Below, one piece after another: positions 1 to 57,809 of a stretch of DNA of 57,809 nt; position 1 is the first letter of the stretch, and each line of letters opens with the position of its first letter. The stretch covers positions 1 to 57,809 of the forward strand of contig NZ_SMLW01000672.1 of the NCBI RefSeq assembly GCF_009711405.1, read 5' to 3'. Under the pieces are notes generated by a model. It did not search any database. It was not told the origin of the DNA and saw nothing but the letters and a program-made list of their open reading frames with translations. The position numbers were made by a program, and so were the translations under genes. The stretch is from Fulvivirga kasyanovii. Its GTDB lineage: Bacteria; Bacteroidota; Bacteroidia; Cytophagales; Cyclobacteriaceae.

Positions 1-1
1 A

Positions 2-2929
2 TTTATTATACCGATAGTTTTTAAAGATGATATCAAAGCATCTATAGATAAAGCCCTCGCAGAATCAGTCAATGCTGATGTGGTCTGGGATACGGAAGAT
101 TTTGGCATCTCTCTTTTTAAGAATTTTCCTAATGCGACCGCGACGTTGAATAATTTCGGAATAATTAACAAAGCTCCTTTTGAAGGGCAGATACTCTTTG
201 CCGTGCAGCACTTTGAGGTTGAAGTAGATATCTTTAGCCTGCTGGGTGATCAGATCAAGATTAAAGGTATTCAGCTCGACAACCCTGAAATATTCATTAA
301 AGTACTGGAAGATGGTACTGCCAACTATGATATTGCAGTGGCCGATGAAAGTGCACCTGTAGAGACGGAAGCAGACACGGCTGCCACTGAATTTAACATA
401 GGTATTGACCACTGGCAAATCACCAATGGCCATGTGGTATACGATGACCAGTCCCTTCCTTTCAAAATGGAGTTGAAGAATCTCCAGCACGCGGGTAGTG
501 GCGATTTTACACAGGACATTTTCGACCTTACCACAAAAACAAGCGCCGACTCTGTAACGGTTATCTTCGACGGTACAGAATATGTTACTGATAAACATAT
601 AGAAATTGATGCTATCCTGGCCATAAGTGATGAATATGGAAAGTACACGTTCAAAGAAAATAATGTGAAGATCAATGACTTTAACATGAGCTTTGACGGA
701 TACCTCGCCCTGCTGGAAGACGGAAGCATGGACATGGATATCAACTATGGCACTAAAGAAAATACCTTCAAGAGCCTTTTATCCCTGGTTCCGGGCATTT
801 ATACTGCGGACTTCAAAGATATTGAGACAGAGGGAACATTAGCCTTCAACGGCTCGGTCAAAGGTAAGTATGACAGCCTGACCATGCCTGCTTTTGGCGT
901 TGCCCTGAAAGTTAATGATGCCATGTTTAAGTACCCCGATTTGCCCACAGCCATTAAAAACATCAACATGGACCTTTTGGTGGACAACCAGGATGGTGTT
1001 ATTGAAAACACCATTGTCAACCTGAAACAGTTCCACATGGACTTTGGACAAAATCCGGTAGATGCCAAATTGCTGATCAAGAACCTGCGCAACTATGATA
1101 TGGACGCAGAAATGAAAGGAAAGCTGAACCTTGGCGAACTCAATTCCATGTTTCCGATGGAGGGCATGAGCATGAAAGGTATCTTTAACATCGACCTCAA
1201 AGCCTCGGGCGTCTACGATAGTGTTCGCCAGGTAATACCGGCTATCGATGCCAATATGAGCATGAGTGACGGCTACATTAAAACATCTGAGTTTCCCTAT
1301 GCACTGGAGAGCCTTAGCTTTAGCTCTCAAATAACCGATCCTACAGGCAAAATGAGTGACTTCAAAGCTGTGGTTAAAGACTTTAGCATGATCATGGATG
1401 GCGAACCCTTCAGTGCAAACCTGGTGCTGGAAAATCTTGATAACTACAAATGGGATTTGGCTGCAAAAGGTGGCATAGATCTGGAAAAGATCACAAAAGT
1501 ATTCCCTATTGAGGGCATGACCCTGGCCGGAAAGATAAATGCGGATATTAAAACAGCAGGTAACATGGCTGATCTGGAAGCAGAAAAATATCAGAACCTG
1601 CCTACGAGTGGTACGGTTTCAGTCAGCAACTTCAAATATACAGATGCTGAGCTTCCATATGATGTGACCATATCTAATGCTATGGCTTCATTTGATCCAA
1701 AACAAATGACACTGTCCGACTACAAAGGAACAGTAGGGAAAAGTGATATGACCATGAATGGGGCCATTTCCAACTACATAGGATACCTGTTTGGAGAGAA
1801 CCAAACCCTGAAAGGCACCATGAATTTCAGCTCTAATTTGCTGGATCTTAACGAATTTATGACCGAAGAAGAAGAGCCGGCTGCACCAACAGTAGGTGAG
1901 GAAGAGTCATATGGTGTAGTTCAGGTTCCTGAGAATATTGACTTTATGCTTAAGTCAGATATCAAAAAAGTCCTGATCATGGATATGGAAATAACCAATG
2001 CGACAGGTAATATTATTGTAAAAGACGGCATTGCTAACCTCAATAACCTCAACTTCAACCTGCTGGAGGGAGCATTTGTGGTGAACGGTTCATACAATGC
2101 CCGGGAAATTGATAAGCCGGCATACAATTTCAATATGGATATCAAAGACCTGTCAATTCAAAAGTCTTTTAAAACATTTGAGCTGGTGAGAAATTTTGCC
2201 CCTATTGCTGAAAAAGTAAATGGTAAAGTATCAACCAACTTTAAAGTAAACGGACTGCTGGATCAGGAGATGATGCCGAACCTGATCACTACCAACGGAG
2301 GAGGTTTGCTACAGGTGGCCCAGGCAACTGTTGACAACTCGAAAATTGTCAACGGGATCATGAGCCTTGCCAGCCTTGACAAAGTTGACCAGGTAAAGAT
2401 CAAGGATGTACTGATGTCCGTTAAAATAGAAGATGGCAAACTTAAAGTGGAGCCATTTGATGTTAGCCTTGGTGGCTATAAAACAACAATTGGAGGTGCT
2501 ACTGCACTCGACGGAAGTATAAGCTATAATCTTAAGATGGATATACCCGCAGGCAAGCTGGGTACGCAGTTCAATAACCTGATAGCTTCTTACGGTGGCG
2601 GCAATAATTCCGGGTCAACCATTCCGCTATCAATAGGCCTAGGGGGAACTTATGACAACCCTCAACCAAAGCTGCTAATGGGAGACCAGAAGGCACAGGC
2701 CAAGGAAGCTGTTAAAGAAAAGGCCAAAGAAGAAATTAAAGATGCTGCTACCGACCTTCTCAAGGATGTGAAAGATGAAAAAGCGAAGGAGGTAATTGGT
2801 GACTTGCTGGGCGGAGATAAAAAAGATACTACCAAAACAGAATCTACAGATCTGCAAAAAAAGGTAGAAGAAGAGGCTAAAGACAAAATTAAAGACCTGT
2901 TCAAAAAGAAGAAAAAGGGCGGAAATTAA
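2..2929 (+). CDS. AsmA family protein (5' end outside window)
   Basis: The reading frame is open from the first bases of the window, so the true start lies upstream. A GTG at 80 is only an internal codon. The N-terminal part visible here (IKASIDKALAESVNADV, then FKNFPNATATL) matches the start of the AsmA/TamB-like domain used by large envelope proteins of Bacteroidota, which are thought to act in outer-membrane homeostasis or lipid transfer. The body consists of repeated beta-rich blocks (several versions of MEGMSMKG/IEGMTLAG), as in AsmA proteins. The last 80 residues are a highly charged Lys/Glu-rich tail ending KKKKKGGN. The family is clear, but a specific role cannot be read. Confidence 0.85.
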   Translation, partial: FIIPIVFKDDIKASIDKALAESVNADVVWDTEDFGISLFKNFPNATATLNNFGIINKAPFEGQILFAVQHFEVEVDIFSLLGDQIKIKGIQLDNPEIFIKVLEDGTANYDIAVADESAPVETEADTAATEFNIGIDHWQITNGHVVYDDQSLPFKMELKNLQHAGSGDFTQDIFDLTTKTSADSVTVIFDGTEYVTDKHIEIDAILAISDEYGKYTFKENNVKINDFNMSFDGYLALLEDGSMDMDINYGTKENTFKSLLSLVPGIYTADFKDIETEGTLAFNGSVKGKYDSLTMPAFGVALKVNDAMFKYPDLPTAIKNINMDLLVDNQDGVIENTIVNLKQFHMDFGQNPVDAKLLIKNLRNYDMDAEMKGKLNLGELNSMFPMEGMSMKGIFNIDLKASGVYDSVRQVIPAIDANMSMSDGYIKTSEFPYALESLSFSSQITDPTGKMSDFKAVVKDFSMIMDGEPFSANLVLENLDNYKWDLAAKGGIDLEKITKVFPIEGMTLAGKINADIKTAGNMADLEAEKYQNLPTSGTVSVSNFKYTDAELPYDVTISNAMASFDPKQMTLSDYKGTVGKSDMTMNGAISNYIGYLFGENQTLKGTMNFSSNLLDLNEFMTEEEEPAAPTVGEEESYGVVQVPENIDFMLKSDIKKVLIMDMEITNATGNIIVKDGIANLNNLNFNLLEGAFVVNGSYNAREIDKPAYNFNMDIKDLSIQKSFKTFELVRNFAPIAEKVNGKVSTNFKVNGLLDQEMMPNLITTNGGGLLQVAQATVDNSKIVNGIMSLASLDKVDQVKIKDVLMSVKIEDGKLKVEPFDVSLGGYKTTIGGATALDGSISYNLKMDIPAGKLGTQFNNLIASYGGGNNSGSTIPLSIGLGGTYDNPQPKLLMGDQKAQAKEAVKEKAKEEIKDAATDLLKDVKDEKAKEVIGDLLGGDKKDTTKTESTDLQKKVEEEAKDKIKDLFKKKKKGGN

Positions 2930-2953
2930 AGAATTATAAAGCCTTTCTCATGG

Positions 2954-2991
2954 AAAGCCCTCCGGTAAAGCATAACCGGAGGGCTTTTTAT
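2954..2991 (+). terminator. Rho-independent terminator after the AsmA gene
   Basis: A 13-bp perfect stem (AAAGCCCTCCGGT pairing with ACCGGAGGGCTTT) encloses an 8-nt loop and runs into a short T tract. It lies 24 bases after the AsmA stop, so it separates that gene from the downstream TetR unit. Confidence 0.85.
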
Positions 2992-3001
2992 TGTGGTTAA
3001 T

Positions 3002-3032
3002 TTTGTTACTTACCTACAAGTAAGTAAGTTTG
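3002..3032 (+). promoter_or_regulatory. Bacteroidota promoter with TetR-type operator in its spacer
   Basis: TTTG at 3002-3005, a 19-bp spacer and TAAGTTTG at 3025-3032 match the Bacteroidota -33/-7 consensus (TTTG-N19-21-TAnnTTTG). A perfect 8-bp inverted repeat, TTACTTAC-CTACAA-GTAAGTAA (3006-3027), fills the spacer, which is an ideal position for a repressor to block polymerase. The ATG of the TetR gene begins only 4 bp after the -7 element, so transcription should begin at or near the start codon. Binding by the adjacent TetR protein is inferred from position and symmetry. Confidence 0.7.
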
Positions 3033-3036
3033 CTAC

Positions 3037-3603
3037 ATGAATACTCGGGACAAAATATTGGCTACTGCCAAAAACCTGATTTTAAAGGTAGGTTACAATG
3101 CCTTTAGTTTCAGTGATATTTCTGTACCCCTGGGTATAAAGAATGCCGCCATCCATTATCATTTTCCTGGCAAAGAAGCTCTAGGCTGCGCTGTTATTCG
3201 TAAAGAGCATGAAAATGTGATTAAATGGAAAAATGAAGTAGATAAACTCGATCCCTGGCAAAAGCTGGAAAGGTTTTTCAGGGTTTACGATAAAAACATG
3301 GTCCATAACAGGATCTGTATGGTGGGCTCCATTTCCAGCGACTTATATGCCGTACCTGAAAGTATGAGGGATTGCCTGCACGCTATGGTAGTTGATATAA
3401 ACCAATGGCTCACCGAGTTGTTGGAAGAAGGCAGACGCCTCGGAACCTTTCAATTTCACGGACCTGCCGAGGGCAAAGCAGCAGTTGTGGTAACAAGCCT
3501 TGCGGCAGGCCTGCAAATAGCAAGAGTGCTGGGAAGTGATAAGTTTGAACAAATTAAAAATCAAATCAAATTAGACATAACTCCAACTAAAGATGACAAC
3601 TAA
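3037..3603 (+). CDS. TetR/AcrR family transcriptional regulator
   Basis: 188 residues, a normal TetR length. The N-terminal helix-turn-helix is recognisable (TRDKILATAKNLI, then FSFSDIS and IHYHFPGKEAL, about residues 3-50). The C-terminal all-helical half would bind a ligand and dimerise, and its ligand is unknown. The start at 3037 is needed to keep the first HTH helix intact. The 3' end overlaps the ketoacyl synthase gene by 11 bp, so the two are co-transcribed and probably translationally coupled. A palindrome immediately upstream suggests autoregulation of the pair, plausibly in response to an acyl-CoA or lipid-like ligand (inference from the partner enzyme). Confidence 0.9.
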   Translation: MNTRDKILATAKNLILKVGYNAFSFSDISVPLGIKNAAIHYHFPGKEALGCAVIRKEHENVIKWKNEVDKLDPWQKLERFFRVYDKNMVHNRICMVGSISSDLYAVPESMRDCLHAMVVDINQWLTELLEEGRRLGTFQFHGPAEGKAAVVVTSLAAGLQIARVLGSDKFEQIKNQIKLDITPTKDDN

Positions 3604-4843
3604 ACGAGTAGTAATAACAGGTCTTGGTGCATTGACGCCCATTGGCAACGATGTGAAGACTTTCTGGAACAATCTCATAGAGGGACAGAGCGGAGCCGGG
3701 CCTATTACAAAATTTGATACGGAACTATTTAAGACCAAATTCGCCTGCGAATTGAAAGGACTTAACCTCGAGGATCATTTTGACCGCAAGGATATAAGAA
3801 AAAATGATCCTTTCACGCTTTATAGTATTATTGCTTCTGAGCAAGCTGTGCAAGACTGCGGAATAGAACTTGATAAAACGGACGTCAATAAGTTCGGTGT
3901 GATCTGGGCCTCAGGAAACGGTGGCATTCACACTTTCGAGAATGAGGTGATAGAATACGCCCACTCGGATCGCGGGCCGCGCTTTTCTCCATTCTTCATA
4001 CCGAAAATATTAGTGGATACACCATCAGGAGCAATAGCCTTGAAATATGGGTTAAGAGGCATTAACTATTGTACAGTATCGGCCTGTGCCTCCTCTACCA
4101 GCGCCATCATGGATGCTTTTAATTATATCAAATGGGGTAAAGCCAAACTGATGATCGCAGGTGGCTCGGAAGCTCCCATAACACGCTCGGGCATAGGTGG
4201 ATTTGGTGCCATGAAAGCGCTATCAACCAGAAATGACAGCCCGGAAACTGCCTCCCGGCCTTTTGATGTTGACCGTGATGGCTTCGTAATGGGCGAAGGC
4301 GCAGGAGCCTTAATACTTGAAGAACTGGAACATGCCAAAGCAAGAGGAGCAAAGATCTACGGTGAAATAATAGGTGCAGGTATGTCCAATGACGCATACC
4401 ATGCCACGGCCACTCACCCCGAAGGCTTAGGAGCTATTCTGGCTATGGAAATGGCGTTGGAGGAATCTGGCATTACCGCTGATGATGTTGACTACATCAA
4501 TCTTCATGCTACCAGCACACCGGTAGGAGACCCTTCGGAGCTTTCGGCCATTGAACGCATGTGGAAAGATACCAGCAAGCTTCATGTAAGTGCAACGAAA
4601 TCCATGACAGGCCATTTGCTGGGTGCTGCGGGTGCTGTTGAGGCTATTGCTACGGTCAAGGCTGTCCAGGAGAATATAGTACCGCCTACGATCAACACAC
4701 AAAATGTTGACCCCGATCTGCCACAAGGCATTGACCTGACTTTAGGTAAGCGCGTTGAAAAAACGATCAACTATGCCATGAGCAATACGTTCGGATTTGG
4801 TGGACACAATGCGATTGCCCTTTTTAAAAAGTGGGAGGGATAA
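3593..4843 (+). CDS. fabF: Beta-ketoacyl-ACP synthase II-type enzyme
   Basis: 416 residues, the full length of a FabF-type condensing enzyme, which elongates acyl-ACP with malonyl-ACP by Claisen condensation in the cytoplasm. The catalytic residues are in place: nucleophile Cys165 in VSACASSTS, His305 in LHATSTPVGD, Lys336 and His341 in KSMTGHLLGAAGAVE, and the C-terminal NTFGFGGHN loop. It overlaps the TetR gene rather than sitting beside acpP, so it is more likely a secondary, regulated copy for a special lipid or a polyketide-like acyl chain than the housekeeping enzyme. That last point is inference. Confidence 0.92.
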   Translation: MTTKRVVITGLGALTPIGNDVKTFWNNLIEGQSGAGPITKFDTELFKTKFACELKGLNLEDHFDRKDIRKNDPFTLYSIIASEQAVQDCGIELDKTDVNKFGVIWASGNGGIHTFENEVIEYAHSDRGPRFSPFFIPKILVDTPSGAIALKYGLRGINYCTVSACASSTSAIMDAFNYIKWGKAKLMIAGGSEAPITRSGIGGFGAMKALSTRNDSPETASRPFDVDRDGFVMGEGAGALILEELEHAKARGAKIYGEIIGAGMSNDAYHATATHPEGLGAILAMEMALEESGITADDVDYINLHATSTPVGDPSELSAIERMWKDTSKLHVSATKSMTGHLLGAAGAVEAIATVKAVQENIVPPTINTQNVDPDLPQGIDLTLGKRVEKTINYAMSNTFGFGGHNAIALFKKWEG

Positions 4844-4859
4844 AATTGCAAGTCATATG

Positions 4860-4905
4860 TTGATGAAGTTGCGGTAAATTAAAAATTTCACCACAACTTC
4901 ATCAA
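4860..4905. terminator. Long hairpin between convergent genes
   Basis: A 12-bp perfect stem (TTGATGAAGTTG with CAACTTCATCAA) carries a 22-nt centre that can pair further (AAATT with AATTT). It lies between the ends of the FabF gene and the convergent cyclase gene, so it probably stops transcription from both sides. There is no strong T tract. Confidence 0.5.
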
Positions 4906-4920
4906 TTCCTGCTGAAACGC

Positions 4921-6048
4921 TTACTCCACTATCACGTCTTCCTCGCCGGTGAATACTTTAGAGACCTTGTAAACCTTCACCAGATTCTGTTTACCCCTAA
5001 GCTCCACGTCGCCTATTTCCTGCACTTCAAACTCTCCATTAACAGGCAGTTGGGAAACCAGCGCATCAGATACCAATAGCTTAGCATTAAACTCATTGCA
5101 TTTATCCTCAATTCGCGAAGTGGTATTTAGCACATCACCGGTAAATATAATGTCCTTCTTAAAAGTACCTACCTCTCCGGTGGTAACTTCGCCACCATGC
5201 AAAGCAGCCTTAAATGTAGGCTTCACCCGATATTTTTCCATGTATTTATGCGCTCTGCGATTTATGATGCTTTCTATCTCAAAAAAGCAGCGAATACAAT
5301 TAGCGTTCTCCAAACCATCCTCAAGAGACCAGGTAATAACCACCTCATCACCAACATACTGGTAAATGTCGCCCTTATTTTCAATTACACCTTTTGTGAC
5401 ATCCTCAAAAAAGCGATTAAGTAACTTGAAGTATTTTTTATGTCCTAACTGCTCTGCAATAGTAGTTGATGATTTAAGATCCAGAAACATAAAGATCCGC
5501 TCCTCATTAATCGGGTTGTGGTATTTGCCTAAAAGCGTTTCCAGAAATACACCTCTTCCATATTTATCATTTACCTGCAATACCACTATAGTGGCCGTAG
5601 CTACTATTGTCCACACAATGAGGTTGAGCAAGAAGCCATAGCTGCTAACGAATTCTGTGAGGTTAAACCAAAGATCGCCATCAAAATATGATTCCCCTAC
5701 CAGAATGTAATAGTAAAACACAAATGCTATAGTACTTACCACTGCTATTATGACCAGGAAAGAGATGGTATTGATAATAATCACCATGCCCAGCGGCATC
5801 TTTCTAAGCCGGTCTTTCAAAAAGAAAATAATGAGCGAACCACCCCCTACACCGGCAATCAACAACGCAACCACATTGGTTATGAGTGCAGTTTCGAGAT
5901 CATAATCATTAAATTCGAAAGCCTCCTGAGACAACATGATCAGGTGGTTATAGTAAATGTTCAATATTCCGATAAGTATCCAGCCAATCGTAATAAAGAG
6001 AACCGTCCTGATCTTTATTTTTGTATTGTTTGAAAGTATGTTTTTCAT
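4921..6048 (-). CDS. Membrane-bound class III adenylate/guanylate cyclase
   Basis: 375 residues. Four hydrophobic segments span roughly residues 12-155, followed by a class III cyclase domain at about 185-345. Both metal-binding aspartates are present, in FMFLDLKSSTT and YQYVGDEVVITW, as are the Asn and Arg of the transition-state motif DVLNTTSRIEDKC. The protein should therefore be catalytically competent at the inner membrane. The residues that select ATP or GTP do not align cleanly with the mammalian Lys/Asp pair, so cAMP versus cGMP is left open. A paralogue with the same architecture lies at 10350-11441. No recognisable effector is adjacent. Confidence 0.88.
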   Translation of the reverse strand: MKNILSNNTKIKIRTVLFITIGWILIGILNIYYNHLIMLSQEAFEFNDYDLETALITNVVALLIAGVGGGSLIIFFLKDRLRKMPLGMVIIINTISFLVIIAVVSTIAFVFYYYILVGESYFDGDLWFNLTEFVSSYGFLLNLIVWTIVATATIVVLQVNDKYGRGVFLETLLGKYHNPINEERIFMFLDLKSSTTIAEQLGHKKYFKLLNRFFEDVTKGVIENKGDIYQYVGDEVVITWSLEDGLENANCIRCFFEIESIINRRAHKYMEKYRVKPTFKAALHGGEVTTGEVGTFKKDIIFTGDVLNTTSRIEDKCNEFNAKLLVSDALVSQLPVNGEFEVQEIGDVELRGKQNLVKVYKVSKVFTGEEDVIVE

Positions 6049-6292
6049 TAAATGACTTGCAGACTGTGCTGCTTACCTGATAAAACTATTTTTGTTGATA
6101 ACAGTTACAAAAATCAGGCATTATAAATAGAAATAGCAATATAAAGAAGCGTTCAGCAGCAGAACCTTTGTAATACCTGCTTACAGGCACTTGTTTTAAT
6201 CATACCTAAGGCTTTTAATGCCAGTAATCTGGCGAAAATTTTCCTCAAGTCGTGGATATTGCCTGCGCCTATGACCAGACAGCCCGACCCTC

Positions 6293-6332
6293 AAACAAAA
6301 AAGATAGAAAAGATTGACTAAGGCACCATCTG
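6293..6332. repeat. Copy 1 of a short dispersed repeat
   Basis: The first 26 bases match 30303-30328 at 22 of 26 positions without gaps. After a 3-base length difference both copies share CACCATCTG. On the minus strand each copy forms a small hairpin with a CAGATGG-containing loop followed by pyrimidine-rich sequence. This copy straddles the stop codon of the DUF4199 gene and may serve as its terminator. Confidence 0.4.
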
Positions 6333-6788
6333 GCCTGTTTCGTCGGCATGACTTTTTTTGAAGTATGGCATTAAGATAAAAGCTGTAGCTATACCTGAAA
6401 AAGACCCTTCGAACAGAATGGCAGCCGCAGCAATGTATGGGTTAAGGTATTCTCCAAACATTTCATTTTCCTTGATAGCAGCCATAAAATCCGGATTTAT
6501 CGCCTGCAGGTAAATACATAGAAATACGGCGAAAATGAGGCAGGAAATAACGGAAGTGACAACACCTACACCTATACCATTTAGATAGGCAAAGGTATCT
6601 TTATGCGTATTTTTGTAATCCTTAATAGCCATGAAAACGGCTGAAAACAGGAAGATATAATTGAGCGCCCTTAACCAATAGAAATGGGCCAACCCAACGA
6701 TCTGCATAATGATGAAAAACAAAATGTAGGCTACGGCCGCATAAATACCGTACCTGAGTCCGACTTTTTCTATTGAATACTTGCTCAT
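6318..6788 (-). CDS. DUF4199 family membrane protein
   Basis: 156 residues with four predicted membrane helices. It starts MSKYSIEKVGLRYGIYAAVA, followed by a basic loop (KDYKNTHKDTFAYLNGIGVG). This is the layout of DUF4199 proteins, which are common in Bacteroidota and of unknown function. The downstream gene in the same direction is a membrane cyclase 269 bp away. A short repeat overlaps the last five codons. Confidence 0.75.
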   Translation of the reverse strand: MSKYSIEKVGLRYGIYAAVAYILFFIIMQIVGLAHFYWLRALNYIFLFSAVFMAIKDYKNTHKDTFAYLNGIGVGVVTSVISCLIFAVFLCIYLQAINPDFMAAIKENEMFGEYLNPYIAAAAILFEGSFSGIATAFILMPYFKKSHADETGQMVP

Positions 6789-6846
6789 AGTGGTACTGTT
6801 TGTTTTACTAAATAAAACAAGCTAACCACCACATTTGTTTCCCTAT

Positions 6847-7365
6847 TTAAAAGTCATCAACAATTTCCTCCACAACCTGCTTCTTTTCTTCCTTTAACTT
6901 CTCATTCATTTCATATGATCGGTATACCATCTCAATCTTGTTGTTAGAATGTGAACTGTATGAAAGCTTTAAGCGCTCAGACTGCCAGTAATATTGATTG
7001 GAGCGATAGGCAAAATCCGGCTCTCCAAATGCCTTTTTTAATCCTTTGTAAAGATTAGGGTCTTTTTCAGTAATAACTTTGATCTCAAAAATAGAGTCTT
7101 TATATACCTTTACCTCCAGATCGTAAATTTTCAAACTTCCTATATTTTCATAATGACCCTTTTTAGGAGTGTAGAGTTTAGCTTCGGGGAAAACCTTGTC
7201 TTCTATATCCTTCTTGTATTCAAGCCCTTCATATGCTGTAACATCGGAGGCCATTTTAATATCTTTAAATCCATTCCTCCTGTCCAACTCCTCTGAACCC
7301 TGTGCCAGTAAATTTCCCGATAATATTAAAAGGAGTACCACAAAACGTAAAGCCATTTTCTTCAT
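6847..7365 (-). CDS. Hypothetical secreted protein
   Basis: 172 residues with a clear signal peptide (MKKMALRFVVLLLILSGNLLAQ) and a mature part rich in Lys, Glu and Tyr (YEGLEYKKDIEDKVF, YWQSERLKLSY). I do not recognise a family. It probably resides in the periplasm or on the envelope. It lies 58 bp upstream of the DUF4199 gene on the same strand and may be co-transcribed with it. Confidence 0.7.
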   Translation of the reverse strand: MKKMALRFVVLLLILSGNLLAQGSEELDRRNGFKDIKMASDVTAYEGLEYKKDIEDKVFPEAKLYTPKKGHYENIGSLKIYDLEVKVYKDSIFEIKVITEKDPNLYKGLKKAFGEPDFAYRSNQYYWQSERLKLSYSSHSNNKIEMVYRSYEMNEKLKEEKKQVVEEIVDDF

Positions 7366-7397
7366 ATTGGTTGTTTAAAATAGCTAATATACAAGGA

Positions 7398-7715
7398 ATG
7401 GAGAAGAAATATGAACCCCTCCTAAAACATTTCGAAGATTCGGACGTTCTAAGAAAAAAATGGACAATACGGAGTTATATCACAAAACAAAATATACTAC
7501 TGCGACAATTAAATTATTTTATTGTACACGTAGTAGTATATTTTGTTTTCAATATAACCTTTATTCTTATGATCTTTCAGGATATCAGCGGAAGGTGGGG
7601 CCTGCTTTTCCCCGTGGTACTCTGGGCATTGGCTTTAATATACCATGGACTCCGAATTTATGGAGTAAATATTTTTACCAGCAAAAATAAAAAGCATATT
7701 TGGAGCGGTTTTTAG
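7398..7715 (+). CDS. 2TM domain-containing protein
   Basis: 105 residues from ATG 7398 (MEKKYEPLL). The longer open frame upstream overlaps the signal-peptide region of the opposite gene and is unlikely to be coding. Two hydrophobic helices (VHVVVYFVFNITFILMIFQ and LLFPVVLWALALIYHGLRIY) are joined by a short GRWG turn. This is the 2TM pattern seen in small Bacteroidota membrane proteins, sometimes fused to LytTR regulators. Function unknown. Confidence 0.7.
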   Translation: MEKKYEPLLKHFEDSDVLRKKWTIRSYITKQNILLRQLNYFIVHVVVYFVFNITFILMIFQDISGRWGLLFPVVLWALALIYHGLRIYGVNIFTSKNKKHIWSGF

Positions 7716-7730
7716 ATACCAGCCCTACAT

Positions 7731-10115
7731 TTAAGCACTTATTGCCGCTATCACATCCTTAAGAAGTTCGTTTCCGAAGTCCTTCACCTTCGATTTCAGG
7801 TTCACCTCCACACGAATAGCTTTTAAACCATTTGCCCCTTGCAGTTCTTCCAGCTCAAGGAATTCTACATCACCTGTCAGATAGTCAATAGCCTTAAGAT
7901 ACTCGATGTACTTCATGTACTCCTCTGCCTCTTTCTGCTGCGTATAAACAATAGCTATTTTGCCAGGCTGAGTAAGACGTTCATCAGTTCCTTTAATGTA
8001 AGCTTTATCTATTCGCTTCTTTACTATCTCGTACCTGATATTATAGGCACCATCCACGTCAAAATGCTTCTCATCCTTCCTGAACTTGATCGATAACGGC
8101 TCGCCATGAACCAATATTAATTGAGTAATGTCAAGCTCTTTAGACAACTCCGGTTTAAGCTTTTCTATACTCACCGCTATCTCACATTGGGTGAGCAACT
8201 GCCAGAGCCGGAAGTTTCTCAGATAGAGCTTACTGAATTTCTTATCATCCTTTACCAAAGACTGGCCGAGATAGATATTGTACTCAACGCCGTCGGTTTT
8301 ATACTTCTCAAAATAGTGAGGAAACATTTCCTGGGCACGTTGCTCTACCTGATCCAGGTAGATAGATATGGTTTCGTTAATCCTGGTAAGACTTTCTTCA
8401 AAGTCCTTTCTCTTATCATAAATAACCCCAAGTTTAGGGTCAATCAGCTTTTCATAGTCTTCAATAACTGGTCTGAGCAACTCCTCAGACTCCTTAAAAT
8501 GATTGAAAGTAGGCACTATCTCATTTCGCAGGAACTCCAGCACCCCGGATTCATCGCCGGAGTCGAGGCCTCTGGATATTTTTTTAATTTCAAGATCTAC
8601 CCGGTAATTGATTTCATCGAGTATGGGCATATTCTTATACTCCAATATGGTAGATATCACCTTTTTAACCTGTTTCAGGTTGTTTTTGAGATCCTGCTGA
8701 ATAGCCTTTGCCCTCTCCAGCGATGAATTTCTAATATCAGAAAGACCATAGATCGGGTATACCTCAGGGAAAATAATATCACCCAGTTCAGCTTTTATAC
8801 CCTTTCTCCTGAGGCTCATCAGTTCATAGCCCTCCTCCATAAAGCGCCACTCCACTGTAGGATGGATTGCGGTACACTCTTCCTGGATCAATGCCCTTAC
8901 TTCTGTTTGCATCTCACCCAGTACTCTTTTTACAGCCGCTGTAAACATGGGCAACACGTTTTCTACCTGGGCAGCATTCATAGGATTGAGCTTTCCAGGA
9001 TATGTGGCTCCAAGCTCTAGCATCCCTATAACCTCTCTATCGTGTACCAGAGGAGCAACCACGATGCTCTTTATGCCCTTCTTCAATAAAGCCCGCTCGA
9101 TCGGCCCTTTATTTTCATATTCGCCAAGATCTTCTATAATAACAGGCCTCATTCTTTGATATGCATCCTCATATACTGACCCTTCAAAGCATTCACATGT
9201 CAGGGTTTCCTCACTGTTAGGCATCATAAAACTGCTCCAGTCACTAGCCCCATAGTTGGAGATCACGTTATCGTATGGGTCGATATAGGAAAGACCCATC
9301 TTCATTTCCGGTAGACGGAAAATAGATCTAATTTTTTCCTGAATGGACTGGAAGCTTTCTGCACATGTAACTGCATCTTTCTTTAAGAGGTCATATTTGA
9401 TAGAAGAAAGCATCTCTTCAACAGTGACATCGACAAGTTTAATGATGCCAAATCCTTGAAACTGAAACTTTTCAGGTTTAATATATTTCAGCCAGAGCTC
9501 AGTATTGTAAAGATCATCAAGCAGCTCCCTGATCATTTTTTTATCGATCGGGTCAGGTTCTCCATGACATACAACATCCACAAACTGCGTGTTGAGATTT
9601 ACTTTGAATATTTGCCTTAGCCCTGTTTCTTCATCTGGAACAGATGCCAGCATCGGCCTGTCCATAGCCAAATTAGTACCATAAAACTTATTCAGAATAA
9701 ATATACAAGCCATCATGATCTTGCCGGCCATGAGGTTATCATCAGCAAAATTAACTGTCACATCCTCACGGATATGGTCAAAAGGCATGATCTTGTGATA
9801 ACCAGGAGTAGCAAAAATCCCCTGAAAACTGAAAGGTACAATAGCAGCAGATAGTTCAGACTCAATCATAGCTGGCGGAAAAACCGCGCTCATTAAAAGC
9901 CCGATCAGCCTTTTGTGCTTATCTAGTACCTTCAGGTCGTACACAGGCTCCTTAAGTTCAGGCGCCTCATCAATCATTTTCCGGATCTCATCTGCAGGAT
10001 AGCCGGAAAACAAAGTGTTAGTTTTTAAATTGGCCTCCCAATAATTGATCAGTGATGCCAGGTTAAGCACACTGTCAAAAGGAAAGTCCGCTGGATTTAT
10101 ATTGCAATGAGTCAT
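7731..10115 (-). CDS. Large GAF domain-containing cytoplasmic protein
   Basis: 794 residues with no signal peptide or membrane segment. A GAF-type ligand-binding domain lies at about 250-400 and ends in the typical IVVAPLVHDREVIGMLELG strand pair. The N-terminal 240 residues and the C-terminal 390 (helical, Glu/Lys-rich, with heptad-like stretches) have no family I can name. No kinase, cyclase or phosphodiesterase motif is visible, so it is a sensor or scaffold rather than an obvious enzyme. It lies between the two class III cyclases and is divergent from the second, which makes a link to cyclic-nucleotide signalling plausible but unproven. Confidence 0.8.
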   Translation of the reverse strand: MTHCNINPADFPFDSVLNLASLINYWEANLKTNTLFSGYPADEIRKMIDEAPELKEPVYDLKVLDKHKRLIGLLMSAVFPPAMIESELSAAIVPFSFQGIFATPGYHKIMPFDHIREDVTVNFADDNLMAGKIMMACIFILNKFYGTNLAMDRPMLASVPDEETGLRQIFKVNLNTQFVDVVCHGEPDPIDKKMIRELLDDLYNTELWLKYIKPEKFQFQGFGIIKLVDVTVEEMLSSIKYDLLKKDAVTCAESFQSIQEKIRSIFRLPEMKMGLSYIDPYDNVISNYGASDWSSFMMPNSEETLTCECFEGSVYEDAYQRMRPVIIEDLGEYENKGPIERALLKKGIKSIVVAPLVHDREVIGMLELGATYPGKLNPMNAAQVENVLPMFTAAVKRVLGEMQTEVRALIQEECTAIHPTVEWRFMEEGYELMSLRRKGIKAELGDIIFPEVYPIYGLSDIRNSSLERAKAIQQDLKNNLKQVKKVISTILEYKNMPILDEINYRVDLEIKKISRGLDSGDESGVLEFLRNEIVPTFNHFKESEELLRPVIEDYEKLIDPKLGVIYDKRKDFEESLTRINETISIYLDQVEQRAQEMFPHYFEKYKTDGVEYNIYLGQSLVKDDKKFSKLYLRNFRLWQLLTQCEIAVSIEKLKPELSKELDITQLILVHGEPLSIKFRKDEKHFDVDGAYNIRYEIVKKRIDKAYIKGTDERLTQPGKIAIVYTQQKEAEEYMKYIEYLKAIDYLTGDVEFLELEELQGANGLKAIRVEVNLKSKVKDFGNELLKDVIAAISA

Positions 10116-10349
10116 TTCTCAGGTGTTAGACAATAATTTAAAACGAAATTAAGTTTAAATAGGTTTAGGTTTGGCCCTTTATTAAAATTATCAGGCCCGC
10201 TGGAAGACTGCTAACTCTATACTACTAAGTCGTTTTACCCGGAAATATATTTTACCTACCTGTTGAAAAATTTAAATATCGTGTCTGGCTGAGTAAAATG
10301 AATTACACTGATTTCGCTCAAAATAGAGAATTACTGCTAATTTTATAAG

Positions 10350-11441
10350 GTGAATAAGCTAAAGCTATATATTATTATTCTGCTCTATTGGGTGTTTATC
10401 ATGGGCTTGTCATCGTGGTTTGCACTGGCCAATGTTACCGGGTTTATTGAACTCGCTGATATTGACCTTACTACCCTTCAAAACCCGGTTATAAATTATT
10501 GGGCCTCCCCTTTTCAGATGCTGGAAGCTACGCTATTCGGATTGTTGTTCGGCCTGCTGTTCATTGGCGCTAATGAAATCTCAGAAAAGTTACTGGTGGA
10601 AAAATATAGCTTTGGTAAAGTGATCCTGATTAAGAGCGCAGTTTATTTAGGAGGCTTTTTATTGAGCACCGTTATAGTTTATCTCATTATGAGCCAGTTT
10701 GATTTTTTTCCAAAAAATGCGATCAGGGAAATGAGCCAATTCAAAATAGTTTATTGGATAATTATATTCGCTCTGGTATTCTTGGGCTTTCAAACCCTTC
10801 TGGTGAATTTTGTGATACAAACAATTAAAAAGTTTGGTCTTAATAACCTCATCAATTTCATTAGTGGTAAGTATCAGCACCCGGTAGTAGAAGACCGCAT
10901 CTTTCTGTTTATGGATCTCAAATCTTCAACTACATACGCTGAAATGCTCGGTAATATTAAATACTCTCAGCTCATAAAAGACTGCTTTGATGATATCAAT
11001 CTACTGGTTGATAAATTCAAAGCGGAAATCTACCAATATGTAGGTGATGAGGTAGTGCTTACCTGGAAAACTGACCGTGTGTTACCTACCCTAGAATATA
11101 TTTCTGTTTTTTATGCCTTTAAAGAGGCTCTGGAAAAGCGCAGAAATCATTATATGAAGAAATATGGCGTCGTTCCCGAATTTAAAGCCGGTGTACATGG
11201 CGGCCTGGTAACAGTTGCAGAGATTGGGAACATCAAAAGGGACATTGCTTATCATGGCGATGTACTCAACACTGCATCCAGAATACAATCTATTTGTAAT
11301 GATTATGGTGAGCATTTTCTCATATCCGGGGAGTTACTCAAAAGAACCCGTGCCCTGAACGGATATAGATGCGCTTCCATAGGCCAAATACAACTCAAGG
11401 GAAAGCTTACAAGTATTGACGTTTGCTCTGTGAAGAAATAG
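10350..11441 (+). CDS. Membrane-bound class III adenylate/guanylate cyclase (paralogue)
   Basis: 363 residues starting from GTG. The architecture matches the cyclase at 4921-6048: four membrane helices in the first 155 residues, then a class III catalytic domain. The motifs FLFMDLKSSTTYAEML, YQYVGDEVVLTW and GDVLNTASRIQ supply the two metal Asp residues and the Asn/Arg pair. The catalytic domains of the two proteins are clearly homologous while the membrane halves are much more divergent. They therefore probably respond to different inputs and make the same product (inference). Confidence 0.88.
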   Translation: MNKLKLYIIILLYWVFIMGLSSWFALANVTGFIELADIDLTTLQNPVINYWASPFQMLEATLFGLLFGLLFIGANEISEKLLVEKYSFGKVILIKSAVYLGGFLLSTVIVYLIMSQFDFFPKNAIREMSQFKIVYWIIIFALVFLGFQTLLVNFVIQTIKKFGLNNLINFISGKYQHPVVEDRIFLFMDLKSSTTYAEMLGNIKYSQLIKDCFDDINLLVDKFKAEIYQYVGDEVVLTWKTDRVLPTLEYISVFYAFKEALEKRRNHYMKKYGVVPEFKAGVHGGLVTVAEIGNIKRDIAYHGDVLNTASRIQSICNDYGEHFLISGELLKRTRALNGYRCASIGQIQLKGKLTSIDVCSVKK

Positions 11442-11469
11442 GTTTGCCTTGCCTCATTAATCGGCTTTT

Positions 11470-12234
11470 TTATTCCCCAAGCCATTCCCTAAATATCCCG
11501 GCCTTTTCGCTGCTCACGGTAAGTGACTCGTCAGAGGACATCAGCAATTCTACAAGAAGTTTTCCCTTGTGGTATTTGTGTACGGTTTTAATTGCGGAAA
11601 AATTGATCAGATACTGCCGGTTCGCCCTAAAAAATTTATCTGGATCAAGCTGCAGGCCAAGTTCATCCAAGTTTTTATCCATGAGGTACTTTTTGTCCTG
11701 CAAAGTTACAAGATGAACTACACCATGACGTGTTTGGAAATAGGCAATATTGCTGGCTTCAACCGATACCAGTTTCTCACCCTGCTTTGCCAGGAACCGT
11801 GCTTTATATTTTCTGTCATCCACTTTGATCTTAGAGATCAGCTCATTGAGGTCTGGAAGTTCCCTGTCACTAAAAGCTGACTTCATTTCATGAAACTTTT
11901 GTATGCTTTGCGCCAGGTCCTCTTTCTTTATGGGCTTGAGCAGATAATCAATGCTATTGACTTTAAATGCTTTGAGCATGTATTCGTCAAATGCCGTAGT
12001 AAATATTACGGGACGGGTGATTTTTATATTCTCAAAAATCTGAAAACTCAGCCCGTCGCTAAGCTGAATATCCATAAAAACAAGGTCCGGGGCATTGTGA
12101 TTGTTAAACCATTTGATACTTTCTTCAACACTATCAAGTACTTCCACGATTTCAATGCCAGGCTGTACTTCTTCCAGCACCTTCTGTAACCTTCGAAATG
12201 CCGGAGCTTCGTCTTCTATGATCAGTACTTTCAT
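11470..12234 (-). CDS. LytTR family response regulator
   Basis: 254 residues. The receiver domain spans residues 1-120, with acidic residues IIEDE near the start, phosphoacceptor Asp55 in LVFMDIQLSDG and the DYLLKPI lysine. A LytTR DNA-binding domain follows at about 150-250 (FFRANRQYLINFSAI). It overlaps the stop of the upstream kinase gene by 4 bp (ATGA), so the two form a translationally coupled pair. A divergent TonB-dependent receptor beyond the kinase is a plausible regulatory target. Confidence 0.93.
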   Translation of the reverse strand: MKVLIIEDEAPAFRRLQKVLEEVQPGIEIVEVLDSVEESIKWFNNHNAPDLVFMDIQLSDGLSFQIFENIKITRPVIFTTAFDEYMLKAFKVNSIDYLLKPIKKEDLAQSIQKFHEMKSAFSDRELPDLNELISKIKVDDRKYKARFLAKQGEKLVSVEASNIAYFQTRHGVVHLVTLQDKKYLMDKNLDELGLQLDPDKFFRANRQYLINFSAIKTVHKYHKGKLLVELLMSSDESLTVSSEKAGIFREWLGE

Positions 12235-13271
12235 AATTCTGCTACTAATGGCTGATCCTGCTCATTCACCAAACTGATCAGGGGAACAGCCACCAGATAG
12301 TTGTTCGCCGTGGTGATAATATCAATGTTCTTTTTTCCAAAGTACTCATAGCGCTTTTTAATGTTGGCAAGACCAGTTTTGGTAGACTTTTCGATCACTT
12401 TTTTACTCTGCAAATTGTTTTTAACCACAATGGATCTGCCATTTTCAACATATACTTCTATATGAAGCGGGTAAGCTTTGGAAATTACATTATGCTTAAT
12501 TGCATTTTCAACAAGCATTTGGATGGTAAGTGGCGCTATATGCTTTCTTTGATACTGCTCATCTACTGAAAAGCTTGCTGTCAAATTCTCCGGATAACGC
12601 ATTCGCAGCAGATAAACATAAGCCTGGGCAAATTCGAGCTCATCTTTCAATTGTACCAGCTCTTTTTCCTTGTTTGCCAGTATGTACCGGTAAACTTCAG
12701 ATAGCTTTTGCGTAAACTCCGAGGCAATTTCCTGATCCTCGGCAATTAATGTGGTGAGGGTATTCAGGCTGTTGAATAAAAAGTGAGGGCTCATTTGGTT
12801 TTGCAGCACTTCAAACTGTGTTCTAATCTGTTGGTTTTTCAGTGCTTCATTCAAGCGTATCGTGTTCTTCCATTGCTCAAAGAAATATACATTTTCATAT
12901 ATGGAACCGATAAAAAAGGAAGCCAGAAAATTGATATCCGTATACTTAAAGAAAACAGCCGGATCAGATAATTGAGCCAAAGTCTTCTTACCCAGGATCA
13001 GGCATATGGCGGTATCGCCTACTATCAGGAATATACTTAATGCCACTATGGTAATCAAAATGCGCCTTGGGGTTTGTCTTATGAAAGGAAACTTTTTTCT
13101 GAAATAGATAAAAATCATAAACGCCCCATTCCAGAAAAAGCCGGTTATTAAAGTTGCTGTCAGGAAACGCTCCCATAATGGAGCATCCTCCCCGCGCTTG
13201 ATTACCAGAGTGAGGAACAATGCAAATACCGGTATACCCACCCACCTAAAATACTTTTCCCGAAGTTTCAT
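12231..13271 (-). CDS. LytS/YehU-type sensor histidine kinase
   Basis: 346 residues. Four hydrophobic segments lie in roughly the first 125 residues. The His_kinase H-box follows, with His163 in QMSPHFLFNSLNTL, then an HATPase region whose N-box is QMLVENAIKHN and whose late motif is TGLANIKKRYEYFG. This is the standard membrane partner of LytTR regulators in Bacteroidota. It lacks a separate periplasmic sensor domain, so sensing probably occurs within or near the membrane. Confidence 0.92.
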   Translation of the reverse strand: MKLREKYFRWVGIPVFALFLTLVIKRGEDAPLWERFLTATLITGFFWNGAFMIFIYFRKKFPFIRQTPRRILITIVALSIFLIVGDTAICLILGKKTLAQLSDPAVFFKYTDINFLASFFIGSIYENVYFFEQWKNTIRLNEALKNQQIRTQFEVLQNQMSPHFLFNSLNTLTTLIAEDQEIASEFTQKLSEVYRYILANKEKELVQLKDELEFAQAYVYLLRMRYPENLTASFSVDEQYQRKHIAPLTIQMLVENAIKHNVISKAYPLHIEVYVENGRSIVVKNNLQSKKVIEKSTKTGLANIKKRYEYFGKKNIDIITTANNYLVAVPLISLVNEQDQPLVAEL

Positions 13272-13546
13272 TTAAATAAGAAGAGAGATTAATGCTTTCA
13301 ATTGTAACACAAATTAGTGAAAACATATGAATGCTACGAATTGAATTCAAGGTTAAACCGGAAAATCAGAGTGTGAAAAAGGAAAATAAAGGGTTTAAAC
13401 CAAAACAATGCCTTCTTACCTACCCAAGAGTATTCCACACTCATATTATCGGCACTCAGATCATTATTTCCGGCTTTCAATATGATTAGCATTTACTGGT
13501 GCCCTTCCCACAGCTAAGTTTAACGAAAAATCAAAAAAATACCCCC

Positions 13547-15949
13547 ATGACCAAATTATTGCTATTTACATTCCTGGCACTGCTGATCTCCTATTCAGTT
13601 TTAGCCCAAACACAGGTTATCAAAGGAAAAGTATCAGACTCTCAGGCCGATTACCCGCTTATTGGTGCTACTGTTACAGTGGCAGACTCTGATCCCGTAA
13701 AAGGAGCAGTGACCGATACAGAGGGTTACTTTAAAATAGAGAATGTTCCTGTTGGAAGGCAAACTCTGATCGTACAATATATTGGCTATAAGAGCATTAC
13801 TGTTCCAAATGTGCTGGTTACCGCAGGCAAAGAGATCGTACTGCAACTAAAGCTGGAGGAGTCTGTAGAAAGGCTGGATGAAATTGTGATTACCTCCGAA
13901 GCTGATAAAGACATGCCTCTCAATGAGTTGGCTAAGGTTAGTGCACGCACGTTCAGTCTTGAGGAAGTTACACGCTTTTCGGGGGGTAGGAATGACGTAG
14001 CACGCCTGGCCACTTCATTTGCCGGTGTAAGTGCTCCTGATGATTCACGCAATGACATTGTGGTACGCGGAAACTCACCAGTGGGGCTACTTTGGCGCAT
14101 TGAAGGCATACCTATTGCCACTACCAATCACTTTGCTACTCAGGGAACCACCGGCGGCCCGGTAAATGCCTTGAATACCAACCTGCTCCGGACATCAGAT
14201 TTCCTGACGGGGGCCTTTCCGGCAGAATATGGCAACGCCAATGCAGCAGTCTTCGATGTGAATTTCAGAAATGGTAATAAAGACACTTATGAGTTTACAG
14301 GCCAGCTTAGTGCTTTTAGCGGATTAGAGTTTATGGCCGAAGGGCCATTGAGCAGAAGCAACAATAGTTCTTTCATTGCTTCATATCGCTATGGGATCGC
14401 CAGCCTTGCAGCTACCGGTACCACAGCGGTTCCCTATTACCAGGATTTTTCTTTTAAGGCCCATCTTAGAGAAACAAAAGCAGGCAGGTTCGAAATGTTT
14501 GGATTAGGGGGGTTAAGCAACATTGATTTTAAAGGTGATGAAGTAGAAGACGATGATCTGTTTGCAAATCCGAACGAAGATGCGTATGTAGATAATCAAT
14601 TAGGCATTATCGGTCTCAGTCACCTGATCCGGCTGAACAAAACCACTTTTATAAAAACAGCCATTGGTGCATCAACTAACTTCAATGAATACCAGCAAGA
14701 TAACCTGGTGAAAAATAATGAGGATATACTACTGGAAAAATACCGGGCTGTTGACGCATCAACAAGGGAAAACCGATACACGCTGTCAACTACTTTAAAC
14801 AAAAAATTCAACGCAAGGTGGAGCCTCAAGGCAGGAGCACTAATCGAAAGGTATGACGCCGACTTCTCAGTAACTGACCGTGATAACCGTGCTGATATTC
14901 CGGATAATGACGGTGATGGGATCCCTGACTATTTCATTACGATACGCGATCTAAAAGATGTATACACGCTAAGTCAGATGTTTGCGCAGACCGAGAACAA
15001 ACTCACAGATAACTTAAGCATTACCTTTGGACTTCACAGCCAGTATCTGGATTACACAGATGACTTTATTCTTGAGCCCAGGGCGGCCATTAGCTGGCAA
15101 ATAAGACCCAACCAGCGTTGGAGCTTGGCGTATGGCTTTCACGCTCAAACTGTCCCAACACCGGTTTTATTCTTTGAAGAGGAGATATCACCTGGCACCT
15201 ATGCTCGTACCAATGAAAACCTTGGATTCATCAAAAGTCACCACTATGTATTGGCCTATGACCGAAATCTGAGTGTTGACTGGCGATTAAAAGCTGAGGC
15301 CTATTATCAGAATATTTTTGATGTACCGGTTGAAAGCCAGCCGAGCAGTTACTCTGTACTTAACGAAGGTGCCGACTTTATATTTAATGAAGAAGGTTCG
15401 CTTGTAAATGAGGGCACGGGCACTAACTATGGAGTAGAACTTACAGTGGAAAAATTCTTTAGCCGTGGATACTATTTGTTAATGACCACTTCTCTATATG
15501 AATCAAAATATAAAGGAAGTGATGGAATTGAACGAAATACTGCTTTCAATAATAACCTTGTGGGCAACCTGCTCGTTGGTAAAGAGTGGACGTTTGGTGA
15601 GAGCAATAGAAATGCCCTGACCTTTGACACCAAATTAACCTCTGCAGGGGGCAAGCCGTATACCCCCGTAGACCTTGACGCTACGCGGGAAAATGCAGGC
15701 AGGGAAATCCGCATGGATAACATAGCTTTTTCAGAAAGATACAAAGCCTATTTCAGATGGGATGTAAAGTTCGGAATAAGGCTAAATAGCAAAAACAAAA
15801 ATATATCACATCAGTTTTTTGTAGATCTACAGAATGTGACCAACCGTAAAAATGAATTTGTAAGGAGGTACAATGAAGTGACAGACCAGGTGGACCTGGT
15901 GGAGCAAATAGGTTTCTTCCCTGATGTGATGTACAGGATACAATTTTAA
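13547..15949 (+). CDS. TonB-dependent receptor with carboxypeptidase-like N-terminal domain
   Basis: 800 residues from ATG 13547, which directly precedes a good signal peptide (MTKLLLFTFLALLISYSVLA). An in-frame GTG at 13499 would add a non-signal extension. Residues about 22-110 are a carboxypeptidase-regulatory-like beta domain (VIKGKVSDSQADYPLIGATV), followed by a plug domain (RNDIVVRGNSPVGLLWRIEG) and a beta-barrel ending in a terminal aromatic (DVMYRIQF). It is an outer-membrane importer or surface receptor energised by TonB. No SusD partner is present, so it is not a standard glycan-uptake pair. A LytTR two-component pair is divergently placed. Confidence 0.92.
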   Translation: MTKLLLFTFLALLISYSVLAQTQVIKGKVSDSQADYPLIGATVTVADSDPVKGAVTDTEGYFKIENVPVGRQTLIVQYIGYKSITVPNVLVTAGKEIVLQLKLEESVERLDEIVITSEADKDMPLNELAKVSARTFSLEEVTRFSGGRNDVARLATSFAGVSAPDDSRNDIVVRGNSPVGLLWRIEGIPIATTNHFATQGTTGGPVNALNTNLLRTSDFLTGAFPAEYGNANAAVFDVNFRNGNKDTYEFTGQLSAFSGLEFMAEGPLSRSNNSSFIASYRYGIASLAATGTTAVPYYQDFSFKAHLRETKAGRFEMFGLGGLSNIDFKGDEVEDDDLFANPNEDAYVDNQLGIIGLSHLIRLNKTTFIKTAIGASTNFNEYQQDNLVKNNEDILLEKYRAVDASTRENRYTLSTTLNKKFNARWSLKAGALIERYDADFSVTDRDNRADIPDNDGDGIPDYFITIRDLKDVYTLSQMFAQTENKLTDNLSITFGLHSQYLDYTDDFILEPRAAISWQIRPNQRWSLAYGFHAQTVPTPVLFFEEEISPGTYARTNENLGFIKSHHYVLAYDRNLSVDWRLKAEAYYQNIFDVPVESQPSSYSVLNEGADFIFNEEGSLVNEGTGTNYGVELTVEKFFSRGYYLLMTTSLYESKYKGSDGIERNTAFNNNLVGNLLVGKEWTFGESNRNALTFDTKLTSAGGKPYTPVDLDATRENAGREIRMDNIAFSERYKAYFRWDVKFGIRLNSKNKNISHQFFVDLQNVTNRKNEFVRRYNEVTDQVDLVEQIGFFPDVMYRIQF

Positions 15950-15961
15950 AATGCTATTGCC

Positions 15962-16204
15962 ATGGTAGAAGTGTTTAAAACCAATATTAATGATAAAGTG
16001 GATGCTGAAAGGGTGCTGGTTGCCCTTTCTCACCACTTTCCGTTCGCCACTATAAACTTTGACTTAACCGATGTGGATAACATTCTTAGAATAGAGTGCA
16101 AAAGCTATCTGGTCAACTTTAACAAGTTGATTTCCATGGTCAATGAGATGGGGTTTGAAATAGAGGCGCTTGGAGATTATCAGCCTATACCTCGTTTTTT
16201 CTAA
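15962..16204 (+). CDS. Small conserved-looking hypothetical protein
   Basis: 80 residues beginning 12 bp after the receptor stop, so it is very likely co-transcribed with it. The sequence (MVEVFKTNINDKVDAERVLV, then HHFPFATINFDLTDVDNILRIE) has an alternating beta-alpha-beta character resembling small ferredoxin-like folds. It has no metal-binding CxxC. It has no signal peptide and is presumably cytosolic. Function unknown. Confidence 0.7.
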   Translation: MVEVFKTNINDKVDAERVLVALSHHFPFATINFDLTDVDNILRIECKSYLVNFNKLISMVNEMGFEIEALGDYQPIPRFF

Positions 16205-16253
16205 ACATTTATCTATCTTTTATCTTTAAATTAAAACCAACCGATGAAAACCT

Positions 16254-17288
16254 ATGCTTTGGATATTAGTCGCTGTATTAGTATTTATTCTAATCATCAT
16301 AAGTGTAGGCTCATACCTTTCTGCGCCACGTTATAAAGGCCCTGCTACAGACAACTTTGATGGTAAAAAGTTTAAGAACCCTTCCGGTGCTTCAGCACAA
16401 GGTTTAAAACGAGTGCTCCAATGGCTGATACAACGAGAGCAGGGTCCATGGAAAAAAATAACAGACATAAAATACGGTCAAAAGCCTCCTGAAACCACCC
16501 ATTCAGTCAGAGTAACCTTTATCAATCATTCCTCTTTTCTCATTCAGGTTGATGGCTTTAATATACTTACCGACCCTGTATACAGTGAGCGAGTAAGTCC
16601 ATTTTCCTGGGCAGGCCCACTAAGAATGAGGCCCCCGGGTATCCGCTTTGAAGACTTACCAAATATTGATTATGTCCTGATCAGCCATAATCATTACGAT
16701 CATCTTGATAAAGATACGGTATGCCGGATCATGAGAGTACATCAACCAATTTTTGTAGTTCCCTTAGGTGTGGATAAGTTCATGCAAACTTTAGGTATAC
16801 AAAAAGTTATCAGCCTCGATTGGTGGCAAGAGCTGCCTCTCAACCAAGCTATGAAGGTAGCATCCGTTCCTGCCCAGCATTTCTCCGGCAGAGGCATGCT
16901 GGACCGGGACTGTACACTTTGGTGTGGCTACGTGATCAAAAGGCCTGAGGGTAACATCTACTTTGCCGGCGATACAGGCTACGATCAGTCCATTTTCAAA
17001 GAGATTGGCGAAAGTATGAAACCTGTTAAACTTTCCCTCATACCCATTGGCGCTTATAAACCGGTCTGGTTTATGTCTCCTGTTCATATTTCACCCCGGC
17101 AGGCTGTTCAGGTACATTTAGACGTAAATTCCGAACAAAGTGTAGCTACACATTTCGGCACTTTTCCTTTGGGCGATGACGGACAGCAGGAACCTGTGGA
17201 GGAATTACTTCATGCCTTGGCAGAACAGGGTCTTCTAAATGATAAATTTTGGATATTAAACGAGGGTGAGGGACGAGTACTAAAATAG
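16254..17288 (+). CDS. MBL-fold metallo-hydrolase (UlaG/NAPE-PLD-like), membrane-anchored
   Basis: 344 residues. An N-terminal hydrophobic helix (residues 2-22) is probably a signal anchor. The metallo-beta-lactamase motif is HNHYDH at 145-150, with later ligands in PAQHFSGR, FAGDTGYD and ATHFGTFPLGDD. The pattern TFINHSSFLIQ plus VLISHNHYDHLD is typical of the NAPE-PLD/UlaG-like branch, which cleaves phosphodiester or lactone bonds. A phospholipid-derived substrate is possible but cannot be read from the sequence. It is followed after 65 bp by an ABC ATPase on the same strand. Confidence 0.87.
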   Translation: MLWILVAVLVFILIIISVGSYLSAPRYKGPATDNFDGKKFKNPSGASAQGLKRVLQWLIQREQGPWKKITDIKYGQKPPETTHSVRVTFINHSSFLIQVDGFNILTDPVYSERVSPFSWAGPLRMRPPGIRFEDLPNIDYVLISHNHYDHLDKDTVCRIMRVHQPIFVVPLGVDKFMQTLGIQKVISLDWWQELPLNQAMKVASVPAQHFSGRGMLDRDCTLWCGYVIKRPEGNIYFAGDTGYDQSIFKEIGESMKPVKLSLIPIGAYKPVWFMSPVHISPRQAVQVHLDVNSEQSVATHFGTFPLGDDGQQEPVEELLHALAEQGLLNDKFWILNEGEGRVLK

Positions 17289-17353
17289 ATATGCACTTCG
17301 GGAATCAATACTGTTAATTCAGCTCAATTTGCTTAGTTTTACCTTGTACCCTT

Positions 17354-18286
17354 ATGATAGAAGTCCGCAACATAACAAAATCATACCATTCAACTCCTGT
17401 AGTTAGTAACTTATCATTTTCTGTTGCACCGGGTGAGGTATTGGTTTTATTGGGCCCCAGTGGAAGTGGTAAAACAACCACATTAAAGATCATCAACCGG
17501 TTAATAGAAAAAGATAGTGGGAAAATATTCATTGAATCGGAAGACACAGACAAACTGACTCCCTATGAGCTTAGAAGAAAGATAGGATATGTTATTCAAA
17601 GTATAGGGCTTTTCCCTCACTACACCATCGAGCAGAACATCTCCATTGTTCCGGAGCTTCTGGGGTGGAATAAAACCCGGATTCAAAACAGGGTAGACAG
17701 TCTTCTGGAAATGATGAACCTTCCTTCATCTGTTAAGTCACGAAAGCCACATGAACTTAGCGGCGGGCAACAGCAACGGGTAGGTATAGCGCGTGCCCTT
17801 GCCGGTGGCCCTTCATTGATACTTATGGACGAGCCCTTTGGTGCCCTTGACCCTATTACCCGGCAAGAGCTTCAAAAAGAATTTAAGCAACTGGAGGGAG
17901 CTATTAACAAAGCAATCATACTGGTGACCCATGACATCATTGAAGCCATGGTGCTTGGAGATAAAATCTGCCTGCTTGATGAGGGTAAGATTCAACAGAT
18001 CGGAACCCCAAAGGAGCTGCTTTTTCAGCCTGCGAATAAATTTGTGAAAGAGTTTTTCAGCCAACATAAATTACAGCTTGAGCTAAATGCAGTAACCCTA
18101 CAGGATCTCTCTGGATTTATAAGCCTTGAAGGTTTTGATCTTCCTGCTGATTTGCAACCTGAAGCCAGCCTGGCCGAATGCCTAATGTACACCGACAAAA
18201 AAGCATCACTTCAGTATAACAGCTTATTAAAGATCTATTTTAACCATAGAGAGGTGTTGATTAGTAAATTCAAAGAGAGTGTTTAA
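17354..18286 (+). CDS. Osmoprotectant-type ABC transporter ATP-binding protein
   Basis: 310 residues. Walker [10 protein letters not shown] lies at 34-42, the Q-loop is in [14 protein letters not shown], the signature is [11 protein letters not shown], Walker B is [13 protein letters not shown] and the switch histidine is in VTHD. The [14 protein letters not shown] segment is characteristic of the OpuCA/ProV-like quaternary-amine importers. The usual CBS pair is missing; the C-terminal 70 residues are a short unrelated extension. The natural partner permease/binding protein is at 27420-28991 on the same strand, with an oppositely oriented nine-gene block between. Confidence 0.9.
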
Positions 18287-18332
18287 TGAAGTTACAAATG
18301 TGAAGCACTAGTCTACCATAACATATAAGAAT

Positions 18333-18365
18333 GGAAGGTCGCTCAAAAATTTTTGAGAACCCTCC
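18333..18365. terminator. Bidirectional hairpin between convergent genes
   Basis: A perfect 16-bp palindrome (CTCAAAAATTTTTGAG, 18342-18357) is flanked by arms GGAAGGT and ACCCTCC that pair with one mismatch. It lies between the convergent ABC ATPase gene and the T9SS gene, and its A/T runs can act as a terminator tract in either direction. Confidence 0.5.
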
Positions 18366-18406
18366 ACCTCAACAAGGAATAGCTTTAATTTTACGGTACC
18401 TGCTCC

Positions 18407-20275
18407 TTACTCAAGCACGAGCTTAAATACCTTGTCTTTTCCATCAATATGAGTCCTGAGTATATATACTCCTTTGGGCTTACCGTCCAGATGGAAACTG
18501 ATTTTATTTTCAGACTGCACATACTCCACTTCTATCGCTCTGCCCATAGTGTCATATAGTTCTATCCCTCCTTTGGTGTCTCCCTTTGAAAGCAAAGTAA
18601 ATTGTCCTTTGCCCGGGTTAGGATAAAGCAATATGTCATTTTCGGCCCGGCCGGCTTCTATTTTAATCGTTTCCATATACCTTCCAGTGCCGTCAAAATC
18701 AGTCTGAGATAACCTATAGAAAACCGAACCAGCATTGCTTGCATCGTCAATGAAATCATAATTATGCTCCACCGAGGTTGTTCCATGACCATTTTTAAAG
18801 CCAATAACTTCCCAATCATTACCATCGAATGACTTCTCAATAGTGAAGAAGTCGTTGTTTAATTCGCTTCCGGTACCCCATTTAAGTACTACTTCCCCTG
18901 AGTTCACAAATGCTCCATTAAAGTATAAAAGAGACACAGGCAGCGGGTCTGAAGCTACCTCATCACTTATACCTTCACCATCGCTGCCAGAGGGTTGTTC
19001 GTCGGGTACTGAATTACACGGATCTGTACCGTTATTACAGCCGGAAGAGCCATTATTTGTGGATACCGATGTATTTCCAGGTTGAGCTACAGTAAACATA
19101 ACACGACCCTGACCTCCACCACCACCTGCACCGTGAATATCAGTAGTAATAGCTGAACCTCCGCTACCACCATTGGCAGATACTGCCAACGTACACCCGG
19201 CATCAATACTAAAATTGGAAACACTAAAAATAATTGTTCCCCCTGCCCCGGCACCTCCTGATCCATCATTGCCGGAATCATTGGCATCAATGCCATTAGC
19301 AGAAATAATACGCCCGCTACATGAGCCTAAGGTATTAACTTCATTGGCTTTGATCAATACAATCCCGCCTCCGTTAGCACCGGAAGAGCCAACGCTATTG
19401 TTTTGGTGGCCTCCTCCTCCGCCGCCACCCATAAATATGCGGCTGGAAGTTATATGTGAGCCTAAAGAAACTCCACCTTGTCCACTAACGGGGTTTGCGG
19501 AACAGTTCCAACCAGCTCCTCCTTCTCCGCCAGTTGTAACATTTCCACCACCACCGCCACCGCCATTATGACGAGCCCCTGCACCGCCACCATTGATTAT
19601 TTTTGCTCTTCCCACTTCATAATCAGTATTTGACACTTTATAAATGCCCTCTCCTTTCTTGCCAGCATATCCGGTATTACTGGTTATCCATGTATTGGTA
19701 AGGCAGTCATGAGTACCGCTGTTAACAGAAACTGAACCTCCTCTAAAGCCCTTTCCATCAACATTAATGTTATGGTTTAAAGTTAAAACACCACTAACCT
19801 GCAGTGCTATGACCCCACCAACATTTCCATTCCAGGTAAGTGCCGTCAGATCAGATGTTGTGGTATAGTCTCCGCCTCCTCCCAGATCAGGAAATGAGAT
19901 AATCTGTACAGAAGAGTTATTTCCTGTATGATATGAGTTTTTCAATGAGGTAGTAAGTGTAAGGGTTGAAGATGCCACGGAGGCTATAGTAGCCACTTCA
20001 TACAACCCTGCAGACTGAATGTTATCCAGTGTACCAAAATTACTATCATTGGAAGTATTAGACCCAATGACATCATCCTGCATCTGCATGATAATAACCT
20101 GTTCACCAGAGACAAAAGTATCATTGGTTTCATTCATATCAGAAAGTGTAAGCGTGGTTCCCGAAATGCCGGTAACTTTAGCATATGCATTTATAATGCT
20201 TTGAGCCTTAAGATTATTTACACAAAAAATCAAAAGTGCAAGTACGCTGAGGAAAGACCTAAACATGGATATCAA
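18407..20275 (-). CDS. Glycine-rich T9SS type A sorting-domain surface protein
   Basis: 622 residues with a signal peptide (MISMFRSFLSVLALLIFCVN, then NLKAQS). The central region has long glycine runs (GGGGGGGNVTTGGEGG and others) between beta-rich segments. A linker module containing LKWGTGSELNNDFFTIEKS follows, shared with the neighbouring gene, and then a C-terminal sorting domain (LLYPNPGKGQFTL through VYILRTHIDGK) recognised by the type IX system. The protein should be exported across the outer membrane and attached to the surface or released. It is the last gene of the minus-strand run, 14 bp after the preceding T9SS gene. No enzymatic motif is visible; an adhesive or matrix role is inferred. 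Confidence 0.88.
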   Translation of the reverse strand: MISMFRSFLSVLALLIFCVNNLKAQSIINAYAKVTGISGTTLTLSDMNETNDTFVSGEQVIIMQMQDDVIGSNTSNDSNFGTLDNIQSAGLYEVATIASVASSTLTLTTSLKNSYHTGNNSSVQIISFPDLGGGGDYTTTSDLTALTWNGNVGGVIALQVSGVLTLNHNINVDGKGFRGGSVSVNSGTHDCLTNTWITSNTGYAGKKGEGIYKVSNTDYEVGRAKIINGGGAGARHNGGGGGGGNVTTGGEGGAGWNCSANPVSGQGGVSLGSHITSSRIFMGGGGGGGHQNNSVGSSGANGGGIVLIKANEVNTLGSCSGRIISANGIDANDSGNDGSGGAGAGGTIIFSVSNFSIDAGCTLAVSANGGSGGSAITTDIHGAGGGGGQGRVMFTVAQPGNTSVSTNNGSSGCNNGTDPCNSVPDEQPSGSDGEGISDEVASDPLPVSLLYFNGAFVNSGEVVLKWGTGSELNNDFFTIEKSFDGNDWEVIGFKNGHGTTSVEHNYDFIDDASNAGSVFYRLSQTDFDGTGRYMETIKIEAGRAENDILLYPNPGKGQFTLLSKGDTKGGIELYDTMGRAIEVEYVQSENKISFHLDGKPKGVYILRTHIDGKDKVFKLVLE

Positions 20276-20289
20276 AAAATTATTTAACC

Positions 20290-21840
20290 TTACTTAACTA
20301 TTATCTTAACTTGTTTTTGCTGTTTGTCCGATTGGAAGTCGAGAATGTAAGCGCCCTCACTTAAACCAGATGTACTGACAACGGCTGGTTGCCCGAAGAA
20401 TACTCCTTCATTTAATACCTGACCGTTAATCGTTTGAATTTTCCAAGTTGCCCTTTCTTCACCTATTCCATACACGTAGATGAAGTCTTCCTGAGAAACC
20501 GGGTTTGGCATAATTCTAAATTCAGATGTTGCATGTCCCGGATCTATCTTAATCGTTTTTTGGTACGAGTAGCTGCCATCGAAATCTGTTTGCTTTAACC
20601 TGTAGTAAGATATCCCCTGAAGCTGTATCTCATCTTTCCATTGATACCCTGTTGCCATGTAAGAGGTTCCTGCACCATCTACCACACCTACCTTGGCGAA
20701 GGACTTGCCGTCAGTCGATTTCTCAATAGAAAAGTAATCATTGTTAAGCTCCGAAGCAGTTCTCCACTTTAATACCACATGGTTATTTACGAGTTGGTAT
20801 CCCATGTCAATAACGGTAACCGGCAAGGCTCCGCAGCCATTTCCACAACAACCATCAGAGCATGTGGCATTTATCCCATTATTATTATCTGTTATTGTTC
20901 CTCCTACCACAAGCGTTCCATCGGGAATATCAATTGAAGCACCATAATCATTCAGGAGATCATTAGTTACAGTCACAACGCCACCGCCATCAATATCCAT
21001 ATTGCTGGCAAAAGCATTGTTGAAATACCCTACATTTAGATTTGAACCATTCACGTTGATATAGCCCTCGTTTACGGGATTCCCATAGGTGTCATATCCA
21101 TTGTCAAAAACACCTCCTATGGTAAAGGTAGAATTGTTAACTATATCCAGTTGAGCCTGGAAGCTGTTGTTAAAATCGTTTGAGATGTTTACCGTACTGT
21201 TATCAACCATCAATTGCGAGGCACCTTCCGTGGTCAGGTCCCCATCAGAAACAATCAGACTTCCCTCATTTTGAACGGTGGTACTAGACCCACTATCGTT
21301 TTTATAATTACCTGAGCTTATAATCATGGTTGAATTATCAATGGTAAGCTCTGCAGAGTTTCCATTGACAAAATTTCCATTGGTAACTGTAAAGAGAGTT
21401 CCGTTTTCCAGGTTAAATATTGAGCCATACTCATTTTTGCTCTCACTTGTCCCTCCATTATTATCAACATTTACCGTCAAATCAGAAATTGTCAGCGATT
21501 TTTGGTATATGTTATTGTAGAACCTTCCAGCTACATTCAGGGTACCACCTCCTGATATCGTGTATGTGCCACCCGGCCACACCCCGGTCTCAAAATCTCC
21601 CGTTACAGTCACAATAACCCCAGAGTTTATCACCAGGGTGGCATCACTTGAAAATTTGAGGGCGCCGGTAATTGTAATATCTGAGCTTATAGTACATGTA
21701 CCTGAAATGGTCAGGTCACCTGATGTATAACCGCTCGTACACTGTGTGCTTCCTTCCTGATAACTCAGTAAAAAGAGGGACAAAAACATCACTTTAATTA
21801 CCAGAAAGGAATTTTCTTTCTTGATTTTCATATTTTTCAT
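20290..21840 (-). CDS. T9SS type A sorting-domain protein with beta-helix-like repeats
   Basis: 516 residues. The signal peptide is preceded by a Lys-rich stretch (MKNMKIKKENSFLVIKVMFL). Residues about 40-320 are repeated short beta rungs rich in Asn, Gly, Ser and Thr (NSTMIISSGNYKN, STVNISNDFNN, STFTIGGVFDNG), the appearance of a right-handed parallel beta-helix. A short Cys segment (CSDGCCGNGCG) precedes the shared module (LKWRTASELNNDYFSIEKS) and the T9SS sorting domain (FRIMPNPVSQEDFIYVYG). It is probably an elongated cell-surface or secreted protein. No glycan-cleaving residues can be assigned. Confidence 0.87.
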   Translation of the reverse strand: MKNMKIKKENSFLVIKVMFLSLFLLSYQEGSTQCTSGYTSGDLTISGTCTISSDITITGALKFSSDATLVINSGVIVTVTGDFETGVWPGGTYTISGGGTLNVAGRFYNNIYQKSLTISDLTVNVDNNGGTSESKNEYGSIFNLENGTLFTVTNGNFVNGNSAELTIDNSTMIISSGNYKNDSGSSTTVQNEGSLIVSDGDLTTEGASQLMVDNSTVNISNDFNNSFQAQLDIVNNSTFTIGGVFDNGYDTYGNPVNEGYINVNGSNLNVGYFNNAFASNMDIDGGGVVTVTNDLLNDYGASIDIPDGTLVVGGTITDNNNGINATCSDGCCGNGCGALPVTVIDMGYQLVNNHVVLKWRTASELNNDYFSIEKSTDGKSFAKVGVVDGAGTSYMATGYQWKDEIQLQGISYYRLKQTDFDGSYSYQKTIKIDPGHATSEFRIMPNPVSQEDFIYVYGIGEERATWKIQTINGQVLNEGVFFGQPAVVSTSGLSEGAYILDFQSDKQQKQVKIIVK

Positions 21841-21871
21841 TTATCTGATAAATTAATTTAGGTTGGGGTCA

Positions 21872-22234
21872 TCATTTTTGACATCTTCCATATTGGTTTC
21901 CTCCCCCTGGATTACCATCCTTAGCCAGTAGGATCAGGAGCCATGCTGCGCCTAGAAGAGGCACCAACCCGAGCAACAGCAACTGGCCACCCTCACCTAT
22001 ATCATGCAATCTTCGGACTCCAACTGCCATGGTGGGAACAAAAGCCACCACCATATATATGATTGAAAATAACCCAAAACCAGGTTCGATAAAGACTGTT
22101 CCCGCATTGACATCAGTAATCATGGCTAATATCAAAGCCAGCATATTGAAAAGCATGAACATCCAGAATTCCTTTCTCCTGGCTCTACCGTAAAATTTTG
22201 AGTACTTCTTAAAAACTGTTAAATACCAATACAT
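21872..22234 (-). CDS. DUF805 family inner-membrane protein
   Basis: 120 residues. The family hallmark is visible: an N-terminal FYGRARRKEFWMFMLFN motif before the first helix, then three further hydrophobic stretches with GVRRLHDIGEGG between. DUF805 proteins are small bacterial inner-membrane proteins of unknown function. It lies 33 bp after the small Cys protein gene and 31 bp before the T9SS gene, so it is inside the same transcription run. Confidence 0.85.
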   Translation of the reverse strand: MYWYLTVFKKYSKFYGRARRKEFWMFMLFNMLALILAMITDVNAGTVFIEPGFGLFSIIYMVVAFVPTMAVGVRRLHDIGEGGQLLLLGLVPLLGAAWLLILLAKDGNPGGGNQYGRCQK

Positions 22235-22267
22235 AGTCTGATTTTTATCTATTAATATTCTCTTAAA

Positions 22268-22510
22268 TTATTCTTGCCTACAACTACCATATTCGTTGTA
22301 TTCCTTCTGACTTTCACAAATTACATAACCGCACAATCGTATATGTGAATGAAAGTGTGTGTTACGGCTGGAATGGCTGACTCGCCTGCATTTATCAGGG
22401 CCATTTGGGTCTGTATTAACCTCCAACAGATGGAGGAGCAACTCTTCTGAAACACCGATTACAGGTAGCAGCAAGGAAGTTAAAACCAGTTTATCCGTTA
22501 TCTTTTCCAT
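22268..22510 (-). CDS. Small Cys-containing hypothetical protein
   Basis: 80 residues. The ATG begins one base after the TAA of the preceding gene, which supports translational coupling and hence a real gene. A short hydrophobic stretch (LVLTSLLLPVIGVS) near the N-terminus could be a signal segment. The remainder holds four cysteines (about residues 40, 60, 66, 77) and several histidines (SHSSRNTHFHSH). The LLEVNTDPNGPDKC region faintly recalls the NVEALA-type secreted peptides of Bacteroidota, but the match is too weak to assign. It could be a secreted peptide or a spurious frame. Confidence 0.5.
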   Translation of the reverse strand: MEKITDKLVLTSLLLPVIGVSEELLLHLLEVNTDPNGPDKCRRVSHSSRNTHFHSHIRLCGYVICESQKEYNEYGSCRQE

Positions 22511-22511
22511 T

Positions 22512-23441
22512 TTATACGCTCCTCTTATACATTACTGTACTATCCTCTTCTACAGCCAGCATGCGCTGTTTATGCTCAGCCTTCTCATGCGATTTCGATA
22601 TTTCCATTTCGAGTAGTGCTGAAAACTGCTTTATGATGTTATCTAATTCCAGGCTGTTGTTATAAGTGAGATCTACCACTTTGCGCAGATCTTCATCTTC
22701 TTTATAGGTTGGCTTCAACTTCATGATGTGAAGAAGCCCTTGAATTCTTGCTAATGGCGCCCTGGTTTTATGGGAGTTAAAGTAGGTGTACTCAATCAGC
22801 TTTTTGTTGAGGTTTTGGATGGTTTCTGTCCTGCTATCTACTAATCTTTCCAGATTTTTATTATAAGCCGCTATTTGATAATGGGCTTTTTCCAGTCCCT
22901 CATTGGCACGACACAAACGTGACTGCTCCGAATCATATTGATTTTTATAGGTCAGGAAAATTTGCAACAGGCTCATCAGACGCACAATTACTTCAACAAC
23001 GTTGACCAGTGGGTGGTCATTAACCCTGAGGTTATCAATAAGGTCTGCCCTAAAAACTTCAACGTAACTCAATAACAGAACCAGAATAATTAATACCCTA
23101 ATAAATATGTTTCTTTCCCTCCCGGTAAAAATTGTTGAGAACACTAGCAAAATTCCACAAAAATCTATAGCTGTAAGAGCGGACATACCTCCCTGCGATA
23201 GAAAACCAGTTGTAACGCATACGAGATAAATAAAGGCCAGGAGCCTTTTGAGAAACACAGAAAACCGAACAGTAATGAGCCAGTAACAGGCCATAAAAAT
23301 CAAGCATGTAAATATTCCTCCAACCACCAGATCAGGGTTATCACCTGCAATCAAATCATAGATCAAGTATATCAATACTATAACAATCGTATTGCGAACT
23401 GAATGAAGGAGTATTTTACGCTCTAGTAAATCGTTGTTCAA
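22512..23441 (-). CDS. Membrane protein with histidine-kinase phosphoacceptor domain but no ATPase domain
   Basis: 309 residues. Five or six hydrophobic segments fill residues 13-165, followed by a coiled coil (170-215). A HisKA/DHp-like helix follows with H-box FNSHKTRAPLARIQGLL (His224) and the second DHp helix up to about 285. This H-box is typical of Bacteroidota sensor kinases. The protein ends about 25 residues after the DHp hairpin, and no N, G1 or G2 box of an HATPase domain appears here or in the next frame. It therefore cannot autophosphorylate alone; it might be a phosphorelay acceptor, a phosphatase or a scaffold. Confidence 0.8.
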   Translation of the reverse strand: MNNDLLERKILLHSVRNTIVIVLIYLIYDLIAGDNPDLVVGGIFTCLIFMACYWLITVRFSVFLKRLLAFIYLVCVTTGFLSQGGMSALTAIDFCGILLVFSTIFTGRERNIFIRVLIILVLLLSYVEVFRADLIDNLRVNDHPLVNVVEVIVRLMSLLQIFLTYKNQYDSEQSRLCRANEGLEKAHYQIAAYNKNLERLVDSRTETIQNLNKKLIEYTYFNSHKTRAPLARIQGLLHIMKLKPTYKEDEDLRKVVDLTYNNSLELDNIIKQFSALLEMEISKSHEKAEHKQRMLAVEEDSTVMYKRSV

Positions 23442-23469
23442 AGGGTAGTACTATTAAATTAATAAGTAG

Positions 23470-23946
23470 CTAAAAGAGGCTAGCTTGCTCTTTGTTTCCG
23501 CTAGTGCCGACTTCCGTTCTATCTCTTATCTGACCCCCGGTTCCTGGTACAGATAATTTTTTTAACCAGTCTATGGCTATCTTCTCTTCCTCAAAATATT
23601 CAGTTACAACCAGGGTTTTATCACTCATTTGTGCGATCTCTGCCAAAGAAAAACTGGCAAAAATATCAGTAGGCGTTATAATCGCGCAATGCCTATATCC
23701 ATTAGCTATTGCTCTCTTTGCCCAGACTTTGTCCATCCATTCTATAAGTTCAGGGTGAATAGCCCCTTGCTTATTTGTATCTATTAATGCTTTTGTTGCT
23801 TCATAATGTATGATCGCACCCAACATTTGCTCGCAAGCTTCCCTGAACTCCCCATTTGTTGGAGGAATTAACCATTGAACTTTTATATAGCCCCAGGAAG
23901 GCTCATATGAGATCTTTACATAATCTGACTTAAAGTATAGTTCCAT
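23470..23946 (-). CDS. SpoIIAA/STAS-like protein (copy 1)
   Basis: 158 residues. An alpha/beta pattern of about 130 residues (VQWLIPPTNGEFREACEQML, ALIDTNKQGAIHPELIEWM, YRHCAIITPTDIF) is shared with the next gene upstream, and these look like tandem duplicates. The fold resembles SpoIIAA-like/STAS-type domains, which in other bacteria act as phospho-switch or lipid/nucleotide-sensing modules. A 28-residue polar tail is unique to this copy. The upstream paralogue ends only 7 bp before it. No classical anti-sigma-antagonist phosphoserine motif can be assigned. Confidence 0.75.
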   Translation of the reverse strand: MELYFKSDYVKISYEPSWGYIKVQWLIPPTNGEFREACEQMLGAIIHYEATKALIDTNKQGAIHPELIEWMDKVWAKRAIANGYRHCAIITPTDIFASFSLAEIAQMSDKTLVVTEYFEEEKIAIDWLKKLSVPGTGGQIRDRTEVGTSGNKEQASLF

Positions 23947-23953
23947 AAGTTAG

Positions 23954-24346
23954 TTATTGCTTTTTAATCCAGTCAACGGCATCCTCCATACCATCAAAAT
24001 TTCGGGATATTACCTTTTTGCTGACCGTATCCATGATTTCATCCACTGAAAGCTGGGTAAATACGTCGGTAGGTATTATAATAGCACCATGAGTATACCC
24101 TGCAGCTACCGCTCTTGATATCCAATCAGAGGTCATCCACTCTAGAAGGTATGGCGCCACTGTACCCTGCTCTCTGATATCTACCACTACTTTTCCTGTT
24201 TTAAAATGAGCTATGGCCTCAATCATTTGTTCACAGCCATGCTTAAACTCCAAATCAGTTGGGGGTACAAGCCACTGATAGATGATGATGCTGTTTGCAG
24301 AATTATAGGATATCTTTGCGAAATCCTTTTCAAAAAATATTTCCAT
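23954..24346 (-). CDS. SpoIIAA/STAS-like protein (copy 2)
   Basis: 130 residues, strongly similar to copy 1: YQWLVPPTDLEFKHGCEQMI against VQWLIPPTNGEFREACEQML, and AGYTHGAIIIPTDVFTQLS against NGYRHCAIITPTDIFASFS. Acidic/aromatic positions and the PTD turn are conserved. It is a single compact domain with no membrane segment. It lies 15 bp downstream of the third paralogue and 7 bp upstream of copy 1, so it is mid-operon. Confidence 0.77.
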   Translation of the reverse strand: MEIFFEKDFAKISYNSANSIIIYQWLVPPTDLEFKHGCEQMIEAIAHFKTGKVVVDIREQGTVAPYLLEWMTSDWISRAVAAGYTHGAIIIPTDVFTQLSVDEIMDTVSKKVISRNFDGMEDAVDWIKKQ

Positions 24347-24361
24347 AGTAACTTATTAACC

Positions 24362-24886
24362 TTACCCGATTGTTGAATTAATTGTAAACATTAACCTCTC
24401 CTTCGCCGATGCCATTATATTCTTTATGGATTGATATGACACAGGCTTTTTACTCTTACCCGCCATCCACAGCAAAGCATCCGATAGGCTGTAGGAATAA
24501 AATGCTACTAATGAAGCCGGTTGCAGGATTTGCGTATCTAATGCATTCTGTACACATTGCCCATTTGTTGCATTAATTGGTAGTACCAGAGCCAGTCTGG
24601 TGATTCCTGCAGCAGAAATGTTTTCGTGAAAATCCTTCTTTACATAGGGTGCCTTCATGCCTATGTTCATAAGGCCAAAATCAGCAATACAAGTCTTTAC
24701 CTTATTCCTTTCTATTTGCTTAAGAAATTCGCTTTGTATAATCTTAAATTCCTCTTGCAAAACAGGCCCTTTACAAATCAACAAAATGGAATTGATCTCC
24801 CGGAGCAAAAATCCAGACCCACTTTTGTCATCTGTCTCGAACTTAATGGCAAATAATTCCTTACTTATCATGCTTACCTTAATCAA
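24362..24886 (-). CDS. Divergent SpoIIAA/STAS-like protein (copy 3)
   Basis: 174 residues. Pairwise resemblance to copies 1 and 2 is low but the order of elements agrees: LLICKGPVLQEEFKIIQSEF, then CIADFGLMNIGMKAPYVKKD, then ISAAGITRLALVLPINATN. A C-terminal helical extension of about 45 residues is extra. It is the first gene after the GAF receptor (54-bp gap). Assignment to the same fold is by eye and less certain than for the other two. Confidence 0.6.
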   Translation of the reverse strand: MIKVSMISKELFAIKFETDDKSGSGFLLREINSILLICKGPVLQEEFKIIQSEFLKQIERNKVKTCIADFGLMNIGMKAPYVKKDFHENISAAGITRLALVLPINATNGQCVQNALDTQILQPASLVAFYSYSLSDALLWMAGKSKKPVSYQSIKNIMASAKERLMFTINSTIG

Positions 24887-24940
24887 ATTTCGAGTGTAGT
24901 ATCAGATCTACTCTACCCGCTATATCTCTGCACGGTGTTC

Positions 24941-27136
24941 TTAATTTTGATTTTGATTCATAGACTTAAGTCTTTTCACTTCCTCCTCGGCCGTTCTCAG
25001 TCTGGCAGTTAACTCCTCTGTTATTTTCCTTTGGACTTCAACCGATTTCAATGCATCAATTTTTCTTTGCCCTTCTACTTCTTCCTTTAAAGCTGTGAGC
25101 TCTGCCATTTTTTGATGCATTTCCTTTTCCTGAGCCTTCATAGCTTCTGCTTGCACCTTATTTTGCTTTTCCGACTCCCTGAGCTTATTAATCATTCTGG
25201 CCATGGATTGCTTCTGAGCCTCTGCCTGGGCATTGGCTCGTTCGAGTTCCATATTTTTCTTTTTAGCCTCTTCCTGAGTTTTTAACAATTCCTCCACACT
25301 CTGACGCATCATTTGCTCCTGGGCTTTTATCTGCTCGGCCTTCTCCTCATTTTCCATATCCTTTTGCTTAAGCTTCTCAAGCATTTTGCTCATGGTTTGC
25401 TTTTGAGCTTCAGCCTGGGCATTCGCACGCTCTAGCTCCACATTTCTTTTTTCAGCGGCTTCCTGGGTAGCAAGCAGCTCTTCTACGTTCTGACGCAACT
25501 CCTCAGACTTCTCCTGGCTTTCCTTCTCCCTCAGCCTAAGCTTTTCAAGTACTTTACCCAGGCTTTGCCTTTGCGCTTCTGCCTGAACATTCGCCCGCTC
25601 CAACTCAATATTTTTTCTTTCGGCAGCTTCCTGAGTAGCTTGTAATTCTTCCATATTCTGGCGTAGTTCCTCTTCAGACGCCCTCATTTCTTCGGCCTGC
25701 TGCTGGCTAAGCTCAAGTAGCTTTTGTGTTTGGGCATTAACTTTGGCATTGAATATGGCCGAGGCAATATTTTCGCTTACCTTGATGATAAACTCCCGTA
25801 CGTGTGACTGATAAGGTTCAAAGGTGGCCAACTCAAGAATACCGTAGACCTTATCATTTATCTTCAACGGCGAAATAAAAACACAGCCCGGTGTTGCCTC
25901 ACCTAATCCCGAGGTTATATGTACATAATTCTGTGGTATTTGGGTTATGAATATGGGATCCCCCTCTTGCCAGCACTCTCCGGTCAAACCCTGTCCCGGC
26001 CTAATTTCCTTCTCAACAAATCGTTTCTTATCCCAAGCGTAACAGGCAACCATTTTAAGGAATGGATCATCTGTATCCTCATCCTCAACAATAAACAGTG
26101 CTCCCTGATTAGAACTGGTATATTTTACAATTTCGCTTATGATGCTATCTCCTAAGGCTTTAAGGTCCGTTTGGCTGCGTATGATGTCAGCAAATCTGGC
26201 AAGGCCAGAAACCGCCCAATTCCTTTGCTTTTCCTCCACTGAACTTTGTTTAAGGTTCTCCCTCATCTCCAGTAAAGCTATACTCATATCATCACCTTCA
26301 CGCCTTAGCTTAAGGTCCTTGTTGTAATCTCCGTTTCCGATGGCAACAGCAAAGGAAGTCATCGCTTTCAGGTCATTGACCAGATTACCCAGGGCATTGG
26401 TCATTATTTCGTCTTGCCCAACTTCAAGATTTGCAGTTATCGGTTTGCCCTCACTGATCTCTACTATAGTATCCCTAAGTTGTGAATATGGTTTAAACAC
26501 CTTGCTGTTTAGCTGATAAAGGGAAAGCAGGCAACCGGCAAAAAATGTCAGGAGCAGAAGGGTTACCAAAACAACTAAAACATCGTCCGCACGTTCCTTA
26601 TGCGCTACAACTGAAGAGACCTTCCGCTCCTGTGCCTGAATCACGCCTTCAAGCATTTTCTTTATTTGAGAAACCTGTTTTTTTATTTTCTCCCGGACTT
26701 CACCGGCTGAAATCTGTGTTAATTGAGAATTTCCAAATTCATCTGCGCGCAAAAGTTTAGTTAACGCCTCCCTGGAAATGAACATAGCCTCAAATGCTGA
26801 CAGAATTTTCTCCAATTTCTCATCCCTGTCTGAATACGCTGTAATGTGATTACTGTAATTTTTTTTAAGTGACCTATACTTAGCTACCAGGGCATGGTGT
26901 GCAAGTTCTGTATCCTGAGATTCAAATAACAAAGCTTCAAACTCGCCCAAAAACAAAAGCTCGGGCACATGTACTTCGTGAATTTCACGATCCAGTCTTT
27001 TGATATATTTATGTTGAATATGAGCAGCAAAAAATATTACCAGAGTTGCTACTATTAGCAAAGCATAAGTAATGGCAAATTTCCCCAATAAGTTGACCTT
27101 CAATTTTCTCATGTCATTTTGTATATTGACTTCCAT
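24941..27136 (-). CDS. HAMP-GAF transmembrane receptor with repeated coiled-coil output
   Basis: 731 residues. TM1 is at about 17-39, a helical periplasmic sensor of about 145 residues follows, TM2 is at 186-208, then a HAMP-like linker and a GAF domain (about 315-470, ending VYGILELATFEPY). The last 260 residues are a long coiled coil built from three near-repeats of about 50 residues, each carrying a version of EELLATQEAAEKRN and ERANAQAEAQKQ. No kinase, cyclase, GGDEF or chemoreceptor hairpin is present, so output must go through partner proteins. It is the first gene of the nine-gene minus-strand run. An alternative start is Met9. Confidence 0.87.
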   Translation of the reverse strand: MEVNIQNDMRKLKVNLLGKFAITYALLIVATLVIFFAAHIQHKYIKRLDREIHEVHVPELLFLGEFEALLFESQDTELAHHALVAKYRSLKKNYSNHITAYSDRDEKLEKILSAFEAMFISREALTKLLRADEFGNSQLTQISAGEVREKIKKQVSQIKKMLEGVIQAQERKVSSVVAHKERADDVLVVLVTLLLLTFFAGCLLSLYQLNSKVFKPYSQLRDTIVEISEGKPITANLEVGQDEIMTNALGNLVNDLKAMTSFAVAIGNGDYNKDLKLRREGDDMSIALLEMRENLKQSSVEEKQRNWAVSGLARFADIIRSQTDLKALGDSIISEIVKYTSSNQGALFIVEDEDTDDPFLKMVACYAWDKKRFVEKEIRPGQGLTGECWQEGDPIFITQIPQNYVHITSGLGEATPGCVFISPLKINDKVYGILELATFEPYQSHVREFIIKVSENIASAIFNAKVNAQTQKLLELSQQQAEEMRASEEELRQNMEELQATQEAAERKNIELERANVQAEAQRQSLGKVLEKLRLREKESQEKSEELRQNVEELLATQEAAEKRNVELERANAQAEAQKQTMSKMLEKLKQKDMENEEKAEQIKAQEQMMRQSVEELLKTQEEAKKKNMELERANAQAEAQKQSMARMINKLRESEKQNKVQAEAMKAQEKEMHQKMAELTALKEEVEGQRKIDALKSVEVQRKITEELTARLRTAEEEVKRLKSMNQNQN

Positions 27137-27419
27137 GCCCCCGTTATCTTTTAGGTTTGAGGAGTAAACGGCCTGTTAATCAGTGTAAACCAGACTGCGA
27201 TGATAAGGCTTTTGTAATTCAGACTCTTAAAGTTACCCGAGACAAAGAGGTGGTCTTTTAGGTTGACAAAAAGGTGGACAACAAAAAATATATTCAAATT
27301 TGGCTTGCTTGCCGCGTATTAGATAAGGAGGTTTGATAGTTTTAAGGCTATTGAAAGCACCAAGCCCAGCGAAGGTTTAAGCTAATTGTATACACCGAGC
27401 AACAAGAACAGGTATTTTA

Positions 27420-28991
27420 ATGATGCAAATTAACCGATTCATATCCTTTATTGACTCTCATCGGGAAGAGCTGCTGAATCAAATCACCGAGCATCTTTGG
27501 CTAACTTTAATTTCATTGGCTATAGCCTCCACTATTGGTTTGTCACTTGGCCTTTTGATTAGTAAAAACAAGCGGCTTTCTTCTCCTGTAATTGGTTTTG
27601 TTAATGCTATTCAAACCGTACCCAGCGTGGCTTTGCTAGGATTTCTTCTGCCATTTTTAGGCATTGGTGTCATTCCGGCCATTGTAGCCCTCTTTTTATA
27701 TGCACTTCTACCCATAGTCAGGAATACATACGCAGGGATTACCGAAATTGATCCAGCCATTAGGGAAGCAGCCAAAGGTATGGGCATGTCACCACTGCAA
27801 GTACTGATAAAAGTCGAGATACCACTGGCTATGCCTGTACTTTTTGCAGGTATTCGTACCGCTTTTGTCATTAACGTAGGCATAGCTACTTTATGTGCCT
27901 TAATAGCTGCAGGAGGACTAGGTGAATTCATTTTTAGGGGTCTAAGTACCAATAATCCATACATGATACTGGCAGGTGCCATACCTGCAGCCTTAATGGC
28001 TCTTATTTTTGATGGGTTGATGGGTTATATACAAAGGCATGTATATCTGATGATTAAGCCCATACTCTTCACTGCAGTTGCCGGTTTAATATTTATCGCC
28101 TGGTACAGCATCAACAAACAAGTGAACCATAAACAATTTGTCGCTGGCTTTCCATCCGAATTTATCGAACGAGGCGATGGGTATGTAGGCCTAAAGGAGA
28201 CATATAACCTTGACCTGGAGGTTAAAGAAATGGAAATAGGCCTGATGTACCAGGCGGTCAAAAACGAGCATGTAGATGTAATCAGTGGTTTTTCTACCGA
28301 TGGAAGGATAGAAGCTTTCAATCTTTATAAACTTACAGATGACAAAAACTATTTCCCGCCGTACCATGCCGCTCCTATCATTAGACAGAAAACACTTAGT
28401 AAATACCCGCAAATAGCTGTCGCGCTAGATGAGTTAAAAAATTCAATTTCTGATGAGGAAATGGCACGTATGAATTATCTGGTAGATGAAAAAGGGGAGG
28501 ATATCGAAGAGGTTGCTTTAAACTTTTTAAAAGACAAAGGCTTCCAAGTTGATGTTTCTCTTGCAGGAAATCCAGATGTACTTATCGGTTCAAAGAATTT
28601 TACTGAAAGTTATATCCTCGCCCATATTTTCAAAATTATCATAGAAAATAAAACGGGCCTCATTGTAGACTTAAAGCTTGGGTTTGGAGGGACCAAACTA
28701 CTCTTCGATGCACTGAATGCAGGAGAGGTAGACCTTTATCCTGAATATACAGGCACAGGTTTGCTGGTAATTCTTAAACCGGAAAAAAAGGACCAGATTG
28801 CCTATGAAAAAGATGAAGTATATGATTTTGTAAGCCGTGAATTCGAAAAAAAGTATGGTATTATTTGGCTGGCACCTCTTGGTTTCAACAATACTTTCGC
28901 ATTAATGATGAGGAAAGACCAGGCTGAAAACCTGAACATCCGCTCCATCAGTGATCTGGCCAGGGTCGACAAGAGTAAAGAAACCGACTAA
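27420..28991 (+). CDS. Osmoprotectant ABC transporter permease fused to a lobe-swapped substrate-binding domain
   Basis: 523 residues. Residues 1-215 are an OpuC-type permease (six helices; QTVPSVALLGFLLPF and the EAAKGMGMSPLQVL coupling loop). After one more helix comes an OpuC/ProX-like glycine-betaine/choline binding domain in unusual order. The block normally second (FVAGFPSEFIERGDGYVGL, DVISGFSTDGRIEAF, FFPPYHAAPI-type) precedes the block normally first (IGSKNFTESYILAHIF, DLYPEYTGTGL, GFNNTFALMM). The chain ends right after SISDLARVDKSK, where a canonical protein would continue into the other lobe. The frame is uninterrupted, so this is a permutation, not a broken gene. Its ATPase is 9 kb upstream. 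Confidence 0.9.
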   Translation: MMQINRFISFIDSHREELLNQITEHLWLTLISLAIASTIGLSLGLLISKNKRLSSPVIGFVNAIQTVPSVALLGFLLPFLGIGVIPAIVALFLYALLPIVRNTYAGITEIDPAIREAAKGMGMSPLQVLIKVEIPLAMPVLFAGIRTAFVINVGIATLCALIAAGGLGEFIFRGLSTNNPYMILAGAIPAALMALIFDGLMGYIQRHVYLMIKPILFTAVAGLIFIAWYSINKQVNHKQFVAGFPSEFIERGDGYVGLKETYNLDLEVKEMEIGLMYQAVKNEHVDVISGFSTDGRIEAFNLYKLTDDKNYFPPYHAAPIIRQKTLSKYPQIAVALDELKNSISDEEMARMNYLVDEKGEDIEEVALNFLKDKGFQVDVSLAGNPDVLIGSKNFTESYILAHIFKIIIENKTGLIVDLKLGFGGTKLLFDALNAGEVDLYPEYTGTGLLVILKPEKKDQIAYEKDEVYDFVSREFEKKYGIIWLAPLGFNNTFALMMRKDQAENLNIRSISDLARVDKSKETD

Positions 28992-29004
28992 TATCAGCAG
29001 GTTA

Positions 29005-30117
29005 TTACTTACAGTGTTCCTTAACAGAGGCTTTTGCCTCCTCAGAGCCCAACTCTACCGCAGTATTGAGGTCAAGGCAGCCGTCGTATTTATCCCCTTT
29101 CTGTATTTTGGCCAGCCCCCTTTGATGAAAAGTTTCGGGATCGGTTGGAAACAGCTCAATGGAGTAAGAGTAATCCTGAATGGCACCTTTATAATCTTCT
29201 GTTGCCATTTTCGACAGTGCCCTGTTGTCATAATACACAGGATTGTAGGGGTCCAACTCAATGGCTTTGTTATAATCTTCTATAGCACCTTCATGGTTTT
29301 CCAAATTATACTTTACAACGCCTCTTAAATTATAGGTATCAGGGTCTTCGTTAAATAATTCTATTGATTTATTATAATCGGCAAGTGCACCTTCATAATC
29401 CTCCAATGTACTTTTTGCTAATGCACGGTTTTCAAACTTTACAGGATCCGTGGCATCCATTTCAATGGATTTATTGTAATCCTTTACAGCCTCCTCAACC
29501 TCTCCTATATTATATTTTGCTACACCTAAATAATTATACACATCAGGATCGGATGGATCAAGGGAAATAGATTTGTTGTAATCATCTATAGCACTGATAT
29601 ATTCTTCAAGTTCCGCTTTTACAACAGCACGGTTGAAGTACTTATCTGCATCATCCGGATCCAGCTCTATAGCTTTGGAAAAATCAAAGTAGGCTCCTTG
29701 AAGATCTTCCAGGTTATATTTGGCAAACCCTCTGCTGGTGTAAGCCTCCGCGGACTTAGGATCATATTTTATTGCCTTATCAAAATCTTCCAAAGCCCCA
29801 TAGTCATCTCCAAGGTTAAATTTGGCATCTCCACGATTAACAAGTGCGTCGGCAAAAGTTGAATCTATCTCAAGCGCAATATTATAATCACCAATAGCTC
29901 CGTAAAAATCACCCAATAGATTTTTAGCAAACCCTCTTTGGTTGTAGGCCTCTTTGTATTTGGCTTTGGCCTCTATAGCTTTGGTTAATGTCTGAACCGC
30001 CTCCTTATACTTTTCATTTTCAATACTTTTCACAGCTTTGTCATATAGCTCTTCAGCCGACTGGGCTATACCCAGAAAAGGAAACAGAATCATAACAATA
30101 ACACTCAGGGCTTTCAT
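29005..30117 (-). CDS. TPR-repeat periplasmic or secreted protein
   Basis: About 370 residues from the Met at 30117, chosen because it gives a compact signal peptide (MKALSVIVMILFPFLGIAQ). Met at 30135 adds six residues and is the alternative. The mature part is almost entirely tetratricopeptide repeats of 34 residues, about nine, with repeated YNKSIELDP- and GAIEDYNKAI-like cores. Such proteins scaffold protein complexes, but no partner can be named. The gene converges on the ABC permease gene with only 13 bp between them. Confidence 0.85.
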   Translation of the reverse strand: MKALSVIVMILFPFLGIAQSAEELYDKAVKSIENEKYKEAVQTLTKAIEAKAKYKEAYNQRGFAKNLLGDFYGAIGDYNIALEIDSTFADALVNRGDAKFNLGDDYGALEDFDKAIKYDPKSAEAYTSRGFAKYNLEDLQGAYFDFSKAIELDPDDADKYFNRAVVKAELEEYISAIDDYNKSISLDPSDPDVYNYLGVAKYNIGEVEEAVKDYNKSIEMDATDPVKFENRALAKSTLEDYEGALADYNKSIELFNEDPDTYNLRGVVKYNLENHEGAIEDYNKAIELDPYNPVYYDNRALSKMATEDYKGAIQDYSYSIELFPTDPETFHQRGLAKIQKGDKYDGCLDLNTAVELGSEEAKASVKEHCK

Positions 30118-30135
30118 AGGCAGTAGATTAATCAT

Positions 30136-30472
30136 TCAGATGGCTTCAAATATAGGTGATTTCAAACAATATTGTAGTAACGGTAAAACAACGAGTTGTA
30201 AATGAATTTATTTTTATATAAGTTGATGGCCAAACGGTAAGTCATTTTATTGGTTCAGAGTATATCCTCCTCTGCCAGAGGCATACTGGATTTATTAAAC
30301 CTAAACAGAACAGATAGAAAAGGCTGACACACCATCTGACAGCCTTTTCTTTCATTTTACCCGCACTATTTTCCATTCGAAGAAAAAATTCTTTTTTAAA
30401 AACGGTATTATTCCTGATTACCTCTTACCCTTCTGCAGTATACATAAGATACCTATTCAACCTAATTTACCT
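30136..30472. other. 337-bp gene-free gap
   Basis: Divergent intergenic region between the TPR gene and the DUF4395-rhodanese gene, so both promoters should lie here. I found no convincing -33/-7 pair. The only structured element is the hairpin/repeat at 30303-30349. No open frame of note on either strand. Confidence 0.6.
30303..30349. repeat. Copy 2 of a short dispersed repeat with hairpin
   Basis: It matches 6293-6332 (22 of 26 bases plus a shared CACCATCTG). It contains a perfect 10-bp stem GAAAAGGCTG/CAGCCTTTTC (30317-30326 with 30340-30349) around a 13-nt loop, and a pyrimidine-rich run follows on either side. It looks like a terminator but has no gene ending directly into it, so it may be the remnant of a lost gene end or a mobile hairpin. 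Confidence 0.45.
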
Positions 30473-31207
30473 ATGAATCGTTACTTAATGCAGCAGGGAT
30501 ATTCATCCTGCTCACTGGAAGAATTAAGTGCCCTAAATTACCATGTAAGGCTTATGCCCGCTTTTTGCCTCTTTATGGTTACCGTCGGGCTGGTTTTCAA
30601 TGAACCTTCGATCCACTTCTTTTTAGCCGCTCTTGGCTTTGCTGGATTCATCTCAAAACAATATCACCCGGTTGATGCTGCATATAACAGGATCACACGT
30701 CGTCCTAGCAATAAAAAATTACCTGCCATAAACCCACTACCCAGAAGGTATGCAAGCTTAATGGGAGCAACTTTTAATCTAGCTACAGGATTATTACTTT
30801 ATAACGGCTTATACTCTGCTGCGCTGTTTTCCGGGGGTATATTGATAGCATTACAACTTACCGTGATCTTTACGCATTTTTGTTTAGCAAGTTGGTTATA
30901 TGAAAAGTTTTATGCCTTTTTGGGGCATGGTGACAACATCAGTCTGGCAGAAGCCCGCGAACTCCGAATGAAAGGAGCTCTTCTTCTGGATGTAAGAACA
31001 CCTAAAGAGCATGAAAAACAAGTAATTACAGGTGCTTTAAACATACCTCTGCCAAAGCTCAGGGATCATGATATATATCATGGCAAGGAGGTTATTATAT
31101 TCTGCAATAGTGGTATGAGGTCCAAAGAGGCCACAAAAATCATTAATAACAGTGCTCTGGCCAAAGCCTACTCATTAGGCTCTATTCAAAACGCTATTAA
31201 ACTTTGA
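30473..31207 (+). CDS. DUF4395-rhodanese fusion membrane protein
   Basis: 244 residues. Residues 20-150 are a DUF4395-like membrane domain (about four helices; GFISKQYHPVDAAYN and the LFNLATG-like ATFNLATGLLLYNGL). Residues 155-244 are a rhodanese domain (LLLDVRTPKEHEKQ, GALNIPL) with active-site Cys211 in IIFCNSGMRS. A Cys-bearing loop of this type could carry a persulfide, so sulfur transfer or sulfide handling at the inner membrane is likely. The last residues are a little shorter than usual (ends QNAIKL). Confidence in the domains is high; the physiological sulfur donor is unknown. Confidence 0.87.
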   Translation: MNRYLMQQGYSSCSLEELSALNYHVRLMPAFCLFMVTVGLVFNEPSIHFFLAALGFAGFISKQYHPVDAAYNRITRRPSNKKLPAINPLPRRYASLMGATFNLATGLLLYNGLYSAALFSGGILIALQLTVIFTHFCLASWLYEKFYAFLGHGDNISLAEARELRMKGALLLDVRTPKEHEKQVITGALNIPLPKLRDHDIYHGKEVIIFCNSGMRSKEATKIINNSALAKAYSLGSIQNAIKL

Positions 31208-31276
31208 CCCTGGTTGTATGAGCTTTATAACTTCTTGCTTGTCTAATCCGTAAGAAGGTAGCAAAGCTAATTCCAT

Positions 31277-32386
31277 ATGTACCGATTTATACTTTTCTCA
31301 CTACTATTATCTATTTCATTTCACTGCACAGCCCAAAGCAACTCTAAACCGGAAGAGTTGCACATGGATTGGGAAGAATATGATCCGCCGTCCACTTTGG
31401 CAGTGCCTGAACACATTGTTAAAAAAGCCAGATATCCATTCATAGATGTGCATAATCATCAGTTCAATATGCCCAATCAGAACCTGAATGAACTGGTTGA
31501 GGAAATGGACAAGCTGAATATGGCCGTAATGGTAAACCTAAGTGGAAGGGGAAGAGGCTCTGAAGAGCACCTTATCGGTAGTATTGAAAATGTAAAGAAA
31601 ACTGCTCCCAACAGATTTATTGTGTTCACTAATATTGATATCAGCACGATCAATGAACCTGGCTGGACTGAGCGTACTGTAAAACAGATAGAAAGTGATG
31701 TAAGCGCCGGTGCCAACGGGCTGAAAATATATAAAAGCCAAACCATGGCAGTAGTTGACGGGCAACGTATTACCATTGACGATCCCCGTATAGACCCGGT
31801 CTGGGCCAAATGTGGTGAGTTGGGCATTCCGGTATTGATACATGCTGCGGACCCTAAGCCTTTTTGGGAACAGCATGACGAGCATAATGAGCGGTGGCTG
31901 GAATTAAAAGTGCGACCCGGACGCAAAAGGTCTGATACTGATCCGGCCCCATGGGAACAAATCATTAGTGAACAACATCATATTTTTGAAAAACATCCGA
32001 AAACCAAATTCATTAATGCACACCTGGGTTGGTATGGTAATAATTTGGGCAAACTTGGAGAGCTAATGGACAAATATCCTAATATGTATTCCGAAATAGG
32101 AGCGGTAATTGCAGAATTGGGTAGACAACCCCGCATGGCAAAAAGGTTTCTGACCCAATATCAGGATAGAGTAATGTTCGGAAAGGATAGTTGGAACCCG
32201 GAGGAATACTACACCTATTTCAGGGTATTGGAAACTGATGATGAGTACTTTCCCTATTACAAAAGGTACCATGCCTTCTGGAGAATGTATGGATTGAACC
32301 TTGACGATGAAGTCCTGAAAAAGCTTTATTATAAAAACGCCCTGGAAGTTATTCCCAACATTGATAAATCTTTGTTTCCAAAGTAG
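31277..32386 (+). CDS. Exported amidohydrolase-2 family metal-dependent hydrolase
   Basis: 369 residues with a signal peptide (MYRFILFSLLLSISFHCTAQ). It is a TIM-barrel amidohydrolase: the metal-binding HxH is in FIDVHNHQFNM, further ligands are in VLIHAADPKPFW and FINAHLGWYG, and the late Asp is in MFGKDSW. The branch resembles the amidohydrolase_2 decarboxylase/lactonase-like enzymes. The substrate is not readable. It is transcribed alone, 69 bp after the rhodanese fusion, and convergent with the next gene. Confidence 0.87.
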   Translation: MYRFILFSLLLSISFHCTAQSNSKPEELHMDWEEYDPPSTLAVPEHIVKKARYPFIDVHNHQFNMPNQNLNELVEEMDKLNMAVMVNLSGRGRGSEEHLIGSIENVKKTAPNRFIVFTNIDISTINEPGWTERTVKQIESDVSAGANGLKIYKSQTMAVVDGQRITIDDPRIDPVWAKCGELGIPVLIHAADPKPFWEQHDEHNERWLELKVRPGRKRSDTDPAPWEQIISEQHHIFEKHPKTKFINAHLGWYGNNLGKLGELMDKYPNMYSEIGAVIAELGRQPRMAKRFLTQYQDRVMFGKDSWNPEEYYTYFRVLETDDEYFPYYKRYHAFWRMYGLNLDDEVLKKLYYKNALEVIPNIDKSLFPK

Positions 32387-32401
32387 CAGCGTACAGGCTT
32401 T

Positions 32402-33034
32402 CTACTGATCCACAACAAACTCGAGCCCCAGGGGTAAATTTAGCATCCACCCGGTAAGACTAAAGCGGTCTTTTTTAGACAGCAATACTTCATGCTCGAT
32501 GATTTCAGACCTGAAGCATGCCAGCTTACCTGCCGTAGGGGCTACATCTTTTATTTCATCATCAAGATAAAGCCTCAATTCACCGCCATCACCAGGTTGC
32601 CACTGGGTATTAAGGTAACAGATGAATGATATTTTTCTGGCACCATCATTTTTAAACTGATCCAGGTGGCGCTTGTAGAAGGAGCCGGGAGGGTAAATGG
32701 TGAAATGGGTTTCATAGTCTTTGATGCCAAGGAAGCATGTCCTGTTCAGGTAATCCTTCAAATCGTTAATCCTATTCAGAAATTTCTGCACGGGAGGTAA
32801 AGCATCTTTAGGGTCAATCCATTTGATGTAATCACCACGTATACTTCGATCGTATTGAAGGTTATCATCTTTTCCGATACCTGCCCTCTTGAAACGGTCA
32901 TGATCCTGGTGCAAGGCAAAAACTTTCAGGATATCAAACACTTCCTCTGTCGGAAGAAAGTTATCAACAATTGCGTAATCCTGGTTAGCCAACCCATCGG
33001 CTACAAATTCCAGTTGGTCTGTGGTAATATTCAT
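32402..33034 (-). CDS. 2-oxoglutarate/Fe(II)-dependent oxygenase, prolyl-hydroxylase-like
   Basis: 210 residues. The double-stranded beta-helix core is seen from about residue 105. The iron-binding HxD is in YPPGSFYKRHLDQF, the distal His in EIIEHEVLLS and the 2OG-binding Arg in KDRFSLTGWML. FICYLNTQWQPGDGGELRLY is the typical P4Hc strand pair. This group hydroxylates proline or related residues in proteins, possibly a ribosomal or elongation-factor target as for other bacterial members (inference). The gene is single and stands alone. Confidence 0.87.
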   Translation of the reverse strand: MNITTDQLEFVADGLANQDYAIVDNFLPTEEVFDILKVFALHQDHDRFKRAGIGKDDNLQYDRSIRGDYIKWIDPKDALPPVQKFLNRINDLKDYLNRTCFLGIKDYETHFTIYPPGSFYKRHLDQFKNDGARKISFICYLNTQWQPGDGGELRLYLDDEIKDVAPTAGKLACFRSEIIEHEVLLSKKDRFSLTGWMLNLPLGLEFVVDQ

Positions 33035-33179
33035 TGAAGTGTTAACACTGTAAATTTACAATCGTTGTGTCTGTTTTGAAATAATTTGGTATGATTATAG
33101 TTTAGAAAGTAACAAACACAAATCAGGCTGCGTCTATAGCATGACATGCTGAATGGTGCACAAACTTTAGACATAACAC

Positions 33180-33635
33180 ATGAAATATAAATTCCCGCTT
33201 TTACTGCTGTTGGCTGTTTTGCTCTTTACGTATGGTTGTAAGCACCCGGAAGACGCACCCGTTTTCAGGAGGGTAGGCAATATTGAGGTAACCAAGGTAA
33301 CTGGTTCCGAAGCCTATCTTAATGCCAATGCTTACTTTTACAACCCTAATGATGTAAAAATGAAGCTAAAGAAGGTTGAGGTAGATGTAGAGGTTGAAGG
33401 CAATAAAATAGGGACTATTAACCACTCGGTAAAAACATTGATCCCTGCCAACTCAGAGTTTAAGGTACCTTTGGATGCAACTTTTGATATGAAGCAGATG
33501 GGTTTCCTGAAAAGTGTAATCAGCATACTCGGTGGAAAAAAGGTTAAGGTGCACTACAAAGGTTTTATCCGGGTATCATTACATGGCTTTCCTTTTAAAG
33601 TTCCGGTAGATTATCAAGACGAAGTCCGTATCTAG
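33180..33635 (+). CDS. LEA type 2 family lipoprotein
   Basis: 151 residues. The signal sequence ends in a lipobox-like TYGC (Cys at about 20), so the mature protein is probably lipid-anchored. The body matches the LEA_2/WHy immunoglobulin-like fold (EAYLNANAYFYNPNDVKMKL, VEVDVEVEGNKIGTIN, LIPANSEFKVPLDATF), found in many bacterial and plant stress proteins. It is followed after 19 bp by a DUF1684-like gene and is likely co-transcribed with it. Confidence 0.83.
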   Translation: MKYKFPLLLLLAVLLFTYGCKHPEDAPVFRRVGNIEVTKVTGSEAYLNANAYFYNPNDVKMKLKKVEVDVEVEGNKIGTINHSVKTLIPANSEFKVPLDATFDMKQMGFLKSVISILGGKKVKVHYKGFIRVSLHGFPFKVPVDYQDEVRI

Positions 33636-33654
33636 TTTTACCTTTAAAAAAATT

Positions 33655-34272
33655 ATGGTTATGATCAAAAAGATCCTGATAGCGGCTGTATTATCAATTT
33701 GTTACATCACATCATTTGCTCAACCTGATGAATTGATTAAAGAAATAGAGCAGTACCATAAAGAACTCAATGAGGAATTTGCCAATCCGGAAGAAAGCCC
33801 TCTGACGGAAGAAGACCTTAAAACCTTCACCTCTCTTGATTTCTTCCCGATAGACCTTAAGTACAGGGTTGAGGCTAAATTTGTTAGAACACCCGGCCAA
33901 AAGCCGTTTAAAATGGCCACAACAACAACACGGTCTCCCATATATGAAAAATATGGGGAAGCACATTTTGAACTTGACAGTCAAAAGTTTGTATTGGAGA
34001 TTTACCAAAGCCATGAACTAAGGGAAACGGAAGAGTATAAAAATTACCTGTTCCTGCCATTTACTGATCTCACCAATGGAGAGGAGAGTTATGGAGGAGG
34101 GAGGTACCTGGGTCTCACCATTCCTGAAGGGGATTCTATTATTCTTGATTTCAACAAGGCATATAACCCATACTGCGCCTATAACAAAAAATATTCGTGC
34201 CCGATAGTGCCAAGGCAAAACAGGATAAGAACAGAAGTGCTGGCCGGTGTTAAAGCCTTTAAGAAGCATTAA
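33655..34272 (+). CDS. DUF1684 domain-containing secreted protein
   Basis: 205 residues with a signal peptide (MIKKILIAAVLSICYITSFAQ, from the second Met at 33661; the first is at 33655). Conserved family elements are visible: FFPIDLKYRVEAKFVRTPG, LEIYQSHEL and YGGGRYLGLTIPEGD, ending CAYNKKYSCPIVPRQNR. DUF1684 proteins are of unknown function; the C-terminal CxYxxxxxCP motif is typical. The last 4 bp overlap the convergent OmpA gene. Confidence 0.85.
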   Translation: MVMIKKILIAAVLSICYITSFAQPDELIKEIEQYHKELNEEFANPEESPLTEEDLKTFTSLDFFPIDLKYRVEAKFVRTPGQKPFKMATTTTRSPIYEKYGEAHFELDSQKFVLEIYQSHELRETEEYKNYLFLPFTDLTNGEESYGGGRYLGLTIPEGDSIILDFNKAYNPYCAYNKKYSCPIVPRQNRIRTEVLAGVKAFKKH

Positions 34273-35555
34273 TAGCTCAGCACCAGTTCCACTCGCCTGT
34301 TCCTGGCTCTCCCTTCGGTAGTGCTATTGGTCTTTAATGGCCTCTTCTCACCATAAAAGTGGATGATTATTTTACTTTCTGGTATGCCAAGCCCCCTAAG
34401 TGCATGCGCCACGGCCTCCGAACGATGGCGTGAAAGTTCAATGTTATAATCATCGGAGCCCCAGTTATCTGTATGCCCGACGAGATGTATTTTGCTATCT
34501 GGTTTTTTATAGTATTCATTAATAACACTGGTCAAAGTGTGCTTGGCATTTACCGGAACTAAATACTCATCAAACTCAAATTCTATGTTGCCCAATATGA
34601 TCTCTTTGGGAATGCTTCTGGTTAACCGCTGGCCAGGGCTTATCAGTGATGGTTTTTTACTTTCGGCAGTTTTTGGAGTTACATCATTATTAAAATGTTG
34701 ATCAAGTTTAACTACCTGATCGCCGTAGCTGCTAAATGACCCGCCCTTGAGAATAACTCCGGAATCCAGAATGCCATCTCCAACATCTGCTATGGCAATC
34801 TTAATGTGATAAATTTTATTGGGAACTACTTTACACCTAGCTTCCAGCACTGTAGTAAAACCGTCAAATTGGATGTTATATTTAGGAGGTATTTCTTCCT
34901 GCAGGTAATTTTTATTTTCAATAACCTTCCTATTTCTTACATCCCAAATAAACGGGTCAGTGGTGTTAATATAGGTGTTGTCTATATAGTGCTGGCTATT
35001 TAATTCATTATTTACCGTGTTTACGGTAATAGGTGTAATACCATCCGGAAGCCGGGCAATATTGGTTTTTCCTATACCAGGGCCTTCAATAAAAAAGGCA
35101 AATACATCATTGAACTTTGACCCAACATATTCGAGATATTCCTCAGATGCAAATACAAACTGGAAAGACAGGTTTTCAGAAACGGTAACAAAATCAAATT
35201 CAAGCACTGCTGCATCGTAAGTTTTTCCCCTGGCTATTGCATCCAGCTCTTCATCTCCCGGAGCATCACTTGCCCACCCCGAACGGGGCGATTTATTAGG
35301 GCCAACAACAAAGAGGGCATTACCAGAGGTTAGTAATATGCCTTTTTCAATACCGATCTGAGAGGTATGATCCTCATAAAATCCTATGGCATGCTTTTGC
35401 CCTGTAAAGTTAACATTACCTACTTGCACACCATTACCCAATAAGATATTGTTAACCAGGTCGTTGGCTGTTCTGGCAGTATCTACCTGTTGCCCAAACA
35501 GGCAACTGCTTACATGAAGCGTAGCTATTAATATAAAGAAGGCTAGTTTACCCAT
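34269..35555 (-). CDS. Choice-of-anchor L plus OmpA domain envelope protein
   Basis: 428 residues with signal peptide. Residues about 30-270 form a choice-of-anchor L domain (GIEKGILLTSGNALFVVGPN, LSFQFVFASEEYLEYVGSK, NDVFAFFIEGPG), typical of Bacteroidota surface proteins. The last 120 are an OmpA-like peptidoglycan-binding domain (KIHLVGHTDNWGSDDYNIEL, LSRHRSEAVAHAL, GRARNRRVEL). Such proteins are anchored in the outer membrane and bind the cell wall, with the L-domain exposed. It is convergent with the DUF1684 gene and divergent from a T9SS gene. Confidence 0.9.
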   Translation of the reverse strand: MGKLAFFILIATLHVSSCLFGQQVDTARTANDLVNNILLGNGVQVGNVNFTGQKHAIGFYEDHTSQIGIEKGILLTSGNALFVVGPNKSPRSGWASDAPGDEELDAIARGKTYDAAVLEFDFVTVSENLSFQFVFASEEYLEYVGSKFNDVFAFFIEGPGIGKTNIARLPDGITPITVNTVNNELNSQHYIDNTYINTTDPFIWDVRNRKVIENKNYLQEEIPPKYNIQFDGFTTVLEARCKVVPNKIYHIKIAIADVGDGILDSGVILKGGSFSSYGDQVVKLDQHFNNDVTPKTAESKKPSLISPGQRLTRSIPKEIILGNIEFEFDEYLVPVNAKHTLTSVINEYYKKPDSKIHLVGHTDNWGSDDYNIELSRHRSEAVAHALRGLGIPESKIIIHFYGEKRPLKTNSTTEGRARNRRVELVLSY

Positions 35556-35752
35556 AAAGTGTCAGCCTTTAATACTCTCTTAACTTACACAAAAGCAGAT
35601 TAATCTAATAATTCCATACGCTGTAATAAATGTCAAAGTCATAAAAAGTGCTATATCCCAAGAAAAAGTACATCAACGGTTACAAGCCTTTTTCAACATG
35701 TATATATCAACGTGCATTTGGCTTAAGGCCAGTGTGCATGGCTTTGATTATT

Positions 35753-36256
35753 ATGACCAGAATACTTTTCACCCTTACCCTATTACTGTCAGGAGGTTTA
35801 TGCTTTGGGCAAAACCAACTCACAACCCTGATTTCCCCGGCAGGAGGATCATATAAGCATGGGTCCTTAAAAATACTATGGACCATAGGCGAAATAACCG
35901 GAGGAAGAGCAAAAGTCAACAACCTGCAAGTAATACAAGGGTTTATTCAACCCAAAAGTATCACAACTGTTACCGGCATAGATAAAGACCTTGGTGCCAA
36001 ACTATTGAATGTCTATCCAAACCCTGCTGACGAGTTCCTGAACATTGTTCATGACGGCACCACAAATGACCTCCAGTACAAGCTTTTTGACTCGCAGGGA
36101 ATCCTGATGGAAACGTGGGTGGCAGAAAATGCCCTTCAAATTAAAGTGTTGGATATTTCTAACTATTCACCGGGAATTTATCTTCTGATTGTTGAGAGTC
36201 AAAGCCTCAAACAAAACATGAAATACAAAATCATCAAAGCACATACCCATGAATAA
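35753..36256 (+). CDS. Small T9SS type A sorting-domain protein
   Basis: 168 residues from ATG 35753, which gives a clean signal peptide (MTRILFTLTLLLSGGLCFGQ). The open frame extends to 35648, but the extra 35 residues are basic and unlike a leader. The N-terminal part resembles short repeats found in front of sorting domains (TTLISPAGGSYKHGSLKILW, GEITGGRAKVNNLQVIQGFIQP). The C-terminal half is the type IX sorting domain (LLNVYPNPADEFLNIVHDG through YLLIVESQS). It overlaps the next gene by 8 bp, so the two form a secreted-protein operon. Confidence 0.82.
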   Translation: MTRILFTLTLLLSGGLCFGQNQLTTLISPAGGSYKHGSLKILWTIGEITGGRAKVNNLQVIQGFIQPKSITTVTGIDKDLGAKLLNVYPNPADEFLNIVHDGTTNDLQYKLFDSQGILMETWVAENALQIKVLDISNYSPGIYLLIVESQSLKQNMKYKIIKAHTHE

Positions 36257-37262
36257 GTTAGCCACTTTATTATTGGTCTTTGTATTTGCCTCTTCAATCG
36301 TCATTGGGCAGGGAAATAATTCTTTCAGGTATCAGGCGTTAATCCAAAATGAGAATGGGGAGGTAATGGCCAACAGAAAAATTTCCTTTTTAGTTACCAT
36401 ATTGAAATCGGCATTGAACAAGGAGCGCGTGTACGCAGAGTTCCATTCTACTACTACAGACGAATTTGGCATGGTAAATCTCGCCGTAGGTAAGGGCAAT
36501 CCAATATTTAAAACTTTCAGCAATGTTAAATGGGCCAGCGACGAGCATTTTATAAGAATAGAAATGGACGAGAATGGAGGCTCTAATTTTAAGCTTTTAG
36601 GAGAAAGCCAGTTAATGACTGTTCCCTATGCAATCCATGCACAATCAGCAGAAAATGTAGATGATGCGGACGCTGATGCGGAAAATGAGTTACAAACCCT
36701 CAGTCTGGTTGAAAACGAGTTGAAGATTTCAGCGGGAAACTCGGTTAAACTACCGCAACAAACTCTAACGATTGATGGCAATCAGTTGTCTATTTCAAAT
36801 GGAAACTCGGTGACATTGCCGGTAGGAGAAGGTTCGGAGGTCCCGAACCCGTCACAGCCTGTTCCTATAGCCTTTAGAGGCACATACATTTATGTACATC
36901 CAACGGATAATGCCACTGACATTATTTTTGGCCCCTTCCAAAATACAGGCGCAAACTCTGACTTTGATGGCAAAGGAAATACGGATATTTTAATAAACAC
37001 CTACGGAGCAGGAACATACGCAGCACGGATTTGTGCTGATCTTGTAGCATTTGGATACGATGACTGGTATCTGCCCTCAAGAGCTGAACTTGATGCGCTG
37101 TTCAAACAGAATTACCTCATCGCGGATTATACGCTGGAAGAATATTGGACTTCAACTGAAACGGCGCAAAATATGGCTTATACCATCCATCTCGGCACCG
37201 GGCAGCCAAATACACCAACAAAAAATCAAGCAGGAAAATGCAGGTGCGTCCGAAAGGAATAG
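36249..37262 (+). CDS. Secreted protein with DUF1566 (Lcl C-terminal-like) domain
   Basis: 337 residues with a signal peptide (MNKLATLLLVFVFASSIVIG). Residues about 20-140 form a domain common in Bacteroidota secreted proteins (NSFRYQALIQNENGEVMANR, then VPYAIHAQSA). A short linker repeats TLSLVENELKISAGNSVKLP / TLTIDGNQLSISNGNSVTLP. The C-terminal 130 residues are DUF1566-like (DDWYLPSRAELDALF, EEYWTSTE, KCRCVRK). The protein is probably surface-exposed. It has no sorting domain of its own and is paired with the upstream T9SS gene. It ends directly against the convergent YtoQ gene. Confidence 0.83.
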   Translation: MNKLATLLLVFVFASSIVIGQGNNSFRYQALIQNENGEVMANRKISFLVTILKSALNKERVYAEFHSTTTDEFGMVNLAVGKGNPIFKTFSNVKWASDEHFIRIEMDENGGSNFKLLGESQLMTVPYAIHAQSAENVDDADADAENELQTLSLVENELKISAGNSVKLPQQTLTIDGNQLSISNGNSVTLPVGEGSEVPNPSQPVPIAFRGTYIYVHPTDNATDIIFGPFQNTGANSDFDGKGNTDILINTYGAGTYAARICADLVAFGYDDWYLPSRAELDALFKQNYLIADYTLEEYWTSTETAQNMAYTIHLGTGQPNTPTKNQAGKCRCVRKE

Positions 37263-37709
37263 CTACTCTGGTAGTGTAACATACTCGAGTATCTTAAGCA
37301 CTTGCTCAACATTTTCGGCAACGGCCATAGCCTGGGCATCAACCTCCTTTAGTGCATGAGTAAACTCGGCAGGGTGGATAACAATATAAGGTTTTCCCAA
37401 AGCCGCAGCATATCCGGCATCAAAGGCAGCATTCCACTGTTTATACTTATCCCCAAACTTCACCACTACTATATCAGCTTTTTCAATACTGTTTTTGATT
37501 CGTATTGCATTTATCTTTGCTGCTTTGTGATCTTTCCAGAAGCTGTTATCTTCTTCTCCCAATATTTTAATACCAACATTATCACTGGCATCGTGATTTA
37601 AAACCGGGGTCAAAAATTCCACTGGAAGCAAAAGCCGTTCTGCCTCATTGATCAACTCATCTCTCCAGTCAGAATGAATTTCACCAGATAGGTATACTTG
37701 TAGTTTCAT
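37263..37709 (-). CDS. YtoQ family protein
   Basis: 148 residues, the usual length of the family. Recognised by the start MKLQVYLSGEIHSDWRDEL, the central ADIVVVKFGDKYKQWNAAFD and GYAAALGKPYIVIHPAEFTH. The fold is nucleoside-deoxyribosyltransferase-like (Rossmannoid), and the substrate is unknown. It is cytosolic. Its stop abuts the stop of the opposite gene with no spare base, so no separate terminator fits between them. Confidence 0.88.
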   Translation of the reverse strand: MKLQVYLSGEIHSDWRDELINEAERLLLPVEFLTPVLNHDASDNVGIKILGEEDNSFWKDHKAAKINAIRIKNSIEKADIVVVKFGDKYKQWNAAFDAGYAAALGKPYIVIHPAEFTHALKEVDAQAMAVAENVEQVLKILEYVTLPE

Positions 37710-37802
37710 AAGGTCTGTATTTACAGTTGCTACTTTCGTATTTGTATTGCTATAACATGAGTTCCTGGTCCATGTTTTTTGCTTGAATAAATAAAAGTGC
37801 TG

Positions 37803-39176
37803 CTATCTTATATTTAGGCTTCTTATGCACGAAACAAAATTATCTTTTATTTCATCGGCATGGATATGTTTATTGCTTTTCACTATCCACTTACCATTAA
37901 CCAAAGTCCCCAGCACCATAGTTGCATCACCGGAATAAACTATTGTTGACAACAGGTTGCTGATGGATGATGAAGCCAGTAAAGGCACAGAAGCATCATA
38001 AACTACGGCATCAAAATGTTCTCCTTTCTGAAAATATTGCTCATTCTGGCTGCCCATTGCCTTTCTTCCGGCAACAAGGGCATGCTTTATACCAAAGGCA
38101 CCGCTATCCGGCTCCGTGTTATCAATGAAGGTATTACGCTGATGCGTTATCAGCCTTTGTCCGTAATCCAAAATCCTTAGTTCTTCCAGGGGATTAAGCC
38201 CTACATGACTATCTGTGCCTATCGACCAGCTTCCTCCCTGTTTCTGAAAATCCTTTAACGGAAATATCCCGTCGCCAAGGTTCCCTTCTGTAGAAGGACA
38301 AAGTACCACATGAGCTCCAGCTTTGGCTATGCCGTTAACCTCAGACGGTATTAGATGGGTGGCATGGACAAGGTGAAAATTTTCATTAACTCCGGTATTA
38401 TTTAACAGCCACTCTACCGGCCGGCTTTTTAAATAAACCTTCGCATCCTCTATTTCCTTTAACTGCTCCGATATATGGATATGAAAGGGGATATCTTTTG
38501 GCCCGTTTTTTATTGCAGCTACTATATCATCTGGTTGTACCGCTCTTAAGGAGTGGATTCCGAAAGCTATGGCGGCTCCGTTGTACAACTTTGTAGCATT
38601 TTCCGAAGCCTCTAATAATTTGAAGTATGAATCAAGGGTAGGAGAAATAAACCTTCTCTGCCTGGGCTGAGGTTCGACCCCAAATCCTCCCTTCTGGTAA
38701 AACATAGGAACTAAAGTGATCTTTATTCCAGCTTTTTTAGCTGCTGCAATCAATTTTTCTCCGTGCTCGGCCAGGTTAGCGTAAGGTTTACCATTCTTAT
38801 CGTGGTGCAGATAGTGAAACTCTGCTACATGGGTGTAGCCATGCCTGACCATCTCGGCATACAACATTGAGGCAACATGCTCAATATCTTCCGGCGACAT
38901 AGTGAGTGCAAGTTGATACATAGCCTCTCGCCACGTCCAGAAATCATCCGCAGCCTCAGGGTTTTCGTGTCGTTCAGCTATACCTGCCATGGCATATTGG
39001 AAAGCATGGCTATGGGCATTTTGAAAGCCTGGAACAGCAAAACCATTGACATACTCGACATCAGCAGGGCTCTCGGTTGATATCTTTTTGATAATGCCCT
39101 GATCATCCACTGTTATACAGGCATCTTCCACCCATCCGTTATTCTGTAAGATACCATTGAACTTATAAGTTTTCAT
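37803..39176 (-). CDS. hutF: Formimidoylglutamate deiminase
   Basis: 457 residues. It belongs to the amidohydrolase superfamily: the metal-binding HxH is in FQNAHSHAFQYAM, further ligands are in PFHIHISEQ and LVHATHLI, and the late Asp is in IGTDSHVGLNPLEELR. The pattern matches HutF, which converts N-formimidoyl-glutamate to N-formyl-glutamate and ammonia in the histidine-degradation branch lacking formiminoglutamase. The gene starts one base inside the stop of hutG (TAATG), so the two are coupled and catalyse consecutive steps. hutH, hutU and hutI are not in the window. Confidence 0.9.
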   Translation of the reverse strand: MKTYKFNGILQNNGWVEDACITVDDQGIIKKISTESPADVEYVNGFAVPGFQNAHSHAFQYAMAGIAERHENPEAADDFWTWREAMYQLALTMSPEDIEHVASMLYAEMVRHGYTHVAEFHYLHHDKNGKPYANLAEHGEKLIAAAKKAGIKITLVPMFYQKGGFGVEPQPRQRRFISPTLDSYFKLLEASENATKLYNGAAIAFGIHSLRAVQPDDIVAAIKNGPKDIPFHIHISEQLKEIEDAKVYLKSRPVEWLLNNTGVNENFHLVHATHLIPSEVNGIAKAGAHVVLCPSTEGNLGDGIFPLKDFQKQGGSWSIGTDSHVGLNPLEELRILDYGQRLITHQRNTFIDNTEPDSGAFGIKHALVAGRKAMGSQNEQYFQKGEHFDAVVYDASVPLLASSSISNLLSTIVYSGDATMVLGTLVNGKWIVKSNKHIHADEIKDNFVSCIRSLNIR

Positions 39177-39982
39177 TATAGCTCGTCTACGGTTTTAATA
39201 AGGTTTTCAAAGGTTTTTTTAAGCAGGTTACGTATATGACCAGCCCTTTCTATATCATAATGGACTTCCTTATTGTCCATATAATTGATTTTAGTCATTT
39301 CCAGTTGCAGGGCATGCTGATTCTCATCGGGCTTACCAAAATACCTGGTGAGATGACCACCTCTGAAAGGATGGTTATGCTCTACTTTGAGTCGCGTAGA
39401 TTTAAACGTCGTCAGTACGGTTTCAATCAGCTTATCATCTGCGGTTTTACCTTTGTTGTCACCCAGGATCAAATCCGGGAATATTTCCTTTCTGATGAGG
39501 GGAACATATTGCCTGATTGAATGGGCATCCCAGAAAAGGACCTTTCCAAATTCCGCTTTAAGTTCATTCAATAGTTCTGTAATCTTATTGTAGTAGGGCC
39601 AGTAATAAAGCTCCAGTCGTCTTTCTATTTCCTTTCGGTCAGGCATATGGTGATCGAGGTATATCGGTTCACCTGAAAATGAAGAGGTAGGGCAGAGCTC
39701 TGTAATGATTCGGCCATCATCATAAAGCGGAGCACTTTCAGGGTCGCGGTTGAGGTCTATCACCCAACGACTGTAAGTGGCCGTGATCATTGTGATACCC
39801 ATTTCAGGAGCAAAGTCATAGAGCTTATGTACAAACCAGTCCGTATCATCAGGTGCAGCTATGAGCTTTTGATCATAATGATCTTTAATGTTATCCGGAA
39901 AAAGCGTACCACTATGAGGCACGCTGATCAGGACAGGCACTTTCTTTCCTTCTGCTTCTATGATATGGTATGGTTCTGTCAT
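39176..39982 (-). CDS. hutG: N-formylglutamate deformylase/amidohydrolase
   Basis: 268 residues. The N-terminal SVPHSGTLFPD motif, WVIDLNRDPES, and LFWDAHSIRQYVP and HALQLEMTK are the family signature of N-formylglutamate amidohydrolases (M20/M14-like zinc enzymes). It releases formate and glutamate, the step after HutF. Its stop codon overlaps the start of hutF by one base, and it is first in the pair. The 27-bp gap to the GH3 gene upstream leaves a longer operon possible. Confidence 0.9.
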   Translation of the reverse strand: MTEPYHIIEAEGKKVPVLISVPHSGTLFPDNIKDHYDQKLIAAPDDTDWFVHKLYDFAPEMGITMITATYSRWVIDLNRDPESAPLYDDGRIITELCPTSSFSGEPIYLDHHMPDRKEIERRLELYYWPYYNKITELLNELKAEFGKVLFWDAHSIRQYVPLIRKEIFPDLILGDNKGKTADDKLIETVLTTFKSTRLKVEHNHPFRGGHLTRYFGKPDENQHALQLEMTKINYMDNKEVHYDIERAGHIRNLLKKTFENLIKTVDEL

Positions 39983-40009
39983 ATTTGAAATGGATTCTTA
40001 TAATTTGGT

Positions 40010-41104
40010 TTATAAAGTTCTGATACCTGATTTAAGTTTAACTATCCTGTCATACGATTGGTCTATTCGCTCTTCACTGATCTCTCCTTTTTCTACCAGA
40101 TTCCTTATGATTTTATGCACGGCATCAACCGTTCTGTTCTCACTACCCTGAATATTATTGCTAAACATAAGTACATCCACTCCGGCTTGTATCGATAGTT
40201 TGATGGCTTTCTCAAGTCCATAGTGCTTGGTAATAGCATGCATTTGCATGTCGTCGGAAAAGATTACACCCTCATAGTTCAGGCTATCTCTAAGAAGGTC
40301 AGTCATAATTGCTTTGGAAAGTGTTCCGGGATTACCTCCTTTATCCAACCTCTTATTGACTATATGTGCTGTCATAATAGCATCCACCTTGCCTTTATCC
40401 AGTAGATTCTGATACGGCATAAGCTCTTTTGACTGCCAGTAATCAGTTACATCCGCAATGCCCAGGTGAGTGTCAGCATGTGAGCTGCCATGACCGGGAA
40501 AATGCTTGAGAACTGAAATAACACCATATCTCCTATGTGCATCTATTACGACTGCTGCATGACGTGCAACACTATCGGGGTTATCACTATAGGCCCTTTC
40601 TATTTTAGCAATTACAGGGTTGTCCTTATACGTTGACAAGTCCACCACTGGGGCAAAATTCACATTGAACCCCAGGCCAGCCAGGGTTGATGCCGTGATT
40701 TCTGCATAAAATCGGGTGCTGTCTATATTTGCCATTTGCCCAAGGTACTCTGCAGATACGCTTTTAGGGAAATCATACTTTTCTTTAAGCCTGTTAACCC
40801 TGCCGCCCTCCTGGTCAATGGCTATAAACAGGGGAAGTGGCGCTTTCGCCTGCAGATTCCAGGTGAGCTGCTTTAGCTTAATATAAGAGTTGGAAGGGTT
40901 AATGTTCTTCTCAAACAGGATAATGCCGCCAATCCTGCCTTTGGCAATGTCATCAATGGTCTGCTCAGATGGCTTTATATCCTGCTTCGGATAACCTACA
41001 ATCAGCATTTGTCCTATTTTAAAATCCAGACTGTCAATATTTTGAGATCTTGCCTGAATAAAAGCGCAGGATATTAAAACTATAATAAATAGGGTCTTCT
41101 TCAT
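40010..41104 (-). CDS. Glycoside hydrolase family 3 N-terminal domain protein, NagZ-like
   Basis: 364 residues with a signal peptide (MKKTLFIIVLISCAFIQARS). It is a single TIM-barrel GH3 domain, the size of NagZ and without the C-terminal GH3 sandwich. The catalytic motif is KHFPGHGSSHADTHLG (His/Asp dyad, with the KH and GDT-like turn), and the nucleophile Asp is in GVIFSDDMQMHAI. Such enzymes remove N-acetylglucosamine from muropeptides. Because it is exported here, it probably acts on peptidoglycan in the periplasm. It lies 9 bp after the PBP4-type peptidase gene, which fits cell-wall recycling. Confidence 0.87.
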   Translation of the reverse strand: MKKTLFIIVLISCAFIQARSQNIDSLDFKIGQMLIVGYPKQDIKPSEQTIDDIAKGRIGGIILFEKNINPSNSYIKLKQLTWNLQAKAPLPLFIAIDQEGGRVNRLKEKYDFPKSVSAEYLGQMANIDSTRFYAEITASTLAGLGFNVNFAPVVDLSTYKDNPVIAKIERAYSDNPDSVARHAAVVIDAHRRYGVISVLKHFPGHGSSHADTHLGIADVTDYWQSKELMPYQNLLDKGKVDAIMTAHIVNKRLDKGGNPGTLSKAIMTDLLRDSLNYEGVIFSDDMQMHAITKHYGLEKAIKLSIQAGVDVLMFSNNIQGSENRTVDAVHKIIRNLVEKGEISEERIDQSYDRIVKLKSGIRTL

Positions 41105-41113
41105 ATTGAAATA

Positions 41114-42415
41114 TTAATTGTTCAGGTAGATCTTCTGCAAGATCTGCTCCATTTCTTTTTTAACAACAGCAGCTTTAGTAGGGTAATTGTTATTCATAAA
41201 GGCAAAAATATAAAGCTTGCCTTTCTTTGTGCGCAAAAAGCCGCTGATATTGTGGTTATTACTTAACGTCCCCGTTTTGCCAAAAATATATGGTGTATCA
41301 TTTTTATAGTATTTCTTGAGTGTGCCGGATTGTCCTCCAACAGAAAGCAAGCCAAAAAGCCGGTCGGCAGGAATACTTTTATACATTTCATTCCACACCC
41401 AAACCATAGACCGTGGGGTGAAAAGGTTGTATCTCGATAAGCCTGAACCATCAATCCAGACAGGTTCATCGGGTATTCCCTGTAAATAATGATTAATGGA
41501 GTAGGCTATGGCCTTCTCAGTTTCCAGAGAGTCCGTAAGCAGACCTGCACAAACCAACATCAGTTGCTCTGCAATAAAATTATCGCTTTCCTGCATCATC
41601 ACCTTGTATGCCGAATCTGCAGGTACGCTGTAGAGAGTTTTATAGTCATCAGGCAGGTGGTAGCTTACTAAACTTATTGTTTTATGTAAAGTATCGGCCA
41701 AAGCGGAGGTCAAAAGATAATCACTATAGTGAAAAGGTATTTGCTCCTTAAAGCCCTTTGCTACAGAAGAAGGAAAGTAAAATGTATTGTTTGAGCCGAT
41801 ATCCCTCACAAGTACATTTTCTGTCTCCACAGTATCCCCAAGCCAGAAAAATTGTTTGAAGAAAGGTTGCTCGAGTTTAAGGTAGTTATCTCTCTTGGAT
41901 TTGCTGACAGTAAACATATTGCTATACACAGGCAATGGTGACTTTTCAGCAGAAAAGGTGTAGAGATAGTCATCCCACGCCCAGCCGGGACCAAAGTGGT
42001 CATCATAAAAATTAGATGAAGAAAAGTATAGTTGCTTTTCAGTATTATTCAAAAACTCAAACACGCGGCTCTCGGGCAAAGCCTGGTTGAGAAGCGACGG
42101 GTCTCCCGTACCCCAAAAAATCAGGGAATCTCCGCTTTCCACATAGTATAGGCCCGGAATGGAGTCTCCCAAAGCTTTTAAGGAAGCAAAAAGAGTAAGG
42201 ATCTTAGTGTTGGAAGCCGGGGTAAAATATTTATCGCCGTGATAGTCCAAAACATACTGACCCATTTCAATATCATAAACTACCAAACCCGAATGGTGCT
42301 GATATTTGGCATCAAAGGCCTCTACAGAGCTTATGATCTGCTTTCTTCCTTTTATAGATGAACAGGAACAGGCAGCCATGAATACAATGACTACCAGAAT
42401 GAAGTTGAATTTCAT
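41114..42415 (-). CDS. dacB: D-alanyl-D-alanine carboxypeptidase/endopeptidase (PBP4-type, peptidase S13)
   Basis: 433 residues. The signal peptide ends in a lipobox-like MAAC, so this is probably a lipoprotein in the periplasm. The penicillin-binding motifs are all present: SxxK at Ser68-Lys71 (TPASNTKIL), SxN in MMQESDNFIAEQ and KTG in IFGKTGTLSNN. It cleaves D-Ala-D-Ala tails and cross-links of peptidoglycan. It is slightly shorter than E. coli DacB. Together with the adjacent GH3 gene it forms a peptidoglycan-processing pair. Confidence 0.9.
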   Translation of the reverse strand: MKFNFILVVIVFMAACSCSSIKGRKQIISSVEAFDAKYQHHSGLVVYDIEMGQYVLDYHGDKYFTPASNTKILTLFASLKALGDSIPGLYYVESGDSLIFWGTGDPSLLNQALPESRVFEFLNNTEKQLYFSSSNFYDDHFGPGWAWDDYLYTFSAEKSPLPVYSNMFTVSKSKRDNYLKLEQPFFKQFFWLGDTVETENVLVRDIGSNNTFYFPSSVAKGFKEQIPFHYSDYLLTSALADTLHKTISLVSYHLPDDYKTLYSVPADSAYKVMMQESDNFIAEQLMLVCAGLLTDSLETEKAIAYSINHYLQGIPDEPVWIDGSGLSRYNLFTPRSMVWVWNEMYKSIPADRLFGLLSVGGQSGTLKKYYKNDTPYIFGKTGTLSNNHNISGFLRTKKGKLYIFAFMNNNYPTKAAVVKKEMEQILQKIYLNN

Positions 42416-42438
42416 AGGGGCAAATTACGAAACGGCGG

Positions 42439-42954
42439 CTACTTAGAAAAATAGCGCTCGTTTAATACATTTCTGTGGTGGGTTTCATGCCCGGCTACTA
42501 CAAATCCTATTGCATAAACTGACATCTCTGAGCCATTGGCAAAGCCAGTTCTGGCCAAAGCCTCTTCATTAAAGCTACTAAAAAGGTCGATTGTAGCTGC
42601 ACGTACGTTGTTATATTCTTCCAGTATTTTATAAAGCTTACGTTCGCCTGCATTCGAAGCAACGGCATAGTCATTTTCTTCAAACCCGGGAAGTTCTGTT
42701 TTATCATTCCTCCCAAAGCGCAAGGCACGGTATGCGAAAATACGTTCGGCGTCTATCATATGTACAAGAACTTCTTTTATACTCCACTTTCCTTCTGCAT
42801 AACGATAGTTGCCGGAGGCTTCAGGGATAGATTTGATCAAGTCTATGGTAATATTGCCACTGTTAATCAGAGCAGGAATCAACTCCTCTTCCTCAACACC
42901 TTCTACGTACTTCCTGTAAAACGGAGGAATAGATAATAAATCGGGTTTAGCCAT
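42439..42954 (-). CDS. DinB family protein
   Basis: 171 residues forming a four-helix bundle. The metal-binding histidine set expected for DinB/YfiT-like proteins is visible (KEVLVHMIDAERIFAYR; AGHETHHRNVL). The C-terminal HHxxxxNE-type motif is intact. Members are thiol-dependent transferases or unknown. It lies 23 bp upstream of the dacB gene on the same strand and so may be co-transcribed, although the functional link is not obvious. Confidence 0.88.
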   Translation of the reverse strand: MAKPDLLSIPPFYRKYVEGVEEEELIPALINSGNITIDLIKSIPEASGNYRYAEGKWSIKEVLVHMIDAERIFAYRALRFGRNDKTELPGFEENDYAVASNAGERKLYKILEEYNNVRAATIDLFSSFNEEALARTGFANGSEMSVYAIGFVVAGHETHHRNVLNERYFSK

Positions 42955-42975
42955 TTAAATTGTTATTAGGGGTTA

Positions 42976-43030
42976 ACAAAACAGGTCCGCCAAATGTAAA
43001 CGGTTTTGTTTATTTAGCGGACCTTCTTTG
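42976..43030 (-). terminator. Hairpin terminator after the redoxin gene
   Basis: An 8-bp perfect stem (AGGTCCGC, 42983-42990, with GCGGACCT, 43017-43024) extends partly inward over AAATGTAAAC/GTTTATTT. On the minus strand it is followed by GTTTTGTT. It ends the tlpA-redoxin operon before the DinB gene. Confidence 0.65.
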
Positions 43031-43046
43031 AAGATTATTATATCAG

Positions 43047-43658
43047 TTATGCTTCTTTCCATTTGATAGTACAACCAATAGCTTTTGTTTTGTTGGTTGT
43101 AGGTGTTTTTCCTTCCAAAAGTGCATTTACAGCATCTTCTACATATTTTTTATCTGCCGCGGCTGCATCTTTGGTATTATTGTCTATAGCTCCGATATAA
43201 GCAACTTTGAATTCACCTTCCTCATTTTTCAAAACAAATACGTGAGGAGTGTTACTGGCGCCAAAGGCCCTGGCCACAGATTGACCCTCGTCTTGAAGGT
43301 AATCATGCTTATACCCGTTTTCTTTTGCATAGGCTACCATTTTATCAAAAGAATCTCCCGGAGATCGTCCCGGGTCGTTGGGGTTAATCGCTATCACAGG
43401 ATACCCTTTGGGTTTGAAGTTAGCGTGTAATCCCTTGATGCGATCAAGGTAAGCCTGTGAATATGGGCATGTATTACAATCAAAGATCAGGATTACCCCT
43501 TTTTCGTCCTCAAAATCTGATAAAGCAAGCATCTCCCCATCAACATTTTTCAGCTCAAAGTCTTTAACCGTGTCTCCGACCTGATAACCTGAATTTACCT
43601 TGGTGCCCGCAAAAAACACCACAAATAGTAATAACGAAAGCAATTTCAACTTTAGCAT
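43047..43658 (-). CDS. Exported redoxin/AhpC-type thioredoxin-fold protein
   Basis: 203 residues with a signal peptide. The thioredoxin-like fold has a CxxC in ILIFDCNTCPYSQAYLDR, with the cis-Pro region in ASNTPHVFVL. The family usually ends GCTIKWK, and here the C-terminal motif is KAIGCTIKWKEA, which may bind metal or act as a third redox Cys. It is likely a periplasmic thiol-disulfide or peroxide-reducing protein. It lies 12 bp after the TlpA gene, so the two are probably co-transcribed. Confidence 0.87.
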   Translation of the reverse strand: MLKLKLLSLLLFVVFFAGTKVNSGYQVGDTVKDFELKNVDGEMLALSDFEDEKGVILIFDCNTCPYSQAYLDRIKGLHANFKPKGYPVIAINPNDPGRSPGDSFDKMVAYAKENGYKHDYLQDEGQSVARAFGASNTPHVFVLKNEEGEFKVAYIGAIDNNTKDAAAADKKYVEDAVNALLEGKTPTTNKTKAIGCTIKWKEA

Positions 43659-43670
43659 GGTATAAATGGT

Positions 43671-44147
43671 TTAGTTTGACAATTCTGCAATAAGCTTCTC
43701 AAGTTCACCTTCCTCAAGCTCTTTTTCAACAAATTTTCTTTCACCGGTAGCTGAATTGATTAACAATGTGGCCGGAATGGCTCCAGACCAACTTTCATCT
43801 ACTTTGTCTATCCATGAATTATAATCCATTTCATCCAAAAGCAGCACCTGGGATTGAAGACCCTTCTTTTCTATAAAGGTATTCACACGATCCAGTTTTT
43901 CCACAAAATCGAGGCTCACCAAATATACATTCACATCAGGATTTTGAGCCGCAACTTCCTTAAAATAGGGCAACTCTTTAACACAAGGCCCACACCATGT
44001 AGCCCAAAAGTTTATAACTGTAACCTTTTCACTTTCCTGATTTATGATGGCATCGAGCTTTTCAAATTTTACAACCTCTGCTTTCTGAGCAAAAGCAGGA
44101 ACTCCAGTAAAAAACAATAAAAGGAGTAGAAGATTTTTTTTATTCAT
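43671..44147 (-). CDS. TlpA-like thioredoxin, exported
   Basis: 158 residues with a signal peptide (MNKKNLLLLLLFFTGVPAFA). Thioredoxin fold with active site FWATWCGPCVKELPYF and cis-Pro in AIPATLLIN. It would keep periplasmic protein thiols reduced or be used in cytochrome maturation (typical TlpA roles). It is the first gene of a two-gene redox operon. Its start lies at the edge of the candidate replication origin. Confidence 0.9.
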   Translation of the reverse strand: MNKKNLLLLLLFFTGVPAFAQKAEVVKFEKLDAIINQESEKVTVINFWATWCGPCVKELPYFKEVAAQNPDVNVYLVSLDFVEKLDRVNTFIEKKGLQSQVLLLDEMDYNSWIDKVDESWSGAIPATLLINSATGERKFVEKELEEGELEKLIAELSN

Positions 44148-44951
44148 AATTAAGAACCAGTTTATTTTCCCGACTTCACAAACAACCGAAGATGAAATAG
44201 AATACGTGATTTCTGATATTCCGGTTGCCGGTTACCGTGAGCGGTTCGATTTGTATGGGCTACAATTTAGAAATTTAACTGCTCTTAACAACTACCGCAA
44301 CCATCAAATGACGTGCGCCTCCCATAATACCCCGCCAAGCTTATTGCTTGGTATCCCATTTTGACAGCGATTATTAAACATATGACTGTAAACACATATT
44401 CAAAATGTTAGTGATCCTTCAGAAATTTAGCTTGATATAAATTTGCACTATTTCAAGATTTTAACTTTTGAGTACGTAAGGTTAAACAATCCGCATTTTA
44501 CATTGCATTAATATTGCGTTAAAGATACATTAACATAAGGAGAGTTGAATCAGATGTGGATTACTAGGCAGGAATGACTGACTGAGGTTAAGAAAAAGTT
44601 CTCGATTATTCTGCAATATCCATGTATGTTTAGCGGAAAAATTTAAAGATTGTTACGAGCTTTTACTTCAAATTACGACTCAGGATTTAACAAAATAAAG
44701 AATCTACAAAATCAATAAAAACTTATCCACAAAATCACAAAGTTATCCACAGCACGTCACAGAGAGCGCATAAATCGCTGCAAATCATAGTGTTATGGGC
44801 ATAAATTTTAATGTAAGCTTTGTGGACAACTTCGACGTTACAAAGCGGGGGATGCGAAATTAACCAATTACATGAATTATACAAGGCTTAATTCATGAAA
44901 ATCAAAATTTTATATTCCGGTGAAAAAAAATGTAAGGTAACAGGCATGCCG
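44148..44951. other. 804-bp noncoding region with DnaA boxes: candidate oriC
   Basis: This is the longest gene-free stretch in the window. It holds two perfect same-strand DnaA boxes TTATCCACA (44723-44731 and 44743-44751, 20 bp apart) and two inverted one-mismatch boxes (TGTGGATTA 44555-44563; TGTGGACAA 44821-44829). Markedly AT-rich sequence at 44641-44722 is next to the perfect pair and could unwind. dnaA itself is not here, which is common for Bacteroidota origins. A regulatory role of DnaA at neighbouring promoters is the alternative. A weak reading frame at 44160-44360 lacks a start and is not called. Confidence 0.55.
44723..44751 (+). promoter_or_regulatory. Pair of perfect DnaA boxes
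   Basis: Two identical 9-mers TTATCCACA in the same orientation with start-to-start spacing of 20 bp, about two helical turns, so both face the same side of the DNA. This is the arrangement expected for cooperative DnaA binding. Confidence 0.75.
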
Positions 44952-46733
44952 TTAGTCCCTGTTATGGCGGATCAGCTTCTTTCTATAGGTGTTGAAAATT
45001 CTGGATTTGGATAAAAACCCAACATACTTCCCATGATCAATGACTGGCAAATTCCAGGCTCCAGAGATCTCAAACTTACTCATTACGGATTGCATATTTT
45101 CATGAGAAGATATAAAAGCCGGTGGGCTGTGCATGTAGTTTTTCACCAGTGTACCCTTCTGCCGCTCTTTATCAAACATAATGTTTCTGATGTCGTCAAG
45201 GGTAACAACACCAACAAGCTCCTGTTTCTCATTTACCACAGGAAAAATATTACGTTTTGAAATTTTCACCAGGTTTACAAGCTGCTCAAGGGTAGCTTCG
45301 GGTTGAATGGTGTAAAGATCTTTTTCTATGATCTTGAGTAGCTCAATCTGGCTCAGCACCTGTCTGTCCTTATCATACTGGATCAGGTCACCGCGCTCAA
45401 TAAGGTGTTTTGTATAAAGTGAGTGCTTTTCAAAAAATGATGAGGTACTGAAGGAAATGGCAGACACCAGCATTAACGGAACAAAGAGTTCATAACCACT
45501 GGTAATCTCAGCAATGAGGAATATAGCTGTAAGGGGAGCATAAAGCACCCCGCTCATTACGCCGCACATGCCCACAAGGGTAAAGTTACTGGTACTTACA
45601 TCTGCGTCTCCCCAGGTTACAACATTGAGCACCGTAGCAAACATAAAACCGGTTACTCCTCCAAGGAACAATGAAGGAGCAAATATTCCTCCACTGCCTC
45701 CTGAGCCTATGGTTAGAGCGGATGCAATCGGCTTCATAAGTATCACGCCGAAAATGAAACCAAATACTATATAGACATTATCAATTTCAGCAAAAAAAGG
45801 ACTGGTATTCAAAATTTCAAGCTCTCTGTTAGCCAGCAACAGCTTTATGGTGTTGTAGCCCTCACCATACATAGGAGGGAAAAGGAAGATAACAAAGCCG
45901 AGCAATATACCGCCAACCAGAGCCCTTCCAAACCTGTTCTGAACTTTGGCAATAAGCCCTTCCACTTTATAGGTCATTCTGGTAAAGTACACAGAAACCA
46001 ACCCACAAAAGATACCCAGCAGGATGTAGTAAGGGGTGTCAGAAGCTGTAAAGCTATCCACCAGTTTAAATGAAAACAGGACATCATCGCCTAAAAGGCT
46101 CAGGGAAACCAAAGCTCCTGTAACTGAGGCAATAAGCAGGGGAATAAACATGGCAATAGTTACATCAGCCAAAATAACTTCCATACTAAATATAACTCCG
46201 GCAATAGGCGAGTTGAATATTGCAGAAATTGCGCCTGCGGCTCCGCACCCGATCAAAATGGTCCGCTTCTTATAGTTTAAGTGCATGGCTCTCCCTACGT
46301 TAGAACCTATTGCTGAACCGGTAACCACAATGGGTGCCTCCAACCCAACTGAGCCTCCAAAGCCAACTGTGATCGCACTAGTGACCATTCGCGAAAACAT
46401 TTTGGATCTTTTGATCAGCGCAGAATTTTTCGCGATATCGTAAAGTATTTGTGTTATGCCATGGCCAAGATTTTCACGGAGCAGGAATCTTGAAATTGCC
46501 ACGGTAATCAAAATACCAATTAAAGGAAAACCTAGATAATAATAGTTGCCATTCTCTATGGCAAATTCGCTGATAAGCTGATTTTGAATGAAGTGAACGC
46601 TCTCTTTCAGGGTTACAGCCGCACTTCCGGCTATCAAACCAATGATACCTGCCAAAAAAAGAACAAAGTTCTTATTGCTGACATGCTTTACACGCCAAAT
46701 AAGAAACTTTACCAGCAGGCCGTCAATTTTCAC
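44952..46733 (-). CDS. ClC-family chloride channel/transporter with C-terminal CBS pair
   Basis: 593 residues. The ClC membrane domain spans about 20-430 and two CBS domains 450-590 (PVVNEKQELVGVVTLDDIRN; LPVIDHGKYVGFLSKSRI). The gating Glu is present (Glu132 in GGSVGLEAP). The second Glu of the E-E pair that carries protons in ClC antiporters is Val186 here (IFSMEVIL), as in ClC channels, and the selectivity-filter Ser is His91 (LGHGITQ). The CBS pair may bind adenine nucleotides. It may therefore be a chloride channel rather than a H+/Cl- exchanger. Transcription starts at the right side and the gene ends at the candidate oriC. Confidence 0.9.
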   Translation of the reverse strand: MKIDGLLVKFLIWRVKHVSNKNFVLFLAGIIGLIAGSAAVTLKESVHFIQNQLISEFAIENGNYYYLGFPLIGILITVAISRFLLRENLGHGITQILYDIAKNSALIKRSKMFSRMVTSAITVGFGGSVGLEAPIVVTGSAIGSNVGRAMHLNYKKRTILIGCGAAGAISAIFNSPIAGVIFSMEVILADVTIAMFIPLLIASVTGALVSLSLLGDDVLFSFKLVDSFTASDTPYYILLGIFCGLVSVYFTRMTYKVEGLIAKVQNRFGRALVGGILLGFVIFLFPPMYGEGYNTIKLLLANRELEILNTSPFFAEIDNVYIVFGFIFGVILMKPIASALTIGSGGSGGIFAPSLFLGGVTGFMFATVLNVVTWGDADVSTSNFTLVGMCGVMSGVLYAPLTAIFLIAEITSGYELFVPLMLVSAISFSTSSFFEKHSLYTKHLIERGDLIQYDKDRQVLSQIELLKIIEKDLYTIQPEATLEQLVNLVKISKRNIFPVVNEKQELVGVVTLDDIRNIMFDKERQKGTLVKNYMHSPPAFISSHENMQSVMSKFEISGAWNLPVIDHGKYVGFLSKSRIFNTYRKKLIRHNRD

Positions 46734-46934
46734 TATATATTTAATATCGAGTTAATTGTGCGCAAAGTTAGAATAATAGCTTTAAAGGGAAGCCCTTCAT
46801 CTTGTTAATTTCAGCTAGTTTTAGAAAAATGGTTGTATAGTACTTTGTATCCAAAAGAAAAGAAGTTAAAATTAACTTACAACTACGCTCCGATGTTATA
46901 ATGAAAATTACCTACAAATGTTTAACTGTTGTTT

Positions 46935-47327
46935 ATGAAGGAAATCATTAAAATTAAGGAAACATGTCTTTACATCAAGGACCTGGAAGCTGCAAGAGAT
47001 TTTTACCACAACAAATTGGGCCTGGAAATAATACATTATGACGAAGGAAAACACATTTTCTTCAGGGCAGGCTCTTCTGTTTTGCTTTGCTTCAACCCGG
47101 ATGACAGCAGGCATAAAGATTCACCACCACCGCATTATGCCGAAGGTAACCAACATTATGCTTTTGAAGTAAGCAAGGAAGATTATGACACCGTAAAAAG
47201 AAAAATCGAAGCAATGGGAATAGAGATAATTGACAAACTGGTATGGAAAAGCGGCCAGGAGTCTTTCTACTTCAATGATCCGGAAGGCAATGTGCTGGAG
47301 TTTGTACCAGAAGGTATTTGGGGCTAG
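46935..47327 (+). CDS. VOC family (glyoxalase-like) protein
   Basis: 130 residues from ATG 46935; a TTG two codons earlier is less likely. Two beta-alpha-beta-beta-beta modules are visible: IKETCLYIKDLEAARDFYHN with GLEIIHYDEGKHIFF, then QHYAFEVSKEDYDTVKRKIE and FYFNDPEGNVLEFVPE. Metal-ligand candidates His/Glu are in place for a glyoxalase/bleomycin-resistance/dioxygenase-type enzyme. The substrate is unknown. It overlaps the convergent gene by 4 bp. Confidence 0.87.
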   Translation: MKEIIKIKETCLYIKDLEAARDFYHNKLGLEIIHYDEGKHIFFRAGSSVLLCFNPDDSRHKDSPPPHYAEGNQHYAFEVSKEDYDTVKRKIEAMGIEIIDKLVWKSGQESFYFNDPEGNVLEFVPEGIWG

Positions 47328-47599
47328 TCAAATGCCAGCCCGCCTACAGGTTTCTTCTTTGTTTTGAACTCTGACTTTACCGGACTGGTCTCTTCCGCAG
47401 CAACGGCGTTAGTAAATATCTTTTTAAACCAGAATTCATAGTCTTTAAAAAGAATGCAGTCAGACATTAATACCGTCTCTGTCTGTATTTTAATAATTAC
47501 ATCCATATTCAACCAGTTTTTAATGGACGCTTTTTGGTCTTCCGGCAACTCACTTATCCGAACATATTCAATGCCCCGGTATATTTTCGCTTCTATCAT
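47324..47599 (-). CDS. Hypothetical cytosolic protein
   Basis: 91 residues, no signal or membrane segment. The start (MIEAKIYRGIEYVRISELPE) is followed by a helix and two short strands (DVIIKIQTETVLMSDCILFK), then a lysine-rich tail ending KKPVGGLAFD. I do not recognise a family. The coding frame is well spaced from the next gene and converges on the VOC gene with a 4-bp overlap. Confidence 0.65.
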   Translation of the reverse strand: MIEAKIYRGIEYVRISELPEDQKASIKNWLNMDVIIKIQTETVLMSDCILFKDYEFWFKKIFTNAVAAEETSPVKSEFKTKKKPVGGLAFD

Positions 47600-47661
47600 C
47601 CTAACGCTCTAATGTGTGATATTTATAACACTTATTATAAAGAAGTAACCACTCATCGCCC

Positions 47662-48378
47662 TTAAAAAAGGTTGTATCTGAATATACAATAAATTGCTCT
47701 AAATCCATCCTTCCAATTGATTTTTTTGCCCTCTGCATAGGTACGTCCATAGTAAGAAATACCCACTTCGTATATTCGTATGCCCTTCACTTTTGAGAGC
47801 TTTGCAGTAACTTCCGGTTCAAAACCAAACCTTCTTTCTTTCAAGTTAAGACCCTGGGCTGTTTTTGTATTGATCAGCTTATAGCAGGTCTCCATATCAG
47901 TCAGGTTCAAGTTAGTAAACATATTGGAGAGAAATGTTAAGATTTTATTACCAATAGAATGCCAAAAGAATAAGATCCTATGTGGATTTCCTCCAAGGAA
48001 CCGACTGCCATAAACGACATCAGCAACACCATTAACAACGGGCTTGAGCAAAAAGTTATATTCATCAGGATCATATTCCAAGTCGGCATCCTGTATAATG
48101 AGGTATTCCCCGGTAGCCTCCTTTATTCCCCGGTGAAGTGCAGCACCTTTTCCCATATTTTTTTCCTGAGCATAATACTGAATGTTGAGCTCAGGGTTAG
48201 CATTCATATACTCTTGTATCTTTGCTTCACTGTCATCCGTAGAGGCATCATTAACGATTACAACCTCTTTCTTAATGTCATTGATGAGGCTTACGGCTTT
48301 TACTTTGTTGAGTATTTTATGTATAGTCCTGCCTTCGTTATAGACCGGAATAATTACAGATAATTTCGTTATGGTCAT
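47662..48378 (-). CDS. Family 2 glycosyltransferase, dolichol-phosphate-sugar synthase-like
   Basis: 238 residues. GT-A fold: [46 protein letters not shown] and the metal-binding DADLEYDP, with YGSRFLGG and [11 protein letters not shown]. This matches bacterial polyprenyl-phosphate mannose/glucose synthases, which load a sugar onto a lipid carrier at the cytoplasmic face. It has no C-terminal membrane helices. Its ATG directly follows the TAG of the membrane glycosyltransferase gene, a natural pair in which one makes the lipid-linked sugar and the other transfers it. Confidence 0.9.
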
Positions 48379-49911
48379 CTATCTTTTAAATTTAAGAAGG
48401 AAGGTGTCGGGGTTTCTCAAATGGTACACCTGTTCAAACCGTTCGGGGTATTGCCGAACCGCCGGGAGCAAATATCGAAGAGTATTGCCATAAACCTGGT
48501 CTATCACAACATAATCAATCTTATGCTTCTCCAGGTCCTCTATTAATTCTTTAGGATCCTGGGCAAATTTATATCTTCGGGTATAGGTATCGGCATAGAG
48601 ATAGAACAGAGAGGGCTTACCACAGCTCACCACTACATCTTCTTCAAGGTTTCGATCCACCCACTTTGCTATCTCAAAATAATTGCGCCAGCCCGGGCTA
48701 TATGGAATCTTCGCCTGATCATGAATAGCATTTACAGGCTTTACATACAACACCGCTAAAAGCAAAAGCCAGTAAGGAGACACAGCTTTATTGAATGAAA
48801 GCAGCTTCCTTAATTGCAAAACCCCATTATACAACCCATACAGAAAGCCAAGTATAAAAACCGGCACCACAGGCACAATAAACCGTACCCCAATCCACAC
48901 ATCAGGCCATATCATTAATATGGCAAGTGTCCCTAATATATAGCCTATGATCAGCCAACGGTATTTCGGAAGTGAAAAAATACCATAGAAAAACAGAATG
49001 ACTATAAATAAGCCCAAAAGCCAGTCTCCGGCACTATAGGCTGTGCCATATTCAGGTTGTTTTACGGGGAATATTGCACTAGGAATTTCAAAGGTTATAT
49101 ACCGGGAGAAATTGTTAATAAACCGGTCTACGAAATCACCAAAGTCAGCCGCTCCCAATTCAGGTTGATAGGGGTTGATCATAGCCAGGTGTTTCATATA
49201 TGAGCCTCCGCCAAGTTTTTGACTCCGGATGAACCACGGTAAAGCTCCTGCCACAAAAGCTATAAAAAATGCCAGCCCAGGTTTCCACCTCTTTTGCAAA
49301 ATAAAATATAATACATAACCACCCAGCAGGGCAACTCCCAGTGACCGAATATAATAAGAGATTATCATAGCTATAATACTGATGATCAGATAAGGATCTT
49401 TCCATGACAGTTTTTCATGATCGGCCTTCACAAAAGCCCAGATCGATAGGATACTGAAACAAAAGAAAGGTATCTCCGACATCATAATAGAAGAATACCA
49501 TAGCATATGGGAGTTTATAAGTGCCAGGAAGGCTACCACAAACGCAAAGGGCTCATTTTCGGTAATCTTATTTACCAATTCAAAAAGAAGCCAAAGACCC
49601 GTTATAAGAAATATACCGTTCAGTATTTTAACGGAAATTATACTTTTTCCAAATAATAACACTACACTAATAATAGCCGGATAGCCAGGAGGATAATGAT
49701 TGTTTGACTTATGGTCAATTCTATTGATATCGGTATAACCCTCACCTTCTGACAGGGCTTTGCCTAATATATAATAACTGGCATTATCACCCAGCATAGC
49801 AAGTTTTGAGTCGAAGGTATAGACATAGGCAGCAAGAAAGGAAACTACCAACACGGCCAGGTAAATAAACCTCATTGAACCTTTTTCTTTTTTTGTTATT
49901 TGTTGGGGCAT
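48379..49911 (-). CDS. ArnT/GT39-like membrane glycosyltransferase
   Basis: 510 residues with about a dozen membrane helices. An Asp-containing first periplasmic loop (FDSKLAMLGDNASYYILGKA) is followed by NNHYPPGYPAII, as in lipid-carrier-dependent glycosyltransferases (ArnT/PMT-like). A soluble C-terminal portion begins near WVDRNLEEDVVVSCGKPS. It would transfer a sugar from polyprenyl phosphate to an acceptor at the periplasmic side of the inner membrane; the acceptor is unknown. It abuts the GT2 gene without a gap. Confidence 0.85.
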   Translation of the reverse strand: MPQQITKKEKGSMRFIYLAVLVVSFLAAYVYTFDSKLAMLGDNASYYILGKALSEGEGYTDINRIDHKSNNHYPPGYPAIISVVLLFGKSIISVKILNGIFLITGLWLLFELVNKITENEPFAFVVAFLALINSHMLWYSSIMMSEIPFFCFSILSIWAFVKADHEKLSWKDPYLIISIIAMIISYYIRSLGVALLGGYVLYFILQKRWKPGLAFFIAFVAGALPWFIRSQKLGGGSYMKHLAMINPYQPELGAADFGDFVDRFINNFSRYITFEIPSAIFPVKQPEYGTAYSAGDWLLGLFIVILFFYGIFSLPKYRWLIIGYILGTLAILMIWPDVWIGVRFIVPVVPVFILGFLYGLYNGVLQLRKLLSFNKAVSPYWLLLLAVLYVKPVNAIHDQAKIPYSPGWRNYFEIAKWVDRNLEEDVVVSCGKPSLFYLYADTYTRRYKFAQDPKELIEDLEKHKIDYVVIDQVYGNTLRYLLPAVRQYPERFEQVYHLRNPDTFLLKFKR

Positions 49912-50051
49912 ATGTTTTTATTAGAAACGGTAAATATAGAAATTTATAAAAATGTAAAGGATACGACGTTGGTAAACTTATTTTTTGATGACCTTTAAAA
50001 GGGCTACAGAATCAAGCTTCTATCCTGAAAAAACTACAATAAATCAGTGCA

Positions 50052-50969
50052 ATGATGAAATCCATACTTCATATTTTTGTCCTTACACTGCTCTCCTCAG
50101 GGCTTAGCTGCAGCCAGGAAGCCGGAAATCCTCCATCTGCAAAAGAACAGGATAAGCCCTATAAAAACGAAGAATTCAATGCATACTGGTATTCTGGAAA
50201 GGCGGAAGTAGCCGCATACAACTTAAAACAATCGAGGTATGGTGAAATTCATGACGGAAAGGCCGTACTGATTTTTGTAACCGAACCATTCTCCAAATCC
50301 AAGCAGGTAAAGCTGGATAACCCTGAACAGGCGAGGGATGACAAGATAACGGTGATGAAGCTGAATTTCACCAAAAAGTTCACTACTGGTATTTATCCTT
50401 ATTCTATGATGCTGTCTTCCTTTACGCCTGTTGACAGCTACAACCACTCCAAAACACTCAAGGTGACTATGTCCAGTCAGGAGTGGTGTGGGCAGGTGTA
50501 TAGTCAAATGAACCTGGACCGCAGAAAGTATTCCCTTAAGTCATTTTCATATTTTGAAAAAGAAGGTGATCAGGATTTGTCAATAGAAGCGGCCCTGCTT
50601 GAGGATGAGCTGTGGAACCAGATACGCTTAAATTACAAAGCACTGCCGGTTGGTGAAATAAAGATCATCCCCGGACTTTTCCACACACGCCTGATGCACA
50701 AAAACCTTAAACCCGTGCTGGCAACAGCTACATTAAATGAAGAAGGCGGACAAATTACCTATCAGGTTAAATATCCTGAGAGAAGTTTGTCTATTACTTT
50801 TGATAAGGTCTTTCCTTACCAGATACAGTCCTGGGAAGAAACTTACAACGGAATAGGGGGAAAGGAGCTAACCACTTCCGCCACACTTGACAAAACTTTG
50901 CACATCGACTATTGGTCAAAAAACAGTGTATCGGACAAATATCTTCGTGATTCCCTGAACCTGAAATAG
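50052..50969 (+). CDS. Hypothetical lipoprotein
   Basis: 305 residues. The signal peptide ends in a lipobox-like GLSC (Cys about residue 20). The mature region (YKNEEFNAYWYSGKAEVAAY, KQSRYGEIHDGKAVLIFVTE, SSFTPVDSYNHSKTLKVTMS) belongs to a group of Bacteroidota lipoproteins often mislabelled as septum-formation inhibitor Maf. It has no resemblance to Maf nucleotide pyrophosphatases. It is likely attached to the outer membrane. It is a single gene divergent from the glycosyltransferase pair, with a probable promoter in the 140-bp gap. Confidence 0.78.
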   Translation: MMKSILHIFVLTLLSSGLSCSQEAGNPPSAKEQDKPYKNEEFNAYWYSGKAEVAAYNLKQSRYGEIHDGKAVLIFVTEPFSKSKQVKLDNPEQARDDKITVMKLNFTKKFTTGIYPYSMMLSSFTPVDSYNHSKTLKVTMSSQEWCGQVYSQMNLDRRKYSLKSFSYFEKEGDQDLSIEAALLEDELWNQIRLNYKALPVGEIKIIPGLFHTRLMHKNLKPVLATATLNEEGGQITYQVKYPERSLSITFDKVFPYQIQSWEETYNGIGGKELTTSATLDKTLHIDYWSKNSVSDKYLRDSLNLK

Positions 50970-51043
50970 ATACTTTTTCAACCCTGCTAATTATTCTTAC
51001 GTTTCCTTTATTTTAGAAGATACGAACGAATAATTGTTACACT

Positions 51044-52195
51044 ATGCTAAAAAACCAATCTGAGCTGTTTTCTCTTCCAAAAGATCATATTTACCTAAAC
51101 TGCGCATACATGTCGCCTCTATTGAAGAGTGTGGAGGAAGCAGGCATCAAAGGCGTCCGCGGGAAGAGCGACCCTACATCCATATCTCCATCTGACTTTT
51201 TTAAAGACACCGAATTACTCCGAAAAGAATTTGGAAAACTTATAGGTACAACCGAATATAACCGTATTGTAATTATCCCCTCCGTTTCTTACGGAACTTC
51301 CACAGTAGCCAAAAATGTGCAGTTAGAAAAGAATCAGAACATCATAGTGATGGGGGAACAGTTTCCAAGTAACTATTATCCATGGAAAAGTCTTACGGAC
51401 AAAGCAGGGGCAGAATTACGAACCATACATGCCCCAAAACTTGCAGAAGGAAGAGGCCAAGCCTGGAATGAGAAGATAATAGCTTCCATAGACGAAAACA
51501 CCAAACTTGTAGCTATGGCACATGTACACTGGGCGGACGGCACTTTATATGATTTGAAAGCTATAAGGAAAAAAACCCGTGAAGTTGGGGCATTGCTGAT
51601 CATCGATGGCACTCAATCTGTTGGGGCACTTCCTTTTAACATTGGAGAAATACAGCCCGATGCTTTGATCTGCGCCGGCTATAAATGGCTCTTCGGACCT
51701 TACTCCATCGGCATGGCGTATTACGGAGAAGCCTTTGATAATGGCGACCCTCTTGAAGAAAACTGGATTAACCGCGCAAAGAGTGAAGATTTTGCAGGAC
51801 TGGTAAATTATCAGGATGATTATCAACCCGGAGCATTGAGGTACGAGGTCGGGGAACATAGCAATTTTATTCTGGTGCCAATGATGCTGCAAGCACTACG
51901 GCAGATTAATGACTGGGGCCCTGAAAACATCCAAAACTATTGCCATAACATTACCAGAGATGCACTTGCCCGGCTGAAAGGAACGGCTTATACTGTGGAG
52001 GATGATCAGTACAGGGCTCAACACCTATTCGGCATCCGGGCTGCAAAAGGACTTGATACCAACAGGTTAAAAGAGCTTATGGCCCGTGACAATATTCATG
52101 TATCCGTTCGGGGAGACGCAGTAAGGGTGGCCCCGCACGTGTATAACAGCGAACGGGAAGTGAACATGCTAATAGATAGAATTTTGGAACTTTGA
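51044..52195 (+). CDS. Class V aminotransferase-fold PLP enzyme
   Basis: 383 residues. The PLP lysine is at about residue 213 in the motif CAGYKWLFGPYSIGMAYYG, preceded by the Asp that binds the pyridine nitrogen in LLIIDGTQSVGALP. The family includes cysteine desulfurase-like, isopenicillin-N epimerase-like and selenocysteine lyase-like enzymes. The AHVHWADGTLYDL region has no catalytic Cys loop of a desulfurase. It is most like the isopenicillin epimerase-like group; the substrate is unknown. Cytosolic. Confidence 0.87.
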   Translation: MLKNQSELFSLPKDHIYLNCAYMSPLLKSVEEAGIKGVRGKSDPTSISPSDFFKDTELLRKEFGKLIGTTEYNRIVIIPSVSYGTSTVAKNVQLEKNQNIIVMGEQFPSNYYPWKSLTDKAGAELRTIHAPKLAEGRGQAWNEKIIASIDENTKLVAMAHVHWADGTLYDLKAIRKKTREVGALLIIDGTQSVGALPFNIGEIQPDALICAGYKWLFGPYSIGMAYYGEAFDNGDPLEENWINRAKSEDFAGLVNYQDDYQPGALRYEVGEHSNFILVPMMLQALRQINDWGPENIQNYCHNITRDALARLKGTAYTVEDDQYRAQHLFGIRAAKGLDTNRLKELMARDNIHVSVRGDAVRVAPHVYNSEREVNMLIDRILEL

Positions 52196-52197
52196 TG

Positions 52198-52380
52198 TTA
52201 TTGGGTTTCCCCGCTTTCCCTTTTTAACAGGCCTATCCCGGAAGAAAAAAAGATGAGGCCCAAAATGGCGAGTGCCCAGGGACTGAGTGCAACAAGGTTG
52301 CTCCCAAAAATACCCAAAACACCTAATACCAAGCCAATGATTCCTGCTATTACAAGTATGATAGCCAATGTCTTGATCAT
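52198..52380 (-). CDS. Small two-helix membrane protein
   Basis: 60 residues with two hydrophobic helices (LAIILVIAGIIGLVLGVLGI and ALAILGLIFFSSGIGLL) separated by a short loop and a polar C-terminal tail. It resembles small Bacteroidota inner-membrane proteins of unknown function. It lies convergent to the aminotransferase gene two bases away and divergent from the YCII gene. Confidence 0.65.
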   Translation of the reverse strand: MIKTLAIILVIAGIIGLVLGVLGIFGSNLVALSPWALAILGLIFFSSGIGLLKRESGETQ

Positions 52381-52553
52381 GATATAATTCTGTTGATGTG
52401 ACCTTTAGCGATCAATTTTCGTTCCTTTTCCGGAATATGGCGTGAAAAGCAATAAAATTGCCTTTAGTTTGTAAAAGTTCGCGGTTTTAATAACTAAATT
52501 AGGTATAGCTTTTACCATATGCGAGGTGTTTCTTCTACATAATTAACCTGATA

Positions 52554-53207
52554 ATGAATAGATTGATATTGCTACTTATTTTGGCCTGCTTTACATTGAC
52601 ATCCTATGCGCAGGAAAAAAAATATATGTTCGTTTTTCTGAACAGCAACCCTGACAAGGAAGTACTATCCGAGCAAGCCGTTGACAGCTTACAAAAGGGG
52701 CACATGGCCAATATCCAGCGCCTTGCAGCAGAAGACAAGTTGCTTGTTGCAGGTCCGTTTGAAGGAGGCGGAGGTATTTTCATATTGAATACCAACGATA
52801 TTACAGAAGCCAGGGAGTGGATATATACTGACCCGGCTATAAAAGCCAACAGATACAAAATAGAGATTCTTCCATGGACTCCCCGTTCAGGTGGAGTTTG
52901 TAAGGTGAATGAAGATGTTAAAATGGTCTTTTATACCTTCATCAGGTATCAAACACATATTACTAAGTTTAACGTACAGCAAGCTCCTGAGTGGTTTCTC
53001 AAACATGACCAATATCTCAACAACATAACTAAAACCGGCAATGTGATCTCTGAAGGTGTGTTTGACAATGATGACGGGAGCATCCTGATCATGAAAGGAG
53101 AGGTTGAGCCGGAGGTGATAATGTCTGATCCCGCAGTAAAAAATGGTATCCTTCAACCTGAAATCAAAACAATATGGGTAGGACAGGGCTCTTTTTGCGA
53201 AAGTTAG
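52554..53207 (+). CDS. Exported double YCII-like domain protein
   Basis: 217 residues with a signal peptide (MNRLILLLILACFTLTSYAQ). Two YCII-like ferredoxin-fold domains in tandem: residues about 22-115 (YMFVFLNSNPDKEVLSEQAV, ANIQRLAAEDKLLVAGPFEG) and about 120-215 (MVFYTFIRYQTHITKFN, NNITKTGNVISEGVFDN). Each resembles the other, so this is an internal duplication. YCII proteins are usually cytosolic and often enzymatic; the export here is unusual. Function unknown. Confidence 0.83.
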   Translation: MNRLILLLILACFTLTSYAQEKKYMFVFLNSNPDKEVLSEQAVDSLQKGHMANIQRLAAEDKLLVAGPFEGGGGIFILNTNDITEAREWIYTDPAIKANRYKIEILPWTPRSGGVCKVNEDVKMVFYTFIRYQTHITKFNVQQAPEWFLKHDQYLNNITKTGNVISEGVFDNDDGSILIMKGEVEPEVIMSDPAVKNGILQPEIKTIWVGQGSFCES

Positions 53208-53246
53208 TCCCGTAAGCTTCTTTTTATTTACAATTAATGCTTTGAA

Positions 53247-54251
53247 ATGAAAACAATCAAGTGGTCTTTGGTAATTGTCTTGTTATTATGTGCAGTATAC
53301 TTTCTGGGGCCAAAGGTTGAGTCTCCTCAATTTAATAAAGAGTTGCCGGAAGTTGCCAATGACCTGCGCAGTCTTGAAAAGCAAATACAAAAACATGAGG
53401 AAGAAACTCCGAACATAAAGCCGGACAATCAATCCCGCATAATCTGGGCGGACTCTGCCTATCAAAAAACACCTTACAGCATCGTATACCTCCACGGCTT
53501 TTCTGCCAGCCAGGGCGAAGGTGCGCCACTACATTTGGAGATTGCAAAACGCTATGGCTGCAACTTGTATCTGCCCCGGCTCTACGGGCATGGTGTTGCC
53601 GATAAGGAACCGATGATTGACCTTACCGCAGAAAAGCTTATGAATTCCGCAAAAGAAGCCATAGCCATTGGCAAACAGCTTGGCGAGAAACTAATTATAC
53701 TTGCTACCTCCACCGGTGGCACCTTTGCACTTTACCTTGCAGAGGGTGATCCTGACATTGCCGGGCTACTGCTTTACTCACCAAACATAAAAATCTACGA
53801 TCCTAACTCCTGGCTGCTGGACGAGCCCTGGGGATTGCAACTGGCCAGGCTCGTAAAAGGCAGTGATTATAATCGTTGGGAAATTGATCCTGAAAGAGAA
53901 CAGTATTGGATCAATGGATACCGGCTGGAAGCGCTTACACACCTGGAAAAACTTATTGAGGAGACGATGAATGAAGAAACTTTTGCCTCGGTAACGCAGC
54001 CGGTATTTTTAGGATATTATTATAAAAATGACAGCGCACAGGATCATACGGTATCAGTACCGGCAATGCTGGAGATGTATGACCAACTCGCGACGCCTGA
54101 ATCCCTAAAAAGAAAAATAGCTTTTCCAAATGTCAATCACCACGTAATAGGATCATACCTTACCTCAGAAGACCTGGAGTCAGTAAGACAGGAAACTTTT
54201 AAATACATTGAGGAGGTGCTGAAGCTACAGCCTTTAGATACTGTTGAATAA
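53247..54251 (+). CDS. Alpha/beta hydrolase with N-terminal membrane anchor
   Basis: 334 residues. A hydrophobic anchor (WSLVIVLLLCAVYFLGP) is followed by an alpha/beta-hydrolase fold: oxyanion region IVYLHGFSASQGEG, nucleophile Ser in LATSTGGTFAL (ATSTGG replaces the usual GxSxG first Gly) and a late His in NVNHHVIGS. It is a carboxylesterase or lipase of the inner-membrane or periplasmic side. It lies 39 bp after the YCII gene and is probably co-transcribed with it. Confidence 0.85.
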   Translation: MKTIKWSLVIVLLLCAVYFLGPKVESPQFNKELPEVANDLRSLEKQIQKHEEETPNIKPDNQSRIIWADSAYQKTPYSIVYLHGFSASQGEGAPLHLEIAKRYGCNLYLPRLYGHGVADKEPMIDLTAEKLMNSAKEAIAIGKQLGEKLIILATSTGGTFALYLAEGDPDIAGLLLYSPNIKIYDPNSWLLDEPWGLQLARLVKGSDYNRWEIDPEREQYWINGYRLEALTHLEKLIEETMNEETFASVTQPVFLGYYYKNDSAQDHTVSVPAMLEMYDQLATPESLKRKIAFPNVNHHVIGSYLTSEDLESVRQETFKYIEEVLKLQPLDTVE

Positions 54252-54449
54252 TGTGATATATTCCGCCTCACACCCCAACGACTTGTAGGGAAATCCTACA
54301 ATTTTAAAATTAATGTTTTTATATATAATAATTATAATTGGCTGTAAATCAGAATATTAAGTTTAGTATGCAGCTCTGGCACGGTTCTGAAAGAAGGGTT
54401 ATTCAAACAATGTTAAATTTTTAACCAACCAATTAAATAGTAAACAAAT

Positions 54450-54773
54450 ATGAAAACTTTAATTAGAACTATAGCCGCTTCAATGATCATTGCTGGAACT
54501 GCTGCTTTCAGCACAAATGCCGTAGCACAAGTAGAACAGCAAGATAAAATGGAGCAAAAGCAGGATGAAAAAGTTGAAATCAGAATGACTGAAGTTCCTT
54601 CACCTGTTTCTGAAGCAATTTCTTCTGACTATGCTGACTGGAAAGCTTCTAAAGTATATAAGGTAACTGACCCTAAATCAAGAAAAACGGTTTATGAAGT
54701 TCACTTCACAAGCCCTCAGGGAGTTACTGAAAAGAAAAAGTTCAGCGCAGAAGGCGAAGAAATTGATGGGTAA
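54450..54773 (+). CDS. Small secreted PepSY-like protein
   Basis: 107 residues with a signal peptide (MKTLIRTIAASMIIAGTAAF, then STNAVAQ). The mature part has an acidic/Gln-rich N-terminus (EQQDKMEQKQDEKVE) and a PepSY/beta-lactamase-inhibitor-like core (VPSPVSEAISSDYADWKASK, VYEVHFTSPQGVTEKKKFSA). Many Bacteroidota export such proteins; the role is unknown. The gene is single, with a strong hairpin after it. A near match to the -7 element (TAAGTTTA, 54357-54364) lies upstream. Confidence 0.82.
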   Translation: MKTLIRTIAASMIIAGTAAFSTNAVAQVEQQDKMEQKQDEKVEIRMTEVPSPVSEAISSDYADWKASKVYKVTDPKSRKTVYEVHFTSPQGVTEKKKFSAEGEEIDG

Positions 54774-54801
54774 TAACCTGTAATGTAACACTTTTCGCAA
54801 G

Positions 54802-54866
54802 AAGAGGCCTCTTCAAAACCCGGGATATCAAAATAAAACTTGCGGTTTTGATCAGGCCTCTTTCTT
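54802..54866. terminator. Long bidirectional hairpin terminator
   Basis: Outer stem AAGAGGCCT (54802-54810) with AGGCCTCTT (54854-54862) and inner stem TCAAAACC (54813-54820) with GGTTTTGA (54844-54851), followed by TTCTTT. It lies between the convergent PepSY-like and HTTM genes. Confidence 0.75.
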
Positions 54867-54885
54867 TATAACCAAGTAATTCTCT

Positions 54886-56196
54886 TTACTTCATGTCGAG
54901 CAGCCAATCTGAATGCCTAAACCGTTTCCACTCAACTTTTGCCAGGTCTATACTTTCATCATAAAGCGGCTGTTGTTCCCTGCCATTCAAACTTACTTTG
55001 CCTACTGCATAGATAGCTACTTCCGGATAGCCTTTATCAGCATAATCTTCCTTTAATATCTGCACAAATTGCCAGCACATATCAGGTCGGCTTGCTATAG
55101 CTTTAGACTGCTTATAGGTCAGGTATTTATTCGGGTTTACTCTCCATTCCCGGCCGGTTTTCGGATCTACTACTTTAAAAAAAACATAACCAGATTTAAC
55201 CCTGAGCATCATGTGCCAGGAAAGCCTGTGCCCCTCCTCTGTCCAGTGTACATTGCCAGGGTACAGCCAGTGGCGCAATGGCAGTAAGATTTGCATCACA
55301 AAATATAACCCCACTATGTAAACCCAGGCAATTCTTGGTTTATAGGTATCGAGATATTCAGGTACGGGTTTTCTTTTAAAGAAAATTCTCCTGATAACTT
55401 CCGGTTCAAAGAAAAACACACCGAGGGCTATACCCATATACGGGAATACGCCAACCTGGAAAATAATTGAGTTGAACAGGTGAAAAAATATGGAGGCGAT
55501 AAAGGCATATTTTCTGGTTCGCTTCCATATCAGCCCTGGAGCGATCAAAAGGTCAAACAGTATACCTCCGTATGCTATGGAGTGTTGAAACCACTCCTTG
55601 GCCAGAAGTGGACCTACGAGAAAATAATCGCTTTTATAGTCAAACCAAATGCTAATGGGTTTGGCAGCTATCCAATCGGGGTACATCTTGGCCACCGACG
55701 CGTAGATATACACTATAGTGGTTTGGATCGCAAATATCCACAGACACCACTGTGGGCATGTTAGGCTTTTTTTCTCCGGATGCCGCTTGGCATCTATTGA
55801 GGCATAGCGGTGCGCTGGAACAAGGCACATCAACATACACATCAATACCAGAAGATAATAATGGTTGTTGTAGTTGGTCTTTTGCATGAAATATACGCCC
55901 GACCACATAATGGTATAAATGCCAATGCCCAGCCGGTAGTAAAACCCAAACATGACCATTAAACCGGCTATACCCATAATGATATAGTGAATATACATTC
56001 CATAGCCAGGCAAGGGCTGTAGCCATGAAAAATCAATAAAAGGAAATGTATATTGTGGTTCGATAAAAGCCCTGCGGACCCACCCGGTAAGAATGGCTCC
56101 CCAGGCTTCTAAAAAAATCAATAGTCCGAAAACTATTCTGAAAAGGATAAGCGGACTGTTATCAACCGGACGAAATAACTTTTGCGTGAACGTCAT
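54886..56196 (-). CDS. HTTM (vitamin K-dependent gamma-carboxylase-like) membrane protein
   Basis: 436 residues. Several membrane helices in the first 290 residues form the HTTM domain: FRPVDNSPLILFRIVFGLLI, then FEPEVIRRIFFKR, with LHYIIMG-type helices. The C-terminal 130 residues are a soluble beta-rich domain (WTEEGHRLSWHMMLRVKSGY). Animal relatives carboxylate glutamate in proteins; the bacterial role is unknown. Its ATG overlaps the stop of the nitrilase gene by 4 bp, so the two are coupled. Confidence 0.87.
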   Translation of the reverse strand: MTFTQKLFRPVDNSPLILFRIVFGLLIFLEAWGAILTGWVRRAFIEPQYTFPFIDFSWLQPLPGYGMYIHYIIMGIAGLMVMFGFYYRLGIGIYTIMWSGVYFMQKTNYNNHYYLLVLMCMLMCLVPAHRYASIDAKRHPEKKSLTCPQWCLWIFAIQTTIVYIYASVAKMYPDWIAAKPISIWFDYKSDYFLVGPLLAKEWFQHSIAYGGILFDLLIAPGLIWKRTRKYAFIASIFFHLFNSIIFQVGVFPYMGIALGVFFFEPEVIRRIFFKRKPVPEYLDTYKPRIAWVYIVGLYFVMQILLPLRHWLYPGNVHWTEEGHRLSWHMMLRVKSGYVFFKVVDPKTGREWRVNPNKYLTYKQSKAIASRPDMCWQFVQILKEDYADKGYPEVAIYAVGKVSLNGREQQPLYDESIDLAKVEWKRFRHSDWLLDMK

Positions 56197-57128
56197 ACCT
56201 TTCTTACTTTGTTAACCTGAAAATCAAAAACATCCATTCGTTGATAATGGCCGCTCACATCCAGTGTCATTTGTTCCTTAATGCGGTCGGAGAGATCTAT
56301 TTCAGCCGCTACCAGACCTTCTTTATCGTATAATGGAGGTATTATATACTCTCCACGTGGGTCTATGATGCAGCTTCCTCCGTTAAGCACAAGTTTATCC
56401 GGGTCATTGGCCAGCTCCGTGGGCAGTGTTAGTTCCGTAGGAAATTCTGAAGCCTTCATTATCTGACCGGCAGCCAGCACAAAGCAGCGGCCCTCAAAGG
56501 CATACTGTCTGCTGGCAATAAGGTGTTTATCATGTACAGTAGGCCATGCTGCAATGTGAATATCTTCAGCCTCATCATGCAATGCCTGGCGTGTCAGAGG
56601 CATCCAGTGCTCCCAGCACACTAAAGCACCCACCTTACCAACAGATGTCTCTGCTACCTGTAGCCCATGCCCGTCACCCGGGCCATAGATCATTCGCTCA
56701 GTATATGTCGGCACAAGTTTTCTATGATGATTGGCCAACCTGCCTTTTTCATCAAAGGTCAGCAACGTGTTGTAAACCGTACCACTGGCCCTGCCCTTTT
56801 TAATTATCTCATTGACTCCAATTACAATGGCCATTCCATGCTTTTGAGCCATAGCAGCGATTATTCCTGTTTCTTTACCGGGAACTTCGATGCTGCTTTG
56901 CCTTAACTTAAGGTAAGCTTCTTTGGTAGCTGCATTGTCCCATTGGGCTATTTCAGGGCAATGGTCAAGCCAGACAGGATAACCTGACAGCCATGTTTCT
57001 CCAAATACAAGCAGTCTGATTTTTTCTGCCGAGGCCTGATCCACGATCTGCTCCAGGCGCTTCAGGCTCTTCTCAAGATCAAGGTGATGAGCGGCATATT
57101 GTGCGATGCCTACTTTTTGCAAGGTCAT
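56193..57128 (-). CDS. Carbon-nitrogen hydrolase (nitrilase-like)
   Basis: About 311 residues from ATG 57128. The frame continues to 57185, but that would run through a terminator hairpin at 57174-57208, so the shorter start is chosen. The catalytic triad is visible: Glu44 in LLVFGETWLSGYP, Lys in NHHRKLVPTYTERM and Cys in GALVCWEHWMPLTR. The CWEHWMP form is typical of true nitrilases rather than amidases, which suggests nitrile hydrolysis to carboxylate. It overlaps the HTTM gene by 4 bp; the functional link is unknown. Confidence 0.9.
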   Translation of the reverse strand: MTLQKVGIAQYAAHHLDLEKSLKRLEQIVDQASAEKIRLLVFGETWLSGYPVWLDHCPEIAQWDNAATKEAYLKLRQSSIEVPGKETGIIAAMAQKHGMAIVIGVNEIIKKGRASGTVYNTLLTFDEKGRLANHHRKLVPTYTERMIYGPGDGHGLQVAETSVGKVGALVCWEHWMPLTRQALHDEAEDIHIAAWPTVHDKHLIASRQYAFEGRCFVLAAGQIMKASEFPTELTLPTELANDPDKLVLNGGSCIIDPRGEYIIPPLYDKEGLVAAEIDLSDRIKEQMTLDVSGHYQRMDVFDFQVNKVRKV

Positions 57129-57173
57129 ATTTTCAACAATAGCAGTTTTGGTGTTGCTTAACCGGGTGAAGAT

Positions 57174-57208
57174 AAAAAAAGCCATCCAGAAAGGGTATCC
57201 GGATGGCT
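57174..57208 (-). terminator. Terminator of the outer-membrane barrel gene
   Basis: On the minus strand an 8-bp stem AGCCATCC/GGATGGCT (57208-57201 with 57187-57180) runs directly into seven Ts (57180-57174). It ends transcription of the truncated barrel gene before the nitrilase operon. Confidence 0.8.
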
Positions 57209-57231
57209 GATTAAATAATTGTTATTCTTCA

Positions 57232-57809
57232 TCAAAATTTAATGCCCAGGTCCAGGGCAAGGTAATCATTCTTCAATGTGATGTCATCATCCAGCCTTAC
57301 CTGGTCACCTACAGTGTTCAGCAAGCCCCGACTGTAAGAAAAGCCACCAAATACAATGGTATTCACTCCCACTTTATATTCAAGGCCAACGCCAATCAGT
57401 AATGACGAATCAAAAAGTTTAAAGTCCTCGACATAATAGTATCGGTCCTTTTTCGGATCATCTTTTACATTAACCTCCATAGTAGCCCCCATCTGGAAAT
57501 ATATTCTCTTATCCAGGGCCACTTCGTTGGTAAAAAGCTTTAGCGTAACGGGTATTTGAATGTATTGCAGCGAATACTCCTCAACCTCTGTACCTGATGG
57601 CTGCCTGGCCTTAAGGCCCGCCCTTTTGGAAACCAATAACAATCCGGTACTTACAAAATAATTCTCCGTAAGCTGAAAATCGGCTATAGGACCCGCCACA
57701 AAGCGTAAACCAGCCCCATCGGTACTGAATGAAACTGTATCTGATTTGGAATCTATTCTGTTTGTTGAAATAGTTGGGCTAAATTTGAAGCCAAGCTTAA
57801 ACTGGGAAA
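57232..57809 (-). CDS. PorT-like outer-membrane beta-barrel protein (5' end outside window)
   Basis: The frame is open to the window edge, so the N-terminus and any signal peptide are missing. The visible 192 residues have beta-barrel character: QFKLGFKFSPTISTNR, GLRFVAGPIADFQLTENYFV, YIQIPVTLKLFTNEVAL, then KVGVNTIVFGGFSYSRGLLN and a terminal LALDLGIKF. This matches the PorT/OMP_b-brl_2 family of small Bacteroidota outer-membrane proteins, some of which serve type IX secretion. Whether this is PorT itself cannot be decided from the fragment. Confidence 0.8.
   Translation of the reverse strand, partial: SQFKLGFKFSPTISTNRIDSKSDTVSFSTDGAGLRFVAGPIADFQLTENYFVSTGLLLVSKRAGLKARQPSGTEVEEYSLQYIQIPVTLKLFTNEVALDKRIYFQMGATMEVNVKDDPKKDRYYYVEDFKLFDSSLLIGVGLEYKVGVNTIVFGGFSYSRGLLNTVGDQVRLDDDITLKNDYLALDLGIKF

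Follow-up and report, generated by a model that had tools for sequence, protein, structure and literature searches.

An eight-gene block with STAS-like proteins and a putative histidine phosphotransfer protein interrupts an ABC transporter locus in three Fulvivirga genomes

Introduction

Partner switching by STAS-domain proteins is known from the stressosome (RsbR/RsbS/RsbT) and from the SpoIIAA/AB system. For the SpoIIAA-like (DUF3478) proteins of Shewanella, membrane binding and the carriage of nonpolar molecules have been proposed, according to the part of the source used here (PMC2954212). ChpT (PMC3433190) and Spo0B (PMC11210211), each taken from a portion of the paper cited, are histidine phosphotransferases of the DHp type. 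Here we describe a locus of Fulvivirga kasyanovii in which STAS-like proteins and a candidate for the second kind of protein are encoded side by side, together with predicted surface proteins; no literature on this block was found in open-licence PMC among the matches listed.

An eight-gene block at an ABC transporter junction

The window (the whole stretch of DNA that was analysed) comprises 57,809 nt of contig NZ_SMLW01000672.1, and the block occupies positions 18407-27136. A preliminary description had reported nine consecutive minus-strand ORFs separated by gaps of 54, 15, 7, 28, 1, 33, 31, and 14 bp, and its coordinates, strand, and gaps proved exact. The gene set is most likely one of eight, judged by sequence comparison: the ninth ORF, called a small Cys protein (22268..22510, reverse strand; 80 aa), has no counterpart in either of the two relatives that carry the block, and its spacer occurs once in its own genome, and we excluded it as most likely an ORF that arose by chance rather than a gene. 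The start of the first STAS-like gene (STAS1) is better placed at the ATG at 24871 (MISKEL, the same in both orthologues), making the first gap, between receptor and STAS1, 69 bp.

Two further Fulvivirga genomes, one of them Fulvivirga marina, hold the eight genes at the same site, with order and orientation unchanged. Among the 145 genomes searched, these three, all from one genus, are the only holders of the block; conservation of the genes as a group had been set beforehand as the neighborhood check, and every genome with DHp and STAS1 orthologues (3/3) has the eight together and ordered, whereas the ninth has no counterpart in the two relatives.

The block is flanked on the left by a ProV-like ABC ATPase gene (17354..18286, forward strand; TIGR01186 9.3e-88, below the cut-off) and on the right by a betaine-type ABC permease gene fused to a substrate-binding domain (27420..28991, forward strand; OsmF 1.1e-38 and ProW 4.1e-27, both below their cut-offs). 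The description of the block as interposed in an ABC transporter locus agrees with the empty sites: the ATPase and permease ORFs overlap in all eight cassette-less congeners that hold the betaine-type permease, and they lie 8.8-9.1 kb apart in the three cassette genomes. In the flanks of the two relatives (L061 and L062), the genes past the ATPase differ and those past the permease are alike. Between the three species the block proteins share 57-86% identity, with the order kept and the gaps mostly small, and dN/dS, computable for 14 of 16 comparisons, lies at 0.06-0.17 in these, indicating purifying selection. In three Fulvivirga genomes, selection has thus kept an eight-gene block between the ATPase and permease genes of a betaine-type ABC operon. 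By parsimony, one insertion in the ancestor of the three is the simplest history, and the three genomes may represent one evolutionary event. The DHp gene had no match at E<=1e-5 in 72,556 plasmid records.

The receptor and the STAS-like proteins

The first gene (24941..27136, reverse strand) encodes a putative receptor of 731 aa, sharing 65% and 67% identity with its orthologues. Hydropathy, domain profiles, and repeat spacing predict transmembrane segments at ~20-38 and ~186-204 enclosing a periplasmic region of ~147 aa, a HAMP-like stretch, a GAF domain at 323-461 (Pfam GAF_2 3.9e-14), and the coil motif RQNMEE followed by a long heptad-phased coil; the domain profile search found no enzymatic output. 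The label of HAMP-GAF receptor with a coiled-coil output stands for the GAF domain and the coil, but Pfam does not match HAMP in this protein, although it does so in the paralogues L030 and L037 of the same genome. The RQNMEE motif is common to all nine GAF paralogues fetched.

Next come three proteins described as SpoIIAA/STAS-like, an assignment that holds to differing degrees. STAS3 (23470..23946, reverse strand; 158 aa; orthologues 68% and 57%) barely passes the Pfam threshold (PF11964, 25.1 bits against a cut-off of 25.0). STAS2 (23954..24346, reverse strand; 130 aa; orthologues 78% and 81%) qualifies by predicted fold only: its AF2 model (pLDDT 89.0, pTM 0.82) has the form of a STAS fold, and Foldseek places RsbS (6jhk_B; TM 0.68/0.75, E 1.3e-3) first and 2q3l second, with none at E<=0.001. 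A solved-structure search with the STAS2 sequence and a STAS profile gave no credible match. STAS1 (24362..24871, reverse strand; 169 aa from the conserved ATG) appears to be a remote STAS-like relative (hhalign to the STAS alignment: probability 89, E 2.1e-6, 111 columns); its AF2 model has no usable fold (pLDDT 33), and at E<=0.01 it finds matches in four of the 145 genomes, namely the three cassette genomes and one weak case (E 0.006). PF11964 has no match at E<=1 in STAS1 or STAS2, and 13 of the 27 aligned STAS members match it at E<=0.1.

At the start of helix 2, which we take to be the STAS phosphorylation site and to lie at alignment positions 61-70, no phosphorylatable Ser/Thr is conserved (at most 4/27 sequences at any position); position 66 is an acid in 22/27. 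The domain profile search found no Ser/Thr switch kinase, PP2C phosphatase, or SpoIIE in the block. Nor did we find a general linkage of GAF and STAS genes: leaving out the window and contig C452, one (C427) of the seven contigs of this genome with STAS matches also has a GAF paralogue at E<=1e-5, and there, as in genome G014, the STAS and GAF genes are on opposite strands. In the other stretches fetched, a distance of 1.6 kb separates one STAS gene from a GAF gene of opposite strand, and blastp of the G092, G121, and G003 stretches revealed no cassette-like neighbors of their STAS genes.

The DHp-only protein and its class

The fifth gene (22512..23441, reverse strand) encodes a DHp-only protein of 309 aa (orthologues 77% and 72%), with about six hydrophobic segments, a coil, the H-box SHKTRAPLARI at His224, and 85 residues after this histidine. 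It had been described as a membrane DHp protein without ATPase, and this is what we observe: there is no HATPase match, and the chain ends 85 aa past the His. The HisKA match itself lies below the cut-off (2.5e-4; 21.5 bits against 26.9), and the L062 orthologue has no match at E<=0.01.

A survey of tail lengths in 49 DHp proteins separates two classes: the 29 short-class proteins, sampled from a Bacteroidota group to which the cassette protein belongs, have 51-85 aa past the His, the 20 long-class proteins have 204-231 aa, and no protein falls in between. The survey is biased, since only ATPase-less members went into its profile and matches lacking the H..[RK].P pattern were discarded without being counted. 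HATPase_c is present in 0/29 short-class and 20/20 long-class proteins, and an acidic residue directly follows the His in 3/29 against 17/20. A Fisher test on these proteins (p 1.5e-7) assumes independence and the tree shows kinship, and we do not use it as proof. HisKA reaches the Pfam cut-off in six of the 29 short-class proteins, none of them the cassette's. In the tree, which has few alignment columns, the short class forms one group with support 92/89, under the limit that the tool marks with a star, and a single change accounts for it in 94% of the bootstrap trees. The N, H, R, and P of N-x-H-x-x-R-x-P are invariant in the 11 aligned members of the DHp class. Short-class members sit in the membrane or carry fused TPR, PAS, GAF, or REC-PAS parts; a receiver domain stands in front in 5/26 non-cassette members. 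From these sequence features, the cassette protein is most likely a phosphotransfer node and not a kinase. Among the matches listed, open-licence PMC held no paper on Bacteroidota DHp proteins that lack the ATPase.

Surface genes and transcript signals

The remaining genes encode a small membrane protein with a DUF805 domain (21872..22234, reverse strand; 120 aa; PF05656 8.6e-27; orthologues 78% and 73%), as had been proposed, and two T9SS cargo proteins, T9b (20290..21840, reverse strand; 516 aa; TIGR04183 1.9e-7) and T9a (18407..20275, reverse strand; 622 aa; TIGR04183 2.9e-9). The earlier view of these two as T9SS surface proteins is confirmed by the sorting domain, matched in both above the cut-off of 23 (31.0 and 36.8 bits). 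T9b has a paralogue at a separate locus in all three cassette genomes (52-54% identity). T9a has homologues in other genomes, and its Gly-rich body resembles the AgmC N-terminal domain (NF047640, 205 bits, below the required 275); no literature on AgmC was found in open-licence PMC.

Directly after T9a lies a strong hairpin (18287..18406, reverse strand), a candidate transcript end (RNA fold -35.2 kcal/mol, z -3.5, 0/200 shuffles as low), which a simple terminator scan did not flag. Across the window, sigma-70 sites are at chance level (20 found, 22.9 expected), and six terminator-like sites were found against 7.8 expected. The motif TAnnTTTG, presumably the Bacteroidota-type promoter, occurs three times in the window (3.9 expected) and six and seven times in the relatives (3.5 and 4.4 expected), in no case between genes. 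With the small ORF set aside, no gap of the block in the window is wider than that between the DHp and DUF805 genes (277 bp). In the relatives this gap ranks second (78 bp, behind one of 83 bp, in L061; 75 bp, behind one of 141 bp, in L062), and a separate promoter may therefore drive the surface genes.

Discussion

Conserved order, strand, and site in 3/3 genomes, together with the dN/dS values, the eight empty sites, and the end hairpin, support the block as a unit. We tentatively read it as a sensor-to-surface circuit of receptor, STAS adaptors, DHp node, and T9SS cargos, a reading that we hold to be possible and not far short of probable. The two-TM receptor would sense a periplasmic or GAF-bound cue and relay it down its heptad-phased cytoplasmic coil; the STAS-fold proteins might serve as adaptors that work independently of phosphorylation and dock to the receptor or the membrane; and the six-TM DHp-only protein would act as a sensor-gated histidine phosphotransfer node, with a kinase or receiver encoded outside the block as its phosphoryl donor, and would thereby couple the block to the two-component network of the cell. 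The net effect would be to adjust how far the two T9SS surface proteins encoded in the block are produced or exposed. A closed circuit from sensor to surface is plausible. The preliminary description rightly noted the lack of a complete kinase, cyclase, or transcription factor (profile searches of all nine ORFs found no kinase ATPase, cyclase, or DNA-binding domain), but "self-contained" went too far for a block that has no phosphodonor, receiver, or transcription output and whose DHp protein has no ATPase; no partner kinase, receiver, or regulator was found inside it.

We infer the tie between the signaling and surface genes from gene order. The block might instead consist of two co-located units, one for signaling (receptor, STAS1-3, DHp) and one for the surface (DUF805, T9b, T9a), that arrived together or successively and persist by descent with no functional link. 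The wide DHp-DUF805 gap and the restriction of the block to three genomes of one genus would fit this, as would the T9a-, T9b-, STAS-, and DHp-type genes that stand without the rest of the set in other stretches fetched; yet order and mostly small gaps are kept in three species at 57-86% identity, although L061 and L062 have different genes past the ABC ATPase, and we regard separate units as conceivable but rather doubtful. That the STAS proteins form a module that works by partner switching, in the manner of RsbR/RsbS or SpoIIAA, and is switched by Ser/Thr phosphorylation, is very improbable: the block has neither switch kinase nor SpoIIE, and no Ser/Thr is conserved near the start of helix 2 in the 27 sequences, even though the fold of STAS2 matches RsbS best and the GAF paralogue L037 of the same genome ends in a SpoIIE phosphatase.

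The residue after the H-box His helps autophosphorylation; in the cassette protein it is a lysine, and with the ATPase absent, the protein could also be a decoy or heterodimerization partner that titrates a complete histidine kinase. The invariance of the H-box His, Arg, and Pro in 11/11 aligned members, and the receivers fused in front of 5/26 non-cassette members, speak against a decoy, which we consider unlikely. Returning to the phosphotransfer node, a broader proposal is that the protein belongs to an undescribed, Bacteroidota-wide family of ATPase-less DHp proteins of single origin, with interchangeable sensor heads (six-TM, TPR, GAF, PAS, REC-PAS) acting as sensor-gated phosphotransfer nodes, one of which, in Fulvivirga, may have been built into an inserted sensor-to-surface module along with three STAS adaptors, a GAF receptor, and a pair of T9SS cargos; we offer this as a possibility, somewhat short of a probable one. 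If the DHp-only class does consist of such nodes, two-component wiring in Bacteroidota would have a layer missed by any census that requires an ATPase, and the residue beside the His would help to predict which DHp proteins can autophosphorylate. What began as an impression from a single genome is now a testable unit: its empty sites are known, three species carry versions of it, and specific residues and ends can be named as targets for mutation.

Among described systems, the GAF receptors of the same genome (L030-L038) share the GAF domain and the RQN(M/A)EE coil motif with the cassette receptor, whose coil runs ~240 aa past the motif, whereas L030 and L031 continue into PAS, L037 into PAS and SpoIIE, and L033 and L036 end 36-37 aa past it. 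As the cassette protein would, ChpT (PMC3433190) and Spo0B (PMC11210211), in the sections of these sources drawn on here, use a DHp-type His with no kinase activity, but short-class proteins are membrane-bound or TPR/PAS/GAF/REC-PAS-fused and end 51-85 aa after the His. Split histidine kinases, as presented in part of PMC3591291, likewise have kinase parts on separate chains, but the block has no ATPase-only partner, and in the short class the residue beside the His is usually non-acidic. With the SpoIIAA-like/DUF3478 proteins (PF11964; PDB 2ook, 2q3l), as covered in an extract of PMC2954212, STAS2 would share the fold (2q3l being its second PDB match) and STAS3 shares the profile; in contrast to them, the cassette has three consecutive, divergent copies next to a GAF receptor, STAS1 being only remotely related. 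Finally, the cassette resembles the stressosome and other partner-switching systems in the STAS fold and in encoding a sensor together with several STAS proteins, but differs in a receptor in which no STAS domain was found, a block with no switch kinase or phosphatase, and STAS proteins with no conserved phosphoserine.

Gene content and conservation of the block

The block in the window is real: it consists of eight genes (a receptor, STAS1, STAS2, STAS3, DHp, DUF805, T9b and T9a), it is under selection, and it is inserted between the ATPase and permease genes of an ABC transporter. The preliminary description listed nine minus-strand ORFs; all nine are at the positions claimed, and the gaps of 54, 15, 7, 28, 1, 33, 31 and 14 bp were confirmed, but we count eight genes. 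The 80-aa ORF at 22268-22510 (reverse strand), described as a small Cys protein, was set aside as most likely not a gene, since it has no counterpart in the two congeneric stretches that carry the block (L061 from genome G014, and L062 from genome G008), where DHp and DUF805 are just 78 and 75 bp apart. The corresponding spacer in the window (22235-22511) is 277 bp long, about 200 bp longer than in these relatives, and is single-copy in its own 7.17 Mb genome (the window is contig C260). The start of STAS1 is placed at the ATG at 24871, where the orthologue alignment begins. RNA folding revealed a strong hairpin 3′ of T9a on the strand of the block (z -3.5; plus strand, z -0.26); it was not among the sites picked up by a simple terminator scan.

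The eight genes are conserved together: L061 (on one contig) and L062 contain all of them, with identical order, strand and flanking ABC genes. Identities to the window proteins (L061 and L062, respectively) are 65% and 67% for the receptor, 70% and 68% for STAS1, 78% and 81% for STAS2, 68% and 57% for STAS3, 77% and 72% for DHp, 78% and 73% for DUF805, 86% and 58% for T9b, and 81% and 72% for T9a. The dN/dS ratios are 0.06-0.17 in 14 out of 16 block-gene comparisons (dS was not computable for G008 STAS1 and STAS3, and the ratios are only approximate, since dS is above 1 in many of the comparisons). Among 145 relatives, 11 have DHp matches at E ≤ 1e-15, with more than 40% identity only in the three cassette copies, and four have STAS1 matches at E ≤ 0.01, the fourth at E 0.006. 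A scan of contigs from 84,980 species with two peptide patterns from the DHp alignment, which reaches close relatives only and may have excluded records of the own genome, returned one locus, in Fulvivirga marina.

Probable insertion in the ABC operon

The permease was found at E ≤ 1e-60 in 11 of the 15 genus genomes (own included), three with the block and eight without; the remaining four have neither a permease at this threshold nor a DHp protein more than 40% identical. In all eight block-less permease genomes the ATPase and permease ORFs adjoin on one strand, overlapping by 4-14 bases (74 bases in L096, by the first-start rule), whereas they lie 9133, 8752 and 8914 bp apart in the three block genomes; the block is thus interposed in the ABC transporter locus, as first described. 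In the block genomes the two ABC genes keep open frames of about 310 and 525 aa, opposite in strand to the block. By NCBIfam these two genes come near ProV, ProW and OsmF, all below cut-offs. Because adjacency is the commoner state, a single insertion would be the simplest history, a reading based on that frequency rather than on a rooted tree.

A class of DHp proteins without ATPase

The cassette DHp protein has about six hydrophobic segments, followed by a coil and then the H-box (residue 224), and its chain ends 85 residues on. A profile built from eleven ATPase-less DHp regions matched 64 of 395 phylum genomes at E ≤ 1e-14, with ATPase-bearing and ATPase-less proteins mixed, and 30 loci were obtained. 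The 49 distinct proteins with a profile match and an H..[RK].P box, from all loci obtained, fall into two classes: 29 whose chain stops 51-85 residues past the His and 20 in which it stops at 204-231, with none between. Pfam places HATPase_c in 20/20 long-class proteins and, at E ≤ 0.01, in 0/29 short-class proteins, including the three cassette copies, which bears out the earlier call of a DHp protein without ATPase. HisKA is detected in 22 of the 29 at E ≤ 0.01 (six reach the Pfam cut-off). All short-class proteins cluster together in the tree (support 92/89), with one change in 94% of the bootstrap trees, and they range from the own genus to further families of the phylum.

Among the 26 short non-cassette proteins, a receiver and a PAS domain precede the DHp part in five (L139, L140, L143, L145 and L156), ten carry TPR, two GAF (L056, L129) and two PAS (L147, L149); in four, Pfam gives nothing beyond HisKA or a membrane-sensor match below threshold (L040, L049, L050, L051), and another three lack any Pfam match at E ≤ 0.01 (L052, L054, L133). 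The REC-PAS-DHp proteins without ATPase occur across several Bacteroidota families. The conserved His and the receivers fused in front are compatible with phosphotransfer by the short class. The residue next to the H-box His helps autophosphorylation; it is D (17) or N (3) in the long class, and K (9), V (6), Q (6), E (3), L (2), H (1), N (1) or I (1) in the short class, and the missing helper residue would fit a loss of kinase activity.

Receptor and STAS proteins

The receptor has hydrophobic segments at residues 20-38 and 186-204, about 147 residues apart, and a clear GAF domain (Pfam). The receptor is 63% and 55% identical to its two orthologues between the segments, 83% and 78% across GAF, 97% and 95% directly after GAF (residues 471-507, containing the motif RQNMEEL.ATQE), 63% and 64% over the coil repeats, and 78% and 71% over the final 41 residues. 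The starts of the ELERA...QAEAQ repeats are spaced by 56 and 63 residues (8 and 9 heptads), and the G014 receptor is 56 residues shorter in this part; the heptad phase is therefore kept despite the length differences. Twelve GAF paralogue matches were found in the own genome, and all nine obtained as loci (L030-L038) contain RQN(M/A)EE, which may be a common docking site. In these loci, and in the receptor gene (24941-27136), the motif has a similar surround and directly follows GAF, whatever domain comes next. Two paralogues (L033, L036) end 36-37 residues past the start of the motif, so the cassette receptor is not alone in having no enzymatic output.

STAS3 has 23 matches in its own genome at E ≤ 1: two in the window, 14 on contig C452 and seven elsewhere. 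Those on C452 form a tandem STAS/SpoIIAA-like array (L021, 3997-12692) with 13 open ORFs of 142-170 aa alignable with the family, one of which (4922-5359) is outside the 14 matches; it is adjoined by TonB-receptor-like and YfiR-like genes, both below NCBIfam cut-offs, and has a counterpart in G014 (L063), several pieces of which are in short frames. STAS2 gives a good model (pLDDT 89.0), whose top hits in the PDB are RsbS, the DUF3478 protein 2q3l and further STAS domains (lowest E 1.3e-3, TM 0.68/0.75). The phosphoserine of SpoIIAA and RsbS is located at the start of helix 2. In a 27-member STAS alignment W70 is invariant, 22 members have an acid at position 66, and at positions 61-70 Ser/Thr occurs in at most four members at any position. 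Two Shewanella proteins that share the STAS2 fold have been proposed, from crystal structures, to associate with the membrane and to carry nonpolar molecules (PMC2954212). Given this proposal and the lack of a conserved Ser/Thr at 61-70, we favor the STAS proteins being phosphorylation-independent adaptors, possibly at the membrane.

Surface genes and relation to known systems

Long T9a homologues occur both outside the genus and in the congener G005; in all eight fetched stretches containing them, no other ORF best-matched a cassette signaling gene, DUF805 or T9b (blastp against the window proteins). The T9a body is similar to the AgmC N-terminal domain, below cut-off. Each of the three cassette genomes also has a T9b paralogue (52-54%) elsewhere, at a locus they share, so one of the T9b copies is probably the product of a duplication within this lineage. 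Near these paralogues (L118, L119 and L120) lie large ORFs (about 1290 aa), and shorter ORFs there look pectinesterase-like, as judged by eye on the first residues.

A circuit leading from sensor to surface, as put forward in the preliminary description, is hypothetical. The families of the block are known or akin to known ones; what is notable is their combination, together with the ATPase-less DHp class.
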